The translations under genes and the position numbers were made by a program. DNA of 34,077 nt, from positions 1 to 34,077 of the forward strand of contig JNET01033771.1 in assembly GCA_000697455.1 (NCBI GenBank), in the 5' to 3' direction. Position 1 is the stretch's first letter; the number at the start of each line of letters is the position of its first letter. The notes under the pieces were generated by a model. The model made no database searches, was not told where the DNA came from, and was given only the letters and a program-made list of their open reading frames with translations. Origin of the DNA: Basidiobolus heterosporus B8920. Its lineage: Eukaryota; Basidiobolomycota; Basidiobolomycetes; Basidiobolales; Basidiobolaceae. This document shows positions 1-34,077 of this stretch, one piece after another.

Positions 1-240
1 AAATAAAAATATTTGAATGCATAACGCAGGAATACCGCTATATGAATGTGACGGGATGGCACCGTAATAATAAAATTAATAGACTTACGGCTGCTGGATA
101 AATACCGCATGAATACCGTCATAAAACCGTCAAAAAACCAGCAGCTCACCTGATAATTAACAACTAGCCGGTGACCTAACGATTTTATGGCGGGATCACA
201 CAAATTAGATCCAGATCAGATCCGGATCTGACGAAATTAA
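1..240. other. Left-edge non-coding stretch, CpG-containing
   Basis: No gene is visible. Unlike the next 4.2 kb, this stretch contains many CpG dinucleotides. The hexamer ATACCG recurs (around 33, 103 and 113). GCTGCTGG at 90-97 faces its inverse CCAGCAGC at 138-145. A perfect 16-bp palindrome, TCAGATCCGGATCTGA, lies at 216-231. It may be the end of another repeat family, but the window cuts it and I cannot name it. Confidence 0.5.
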
Positions 241-369
241 TTTTCATAGGGTTCATCACAGTTAGGTAATAAAGATGTAGGTTAGTACCAATAATAATAA
301 AAGAATATAGAAATTGCCTGAAGGAATTGTAAGTGCTTTGAGAATCAGTTCTTAATACTACAACAGCCC

Positions 370-1835
370 TTGATTGGACAAATGAAGTCAGCCCAAGAAA
401 AAGACTCTTATGCCCTTGGACTCAAGTCTCAGCTTCTGTTAGTTTCCTCAGCTACTACTAAGAACTTCCATGTGGTAGAACATATCTTCTACCATCACAA
501 CCAAGACAATATTCCCAGCAGATATTCAACTTTTAATCCTGATATCACAGCATGACTCTACTGTTGCCAGCCATATTGGTACTGCCAAATCAATTAATGC
601 TATCAAAAGAGATTTCTGGTGGGTTAAGCTGATATCCTCTGTCTAGTCTTATATCAAGTGTGGTGACCTTTGCAACCAAGCTAAATCCTCTAGCCACCAT
701 CCATATGGCCTACTCCAGCCTTTGCTCATCTCTAGTTACCAGTGGTAATCTATTTTTATGGACTTCATCACTGACCTGCCTTTGTCCAATAACTTTGGCA
801 CAATCTTAGCTGTAGTAAATTGGCCCACCAAGATGGCCCACTTAATCCCTTATACCAAGAACATCACAGTTCAAGAAACTGCTCAGCTATAAACAAGAAT
901 GTATTGTGTTCACATGGTATCCCATGGATATCATCTCTGGTAGAGGGCTCTAGTATGCCTCCAACTTCTTGAAGCATTTCATGAAGTACCTAGGTGTTAA
1001 GGTCAAGCTATCTACTGCTTTCCACCCTCATACAGATGGCCAAGCAGAACCAGTTAACCAAATTCTTGAACAATGTCTCCAATGCTTCATTAGTGACCAA
1101 TAAGACAATTGGGAAGAGTTATTACTGTGTGTCAAGCTCTCCTATAATAATGTCACACACTCTGCTACCAACAAGACTCCTTTCTAAGCAAGCTCCGGAA
1201 GAAACCCTCAGTTTGATGTTCAGTGACTTGGTTATCCCATGAGCCCTCTTACTGCCAAGCATGCTTGCATACTTCAAGGCCTGACAACAACTTTGATCCA
1301 TGCCCTGGCATAAGGTCAAGAAGCCTACCAAGAATTCTCCAAACTGAAATAGAAAACTCCACCAAGACCTCCAGAAAGGAAGCCTAGTTTGGCTAATCTG
1401 AAGAAATATATCTACCAAGAGGCCTTGTGATAAGCTTGACTATCAAAAGCTTGAGCTCTTCATGATTCTGAAGATACAGGGACCTGTTGTCTATCAATTG
1501 GAACTTCCAGAGAATATGGAGATATATGACACATTTCATGTATCTCTGCTAGAACCATATGATGAAAATACTTGGTCTCATTGGAAACCTCCTGCCCCTC
1601 GTGTTGTTGAAGTTGAGAACTTCACTGAATCTGAAGTCAAGCACATCCTTGGCTCCAAGTATATTGGAAAGAAACTACATTACCTCATAGATTGCAAAGG
1701 TTTTTCCCAAACAACCAAACTTGGGAACTTGGTTGCAACTTGTCCAATAGTGAAGATCTGATAAATATTTTTCACAATAAGTATCCTGGAAAACCCCTAC
1801 GTAGAAAGTAAGCCATCCTTGCAAGAGGAGAATAG
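370..1835 (+). mobile_element. Degenerate Ty3/gypsy chromovirus pol 3' end (integrase + chromodomain)
   Basis: This is the relic of the last third of a Ty3/gypsy (Metaviridae-type) pol gene. From about 547 one frame reads an integrase zinc-finger region (HDST...SHIG, RDFWW) and then the core landmark MDFITDLP near 757-780. The core continues with TKMAHLIP, a DIIS-type segment near 925 and the HTDGQAEPVN segment near 1030, which carries the third acidic residue. From 1462 a 99-codon frame carries the end-of-integrase motif (FHVSLLEPY) followed by a chromodomain-like stretch (ESEVKHILGSKY...YLIDCKGF), which marks a chromovirus. A polypurine tract (1821-1835) sits just before the LTR. Several in-frame stops and frame changes break it, and the second catalytic aspartate reads as glycine. 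It is non-functional. Reverse transcriptase and Gag are not recognisable upstream within the window. Confidence 0.88.
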
Positions 1836-2330
1836 TGTTATGATCTCATGACAGTACTGCCAAGAAACATACATTCCTTATATAACCTCATGCATCATTT
1901 ATAAGCCCAGATCTTTTAGCCATTAGCTGTCCCAGCCCCAAGATGCCTACCCTTGCCAAGTCCAGGTCATTGCCATGCATGGTAATAATGTTACACAAGG
2001 TTTCTTATTTAGAATCCTGATCTCACATCCTAATCCTCAAGTCCCTATATAGAAATCTCAATGTTTCACCAATATTACATGGATTAGTCATCCTGGACAT
2101 GGTTTCTCCATTTGGTTTAGTATTACCCCATTGCTTGTTAATAATTTTCTTGGCATTTAGCCTCAGAAAAGTCTATATAGTACTATCCCCCCATGTGTAT
2201 TCCTCAGTCTGATAAACACAGGTTATCAATAAATATTCCTGCCAGATTCCAGTTCATGTCCTTGCCTTGTTAGTCTACACCTATGTCATTCCTGCCTTGT
2301 CTTCTCTCTTCCCTTGGTATGTTCATAACA
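1836..2330 (+). repeat. 3' LTR of the chromovirus relic
   Basis: The sequence begins TGTTATGA directly after a purine-rich tract at 1821-1835 and ends TTCATAACA, so the ends form a short inverted repeat with TG...CA termini as expected for an LTR (495 bp). Inside are a TATA-like box (TATATA, 2174-2179) and an AATAAA signal (2228-2233), spaced as in an LTR U3/R arrangement. No CpG is seen inside it. The 5' partner LTR is not visible in the window. Boundaries were read by eye. Confidence 0.75.
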
Positions 2331-2337
2331 GGTATAG

Positions 2338-2555
2338 AAACCTGATTACTTATTGGTTATTCTCTTGGCATTTAGTCTCAGAGAAGTACATAGGGTACAA
2401 TCTCTTCTTATGTTTTCCTCATTCTGATAAACACAAGTCATCAATTAACATTCCTACTACATTTCTGTTCTTGTCCTTGCCTTGTTAGTATTCACTTAAG
2501 TCATTCCTACCTTGTCTTTCATAGTCTCTTCTCTTCCTTTGGTATGTTCATAACA
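2338..2555 (+). repeat. Second, 5'-truncated LTR copy of the same family
   Basis: This segment repeats the last part (about 2135-2330) of the preceding LTR with many differences. The shared order is CTTGGCATTTAG, CTCAG, CTGATAAACACA, TGTCCTTGCCTTGTTAG, and the terminal TTGGTATGTTCATAACA ending at 2555. The first part of the LTR is missing. Immediately after the terminal CA, the minus strand reads a different element's integrase, so 2555/2556 looks like an insertion junction. Confidence 0.7.
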
Positions 2556-4050
2556 TTGCGGATATCTCTTTTGGTAATGAAGGCACGTGTGAATAGACTT
2601 CCTGATATCTGAGTAGAATATTTGCAAGGAGTAACCAAGTAACACTTTAGATTGAGTTGTTGCTATTCCTTTGTGTCCTCCCACTTAAGACACATTTAGT
2701 TGTTATATGACTTCTTATTGTTTTTTGGGAGAATGTGTTTATCTTCTAGAAGCTCAATTCTTGCTCTTCCCATTCAGAGTGTTGATAATTAGGCTGTATT
2801 TCAATGCTCTCTTTTTGATGTAGTACTCTCAGAATTGATGCTGAAATGTAGAGATTTTTAAGATAGTTGTGCATGTTGGAATTATTGTCTGATGGTGTTT
2901 ACTTGAGATGAAATCCAAGGCTTCTGTGTTGCAAGAATAGATCAATTTCTTCATCATCTGTTAATTTTGGTTGAAAAACTTGCTATCTTGCAGTTGCACC
3001 TGGTCCTTTGTGATTGACCCCTGGAATAAGTTCAAGTTCAAGATCTAATATCTGAATATATGATATGCTTGTGGCCAATGTGGGATCACAGATAACATCA
3101 AGTGTCTTCATATGTGCTGCTCAGGTTTTGCATCATCGTCAAATGTAAATTATACTCCTACCTAATGGGGCTCAAGTTGCTTAAGAACCTAGAAAGCTAC
3201 CAAAACTTTGTTCTTGATTAAAAGGTGGTGATGTTCATTTCCATATAATAGCTTGCTAAGATACTTACATGGTTATTCTCTTTTGTCTCCAGCAATTGGT
3301 AGAGAAATTCCCATGAGTCATGTTCCCAAAGTGTTCTCACTAATAAGTTCAGATTATTGGAATGGTACATTGTTATGTAGCAAGGCAGTTAAACCTCTAC
3401 AATATGGGCATAGCATGGATTCCATACTCTGGATAGTCCTGTAAGTCCTAAGAACTCCCTGATATGCTATAAACAAACAGGGCTTTTTGATACCTCCATT
3501 CCCTTTGTTCAGTGATAGCTGCTAGCCTGTCATATCACATGTTGTCCCATATCCTTCAATGGAGGTCCTAGTCATTCATATATCCTTGTTAAATAAATGA
3601 CAAGATGCTTTTCAATACTGAGTTGATTACCTATAAATGCAGTAGTTGGCTCTTGAATTGGTTAGCTTGCTTACATTGTCAAGTGTTGAGTCTTGTTGAG
3701 TTTTGTTGAGTTAAAGATATGTTGCTTGTCTGAGTTTCAAGTCTGAGTGTGAGTTTTCTAAATGCATTGATATGATCAGTTACTTGCTCTGTTGTCTGAG
3801 TAGCAGTTTTCTTTGTATTAGATATAGACTTGCTCTGGGATAATCCTAGTTGTGAAGTAATAAAGTCCATATCCAACAGTCCAATAGTATGCTTGAGTAC
3901 TATAGTTTTGACTTCTTTGTAAGTGCTTATTGCTGAGAGAGATTGCCTGATAAATTTTTGTATATCTGCTGGAAGGTTCATTATAAAGTAGATCCTGTTA
4001 AAGTGCTCTGAAGATGTGATAGCTTGATGAATATGGTCTACCTTTTGCTT
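2556..4050 (-). mobile_element. Degenerate minus-strand Ty3/gypsy relic (Gag?-RNase H-integrase zinc finger)
   Basis: Read on the minus strand, 2684 to about 2556 gives an integrase HHCC-type zinc-finger remnant (GGHKGIATTQSK...YSDIRKSIHTCLHYQKRYP); its second zinc cysteine reads as tyrosine. Upstream on that strand, about 3060-2985, comes a typical RNase H tail (LDLELELIPGVNHK...GATAR), with looser RNase H-like text near 3235-3120. Further upstream, 4030-3679 holds a roughly 100-codon frame (HFNRIYFIMNLPADIQKFIRQ...) that resembles a capsid/Gag segment; this last call is weak. The order Gag, RNase H, integrase fits a single minus-strand element with most of the reverse transcriptase gone. 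It has many stops and almost no CpG. Confidence 0.6.
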
Positions 4051-4440
4051 GTAGAGTTATAGATGTCTTTCCAAGGATAGAGTTAAATTGTGAAGCAAAC
4101 CCTTAGACTAAGAAAGAGATAAGTATGTCAGAACAGCTCAGGACTGGATTTATATATATCTGGCTTAATGGGAGTGTTAAGGCTACCCTTACAGAATTGT
4201 ATAGTAATACTTTCATGGAACAGATTATCATGGCTTCTACACAAATGTGTTCTGATCTATTAGAAAATACATCAAATTTGAGGGTATTATTAGCTGAAGT
4301 ACTGGCTATTCTAAGCAAAAGTAATACTCATAGGTACTGTTGGATGGTGTCTGTTGGGCAACTTGTTTGAATATGTTAGATGAGGTTATATTTTCTTGGG
4401 TGATAAATACTGGTAAAATACATAGGCAGGAGTTAGCAAG

Positions 4441-5258
4441 TTTCGAAATAATGTTGGACTTGACATGAAACACATAAGTAAGATGATTCTAGAAGTTTGA
4501 TATTTGCATCATTGAGAATAGGTGCAATTCAATGATCAGCATAGGCTAGGGGCTTCTAATCATGGTACCACCACTACGCAAATAAATACTATGACTGTGT
4601 ATAATTATGGGGATTAACTGCCAAGTGATTTATGAGAGTATTGAGTGGTTTACACATGCGGTTTGGATTAGAGAAGCTTCATATGCAAGTATGAAATAAA
4701 GTGAAAACTATTGTTTAGGGCTTGCGGATTTTTCTTTGAGGGCAATAGTTTGGTAGATAATATGAATGCATTCATTCCACTGTATATTTTAATTAAGGTA
4801 CAATTACAAAGCGACATTCAAGTAGCACATGTACAAAATAAGGAGTTTGGGCCATTTACTTTCATACCAATCACAGTAAACCAAATCAGTTCCATTTGTA
4901 TGCTTAACTTCGGTTTGATATCAAGGATTTGATATATGGGCAATTAAGAGAGCACCTCACTATTGGCCAAACGCAATTAGTGTATTGGTATACCCGACTT
5001 CGCTAACCCCTTCTGACCCCGCATAGTGTATGCTTTAATAGTGGCCCATCGTGAACCTAGGTATTCTCGCTTCTCTATCTAGAGCCTGACTCAACTGAAG
5101 TACACATTCTATCCATTAACAGGCAACTCCTGTATCTGTATAGTACCACTTTAATTCCTTTGAAATATACGCTTCTTTAACTTACTTTAATCTTCAGTAA
5201 GCTATTTCTTTCTCTCTAGAAAGTTACTTTAACTCAACTAAACTATTGTCTAGAACTA
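4441..5258 (+). other. Intergenic region and 5' leader of the coiled-coil gene
   Basis: No gene is seen. CpG reappears from about 4440 and becomes normal after 4740, marking the end of the decayed retroelement block. The last 150 bp before the start codon at 5259 are rich in pyrimidines with CTTTAA/TTAACT runs, as in fungal 5' leaders. No clear TATA box was identified. Confidence 0.4.
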
Positions 5259-8200
5259 ATGGATACTCTAGCAGTTGAACCACCTACGCCATGCCCAACC
5301 ACGACTAGGGCTGAGTTTGAAGCTTCTCAAGCTGAATTGCAAGGGTCCGAATTTAAGGAAAACGAGCTCGAAGGTGCTCAAAAGCCCCAAATTATCAACG
5401 AAAAGGAGCCTCAAGCTGAAGTTAACGCTGATTCGTTGGCGTTGGAAAGTAAAGATCAGTCTAATGGGAACCAGACTCCGGATGGCTTATCAGAACCTAA
5501 CTCAGAAAACCAAGAGCCTCCCTCGACGGAAGTTGAAAACACCTCTAGGCCTTCTTCTAGAGCTTCGTCAAGACTTTCTTCACCTTCTACTAACTCAGTG
5601 AAAAAACCTGTGGACCCTTCTAAAAGACGTTCTATGCCCCCGGCGGCTACAAAAACTCAGACCTCTACGAAGGTAAAACGTGAATCCATGGGTGCTGTAA
5701 AGCCCTTATCGTCAACCGTTCGTTCTCCCACTTTGAGTAAACCGGTTGCCAAGCCTGGTACTCCCTCCGCAAACAAGACGACTACAGCAACCACTAAATC
5801 TACCACCCCCATCTCCCGAGCATCAACTACTTCAAGTAGACCTGGTATAACCACTACTACTGGTAGTAAAGGGGTTGTTAGACCTGTTACTCCAGCAACA
5901 AAGTCACCTACTTTAGCCAAAAGCTCCTTAACCCATAAAACACCAACCACTTCTGCTACGAGACCTGTCACTCGTACTGGAAGCACAACTTCACCCGCAA
6001 CTTCCTCAGTTAAAAAAGCTCCAGTACCTTCTGCATCGTCCCTTAGCTCCGCCAGAAGTCGAGTGGCGGATCGAGTTGCTGCTTTTGAGAAAAAACCAAC
6101 CTCCGCGCCACGAAGCGGGATCAGTTCCGGAAAATTGTCTACCGAATTGGAAGAACTACGCCAGAAATACGATGAAGTCAGCAAAACCCTTTCCGAAAAA
6201 GAGGAGCTTCTTCAGAGTCGTGAAGTTGAACTACAATCACTCAGGGAGAAACTTGAAAATAGCACAGACACGGATTCCAATGCCAATATCACTGCCACAC
6301 CAGATTTGTCACAGGAAGCAGCATCCAAGCAGGATATTGAGTCCATTCAGAATGAATATACCACAAAAATGGAAACTCTGAAGCAAGAGCATACGACTGA
6401 ATTGGATTCTTTGGCTAAGAGCCGGGATGAAGCCATTTTGGCTAAAGAAAATGAGATTGTTACTTTATCTCAAGAAATTCAAAATCTCAAATCAGAATTG
6501 GACACTATACGAGAGGAGCACTCGCAAGCCCTTCAGGAGTTAAAGGACCAACATGAGAAAGAAATCCTTGCTTTGAAGGATGCTCATCAAGAAGATATTG
6601 AGTCTTTGAAGCAGAGTAGAAGTGCGGAAGATAAAGGGGCACTTGAACAGCACCAAGCTGAATTCAAGGCAGCTCAAGAACGATTTGACGCGGAGCTAGT
6701 TGCTCTGAAAGAATCACACTCTCAAGAGTTGGAAGGGATCAAGACTCATCATGAAGAGGGGATCACCTCCATGAAAGAGAAATACAAGAACGACGTTCAA
6801 ACACTTGAGGAAGAAATTGAAAAGATCAAGTCTAAGCATATTGAGGAGCTTCAACAGTTAAGAGAGCAACTTGAGAGTCAAATTTCCAGCAGTGATCTTG
6901 AACAACGAGATTCCCTTATTGAGGAATTGAAATCGAACTTGGAGACTTTAAAACAGCAGCATGTTCAAGAGTTGGCAGAGCTTCGTAACACTCATGAACT
7001 TGAAACATCGGAAAGGCTTCATGAGCATCAATCTCAAGCTTTAGAAGAACTGAACAGTCAACTAGGGAACCTAAGAAGTCGGCACAGTCAGGAAATTGAG
7101 GAACTAAGTCGCACCCACAAAGCTGAGACCGACACGTTAAAAGCCCAACATGATGACGAGGTCGGTGCTGCTGAAAATAAGCTACAGTTAGCAATCGAGG
7201 AGCATCAAGAAACAATCCAAAGTCTCAAGTTAGCGCATGAAGCTCAGCTCAAAGAGTTGGAAGAAAAACAGAATGACCACGAAAGATCCTTGACCAACAT
7301 GGAAGAAGTGGAGCAAGCTCATACTAATGAGATTGCTAGGTTGAGTGAAATTCATCAATTGGAGGTCTCGAAGCTCACCAGCGAGCTTGAGGAGCTGAAA
7401 GCCTCACAAATCCACGAATTGGAGTCTACCAAAACTTTGCAGAGTAACGAAATAGACTCTCTTAAGATGGCCCATGATGCAGCCGTCGAAAAGCTGAATT
7501 CCGATATTGATTCACTCAAAGCTGAGCATGCCCAAGAATTAGAGAGCATTCGGTCAGAACATGAAAAAGTTCTCGGTTCAGCCCAGACTTCAATTGAAAA
7601 GTTGACTAGTCAAATAGAAGATAATATCAAGGAGTTGGACACTCTCAAGGCATCTAACAATGAAGAGCTTCGACAATTACGTGAAGCTCATGCCTCGGAG
7701 ATTCAAAAATTGGAACAAGACCTTGAGACTCTAAAAGATTCCCAGCAGGAAGATGCAGCTGATGTGGACCTAGAATACCTTAAGGGTTTACCGGAGGAAT
7801 TAGAGAAACTCAAGTTGAAGCATACTGAGGAAGTTCGTGCCCTTCAGGAGCAACACCACAAAGAAATGGATCTCCTCCGTGAAGAACAACAATCTTCTCT
7901 TGCTGATGTGGGCGCCGAAAAGACGCAACTTCTTGAGCAATTCGAGGCTAAATCTTCAGAATTGGAAACACTGAAGGTTGAGCACTTGAATGAAGCTCAA
8001 GCTACACAAGACAAGCATAAGGATGAGATTGAGCTTATCACTGCTGAATTGGAATCCCTAAAGAGTTCAATCACCGCACGTGAGCACGACCAAGACAGTA
8101 AACAATCAGAGATCGTAGCTTTAACAGCAAAACTAGAAGAGCTAGAAAGTCAGCACTCGGAGGAGCTTGAGGCACTTCGTAATTCGCATGCAAAGGAAGT

Positions 8201-10840
8201 AGCGCCTATGCAGCAGATGCAAACGTCCGAACTAGAATCTTTGAAGTCGACTCACCAATCTGAGTTAGAATCTCTGAAGGAAGATCATAACCAAGAAGTG
8301 CTTCAATTAAGTGAGAAATTGAAGGAACTTGAGAGCTCCAAGTCAGTCGGAGAGCAAGAGCGGGAGTCAGCTGAGGCCGAGATCAACAGGCTGACAACTT
8401 TGCTAGAATCTGCCAAGACTCAGAGCGCAACGGAGTTGAAAGAGCTACGTACATCTCATCAAGATTCGTTATCAGCAATCCTTTTGGAAAAAGATCAACT
8501 TTCGGAAAAGTTAGATGCCATTACTCTCGAGCTCAGTAAAGTTCAAGATCTGCATCAGGAACAGTTGGCTGACCTTCAAAAGGACCATCAGGATGAGCTT
8601 CAAAAGCTATCGGGCGAATTGGAGTTGGTTAAGAGTGCAGAAGTAACGAACCGTAATGTACATGACTCTTACGACGTTGAGGTACAGCGACTAACTTCTG
8701 AGATGAACCAGTTGAAGGAGAAGCATGCCGAAGAGTTGGAAGAATGCAATGAAAACTATCGTACCTCTCTTGAGGAGCTTCAAAGTGAGAAGAGTGAGAT
8801 GGTTAAACAGGCCGAGCAACGTAGTGTTGAGCTGAATTCCATTAAGGATGATTATGAGGATCAAATCGAAGCCCTTCGTCGATCACATCAAACTGAGGTA
8901 GAAACTCTCACAGAGGAGTTAGAATCATTCAAAGCTGCACGGCATGAGGATGATCAGGCCAAAGGTGTGGAGATAGAAATACTAACAACTCAACTCAATG
9001 AGAAGCATGCAGGTGAGGTTGAAGCACTTCATGCGGAACATCAAGCTACTTTAGCAACTATCGAAGGACAACAAAGGGAATTGTTGCAAAGTAACGAGGA
9101 ACTTACTGCGAAAATGGCATCCTTGGAAAGTTGCCATGAAAAAGAATTGGCTACTTTGAAAGACGAATTAGAATCTCTTCAAGGAAAGTCCCTTCAGCAA
9201 GACGAACTTGAAAGCGAAATGGCTCGAATCAACGAGGAACTGAAAGATGTTAAAGCGCAGCATATGGAGGAGGTTGCTGAAGTACGTAAGCAATACGAGG
9301 AGTCTATTGTCAAGCTTGAACTTGAAAACGAAGAACTTGCACGTAAAGTGCAACTTGGCGATGCCGAAATCGCGTCTCTTATTAGTTCTCACGAAGACAA
9401 AATTCGAAGCTTGAATGAAAGCTACACTAGCGAAATAACTTTGTTGAAGGAGGAACTAGAAGGGGCCAGAAATGAGCTATCCAAGGCTCTTGACGAACGT
9501 GAAACAAATATGGAGGAAATTACCTCGCTCAACACTGAAATGCATTCTCTTCGAGCTCAACATGAATCTTCATTGAAAGAGTACGAAGAGCATGCTGTAG
9601 ATGCCGAACGCTCTCTTCAGGTAATTGTGATTGAATCGAGATTCTCAGAAGTATTATTCACTTTTTTAATATGTCTAGGTTAAAATTGATGGTTCAGTAG
9701 CACAGGCTCTGGAAGATCTTCAAGCTAAGCACGAGAAAGAACTTGAGAAGCTACAAGAGGATCATCTTGTGGAACTTCAAAAGGTGAATTCTATTATGGA
9801 GGAATCTATGTCCAAGACTGCTGAATTAGACCGAGTTCAGCAAGAATTGCAAATGCTTCGTCAAAGCAATATTTCAGAGCTTGAGTCTATGGAAATCAAG
9901 CATGCTAACGAGATGAGAGAAGCAAGTGAAACGTTTGAGGGACAGTTAAGTGGCAAGCTCAACGAATTGGAGACTCTAACCTCCTCCATATCAAGTTTAG
10001 AGGAAAGTAAACTTTCTTTACAGAAAGAAGTCGAGGTATTTGCATTAACTGAACGTAAAAAAGGCTTTATATAGCTCAAACTTACAGTGTTTGCTTCTAG
10101 GAGGTTAAGACTTTGATGGTGAATCTCTCTGAGAAACACGAACTTGAATTAGAACAGGTTCGTTCCGTTCACTCGACAGAAATCTTCGCCAAAGAAGAGG
10201 AGATTTCTAGAATCAAGGCTAGTTTCCAAAAAGAAATGACGGTAAATTCGGGTGACCCTATTTGACTAGTGTATCACGACTAATACGCTTCTATTAGACT
10301 GCCACTAAATCGATTGAACAAGAACTGAATGACCAGTTGGAGAAGACTCAAAAAGCTCTTGAAGAAGAACGTATAGCACATTCTTCTATTAAAGAGCAAT
10401 TTTCTAGCTTTACTGAAACGCAGAAACAGCTCGATGCCCTAACTGAGAAGCACAAGATTGATTTGCACAACATAGAAACACACTACGCTAATCAGCTTGA
10501 AAGTAAAGACAATGAGATCTCAGACATGAAGCAGAAGCTCAATAGCTTAACCGATCTTCAGAAGCAAGAATTGGAACAATTAAAGAAGAGATATGAGGAT
10601 GATTTATCGGCTCTCGAAACCATACAGAGACGGGAGTCTGAGGAAAGTGAGCGACTATTGCGTAGTGAAGGAAGCAAACTCAAGGCCAACAATGAAAACC
10701 TAGAAATCCAAATTGCCCATCAAAAGCACGAAATAGTCGAACTCAATCAAACCGTTGAAAGTCTTCGTGACGAAAATAGCCAGATGATCAAGCTGATCAA
10801 CCAGCTACAGGAAGAGATGCATAAGATGATGTCTCGTTGA
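5259..10840 (+). CDS. Very long coiled-coil protein with a basic S/T/P-rich N-terminus
   Basis: Four exons in frame: 5259-9620, 9679-10035, 10101-10241, 10298-10840, all introns in phase 0 with GT...AG ends, giving 1800 residues. Residues 1 to about 290 are low complexity, rich in Ser, Thr, Pro, Lys and Ala, and look disordered and basic, as in microtubule- or actin-binding tails. From about residue 292 to the C-terminus the chain is almost continuous coiled coil. Much of it follows an 11-residue pattern with a recurring histidine (for example HVQELAELRNT then H; HTEEVRALQEQ then H). No CAP-Gly, motor, kinase or membrane segment is visible. It could be a cytoskeletal, cell-end or Golgi tether; CLIP-170-like and M-protein-repeat-like proteins share the look, but I do not recognise an orthologue. 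The start is the first ATG of the open frame. Confidence 0.85.
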
Positions 10841-11660
10841 ATCGATGCTCCGACCAATGCCAACGGTTTGGTTCGGTCCTCAACATCAATACAAGCTACC
10901 GCCTCTGCCCCTGCCCCTGCCCCTGTCCCTGCCTCTACCCCTACCCAGTCATTTGGACTCTGTCAATCGCTATTTACATTCAACTTCTTTGGGAGAAAAT
11001 GAAGGCTTTACCCCCAATTATTCTTTGTATAATCCCACCATAGCTCGTATTGTTACCAAGCCTTAATATCTTACTATCATTAAATCAGCATCTTAGTGAA
11101 TGTTCACCTTGACCATCATTTGGCGTAGTCAGGCCTAAAACTAGTAGTTAGAGTCCAGTAGTCTAGCTGCAGAAAATGAATCTTGCATCCATCGCGCTTG
11201 GATAAAGCTTTACACCTGCATAGGAGGATCTTACTTCACATTGGTAAGATTAACGTAATGCGTCTCAGTTACTTCCTACATCATGTCAAACACAGTAATT
11301 GGCCGTAAGATGTATCTTACAAATAACCCAACATTTGCCAAAGACTCAAACGATGCAGTTTCAACCACTCCAATTGGAATCGGTTACAAACATGAGAATG
11401 TCTAAGGAACGTGGTTTATGGCGTGGTTTATATGGCCAGCCACGAGCACCATTTAACCCCTTCTTTGTCAATCAAAGAAAAGCTACGTTCTCCCTTGTAC
11501 CAACCTTTTCACCTTTGTCTCTTTGCAACCGCACTCCTACTGCTTGACCGTGATAACCACCATTACCTTAACTTCTACAACCATTCCTCGGAAATCTAGA
11601 ATTAGAGTCCACGAGTAGTTACCTTGGTAGTAACCTCGTCTATCATACCGCCGCCAGCGT
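10841..11660 (+). other. Intergenic region between coiled-coil gene and RhoGAP
   Basis: No convincing gene. Near 10890-10940 there is a pyrimidine-rich hexamer-like tract (CCCTGC repeated, drifting to CCCTAC) just after the coiled-coil stop codon. Short open frames at 11299-11599 have no recognisable product. The final 120 bp before 11661 probably hold the RhoGAP leader. Confidence 0.4.
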
Positions 11661-13094
11661 ATGTCCCCTGAAGAGAAGCCTAGACGTTCCCACTGGGAGC
11701 AGATCACTCACTTTTTTTATCGAAAAAATGAAGTAGTTAAACCAACCTTGAAAGAACGCTGGAAAACCGTTGTTACTAGAACGAAAACTCTATCCGCCCG
11801 GAAACTCACCATCCGAAAGAAGAAAAGTAAGTCAATTTGATGCTCTATCTTGCTGCTCCACGTCTCTTACCAATGTATAGCACCTTATCCAAAAGAAATC
11901 CCCAGAACCATCTTTGGAGTGCCCATCGCTTCCTCCATACGCTATGCTGGAACCAAGATTAATATCAGGCCTAATGAAGACTATCTGTGCTATACAATGC
12001 CAACAGTCATAGTCAAATGTGGGGAGTATCTAAGGAAACATGGTTTGTAAATCTCTCCTCTGTCGAATTGTGGATTCAGACATTAACGATCGACTCAGCT
12101 CGAGGTACTAAAGGGATATTCCGGGTGAATGGATCTGCTAAACGAGTGAACGAAATCCAGGCTCTCTTTGACTTGGCTCCGGACTACGGAGTTGGTGTAA
12201 CCTTCGAGAGCTACACAGTCCATGATGCAGCCAATCTACTCCGACGATATTTGAATAGTCTACCAGAGCCAGTGATCGTTCATCAACTATACTTTCTCTT
12301 CCGGAAAGTGTATGGTAAGTTTGACGAACCTCCATCATCAACTATCCATCCTAACCCTAGCCCTTGTTGTAGACGAATACCGACATGACGAGGAACGATT
12401 AGTTAGGGCCTTCCAGGCTTCAATGGTTTATCTTCCGCACGCCCATCAAGCGCTGCTTATCTATATCTTGGACTTACTCGCGTTCTTTTCTGAACAAGCA
12501 GACCAAACACTGATGAACACCTCGAATCTAGCCTCGGTATTTCAACCCTGTATCTTGGCCCATCCTACACACGAACTGAATCCAGAAGAATATAAAATCT
12601 CCCAGGCGGTGGTCGCATGTTTAATCAAGAATCATTCTCGTTTGAGTATGGCCCGACATGCACTTGAACGTCAAAAGGAGCTTCCCCCAACTCCAGTCAA
12701 TGAACCCTTACCTGCAGTGAACTCGAACTCCCGTACTCCCACTCCCACTCCCACTCCCACTCGCACCCGTACCCACTCTCACAAACTCGTAAACAACCTT
12801 AAACGCAGCAAAACCACTGTCTCACCCTCACTGAACCGGCAATTGATCCGAACCCTCTCCCTGGGGAAGAGCAATACCTTCCATAAAACTAAGCCTATGG
12901 AACTTGCGACATTCAAGATCGCCCTTATCGAACACGAGAAGCTAAAACCCAAATTAATTATCTATCAACACCATCCTCAATGCGAGCCCACCATCATTGG
13001 TTCAATCCCTATCACCAATAACATTCGTCGTAGTCTAACATTACCTAACCGTCTAGCATACACTCATCCCCAGAAGCACTACAATGAATGCTAG
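11661..13094 (+). CDS. Rho GTPase-activating protein, Sac7/Bag7-like
   Basis: Four exons: 11661-11826, 11881-12042, 12099-12314, 12373-13094 (all introns phase 1), giving 421 residues. RhoGAP domain at about residues 67-255: IFGVPI, PTVIVKCGEYL, then GIFRVNGSAKRV with the arginine finger at R118, then YTVHDAANLLRRYLNSLPEP, and NTSNLASVFQP, which carries the helix that contacts the GTPase. The GIFRxxGSAKR and VHDAANxLRRYL wording matches the fungal Sac7/Bag7 group, which acts on Rho1. The N-terminus is short and polybasic (RKLTIRKKK). After the domain comes a TPTPTPT linker encoded by a CCCACT tract near 12738, and a basic tail. The second intron donor is GTTTGT, an unusual but frame-required choice: the better-looking GTAAAT four bases later would break the frame. 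Expected to switch off Rho GTPases in polarity and wall signalling. Confidence 0.9.
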
Positions 13095-13664
13095 TCTCAA
13101 CCCATCTAACATAACCCCTGCGAATGATAGACATGGGGCTTGACTAGCACCTTCCATAACTTGTGTTAATCTGTTCCCCTCTTGCAAGATTTAGAATTGC
13201 TGTTAACTATAAATCCCGTAATTATTTTCTATTCAATGTTCATTGGTCTGAGGCGTACGGGAAGGCCATGTCAGTTTGCTCTAGTATGACCAGGAATGGA
13301 TGTGTACGTGTATATATACATATACGCTACAAACACGATTAGCATCCAATAACAATTCTGCGGGGCCCCTTTCATTGAGGTGAATCACACTGTAGAGAGT
13401 GGCCTACCCATACGACTCACATGGTTTGAAACCTTATTCAAAATTGTGCGGGGTCCTTTTCGTATTATGAACACCTTGGACTTGGCCCTATCGCGACTGA
13501 CACCAAACGTCACTCGATAGCAGAATTAGCTAACAAGTGGATGCTGAGTATGCACCAGTAGGACCAATTGATTGTTTTATAGTAATTTATATATACATTT
13601 ACATACGATTGGAATCGGTACTCCAAATGAAATGGCATAGATGAAGAGATGTTAGATGAATGGG
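13095..13664. other. Convergent intergenic region, RhoGAP / ferritin
   Basis: The 3' ends of the RhoGAP (+) and ferritin (-) genes face each other here. No gene is seen. A motif appears twice in imperfect direct copy: TCTGCGGGGCCCCTTTC near 13357 and TGTGCGGGGTCCTTTTC near 13445. A short TATATATACATATA run lies near 13310. Confidence 0.4.
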
Positions 13665-14204
13665 CTAGTTGCCAGTGGTGGTGGATAGTGTACCATGATG
13701 ATAAAGTTCCCGATCCCATAGATAGAGCCCTAATCCATCACCGCCTACTCGCTTCAGTTGTGTCACCAGATCGGAGATCTTCTTGATGGCTTCCACCTGT
13801 TCAGTCAAATAGTGCGTTTCAATGAAATCACAAAGTTGTGGATCCCCATTCTCCGCCGAGATATTATGAAGATTCAGAAGCGATTTATTGACATCTTTTT
13901 CCAGCTGAAGGGCCGCTTCAACTGCATTCTGTGCGGATTGCCATTCACATGATGGGTTTGGGATCTGTTGGAGGTTAACCCTACCACCACGTTGGTTTTG
14001 GTAGTCAATTAATTTTTGTGCATGCTCACGCTCCTCTTCGGCGCTCTCTCGGAAGAACTTGGCTAGTCCAGGAAGAGCCACGTTGTCACGGTCAAAGTAG
14101 GCAGCCATCGAAGTGTATGTGTACATGGCGGTGAACTCCATGTTGATCTGGTTATTGATACCTTCCTCGGAGGCTATGGCAAAGTTCTGTTTGGCAAGAG
14201 ACAT
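13665..14204 (-). CDS. Ferritin, H-type (catalytic) subunit
   Basis: Uninterrupted 179-codon gene whose length and sequence match animal and early-fungal heavy-chain ferritins. The ferroxidase centre is complete: E23 and Y30 (human E27, Y34), E58 and H61 in EEEREH (E62, H65), E102 in LEKDVN (E107) and Q136 in TEQVEAI (Q141). The acidic residues lining the three-fold iron-entry channel are present (D126 and E129 in CDFIETHYL). The C-terminal GLGLYLWDRELY helix E region is present. The product should form a 24-subunit cage, oxidise Fe(II) and store iron. No signal or transit peptide is seen, so it is likely cytosolic. It is transcribed away from a second ferritin gene (14785-15535) across 580 bp and, unlike it, has no introns. 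Confidence 0.97.
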   Translation of the reverse strand: MSLAKQNFAIASEEGINNQINMEFTAMYTYTSMAAYFDRDNVALPGLAKFFRESAEEEREHAQKLIDYQNQRGGRVNLQQIPNPSCEWQSAQNAVEAALQLEKDVNKSLLNLHNISAENGDPQLCDFIETHYLTEQVEAIKKISDLVTQLKRVGGDGLGLYLWDRELYHHGTLSTTTGN

Positions 14205-14784
14205 GTTGTTTCACAGAGGAATAGATGGCTCAGTGTTTGAAGGGACGGACATTCAGAGAATGGCTTTATATGTGAATCAAGATTCGTAGATTCTTGCTGC
14301 CATCAGATCTCCTGCAACGTTCAACTGATAGATTGTGAACCGTCTATTTGAGTGGCTTGGCCAGGGAGAACTGAATCACTCCCAATCACCAAGACACCGC
14401 AACAATCAAGCTGCCTAATCATCGATATGGAAATAGACGGCTGACCCTTAGCCAATGATCGATAGTCCACCGAAATCACCATTTAGACTTCGATTTGCTC
14501 CACGCAGCACATTTACGGATGAGGGGCCCCACAGTTTTTTCCTCTTGCCTCGGTCTCATAAAGCACCATCACTGATCACCCCTCACCCCTCACCCATCAC
14601 TCATACCCTCAACCGCGTGTCTTCTGGATATTGAAATCAATGACCTATAAGGCAATATTATTTGATCAGAATGCCAAGGACTAGACTGTGGATGGGATTC
14701 CGTCACCCTAAAACGACTGCTTAAAAGGCTTGACTCACCCTTCATCCCTCACCTCTCTCACCACGAATTATATCACTGGAGATC
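14205..14784. promoter_or_regulatory. Shared divergent promoter of the two ferritin genes
   Basis: A 580-bp region separates the two ferritin start codons. On the minus strand CATATAAAG (14264-14272) is a TATA-like box about 60 bp from the H-type ferritin start. Several GATA cores occur (TGATAG, CGATAG, CGATAT between about 14325 and 14465), which is notable because fungal iron regulators of the SRE family bind GATA motifs, but GATA is common by chance. GGGGCCCC near 14524 is an 8-bp palindrome, and a CACCCCTCACCC pyrimidine tract follows at about 14575-14600. The bidirectional role is an inference from arrangement. Confidence 0.45.
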
Positions 14785-15535
14785 ATGTCACTTGCAAAAC
14801 AAAACTTCCCCACTGCCTCCGAAGACCTACTTAATCAACAGATCACGATAAAGTACAATTCCCATTACGTTCATTTATCTGCTTCAGCGTATTTTGGAAG
14901 GGATAACGTTGCTTTACCGGTTAGCTTGAACCAAGTCTTTTATGCACTGTTTCCCCTCCCCCTCCCCTATTAACTTCTCACTTTCGAATAGGGTTTACAA
15001 AAGTATTTCAAGAAAATTTCTGACAAGGTAATCTTTGGGAAAGGAAACCTTTTGTGTTCACTTGACTTAAACCGTTGGTTAGGAATATGAGGATGTTTGG
15101 AAATTAATTCAATATCAGAACCAACGGGGTGGCGTCGTCCAGCTAGTATCCATCGCCTCACCAAAGGCTGAGTGGGAGTCCGCGTATAGTGTATTTGGTA
15201 AGCTGACTTGTGTACCATTGTTAAACCAAGAATGAGCTAATCCAGTCAAAAGAGGCATCCCTCTCTTTGAAAAAGGAGGTAAACGAGGCACTGATCGCCA
15301 CTTCACTTCATGGCCGTCAGGTAGACCCAGCACTAAGTAACTTTATCAAGTAAGCACACGAATCGCCATTCTTTGGGAAACCTTCCTAATAGTTACATCT
15401 TGTAGATCGAATTTCTTATCGGATGAGGTGGAGTTGATATCGGAATTGGCGCATTATAGCACTCAATTACAACGCGTTGGTAAAGATAAACTAGGGCTCT
15501 ATCTGTTCGACCAAGAATTGTATCAGAGAAATTAG
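14785..15535 (+). CDS. Divergent ferritin paralogue with degenerate ferroxidase centre
   Basis: Five exons: 14785-14919, 14992-15027, 15083-15190, 15246-15349, 15406-15535, giving 170 residues that align nearly without gaps to the neighbouring H-type ferritin (both begin MSLAKQNF). Ferroxidase positions are altered: E to K23, Y to H30, H to D61, E to K102, Q to E135; only E58 remains. Three-fold channel acids are also replaced (N125, K128). The helix E end (GLYLFDQELY) is kept. The third intron donor is GTATTT at 15191, chosen because it gives a gap-free alignment; the nearby GTAAGC (15198) would shift the frame. With every exon open and splice sites intact, the gene looks maintained. It may act as a non-catalytic subunit co-assembling with the H-type chain, like animal L chains, or have a new role. 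No pseudogene lesions are seen. Confidence 0.85.
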
Positions 15536-15829
15536 ATATTGTCATGAAATCATTCACTAGTGTCATCAAATTCTTTTCACGTAGCATTTCTGTTCAAATT
15601 GATATGATAAATCAAGGATGTTTCTGGTTTTAGAAATGATTGATTTACAAGATGTGTGCTCTATCAATAGAGAGGTAGATCTTATTGTAGTCAACAAAAT
15701 GTGTATACGAAGGCTAGAGCGCACCACGCGGTTCAATGAATCTTTCTTTGTGTAAGTAAATAAGATACATCAGTCAGGGAAGACGACCCAAGAATGCATC
15801 TATTCTATGAGAGAAATGTACGTGGAATA

Positions 15830-16836
15830 TCAGGGAGTATTATCGTATTTTGGCTTAAATATCCAGCTATTTCCAACCACACCCAATCCTTGTGCATGTG
15901 CCATTCGGTAGTACTTGGCTGCTTTGAATCTATTTTTCTTCACACCATGGCCATGAAGATAGCAAAAGGCTAGGTCGTTCTGGGCATCAGGATCACCTAG
16001 ATTGGCAGCGATTTCAAAGTAGTACGCTGCGGTTGATTTGTTTTTCGATACACCCCAACCATGCTGAAAGCAAACCCCGAGTTCGTAAATCGCAAGAACC
16101 AACTCTTGTTTGGCCGTGGATAGATTCGTATTATTGGTAAGGTTATTTAGGTCAAACACCGCGTATTCGGCGGCCTTTTGAAGGCATTGAAATGCTACTT
16201 GTGGGTTCGCTTTGCAGCCCTATACAATGAAGAATGGTTGAATACACCTATGTGCGTGTACAAAATCATCGATGACTTCCACAGGGATTCAATGAAAATA
16301 TGGTGCAATCTTACCCAGCCATGTCTCAGCGATATCCCGTACAAAAACAATCCTACTGGTGACCCTTGACAAGCGGCAAGTCGAAAGAAGTGGGCGGCTT
16401 TTTCTAATTCGTTACGTTCATGACACTGTATCGCTTTCTGAACGTATTTATCTGCCACGGTAGATACGGCAGATTTTGTTTTGTCTATATTCCTGTATGG
16501 AACCCAAGTAGAGAAGTCATCCCCGCCCTGGCAATACCCGCCAATGGGTAAACCAGGAGTGTTTATAGAGGTGGTTGCGGATAGAGTGTTGGTGACTGGG
16601 CCAGTAGAGGCAGATAGATGCTTACGGGCCATAGAATTGGTGTATCCTTCCTTGGCATGTCCCAGTTCACCGGAAGATTTATTACGGTTAGCGTATAAGG
16701 TGGAGGGAGAAAACGTTACTCTGTTGAGTTGTTTCTCCCCCACGCTGTCTGATAGCTTTGACCTCCAAAAAACCTTTTTTAAGGAATTCATGGGTAATTC
16801 AGGTAGTGAGAGCGCTTCTACTAATGGTTGACCCAA
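15830..16836 (-). CDS. Sel1-repeat (TPR-like) protein of the fungal Dsf2/Nif1-like group
   Basis: Two exons on the minus strand: 16836-16315 and 16219-15830 (intron phase 0, 95 bp), giving 303 residues. Residues 1 to about 125 are Ser/Thr-rich and lack domains. After that come Sel1-like repeats with the signatures AAHFFRLAACQGSP...LYGISLRHGWG, YELGVCFQHGWGV...AAYYFEIAANLGDPDAQ and LAFCYLHGHGVKKN...AAKYYRMAHAQG, and a GNSWIFKPKY tail typical of fungal Sel1 proteins near cell-cycle and septum regulators (S. pombe Nif1, yeast Dsf2). The group assignment is from memory of the motif style. These repeats are scaffolds for protein contacts. The gene diverges from RPL5. The protein is short compared with the usual members, which have longer N-terminal regions. 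Confidence 0.85.
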
Positions 16837-17469
16837 ATAAATATGGTTCTATGTACGGACACTACAGTGATAGAGAGGAAGAGACTGAAGCCGCAGAGTA
16901 TATCGAGTAATTTACTAGCTTGGAGTCGGTAGTTGGCAGAATCAAGTATCCGCTAAGGTGTAGCAAAGGGTTGGCACGATTGTTTCCGCGCAAAAAATCA
17001 AGTAGAGCGCACCAACTTACCTAACGGCTAACGGCTAACGGCTGGCACTCCGACGGTCGGTTAGAAAGAAACAGAGTCGAATGCCTTGTCCAATGCAAAC
17101 AGGACATTTTTAATGTTCAACTAGAAACTCAAACGTATCTAATGATCACTTCATGCGAAGGGTGCATCCACTGTATCGTGTCATTCGCCCAGACTTCAAT
17201 TTCGTACGGGGAAATCTCTGAAGCCAGACTCACCTACATATGATCATTCGTTATAAACATGCAACATATGTATCGAATCTGTGCCATCATGAATTTAGAC
17301 AGCGTCTGATCCCGTGATCATGCGAAAGCTGGAATCCATTCAGATCAACCATTGATCAGCAAGTTTTTCAAGAAAAAAATCCATTGTGACTTGATTTCAG
17401 GATATAAATTTCATTTACAAGTGGCCATGGACTCTTCCTTTGCTCCTCGGTGTCTTTGATCTTCTCAAT
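16837..17469. promoter_or_regulatory. Divergent promoter region, Sel1 gene / RPL5
   Basis: The 633 bp between the two start codons holds no gene. TAACGGC is repeated three times in tandem near 17020-17041. A TATA-like GATATAAATTT lies near 17400, about 70 bp from the RPL5 start, followed by a pyrimidine-rich leader (CTCTTCCTTTGCTCCTC) of the kind common in translation-machinery genes. No experimental site can be assigned. Confidence 0.4.
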
Positions 17470-18418
17470 ATGGTAAGAATGGATGGATGCTATCATCAGC
17501 AGTGTTAGATGACTAATCGGTTCACTTTAGCCTTTCGTCAAGCTCGTCAAGAATAAAGCTTACTTCAAGCGCTTCCAAGTCAAGTACAGAAGAAGAAGAG
17601 AGGGAAAGACTGACTACTACGCTCGTAAGAGACTTGTTGTCCAAGCTAAGAACAAGTACAACTCTCCCAAGTACAGATTGGTTGTTCGTTTCACCAACTC
17701 TGACGTTATCTGCCAAATTGTGTATGCCAAGATCCAAGGTGATTTCGTCTTGGCTTCTGCCTACTCTCATGAATTGCCCAGATATGGTGTCAAGGTCGGT
17801 TTGACCAACTACTCTGCTGCTTACTGTACCGGTCTCCTTGTCGCTCGTCGTGTCTTGACCAAGCTTGGTCTTGCTGACAAGTACCAAGGTGTTGAGGAAG
17901 CTGATGGTACCATCTCTCTTGTTGAAGAACTCGAGGATGCTCCTCGTCCTTTCAAGGCCTTCCTTGATGTTGGTTTGAAGCGCACTACCACTGGTTCCCG
18001 TGTCTTCGCTGCCCTTAAGGGTGCTTCTGATGGTGGTATCTTCATTCCTCACTCCGAGAACCGTTTCCCCGGTTACGATGCCGAGTCTAAGTCCTTGGAC
18101 TCCGAGGTTCTCCGTAGCTACCTCTATGGTGGTCACGTTGCCGAGTACATGAGCTACCTTGCTGAAGATGATGAAGACAAGTACAAGCGCCAATTCGCCA
18201 AGTACCTCGAAGCTGGTATCAACGAGGATAACATCGAAGAGATGTACGAAGCTGCTCACCAAAAGATCCGTGAGGATCCTTCCTTCAAGCCTACCGAGAA
18301 GAAGAAGCCTGCTGCTGGTGAGAAGACCAAGCGTTACCACAAAGTCAAGCTCAACCTCAAGCAACGTCGCAACAAGGTCGAGCAAAAGAAGGCCGCTTTC
18401 GCTCGTGCTCAACAATAA
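17470..18418 (+). CDS. RPL5: 60S ribosomal protein L5 (uL18)
   Basis: Two exons: 17470-17472 (the ATG alone) and 17531-18418, giving 296 residues, the normal length for eukaryotic uL18. The family landmarks are all present: [92 protein letters not shown], and the basic C-terminus ending FARAQQ. L5 binds 5S rRNA with L11 and joins the large subunit through the 5S RNP. Codon use is strongly biased (GGT, AAG, CTC/CTT, TAC), as expected for a highly expressed gene, and differs from its neighbours. The intron directly after the start codon (GTAAGA...TTTAG, 58 bp) is a known habit of ribosomal-protein genes. Confidence 0.98.
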
Positions 18419-18467
18419 TTCCCAGGAAATCCGATTGGAAATCTACATTTACCATCTTTTTAAAACC

Positions 18468-18473
18468 AATAAA
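18468..18473 (+). terminator. RPL5: AATAAA-type polyadenylation signal of RPL5
   Basis: AATAAA lies 50 bp after the RPL5 stop codon in an AT-rich stretch. It matches the eukaryotic consensus; its use is inferred from position only. Confidence 0.45.
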
Positions 18474-18639
18474 AATCATTGGAGAACAAGAAAACCTTTT
18501 ACTGGATCAATTTATTATCGAATTCATTTCAATTCTAATGTCTCATTGATCGACATTGATTGTTAGGAGTAGGTGTATATTTATTAACGCTAAAATTATT
18601 CACAAGAATTATAAGTCAGTCTATAAATATATTATATTT

Positions 18640-19089
18640 TCAGTGGAATATGTTCATCACCAAGAATAAACAAAATACTATGACATTGAAGGTTGGGTGG
18701 TTTATAAGGCATAGACTCATTGCACGCGGTCGAGACGTGGTATCAACATAGACTGCACTAGCGGTATGAGTTGAGGATTTCAATTCCGAGCGGGTAGGAA
18801 TCGGTCCCTTATGAGTGGGACTCTTGTTAGTAGTAGATATCGTTGGCAAGACAATGATTGTTGTGATTTCTGTTATGAGTGGTGGAAAGGATTGCATGTT
18901 CACTACGCCAGTCTGTTGGGTTGTTGAGGAAACCTTACTCTCCAAGGTTGGAATGAGACTGGGTGGAGGACTGGGGGAAGTATTCAGTAGTGCGGTCACT
19001 TCTTGGGAATTGATAAAGATACGAGGATCCCCTATAATCATCATTATTAGTGCTAAGTAGAAAATGCAACCATACTGAACTAGATGCAT
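18640..19089 (-). CDS. Hypothetical small secreted Ser/Thr/Pro-rich protein, possibly GPI-anchored
   Basis: A 149-codon frame with a hydrophobic N-terminus (YGCIFYLALIMMII) that could be a signal peptide and a middle rich in Ser, Thr and Pro. It ends with a hydrophobic tail (FNVIVFCLFLVMNIF) that stops the chain at once, the layout of a GPI-anchored wall protein. The region before the tail lacks an obvious small-residue cleavage site, so the anchor is uncertain. No family is recognised. It is tail-to-tail with RPL5. The alternative is a chance frame; the coincidence of both hydrophobic ends with an S/T/P middle is the only support. Confidence 0.4.
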   Translation of the reverse strand: MHLVQYGCIFYLALIMMIIGDPRIFINSQEVTALLNTSPSPPPSLIPTLESKVSSTTQQTGVVNMQSFPPLITEITTIIVLPTISTTNKSPTHKGPIPTRSELKSSTHTASAVYVDTTSRPRAMSLCLINHPTFNVIVFCLFLVMNIFH

Positions 19090-19547
19090 CTTGTGAAGGA
19101 CAGAGGTTCGCTTCAGTTCAAAAGCAAACTCTAGTTAATAGTGAAAGATGAGTGTAGGTGGGTGCCTCTCTTTTATTCATTGGAAGTGGAACATCTTAAT
19201 TCATTCTTCACCCTATTTTCATTCTCTCCTTACTATGTCCCCCATGAGCTGCACACTACCTGCTTGCATGATCTTCCTGATGTGCATCTTGAGCTTCTAC
19301 TATTTGTGTGGGTATTTGCTTAGTCTCAGCACTATAATTCATGAAAATACGCCGATAAAGCACTAGTCAGCATATATGATTCTACGTATAAGCCTCTATA
19401 CTTCCTACCTTACTCCCTTCAAACTAAACAAGTAACCAAATTACTTGTGCTTAACCCTTTATATAATATGAATCAACAAATATTTCATACGAGTAGGAAT
19501 ACTGATGCCTGAGGGAATAAGGTGAATCCAGATTCCCAGCATTCACT
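19090..19547. other. Intergenic region, no gene seen
   Basis: AT-rich sequence between the small secreted-protein frame and the fasciclin gene. Short overlapping frames at 19141-19366 are hydrophobic but unsupported. No repeat or RNA gene was recognised. Confidence 0.4.
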
Positions 19548-21131
19548 TCAAGCTGTACATTCCTGATTACTATTATGCCAGGTTAGTTTAGGAAGATCTA
19601 CACCTTTGGGAATCAAGACATTGTCAATAGCGTGGAAGACTCCATTCGATGCGAGTCCATCACTGAGTAGAACGCGAGCTTGATGGTTGATGCTAATGTC
19701 AACACGTTTCTTTAGGCCTACGACAGAAATCTCTATATTTTGCTTTTTGAGAGTTGTAGGTAACTCGATATGGTTCTCGAATGTTTGGTGATGATCGCCC
19801 TTTGGACTTTTGTCCCAATCATTGTGTGATCCATGGCCACGACTACGACCACGACGACGATGATCCCGCTCTTCGTCATCTTCCCAATCGCTGCGTCCTC
19901 GTCGTCCATGTTTCCCAGCAACAGCTAGTACCTTTCGCTCACCAAATCTGCCAATTGAGGCATGATCCCAATCTGAATCACAGTCCTCGTCCCAACCCCT
20001 TTGTTGGCGTCGATTACGGCCAGGTCGTTCATAATCATACTCATCATCATCAGAATGGCCTGCATATCCACCCCGTCTTCTTGGATGCCTTCTATCAAAA
20101 TCGCTGTCATCATCGTAGCCCCTATCGGGACCTCTGGGATATCTTTCATATTCATCGTCTCCATAATGCCTCCTGCCGCGATTGTAGTCATCATCACGGT
20201 CATCATAGCCTCCACGTCTACGGGGATAGTTCCTTCGACCACCACGGCCGTAGTCATCGTCGAAATTACCACGTCTTCTTCCATGATCTCTATCCCCTCT
20301 ATCCGGTCTCTCAAAGTCCTTATCATCATCCCAACGATCACGCTCATGCTTATGGTCGTGTTCCTCGCCAGTGATTACAGTTGAGTAAGCCAACCTCTCA
20401 CTGATGTGAAGTTTCAGGATTTTCTTGAGATCTTCTTTCCCATCATCAGAGAACAGATATTTGGTAGCTTCACAACCCAAATTTTGGAAAGCGCTGTTAG
20501 TTGGAAGAAATACGGTGATTCCATCTTCATTGACTTCATCTAATAATTTGGTCTCCTTAAAAGCCTTCAAAACAGTGGAGAACTGGCTCGAGAATTGGTC
20601 GATTTGCTCGCCTACTTTCTTTGGGGGAATTGGAACCTCCTCGACAACGTGGATCACTCCATTGGAAGCCTTCATATCAGACTCGGTGATTTGAACCTTA
20701 TGGTTTAGGAAGATTTTACCTGACTCCTCGGCTAAGTGTATCCGTTGGAACTGTTTGTTTAAACTTTTCAGTTTCAATGAAGTCTTCACTAAAACCCCCT
20801 TCTTTTTGATATCCCGAGAATCAATATACTTGGGAACCACGAGATACTCTAGGATGTCCTGTAGCTCGTCCTCGTCAAGATCCTTCTTGAGATCCTTTCT
20901 CAACTTCTTAAATGCCTCATCGGTTGGTGCGAAGATAGTCAATTCAGCTCTAGGATCAGTCAAGTCGTCCTTGAGTTGGCGTCTGTTGGTCAGTCCGTTG
21001 AAAACCCGGGTGAAACGGCGGTCATTGTGTAGTACATCTAATACAGTTTTTGGTCGGCGACTAGAGTTTCCGTGTAACTCGTTGTTAGGGTAATACTCCT
21101 CGTCGGAAGAATGATCAACGAATCGAGTCAT
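19548..21131 (-). CDS. Fasciclin (FAS1) domain protein with a large Arg/Asp/Gly/Tyr-rich insert
   Basis: Single open frame of 527 residues. The first FAS1 domain spans about residues 28-170 (LTIFAPTDEAFKKL as the H1-type box, SNGVIHVVEEVPIPP as the H2-type box). The second runs from about 180 (ITVFLPTNSAFQNL) and ends at 490-512 (ASNGVFHAIDNVLIPKG). It is split after ILKLHISERLAYSTVITGE by about 195 residues (256-452) of low-complexity sequence rich in Arg, Asp, Gly, Tyr and His. FAS1 domains usually mediate adhesion or matrix contacts outside the cell. Here the N-terminus (MTRFVDHSSDEEYY) is not a signal peptide, so either the protein is intracellular, leaves by another route, or a 5' exon was missed. 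The insert stays in frame and is rich in both charges, which argues against random decay. Confidence 0.88.
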   Translation of the reverse strand: MTRFVDHSSDEEYYPNNELHGNSSRRPKTVLDVLHNDRRFTRVFNGLTNRRQLKDDLTDPRAELTIFAPTDEAFKKLRKDLKKDLDEDELQDILEYLVVPKYIDSRDIKKKGVLVKTSLKLKSLNKQFQRIHLAEESGKIFLNHKVQITESDMKASNGVIHVVEEVPIPPKKVGEQIDQFSSQFSTVLKAFKETKLLDEVNEDGITVFLPTNSAFQNLGCEATKYLFSDDGKEDLKKILKLHISERLAYSTVITGEEHDHKHERDRWDDDKDFERPDRGDRDHGRRRGNFDDDYGRGGRRNYPRRRGGYDDRDDDYNRGRRHYGDDEYERYPRGPDRGYDDDSDFDRRHPRRRGGYAGHSDDDEYDYERPGRNRRQQRGWDEDCDSDWDHASIGRFGERKVLAVAGKHGRRGRSDWEDDEERDHRRRGRSRGHGSHNDWDKSPKGDHHQTFENHIELPTTLKKQNIEISVVGLKKRVDISINHQARVLLSDGLASNGVFHAIDNVLIPKGVDLPKLTWHNSNQECTA

Positions 21132-21656
21132 TTTCTTGTAGAGATACGAGAGTTTCTGTAGCTTTGTGGGTAAAATTTGGAGCTATTCTGGGTGTTTAAG
21201 AAAAGGAATGGTTTAGAAAAAATCGGTCTTTCTCATAGTATTTATATTTTACCATCCGCCATTAGACCCAATTGAATTCATTCAATCAAGAAATGGTCAA
21301 TGGAGTGGCTAAGCCACCGATTTTCGGTGGTTCATTCATGTCTGCATTCTAAACAATCAATGGAATCACAAGATGTGTTAGTTTTGTAACTATAAAGGTC
21401 TCTTGTCCTGGAAAGGCCAAGCCACCCAAGTAAATACTTATTGGTGACTGTTCCAATCGCTTGATACATGTATGCTTTTGACTTCGGGATAAATATGAAT
21501 CTATTCCCTAATAGAACAGTTATCTACATGGATCCCAGCACTAGCAACGATTGTTCTTGGCAAGCCTGGCAAAAAGGTTACAGAGAGTACAAACGCCTGG
21601 CAACCATAGGGCCTAATGTAACCAGGCGTCCTAATTAGTGCTCTTTTAACAATACT
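21132..21656. other. Intergenic region with a short hairpin
   Basis: This is the promoter side of the fasciclin gene and the 3' side of the sirtuin gene. A perfect 7-bp stem with a 3-nt loop (CCACCGA-TTT-TCGGTGG) lies at 21314-21330. The phrase GGCTAAGCCACC near it recurs as GGCCAAGCCACC near 21416. No gene or RNA was recognised. Confidence 0.4.
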
Positions 21657-22600
21657 TTATTGTTGATCTTCAATGTCTAAAGCTTGAGTAAGTGTGCTTC
21701 CGCAAGGCCCTAGGAAAGCAAATTGAGAAGGCGAATTAGATAGCTCGGTATTAAACTCAGCTACTTGGCCCCCGTTTGCCAACACTTGATCAGCAAAACC
21801 TGCCGCAGGATAGACAACACCTGAGGTCCCTATCACCATGAGAAGGTCGCATTTCTCAAGCTCATCATGTATTTTATCAATCATTTTATTCTCAAGATTT
21901 TCCCCAAACCAAACAATGTGAGGTCTCAAGAGAGATCCGCATTTTAGGCAACATGGCAATTCTTCTAGGGGAATATTCGAGTCAGTGTTCAACTTTTCAG
22001 TTCCAGATAATGCAGCAACAATCGGACAGTCGTAATTAACTTCTATCTCATGACAACGGGTGCACCGAGTTTTAAACAAATTTCCATGCATCTCAAGCAC
22101 CTTTTTCGAGCCAGCTTGTAAATGTAAACCATCTACGTTCTGTGTGATGAGTGAGAAATTCTTCCCCAGTCTCAAGGCAACTTCTTCAAACTTAGCTAGG
22201 GCTAGATGGCCGCGATTAGGGGATTTCGCTCGAACAAGCTCGCGTCTTTAAACCAGTTTTTTAGGGAAAATGGACTTCCAAACAAGAAAGAGTATCATAA
22301 AGATATACGCTACCGATAATGATAAAACTCCCACACACGTGATGGGTTACGACGAAATGCTTCAGGAGTCGCTAATGAGGTTGCTTCAAAAGTTCGCCAT
22401 AATCCACCTTTTCCACGAAAGGTCGGTACTCCACTTTCAGCAGAGGCACCTGCACCTGTCAAAGCTATGATGTTTCTTGACTTTTTCAGGACTTCACGGA
22501 AGGCTTCTATAGAGGTATTTCTTATGGGCGTGCTCATTATGCTGAGTAGTGGATGCTTAACCCATGACAGTTTTGATTCGCTTGGTTGCATATCTAACAC
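21657..22600 (-). CDS. SIRT5-type NAD-dependent protein deacylase
   Basis: Two exons on the minus strand: 22600-22314 and 22245-21657 (68-bp intron, phase 2), giving 291 residues. The sirtuin core is complete: [15 protein letters not shown] for NAD binding, TQNVDGLH, catalytic H149 in VLEMHG, two zinc cysteine pairs (CTRC and CLKC), WFGE, and [12 protein letters not shown]. The YHYR motif at residues 93-96, created across the intron, matches the Tyr-x-x-Arg pair by which SIRT5 selects acidic acyl groups, so succinyl-, malonyl- or glutaryl-lysine is the likely substrate. A short 20-25 residue extension precedes the core; it is not a clear mitochondrial presequence. Several in-frame methionines near the start (residues 1, 4 and 22) leave the exact start open. 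Confidence 0.93.
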
Positions 22601-23459
22601 ATGATTGATTGATTAAATAAGTGGTATCAGCCTTTGATTATCCTAGAAGGAGGGATCCGTGATCAAATATATTACTACCGGATGCTTCTCACAATTATAC
22701 TTTGTATGCTTTGCTAAGCTATCTACTATACTATCCACAATACATCCAGTCATATAGTGAGCGCCCAGTATAGTGGATGTATCAGGATCATATCCTTTTT
22801 CGAAATCTCCTAACTCAAGGAGGTCTAGTTAAGATCTAGTTGATTTGGGCTTTACTGTATCAACATCTGCCCTTCTTCATTTGCCCTTCATTTGCCCTTC
22901 ATTTGCTCTTCTGAACCAATGCTTAAATTACCTTAATAGCTCAGAAACCTAATATCCCACTCTCTCAACCTTGATGAATGCCCCTTGTTCCATTCCCATT
23001 AGAGATTTAACCTAACCCTCCCATCCAACCCACCGCAACGAAACTAATCTGAATGAAGATACAATCAACCCTACACCATCAACATACACCATGAAGAAGG
23101 GAGATGCTCTATAAATTGGCATTTATTCTAACCATATAAGGCTAAGACCTCCAGACTAAGTATAATTTCTACGCATTGCGCCGTATTAACTGAGAAATTA
23201 GTCAAGATTGTATGGGGTAAGGTTCATGAGTAACCGGGGGAAGACTAACAAATAAATCACCAAGGACAAGTATAAATCTAGCCAAGATTTCCCGAGAGAA
23301 AGACAAGCTAGCATTCAAGTTCAGTAACATTCTAATTTTCACTATCACTCTCACACTCACATTCCATTCACCTTCACCTTCACTTTCACTTTCAGTGGAT
23401 ATTTCTTATTTCCTTCCATTTTTCAACTCATTTAATTTTTTATTTTTCACTTCATCAGG
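22601..23459. other. Intergenic region upstream of the glycine-rich gene
   Basis: No gene is seen. ATACATCC (about 22741) and GGATGTAT (about 22784) form an inverted pair near similar CTATACTA/TAGTATAG text. CATTTGCCCTT is repeated in tandem near 22880-22912. A long CTTTCACTTTCAC-type pyrimidine tract at about 23340-23395 precedes the start codon at 23460 and resembles a fungal promoter/leader tract. Confidence 0.4.
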
Positions 23460-24740
23460 ATGAAGGTCACCGCATTGAAAGCACTATTGATGGTCTCTCT
23501 CTTAACCGTCGTCGGAACTATTAGCATTCCTAATCCAAAGTTATGTCGTGAATACTGCCAGGGAATTGTTTCTGGATTGAAGACTTATGGGATTGCTACC
23601 GAAGTAAGGTTTTGCGACAACATTGATGTGACAAAATTCCCTACCGGTGTAACCCAGCCAGACAAACAGAACTGCCAAGGGTTGGTTAAGAGTGCAAACG
23701 AATTAGGGCTGAAATGTGACGAAAGTGATTGTTCTAAAGCCCCTGCACATGGAAGTCGAACAAAAGGGAACAAGGATGGCTATGGAGCTGGAATAGGTGA
23801 TAGAGATGGTGGTCACTACGATACCGGTATTGGCGGTGGTAACGGAGGTTACAACACAGGCATTGGTGGTGGTAATAAAGGGCATGGAGGAAAGGGTCAC
23901 GGTGGCATTGGCGGTGGTGACAGAGGACACGGAGGAAAGGGTGGTAAGGGCCATGGCGACAACGGCGGCTACGACAATGGTGGCATTGGCGGTGGTGACA
24001 GAGGACACGGAGGAAAGGGCGGTAAGGGCCACGGCGACAACGGCGGCTACGACAATGGTGGCATTGGCGGTGGTGACAGAGGACACGGAGGTAAGGGTGG
24101 CAAGGGCCACGGAGACAATGGCGGCAGAGGACACGGTGGCTATGACAATGGAGTGGGCGGTGGAGGAAAGGGTAGCAAACACGGAGGAAATGGTGGCTAT
24201 CATTCTGGTATTGGTGGAGGCGATAAGGAGCACGGAGGAAAAGGTGGTAAAGGTGGCAACAACGGCTATGACTCTGGTGTAGGCGGCGGCAAAGGCAACG
24301 ATGGCAAGGGTGGCAAAGGCGGTCAAGGTGGTGACGACGGCTATGACTCTGGTGTAGGCGGCGGAAAAGGCAACGAAGGAAAGGGTGGTAAAGGAGGCAA
24401 AGGTGGTAATGATGGCTATGATTCAGGTGTAGGCGGCGGCAAAGGCAACGATGGCAAGGGTGGTAAAGGCGGTAAAGGTGGTGACGACGGCTATGACTCT
24501 GGTGTAGGCGGCGGAAAAGGCAACGATGGAAAGGGTGGTAAAGGAGGCAAAGGTGGCAATGATGGCTATGACTCTGGTGTAGGCGGCGGAAAAGGCAACG
24601 ATGGCAAGGGTGGTAAAGGCGGCAAAGGTGGCAATGATGGCTATGACTCTGGTGTAGGCGGCGGAAAAGGCAACGATGGAAAGGGTGGTAGTGGTAAAAG
24701 TCAGGGCGTGAATGTTGGAGCCAATATCCGTGTTTACTAA
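23460..24740 (+). CDS. Secreted glycine-rich repeat protein with a six-cysteine N-terminal domain
   Basis: Single exon, 426 residues. The N-terminus (MKVTALKALLMVSLLTVVGTISI) is a clear signal peptide. Residues about 25-100 form a small domain with six cysteines (LCREYC, RFCDN, QNCQG, LKCDESDC), enough for three disulfides. The rest is Gly-rich: first 26-residue repeats containing GGIGGGDRGHGGKGGKGH, then 25-residue repeats of the GYDSGVGGGKGNDGKGGKGG type. The protein ends with GANIRVY. No family is recognised. Gly-rich repeats with Tyr, Lys and His are typical of structural extracellular proteins (wall, adhesive or coat), and this is the inferred role. The repeats are periodic at the DNA level, so length differences between strains are likely. 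Confidence 0.85.
   Translation: MKVTALKALLMVSLLTVVGTISIPNPKLCREYCQGIVSGLKTYGIATEVRFCDNIDVTKFPTGVTQPDKQNCQGLVKSANELGLKCDESDCSKAPAHGSRTKGNKDGYGAGIGDRDGGHYDTGIGGGNGGYNTGIGGGNKGHGGKGHGGIGGGDRGHGGKGGKGHGDNGGYDNGGIGGGDRGHGGKGGKGHGDNGGYDNGGIGGGDRGHGGKGGKGHGDNGGRGHGGYDNGVGGGGKGSKHGGNGGYHSGIGGGDKEHGGKGGKGGNNGYDSGVGGGKGNDGKGGKGGQGGDDGYDSGVGGGKGNEGKGGKGGKGGNDGYDSGVGGGKGNDGKGGKGGKGGDDGYDSGVGGGKGNDGKGGKGGKGGNDGYDSGVGGGKGNDGKGGKGGKGGNDGYDSGVGGGKGNDGKGGSGKSQGVNVGANIRVY
23904..24137 (+). repeat. 78-bp coding tandem repeat, three copies
   Basis: The phrase GGCATTGGCGGTGGTGAC begins at 23904, 23982 and 24060, an exact 78-bp (26-codon) step within the glycine-rich gene. The third copy diverges at its end. Confidence 0.9.
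24264..24690 (+). repeat. 75-bp coding tandem repeat, about six copies
   Basis: GGCTATGA followed by TC(T/A)GGTGTAGGCGGCGG recurs with a 75-bp (25-codon) step at 24264, 24339, 24414, 24489, 24564 and 24639. The last copy is partial. Copies differ at synonymous sites and in D/N/E/Q at fixed positions. Confidence 0.92.
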
Positions 24741-25543
24741 ACTACATAATATTTGATTAAAACTCACACCAGGTGTGATCTAGCCAGAAAGCTAGCTACA
24801 CTGATATATAATTTATGCAAGTTTAAACCTTCTTATTAAACACACTTTAAATCATTAAATCTAAAACTGATTTCCCTTAAGCTATTTACCTAATGAACTC
24901 AATAATAATTATATTTGCACTACACTCGGCCTTCAAATCAACTACCGATTGGGTAAACACACCCATGTAGCTAGGAGAAGGGGCGCAGCCATTGCGCGAC
25001 TGTAAAGGGTACTACGGACTAATTTACTAGCGCAGTGCCAACATATTGGTAATAGCTTGGTTGAAGCGGACAAATCTGGCTAACGCTTGCAATTTCAATC
25101 GTTCCGCAATAGTTGTCGTGTTTCGATACGCAAATAAGAAGCTTACAATTTTTCCGATTTTGTAGAGAAACAAGCGAACTCCACTCGATTGATTCGTACT
25201 CGTGTTGCACACTCATTAAACCCGAAGAAAGTTCAGCCAAATTCACGTGAATCATAGGCGCACCCAAAAAACCGTTCACATAACTTTAATGGAACCAACT
25301 CCAATCTGTGTTTCAGAGAAAAAATTCTATTCTTGCCATTTAAAGCAAATCCAATCTTTCAATCATGCTATTGAAGATCGGGGACAACGATCTCCATTCC
25401 CCAAAACATTTTCTTTCCCCACGAGATATAAAATTTCATCGCCCAGTTCTACCATACGCGACTCGAAACATTCGTAACCCCCCTTTCGATAGATTTCTTT
25501 ATTATCTCCTTCATAGACTTTTACCCTATCTACTTAAACACTA
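24741..25543. other. Intergenic region, glycine-rich gene to MDM34
   Basis: No supported gene. Two overlapping minus-strand frames (25019-25279 and 25027-25212) exist in different phases with no recognisable product. The segment 25200-25543 probably holds the MDM34 leader; it contains several TTTCTTTCC/CCCTTTCG pyrimidine runs. Confidence 0.4.
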
Positions 25544-27160
25544 ATGGCCTTTAAATTCAACTGGGCCGAATTCAACAATGACTTTCTGGATGAGGCGAAG
25601 AAGCTGCTCACTATTGCTTTAAATAAAGGTTCCAAACCGGCCAACATAGTCGGCCGCATAGAAGTAAAAGAACTCCATTTGGGTACACAGGTAAATACTG
25701 CCCTTTCAAACCGGAATATATTGAGTCTTTGTTCATCTCTTATTTCTTCCTATAGCCACCTGAATTAGAGATTTTAGAAATCGGTGAGCTCGCCGAGGAC
25801 AAGTTCAGAGGCATTTTTAAGCTAGTCTATGCTGGTGATGCTTACGTAGCTTTACAGACTCAAGTACAGGTATGTTACGCAAGGCTTTTGTTTACTTCAG
25901 AATAAGTTGAACTCATTTAAGTGCTATTAGGCTAATCCAGTTAACGCAATGCAAAATGAATCGATATTTGGCTCCATTGGCTCCCGATGGAATATTCTAG
26001 CTGCTGATCAGCCCTTGGTGGTTCCTATGAAACTTAGTCTTCGAAACCTAAGACTCCGAGGAATCATAGTGCTAGTTGTTGACAAGCACAAAGGAGTAAC
26101 CTTGGTGTTTAAAAATGATCCATTGGAAAATGTGGAAGTGAGCTCGACATTTGACAACGTACCTGCAATTCGAAACTTTTTACAGCGAGAAATTGAAACG
26201 CAGATGCGTAGAATGATGCAAGAGCAAATGCCGACCATAGTTCATGAATTATCTCAGAAATATCTAAACAAGAAGAACAGAGATTCCGAAAGCGTAGCTC
26301 CTGAAGAACCAGTCAAACTACCTACAGATGTCCAGTCACTGCCCGATCTCACCTCGGATATCAGAAAGTCACGATACAGATCGTATTCATCTTATAGTAG
26401 CCAAAGTGATAACTCGAGTACCACTTCACTCTCTGCTGATTCATATCGTACTCGATGGAGAGGCAACGACGACTTTAGCGATGAGGGTTATGAGTCCGGA
26501 TGTCTAACACCCACGGCCGAGGCATGCCATAGTTTAAGTGGTTTGCATCAAGAACAAGGGCTCAAGAAACTTTTCAGCTCTGATGCACTTTCCAGCTCCA
26601 GCTCTAGCTCTAGCTCCGGTCCCAGGCCACACCCGCTTATTTATCATTCCCATAGCCTTTGTGGAACACCAGGTGGCAGACCACGGTTCTCTTCTGCTTC
26701 ATCTACCATGTCGTTACCCGAATTTCTGGGCCCGGAGAGATATTCAGATGGAAAATACTCTCGTGGGACCACTAGAAAGAGACGGGTCAAATACTCCACA
26801 CCTCCATTTGAGCCTCTGAAGGAAGTCCCCACTTCCTTCACCGCTCCAACAAGCCCTACCTTCAACCAAGAATTCGACTATTTCAATGGATGCCATCATC
26901 CCGAATGCACCACCGAGGAGCCAGAGGGCGAAGTCGTTCTCCAACCATCCGACAATGCAGTGGCGGCACAGCTGGCTTCGCTAATGAACTCGAACCACAC
27001 AATATCACCCTACTCTAGAATCTTTGAGCATCTTACCTACAGGTCTTCGCCACAGTTTGCCAAAGTCGTAAGTTCACCCACCAAACGAAGAACAAGTGCT
27101 AAAGGGGGAGTCAAGAGAAACGTCCATAAGTTCACTATGCAGCTATCCATCAACCCTTGA
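25544..27160 (+). CDS. MDM34: Mitochondrial distribution and morphology protein 34 (ERMES subunit)
   Basis: Three exons: 25544-25690, 25756-25869, 25931-27160 (introns phase 0), giving 496 residues. Residues 1 to about 195 are the SMP lipid-binding domain in the form special to Mdm34: [99 protein letters not shown]. Mdm34 sits on the outer mitochondrial membrane and, with Mmm1, Mdm12 and Mdm10, forms the ER-mitochondria tether that passes phospholipids. The C-terminal 300 residues are Ser-rich and disordered, including a Ser run near 26590-26620 encoded by AGCTCT/AGCTCC, and end in a basic segment. Its presence is strong evidence for a fungal genome. Confidence 0.96.
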
Positions 27161-27383
27161 ATCTACACTCCATTCCACTCCACCCCACCATTTGCATATC
27201 ACGTAGTTGCATTCCACTTCACCCGTCTGTTGCATATCACATAACTGTACATAATTGTTCAAGCACCTCATAAAACGCATTCACTTTGAAATCATTAGTT
27301 TATAGCGTATATTTACACTCATCGTATTGTATGTGAAGAATGATATTAATGTTCTATTGATGGGAAGGGTGTGAATGGTTTTG

Positions 27384-28675
27384 CTACAACAGACCACAGT
27401 CCCGTAGATTCCCTTGTACCACGATGTCGTTGACTGCAGCCATGACGAACTTGATTTGCGCAGTATCAGTGGCGCAGGTAAGATGCGCGTAAAGCTGCTT
27501 AAGGTCGGTTTGATTTAACGACATGAACCGCTCCATGATATAGTTACATGCTGCCTCGTAACTGGCTGGGCCTAGATCAGATGGTTAGGCAAGGAACATA
27601 GAAAGTAAGGACAAGTCGATTACCTTCGTAATCCGGAAAGAAGTTCCCAAGCGGCGAAATGGCAAGCTTTTCCTTGAATAAGTCGATCTTGTTCAAGAAC
27701 AGGATGATGGAAGTCCGGACAAACCAACGGGAATTACATATCGAGTCGAACAGTGTCAAGGATTCTTGCATACGGTTCTGTCGCGGTGAAGGCTAAGTAA
27801 GAGTCTGGTGATGAGGGCTGGTTATGCTGGTACTTACCACTGATTCGTCTTCGGCTAGAGTCTGGTCATATTCGCTAATTGCTACCATGAATACAATGGC
27901 CGTCACGTTCTCGAAACAGTGGATCCATTTCTTCCGTTCTGAGCGTTGACCGCCAACGTCCAGCATACGGTAGACGAGCTCCCCGATGTTGAAGGTTGTT
28001 TCAGTGATCCCAGTGGTCTTCACCCGGGATCTCAAGACGTCCTGATCGTCAGGGATGTATTCCGGCTGGGATATACGATCAATCGAGTCGAAATAGCTTT
28101 AAACACAAGGTCAGCGTTGAAGGGCATTCACGGCATCTGAAAGGCTACTTACTATCTCGCCGAGTCGTTCAACTGGTATTCTCTTGATCGCTGGAAGCAG
28201 CTTTGCACCCCGTCATCCAACCATAAGGCTTTGATGGCGTCGGAGACCTCTATCGGAAACAGACCTCCTTCGGGAGGCAGCATGAAGCCTGTGGGTAGAC
28301 TCATGATGGTCTCGACATTCTGTGAGTTCGACGGATTGGCCAACTGGATGCCCATTTTATCCATGGCCACCAGAATCACTCTTATCGATTGAATGGTATT
28401 AGAGAAGATGATCTCTCTATAGGATTCTCTCTCGACCATCGTGTAACCGCCATCGTGAATAAGCTTCATCTGTTTCAAAATGGTGCTCTTTCCAGACTCA
28501 CCAGCGCCTAGTTCATTTGTTAATCAGAGAACTTGGCAAGAATAGAGAACACCTTACCTAACAGTAACATTTTGATCTCGTTCTTCAAGGAGATCTTGTC
28601 CTTCTTTATTTGATTCTCAATCTCGTCGTTCTTACGCCTTTCCTCTATATCATCTTGACTGACACAACAACCCAT
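27384..28675 (-). CDS. Heterotrimeric G-protein alpha subunit, Gi-like
   Basis: Five exons on the minus strand: 28675-28558, 28507-28153, 28096-27838, 27777-27624, 27571-27384, giving 357 residues, the usual length. The start MGCCVSQ carries the myristoylation glycine and palmitoylation cysteines; an in-frame ATG 11 codons upstream (28708) would bury them, so I use the internal one. P-loop GAGESGKST at 40-48, switch [13 protein letters not shown] with the catalytic arginine, switch [22 protein letters not shown] and TCAT for guanine binding are all there. The end NLRDCGLL has a cysteine four from the C-terminus, the site used by pertussis-type ADP-ribosylation in Gi-class subunits. It couples seven-helix receptors to cAMP or MAPK signalling. 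Confidence 0.97.
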
Positions 28676-28878
28676 ATCGATGCACTTTGGAACAGATGGT
28701 TGACTCACTTGGGAGGGATGCAGTAGCGTAGAAGAGGTTGCGCAGGGTAAATCGATGCTTTCTTCCTAGACGTCGCCTGGTTATATACCGGATATTTGTC
28801 AACGGAGATCAATGTGATCCGTGGATTGTAATGCCAATTGGAGGTCATTTGAAGTAGAATAATACATATGCTGTGATG

Positions 28879-28922
28879 CTGTAATTCATCTGTAATTCAT
28901 CTGTAGTTCATCTGTAGTTCAT
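28879..28922 (+). repeat. 11-bp tandem repeat, four copies
   Basis: Two copies of CTGTAATTCAT are followed by two of CTGTAGTTCAT, 44 bp in all. It lies about 200 bp upstream of the G-alpha start codon. Confidence 0.9.
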
Positions 28923-29499
28923 CTATCGATCGAATGCCACTCAAGGATAAATAAGAATGAGTGAAAAGGGGCGTAGTGCTCGTTTTGATGGGAACCAAGA
29001 TCGCCCGTTGTGCGTTGTGGGTTGTACGTTGTGTGTTGTGTGTTGAAACCCTAATTCAAACAATCAATCATCCGTGTCTACAACCTGATTATGTAACTTT
29101 CTGGCCAAACAAATGAAACTGGCCTATTTCCAATTCATTGTAGCTGAACAATCATTTGTTCGGCATGGCTCGGCATAAACTATTCGATGTGCGGTTGGCT
29201 AGGATTGGGATTCTCAGGGGATTTCCAGGATGTCTCTGTACATAATTCACCCTGTTTCCTTCCCATGCATTGGATGAACTCGCCATGGCCCCCTGCTGGT
29301 TTCAGACGAGTTTACCTGGCTTCTGGTTATTCCCCAAAAAGGATGGTGAGTTAACTTTAGAAACAATAGAGTACCCCATAATTGGTGTGGTCCCTTGATC
29401 ATTTTGTCCATAACGCGGGTGTTGGTAGTGAAATAAACTGCTGGCCCGAGTGCCACACACGCTGGCTACTTGCTTAGTCTGATTTCAAGCACGTTCCTC

Positions 29500-29534
29500 C
29501 TAACCCTAACCCTAACCCTCACCCTCACCCTCAC
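29500..29534 (+). repeat. Interstitial telomere-like repeat
   Basis: CTAACCCTAACCCTAACCC grades into CCCTCA repeats. The unit CCCTAA is the reverse of the TTAGGG telomere unit found in many fungi. At this length it may be a protein-binding motif or a healed break, not a telomere. Confidence 0.7.
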
Positions 29535-30011
29535 CCCCACCTTGGTAGCTAAGCATCGGATATAGCGGACATGTGTCCCTGAAGAAAATGAAAATAAACA
29601 TGGAATCCGGTGTGTTAACTAAAAATATGATATGTGAACCACTACTTTTAGCATACCACTCTGCAGGTCAATAGCATAGACCCCTGCTTCGATTGGGAAT
29701 TTCTGAAATCCTCCGATTGTCTTACCCCTAGCCCTAACCCTTAATTAATATACACACACATTTCTACTTGCTTAAACTACTCATAAGTCTAAGCTCGATT
29801 TGATTCGATGCATATGAGATTAAACAGAATTAGTTTGTTGATTAACGGTAAATCAAGTCTCTACACAAATGTTATTGATGGGATGAACGAAGAGATCCAT
29901 AACAATAATTGATTGTTAGAAAAAAAAAATTCTTTTTCTTTTTACACTCTACTAGTATCAAATTAGTGTGCGTTAGGGTTAGTTCGTACAGTGCCTTGTT
30001 TATAATACAGA

Positions 30012-31038
30012 ATGAGTGAAATAAAAAGCGAGCATATGGATGTAGACCCAGTTGTAGAAGAGGCTATGGGGGAGGACGAGGTTGTTCAAGAGATTGATGT
30101 ATACTTATCTCAACAATTAGCCCAACATTTATACCTTTTTCAATATCCAATTCGCACTCACAGCTTTGGTAAAAACACTGGCCCAACTCAAGCTCGTATC
30201 AAGCCAAAATCTCAAATATTTGAACTCGACATACCTCTTGAAACGAACGCCCCGACGTACAACCGTGAGAAAGGTGAGGAGTTGGGTCTGGGAGTGAACG
30301 ACGATCCCTTTAAAACCATTTTAGACGAGAGAATGGGAACAAAACAAAACAAAACCTCTTTGATGAGTAAGCAAACACTGGCTTCTTCCTTAGTTCCTGC
30401 TCAAACGAATTACATGGTTGGTGCTTTCAGAAACGGTAAACCAGCTTGACTTTAGCTCATTATTTAGAGACTTTGCTCAATTTCTGTTTAAATACCATAT
30501 ATCATAGGGGCTCTATATATGTCTCCAGTACGCGGAGCAGTTCAATTTCGCCCAAGCTTAAAGTATCTCGACAAAATTGACGAGAAAATCAAGGCGGCTA
30601 ACAAGAAAGTCATCGATGAAGAAAATAAGGATCTACCAACCGAGGAAGTGAAGGCTAAAGCTATTCAGGTAGTTTTGCGGTTTGTCCCATACCCTTTTGA
30701 AAACCATGAACTTACTCTGTTTTATTTTACTGTAGGTCCAAGTGAGAAATACTGATTCTAATCAAACAGCTGCTTTAAGGAAATCCACTTTAGCTCAGTT
30801 ACAAAGACAGGCTGAAGAAGAGCCTTGGATTAGACTTCAGTATTTCGATGAAGAGGTAAGAACGCGCCCTACTCATTACCAATCATACCACCATTAACTT
30901 TTGCTCACCTTCCTGTAGTCTAATGAAGCTTACTACATTTATGAGAAAATGTTTTCAGGCAAGAAAGAACCTTTAATTTGTAAAACCACCACCGACGAAT
31001 TTATCGATCAGATTAGCGCCTTTAATACTCAACTTTAA
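30012..31038 (+). CDS. RPC37: DNA-directed RNA polymerase III subunit RPC5/RPC37
   Basis: Four exons: 30012-30435, 30508-30668, 30736-30855, 30919-31038, giving 274 residues, close to yeast Rpc37. The Sin-like (Sin_N) family pattern is clear: an acidic start, EIDVYLSQQLAQHLYLFQYP, ARIKPKSQIFELDIPLE, TNYMVGAFRNG joined across the first intron to ALYMSPVRGAVQFRPSL, then the C-terminal EEEPWIRLQYFDEE. The subunit pairs with RPC4/Rpc53 and works in initiation, termination and reinitiation on tRNA and 5S genes. The first intron is phase 1, the others phase 0. A TTAGGGTTAG element sits about 30 bp upstream of the start. Confidence 0.93.
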
Positions 31039-31355
31039 AGCTTAACACGTATATGTATCTCTTTTCATCTATCTACTCTGGCACTAATATAGAACCTTTT
31101 ATGTAAATCAAGCACTCGAATTCCAATCATCTTGATATAAAAAGCAAAGGGAGAGTGGATAAAGCATTGCACATAACCTTGCAGTTCTTCTTGAGCTTCC
31201 ACCATGGAACTCATTGTTAGTGTGTTCAAGTCTCAAATTCGTGTATGGAAGTCCTCAACGCACGTTTAATGCAGAAATGTGTTTGTGTAGGCTATTTAAG
31301 GATAACTAGGTATAATAAAAAATGCACGGTATCAACTGAGTTATGAATGGGTATC
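31039..31355. other. Convergent intergenic region, RPC5 / AONS
   Basis: The 3' ends of the two genes face each other. No gene or repeat was recognised. AATAAAA near 31315 on the plus strand could be a polyadenylation-like signal, without further support. Confidence 0.4.
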
Positions 31356-32767
31356 TCAAAGTTTGGCATGCACAGCATTTAGCTCACTCCCAAAGTAGCC
31401 TTCAACTGCCTTCAAGAGAGCGTCAATCTCTTTTTTGGTGTTGTGTGCATGTATACATATTCTAACGCGCTCCCGACCAGCCGGAACTGTAGGTGATCTA
31501 ATAGGCTTAACATTGAATCCCTTTGAATTCAGAAACTGGCTGAATCTTTTGCAGTTCCCATTGCCTAAATACCAAATTTAGTCACGTGGCCTTGGATTAT
31601 GAGTGTGATGTTGGACTATACCTGGCACGAGAATCCCTTGGATTGAGCTTTCAGAGTCAAGGAGCAAATGCTTGGGAATTGTGATATTCTGACGAAATCT
31701 ACGTATCAACGCCTTGACCTGATGTTTCAACTGGAAATGCAAGGTAAAATGAGCATCACGCGTTATTCCCTACATCGGCTGCTCTTCTGCTTACCTGCTC
31801 CCCGTCCTCTTCCAACATCCTGTAAGAACATTGTACGGCAACCAAGCTGTGGTGAGGCATGAAGGTGGAGTAGATCAAGGGACGAGCATAGTTGATGAGG
31901 TATTTCTTAAGCAGAGTGGATCCTAACACTACGGCTAATCTTCGTGGTTAATCATGGATTCAAGCACACAGTAATGCTAACTGTCCTACCCCCATGAGCA
32001 CCCATGGCCTTTCCAAACGTATGAAGTCGAGCAAACACCTCTTTCTCAAGGCCAAGTTCATTGACGTAGCCTCGTCCTTGATTTCCAAATAGACCGGTCG
32101 AATGTGCCTTGTATGGCCAATAACAAAGATTAGATAACGTGCTTTGAATAGTAAATCAATGAAGGCTTCAAACCTCGTCCACGATGATATAGAACGGCTT
32201 TCTTTTTTTCAATTCAACAATTTCTCTCAAGTGCACCAAATCACCATCCATAGAATAAATTCCTTCCACCGCTACGAAGATATTAACGTTGTCTTCTATT
32301 TGGTCTAGTACTTGTTCTAAATGCTTAACATCATTGTGTCTGAAGGGCAATAGTCTTTTGCTGCGTGAAGCTCTCATCCCATCGTGAACACTGGCATGAA
32401 TATACTCGTCAAAGATAACAACATCTCCAGGCTGTGGTAAGGTGGTAAAAAGACTTAAATTTGCATCATATCCCGAATTAAACAAAAGAGCATCTTCTGC
32501 CAAATGGAATTTGGCGATCTCTTGTTCTAGTGTCTCGGCCAGCTTCGAATTCCCGTCCAACAATCTAGAGCCAGTAGCACCTAGGGTCGACATGTGTGTG
32601 TTCAACTCGTCTTTGAACATGGCTTGTAGTTTACGATTGTGAGAGAGTCCCAGATAGTCATTTGAAGAGAAGTCAACGCTTCCCTCTTGAGATACTACCA
32701 GACTTCTGGTCAAGGATAGTGCATCTCTACGCGAGAGCTTCTGCGCAAGTTGTTTTTCCAAGTTCAT
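31356..32767 (-). CDS. 8-amino-7-oxononanoate synthase (biotin precursor) with peroxisomal AKL end
   Basis: Five exons on the minus strand: 32767-32174, 32107-31990, 31934-31795, 31730-31622, 31564-31356, giving 389 residues. It belongs to the PLP alpha-oxoamine synthase family: SNDYLGLS, TGSRLLDGNSKLAETLE, FNSGYDANLS, VDEAHSTG (D197, H200), Schiff-base lysine K231 in TFGKAMGAHG, and SPTVPAGRERVRI. Its length and motifs fit AONS/BioF better than the longer serine palmitoyltransferase or ALA synthase. It would join pimeloyl-CoA (or -ACP) and alanine to make the first ring precursor of biotin. The C-terminus ...VHAKL is a PTS1 signal, matching fungi in which BioF acts in peroxisomes. The first intron donor is a weak GTTTGA, needed to join VDE to AHSTG. 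A minisatellite lies about 300 bp upstream. Confidence 0.92.
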
Positions 32768-33063
32768 TGAGTTGTAGTATTCTCAAACGGAAGGGAGATA
32801 TGCGCAGATGTGATTCTCGAATCAGCTTTATTAGCAATACACTAAGATTCTTTTGGCTCGGTAAAAGTTCTTTTTGGATGCATAGCAATTACCAACTTCG
32901 GATAGCACCTAACACGCACTTACCAATTAAATTGATCAATGTCCTTAAATGCCTAAGCTATTGATGTACAATATTCTGTTTCACTCAGTAGAAACCACCC
33001 ATTTTGTACTCCTCACAATTAGTCATCTGGTGGGAATTCCTTCGGTATGTTCGTTTATGAATA

Positions 33064-33633
33064 TTACAGTGTTGAGATAAACGAGAATAAAATTTTGAAT
33101 ACATAAATATAATTATCATCTTACAGTGTTGAGATAAACGAGAATAAAATTTTGAATACATAAATATAATTATCATCTTACAGTGTTGAGATAAACGAGA
33201 ATAAAATTTTGAATACATAAATATAATTATCATCTTACAGTGTTGAGATAAACGAGAATAAAATTTTGAATACATAAATATAATTATCATCTTACAGTGT
33301 TGAGATAAACGAGAATAAAATTTTGAATACATAAATATAATTATCATCTTACAGTGTTGAGATAAACGAGAATAAAATTTTGAATACATAAATATAATTA
33401 TCATCTTACAGTGTTGAGATAAACGAGAATAAAATTTTGAATACATAAATATAATTATCATCTTACAGTGTTGAGATAAACGAGAATAAAATTTTGAATA
33501 CATAAATATAATTATCATCTTACAGTGTTGAGATAAACGAGAATAAAATTTTGAATACATAAATATAATTATCATCTTACAGTGTTGAGATAAACGAGAA
33601 TAAAATTTTGAATACATAAATATAATTATCATC
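33064..33633 (+). repeat. Minisatellite, 10 perfect copies of a 57-bp unit
   Basis: Units start at 33064 and every 57 bp to 33577 (TTACAGTGTTGAGATAAACG...). The copies appear identical by eye. It sits between the SURF4 stop (33762) and the AONS start (32767), upstream of AONS. Because 57 is a multiple of three, one minus-strand frame remains open through the array (19-residue unit beginning MIIIFMYSK), but this is explained by periodicity. Confidence 0.97.
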
Positions 33634-33761
33634 TGAAAATAGTGCCCATATTCTATCTAGACATCAAGCTTGGATTGGGGAATGATATGTGTTAACGAAG
33701 CGTAAATTCTATATATGTTCAAATTCGTTCACGGTATGGTTGTTTCTATGGTTAAGTTCGC

Positions 33762-34077
33762 TTAATAGTTCTTCTTCTTCTCATCAACCGAGATACCCCC
33801 TGGCCCCATGTTAACCAACAACAACAAGCCTCCCATGATACTCAAGGTCTGGAAGAAGTCGTACATAACAAAATCCCTGGTTGGGTGGTTGTGGTGAATG
33901 GTCCACCAGTTGTTGATGATCACATTGAACACAGATAGGAAGAGAACAAGGAACAGTGCAGAGAACTTGGCCTTGAAGCCAATGACAACCATGGCGCTAG
34001 CGATAAGTCCAACAGCTGAGGCGGCAATTCTGAGGGGAGTCATCTCACCGGCGAATACGAAGGATGCGAATAGGAAG
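33762..34077 (-). CDS. SURF4/Erv29-family ER cargo receptor, 3' part (5' end beyond window)
   Basis: The frame is open to the right edge, so only the last roughly 104 residues are present. Three hydrophobic segments can be seen (PLRIAASAVGLIASAMVVIG, FSALFLVLFLSVFNVIINNW, TLSIMGGLLLLVNM), with the family phrases FAGEMTPLR, TIHHNHPTRDF and YDFFQTLSIMGG. The end NMGPGGISVDEKKKNY carries a KKxx-type dilysine signal that returns the receptor from Golgi to ER. SURF4/Erv29 loads soluble secretory proteins into COPII vesicles. Codons are regular, and no intron is seen in this part. Confidence 0.95.
   Translation of the reverse strand, partial: FLFASFVFAGEMTPLRIAASAVGLIASAMVVIGFKAKFSALFLVLFLSVFNVIINNWWTIHHNHPTRDFVMYDFFQTLSIMGGLLLLVNMGPGGISVDEKKKNY

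Follow-up and report, generated by a model that had tools for sequence, protein, structure and literature searches.

The window, by which we mean the whole stretch of 34,077 nucleotides from Basidiobolus heterosporus B8920 that was analysed, harbors a divergent pair of ferritin genes, F1 and F2, whose start codons stand back to back across 580 bp. The head-to-head pair of which the original prediction spoke was borne out, with F1 at 13665-14204 on the minus strand and F2 at 14785-15535 on the plus strand. The features of the locus are the following, the codon positions within the F2 exons having been counted by hand:

13665..14204, minus strand: F1, an intronless class-1 ferritin gene of 179 amino acids, one uninterrupted open reading frame
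14205..14784, no strand: divergent intergenic region of 580 bp, its elements being consensus matches only
14265-14270, minus strand: TATAAA, 61 nt from the F1 ATG, a consensus match
14721-14726, plus strand: TTAAAA, 64 nt from the F2 ATG, a consensus match
14785..14919, plus strand: F2 exon 1, amino acids 1-45; codon of K23 at 14851-14853, of H30 at 14872-14874
14992..15027, plus strand: F2 exon 2, amino acids 46-57; codon of K57 (human E61) at 15025-15027
15083..15197, plus strand: F2 exon 3, amino acid 58 to base 1 of codon 96; codon of E58 (the sole kept ligand) at 15083-15085, of D61 at 15092-15094
15253..15349, plus strand: F2 exon 4, codon 96 to the second base of codon 128; codon of K102 at 15270-15272, of N125 (human D131) at 15339-15341
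15406..15535, plus strand: F2 exon 5, the rest of codon 128 to the stop, helix E region; K128 (human E134, three-fold pore) is split across the exon 4/5 junction, and the codon of E135 (human Q141) lies at 15425-15427

The five exons of F2 join to a single frame of 170 amino acids. The four introns (72, 55, 55 and 56 nt) are all GT..AG, and in alignments with the proteins of Basidiobolus ranarum and Basidiobolus meristosporus all four junctions were gapless at the junction. Both gene products belong to the ferritin family, Pfam Ferritin (PF00210) being matched by F1 with 138.5 bits and by F2 with 75.4 bits at a gathering cut-off of 24.5. F1 and F2 share the same residue at 83 of 170 positions (49%); their first eight residues are the same, a start common to both fungal ferritin classes described below. 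F1 is 94% identical to a protein of B. meristosporus and 78-81% identical to three proteins of B. ranarum, and the top two database matches of F2 were Basidiobolus proteins. A search of the source assembly (8.1 Mb, 428 contigs, possibly incomplete) with family, F1 and F2 queries, in which introns were ignored and only the best candidates scored, yielded no further ferritin copy besides the F1/F2 locus. B. ranarum has three F1-type ferritins (P0008, P0009, P0010), the source assembly one.

Elsewhere in the window, ten open reading frames between 5259 and 32767 were scanned. They include a long coiled-coil protein (Filament match), RhoGAP, ribosomal L5, a fasciclin protein, SIR2, RPC5 and an aminotransferase; three gave no match, and no other iron gene was among the ten. 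A Gly/Lys/His-rich repeat protein at 23460-24740, with 75- and 78-bp repeats and a start that is hydrophobic by eye, had no Pfam match at E 0.001. At 33064-33634 there are ten copies of a 57-bp tandem repeat with 100% match, through which a minus-strand open reading frame (32985-33632) reads as repeated 19-residue units; the perfect copies suggest a recent expansion or an assembly artefact.

The ferroxidase ligands of the human H chain, E27, Y34, E62, H65, E107 and Q141, are all present in F1 (E23, Y30, E58, H61, E102 and Q136), so that six of six ligands of the catalytic H type are kept and the centre is complete. In F2 the corresponding residues are K23, H30, E58, D61, K102 and E135. Here five ligands are replaced and only E62 is kept (one of six), and the alignment to the human H-chain positions exactly confirmed the five changes originally named (K23, H30, D61, K102, E135). 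In its residues, F2 has lost the ferroxidase centre, as L chains have. The two orthologues of F2 are replaced likewise, with K, H, E, D, K, E in B. meristosporus and K, H, E, Q, K, E in B. ranarum. Because both are replaced at the same five sites, and because 126 of 128 proteins without a basic residue at human position 134 have no replaced ligand (one of the 126 has a gap at Y34), the changes in F2 are not due to chance. Five replaced ligands are the most found in any of the 165 rows compared, the runner-up having four.

The second alteration of F2, absent from the original prediction, concerns the three-fold pore, for which we use the human numbering. The pore of F1 is acidic (D126, E129). 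In F2, E134K and H118S occur in all three orthologues, and D131 is N in the window, N in B. meristosporus and D in B. ranarum (D131N, E134K and H118S in the window). The third region of interest is the nucleation site of the L chain, which in the accessible part of PMC13411386 is assigned to positions 60, 61 and 64; the roles of the three-fold channel and of Glu61 in ferritin are described there too. F1 has Glu at human positions 57, 60, 61 and 64, F2 has K53, D56, K57 and E60 (K, D, K, E). The acidic patch of L chains at 60, 61 and 64 is thus E, E, E in F1 and is interrupted by lysine in F2 of the window and of B. meristosporus (D, K, E); B. ranarum F2 (K, D, E, E) is acidic throughout at these three positions (D, E, E). 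With its complete ferroxidase centre, its acidic pore and four Glu in the patch, F1 could, by its residues, admit, oxidise and nucleate iron alone.

The survey of related fungi that had been suggested for the pair showed F2 to be present in B. ranarum, with a full-length predicted protein of 171 amino acids (83% identity), and in B. meristosporus, with a partial protein of 147 amino acids (82% identity). The pairwise differences among the three species amount to 29 of 170, 26 of 146 and 40 of 147 aligned positions. Assessed at the protein level, the positions that vary among the F2 proteins sit at columns that are variable in the family (median entropy 1.96 vs 1.33 bits; Mann-Whitney p 1.7e-5 for 163 positions, 43 of them variable; 1.3e-5 in a repeat), and the same test with three F1-type proteins gave p 4.9e-5. 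Of the 42 columns that are more than 90% conserved in the family, 8 are changed in the F2 trio as a group: four ligand columns and A26S, A94V, L110I and G156K. Away from the metal site, the family-conserved residues R72, G73, G74, L132, G158 and D163 are present in every F2 protein that extends over them. For the B. ranarum orthologue, AlphaFold2 with an alignment of 60 database proteins predicted a fold of five helices including helix E (mean pLDDT 90.2, pTM 0.83); together with the Pfam match, this prediction for the orthologue places F2 among the maxi-ferritin subunits.

These comparisons bear on the question whether F2 is a working subunit or a gene that decays under relaxed selection. Decay would account for the missing catalytic residues, for the partial B. 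meristosporus record and for the faster divergence of F2, whose differences between the window and B. meristosporus are about three times those of F1 (82% vs 94% identity). It is hard to reconcile with the open frame and intact splice sites in the window, the full-length prediction in B. ranarum and the concentration of the differences at tolerant positions. Under neutrality about 3.6 nonsense changes would be expected among the F2 substitutions, and none was observed (P 0.027 in a simple model with transition weight 2). The test is soft, since a broken frame would be concealed in the two sequences that are gene predictions, and a length difference of one codon occurs among the three. We regard decay as very improbable. 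By these measures F2 shows signs of constraint, and it is not a private oddity of one genome.

Among the matches listed, zygomycetes have a second class of ferritins, here named class 2, the class names having been given after a first tree with 125 rows had been seen. It is found in Mortierellaceae, Umbelopsis, several Mucorales, Endogone, Jimgerdemannia, Bifiguratus, Calcarisporiella, Geosiphon and Ambispora. When the ferroxidase and pore columns were masked, a 67-row tree put class 2 and F2 on one side of a branch (support 99/97) and Basidiobolus F1 apart from F2, on the class-1 side. A basic residue, Lys or Arg, at human position 134 occurs in 31 of 31 class-2 and F2 rows vs 0 of 36 others, which requires one change on this tree, column 134 having been left out in building it; in all three Basidiobolus F2 proteins the residue is K. 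The 67 rows were picked after the residues had been seen and comprise 28 of the 33 class-2 rows outside Basidiobolus (absent are P0005, P0117, P0124, P0135 and P0153), the three F2 and 36 of 128 others. Of 31 named organisms with a class-2 protein, 16 also have a class-1 protein among the matches listed (14 of 29 others and the two Basidiobolus species), or 17 of 32 with the window included; since the counts come from the best 120 matches of each protein search, a missing class-1 protein means little.

The position of F2 varied between the trees. In the 125-row quick tree it was unresolved, on its own long branch outside class 2, and in a 48-row tree it again fell outside class 2, placement within the class being 2.3 log units worse (p 0.23). 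Its branch in the 67-row tree has a length of 1.09, and class 2 without F2 was not rejected there (AU test, p 0.279). Profile scores with pore and ligand columns masked, class 1 being represented by 33 rows drawn at random from 40 named fungal rows, favoured class 2 for all three F2 proteins, by +12.7, +34.7 and +4.1 bits (bootstrap 0.77, 0.98 and 0.58). Since the scores of true class-2 rows begin at +56.6 and those of class-1 rows reach no higher than -35.1, the F2 proteins stand between both classes. Taken together, the trees and profiles give about two chances in three that F2 belongs to this old second class of zygomycete ferritins.

The obvious alternative is that F2 arose by duplication of F1 in the Basidiobolus line and then lost its ferroxidase centre, which would make the two genes a fungal H/L pair with one shared promoter, convergent with that of vertebrates. 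Two neighbouring genes in divergent orientation whose products start with the same eight residues would fit such a duplication, although this start is common to both classes, and in B. meristosporus, too, the genes are probably linked (see below). A tree that joins F2 with Basidiobolus F1 was not rejected by the AU test (p 0.095 with 67 rows, 0.090 with 48 rows), but its log-likelihood was worse by 6.0 and 7.2, respectively, and the same origin has to contend with the grouping of Basidiobolus F1 with class 1 and not with F2, the class-2 pore residue of F2, the presence of introns in F2 and their absence from F1, the retention of the L-type acidic patch by F1 itself and the low identity of the two proteins. 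We consider it unlikely. A recent tandem duplication as the origin of F2 is disfavoured by these tree likelihoods. The split of one gene in the manner of the animal H and L chains, which the original prediction had in mind, has become less probable, given that F1 and F2 share only 49% identity and that F2 groups with class 2 on the favoured tree, even if the AU tests leave alternative placements unrejected.

Basidiobolus is not the only genus in which ligands of class-2 ferritins are replaced. The comparison covered F1, F2 and 163 database proteins (165 rows), with class 2 defined by the residue at 134 and P0136 set aside for a gap at this position. At least two ligands are replaced in 14 of the 33 class-2 rows from organisms other than Basidiobolus vs 0 of 128 others, animal and metagenome proteins included among the latter. 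Any ligand is replaced in 17 of the 33 vs 2 of the 128, and 16 of the 33 have none replaced. The two exceptions outside class 2, P0069 and P0110, a Benniella and a metagenome protein, differ at H65 alone (R, Q). The combination of Arg at both H65 and Q141 recurs in Geosiphon, Syncephalastrum, Apophysomyces, Zychaea, Fennellomyces and Phascolomyces. Ten second ferritins of Umbelopsis, Mucorales and Geosiphon (P0130-P0132, P0135, P0151-P0153, P0144, P0133 and P0090) have partly dismantled centres, all ten with Arg at Q141 and six with Arg at H65.

By parsimony the 67-row tree requires three changes for the loss of two or more ligands and six for the loss of any. On the tree the losses of two or more fall in three groups, one being Geosiphon, one Linnemannia zychae, and the third a joint group of Umbelopsis, Mucorales and Basidiobolus. 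Class 2 seems to have lost the ferroxidase site more than once. As a wider and more tentative reading, which we hold to be possible rather than probable, zygomycetes would have evolved a two-subunit ferritin of their own, independent of the animal H and L chains. The basic pore of class 2 would pair with the acidic pore of class 1, charge complementarity would drive the formation of mixed cages, and class 2, freed from catalysis, would have lost ligands at least three times on the tree, most fully in Basidiobolus.

In the original prediction a shared promoter in the intergenic region would allow fixed co-expression of both genes. This idea found no support: each gene has its own TATA-like element, the two being about 450 bp apart, and the B. 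ranarum F2 contig differs from those of the three F1-type genes, so that a shared promoter is unproven. The region contains one WGATAR and two CCAAT. Among iron-regulatory motifs ATCWGATAA is absent from it, and the single WGATAR was given no weight; the two halves share no words beyond 7 bases that would indicate a duplicated promoter.

Linkage of the genes in other fungi was read from the longest contig of each protein cluster only. For B. meristosporus the F1-type and the F2 protein are recorded with a contig of identical length, 166,294 bases, which makes linkage probable there. The B. ranarum contig that carries F2 measures 17 kb, those with the three F1-type genes 8.5, 34 and 46 kb; given these different lengths, the genes are apparently separate in that species, except if the end of a contig has divided the pair. 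Of the 14 other fungi for which both classes appear among the matches listed, only Mortierella alpina (3.4 Mb) has the same contig size for both, for which reason close linkage is apparently not general for the two classes; the records of two Umbelopsis in this comparison come from different assemblies and are uninformative. Divergent orientation may help joint expression, but it is not essential.

The separate contigs of B. ranarum would also fit an F2 that does not co-assemble with F1 and either forms a cage of its own or acts outside iron storage, for instance as a decoy, as a regulatory protein or in a cage that is free of iron or holds another metal. Pore and ferroxidase site are both altered in F2 and its branch is long, as such a function might require. 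On the other hand, a homotrimer of F2 would bring three Lys together at the pore, and the conserved residues R72, G73, G74, L132, G158 and D163 of the family are retained. An independent role of F2 appears rather improbable to us.

We favour, with a probability of about 0.6, the reading that F2 is a conserved, catalytically inert subunit, most likely of the old class 2, which would be co-expressed with F1 and co-assemble with it in mixed 24-subunit cages. In F2, K23 and K102 would lie among E58, D61 and E135 and might form salt bridges in place of the two iron ions, which would keep the four-helix core stable without metal. K128 would turn the three-fold pore of a pure F2 cage basic, by which F2-only cages and the entry of Fe2+ at this site would be disfavoured; in a mixed cage the same lysine could pair with D126 or E129 of F1 at the pore. 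We propose that F1 would be responsible for iron entry, oxidation and nucleation, and that F2, by diluting the catalytic sites and the acidic pores, would modulate how fast iron is taken up and released, or what the mineral is composed of. The most economical view of F2 is that it has a structural and a tuning role in such mixed cages.

A ferritin of Absidia is reportedly the topic of Carrano et al. 1996. In Lichtheimia corymbifera, which like the source assembly of the window has two ferritin genes, both genes were slightly down under iron limitation (PMC4133162) and both were down during phagocytosis (PMC8065604), as far as the accessible parts of these reports go; ferroxidase and pore residues are not covered in those parts. 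Some Mucorales have two or three ferritin genes, and in the portions available of the papers concerned no inert subunit is described (PMC4133162, PMC8065604, PMC5604411). The genome paper of 2014 states, in a passage on ferritins, that the dynamics and functions of fungal ferritins were wholly unknown (PMC4133162). In the literature searched by titles and the beginnings of abstracts, in which subscription papers are sparsely covered, no non-catalytic or basic-pore fungal ferritin was found. Catalytic and non-catalytic ferritin subunits are best known from animals. If our reading is correct, this division would have arisen a second time, in fungi, and living species would show the loss of the ferroxidase centre in several grades; it could then be asked in which order pore charge and catalysis changed and why cells keep an inert subunit, and a charge switch at the three-fold pore of mixed cages would be of relevance to the field of ferritin assembly.

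Two subunit types in one cage, as proposed here for F1 and F2 from their sequences, are reported for the secreted ferritin of insects in the accessible part of PMC11719527. The insect heteropolymer differs in being secreted, whereas the start of F2 is not hydrophobic by eye and shares its first eight residues with F1.

The comparison with the H and L chains of animals, drawn in the original prediction, holds in one respect, namely that a catalytic and a non-catalytic ferritin (the latter judged by its residues) stand side by side. The vertebrate L chain, like F2, has the ferritin fold without a working ferroxidase centre, occurs alongside a catalytic subunit and has charged residues in its metal site, which contains Lys62. 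It differs from F2 in that another set of residues is changed, whereas in F2 the changes are at E27, Y34, H65, E107 and Q141. The pore residue of F2 is basic, its patch is K53, D56, K57, E60 next to a partner F1 with four Glu, and on the favoured tree F2 is an old separate paralogue, not the sister of its partner. Because the nucleation patch is incomplete in the window copy, F2 does not belong to the L-chain family. The likeness also fails in F1, which itself carries Glu at 57, 60, 61 and 64; since the acidic nucleation residues of the L chain are found in the catalytic partner, F1 and F2 are no copy of the animal H/L division of labour.
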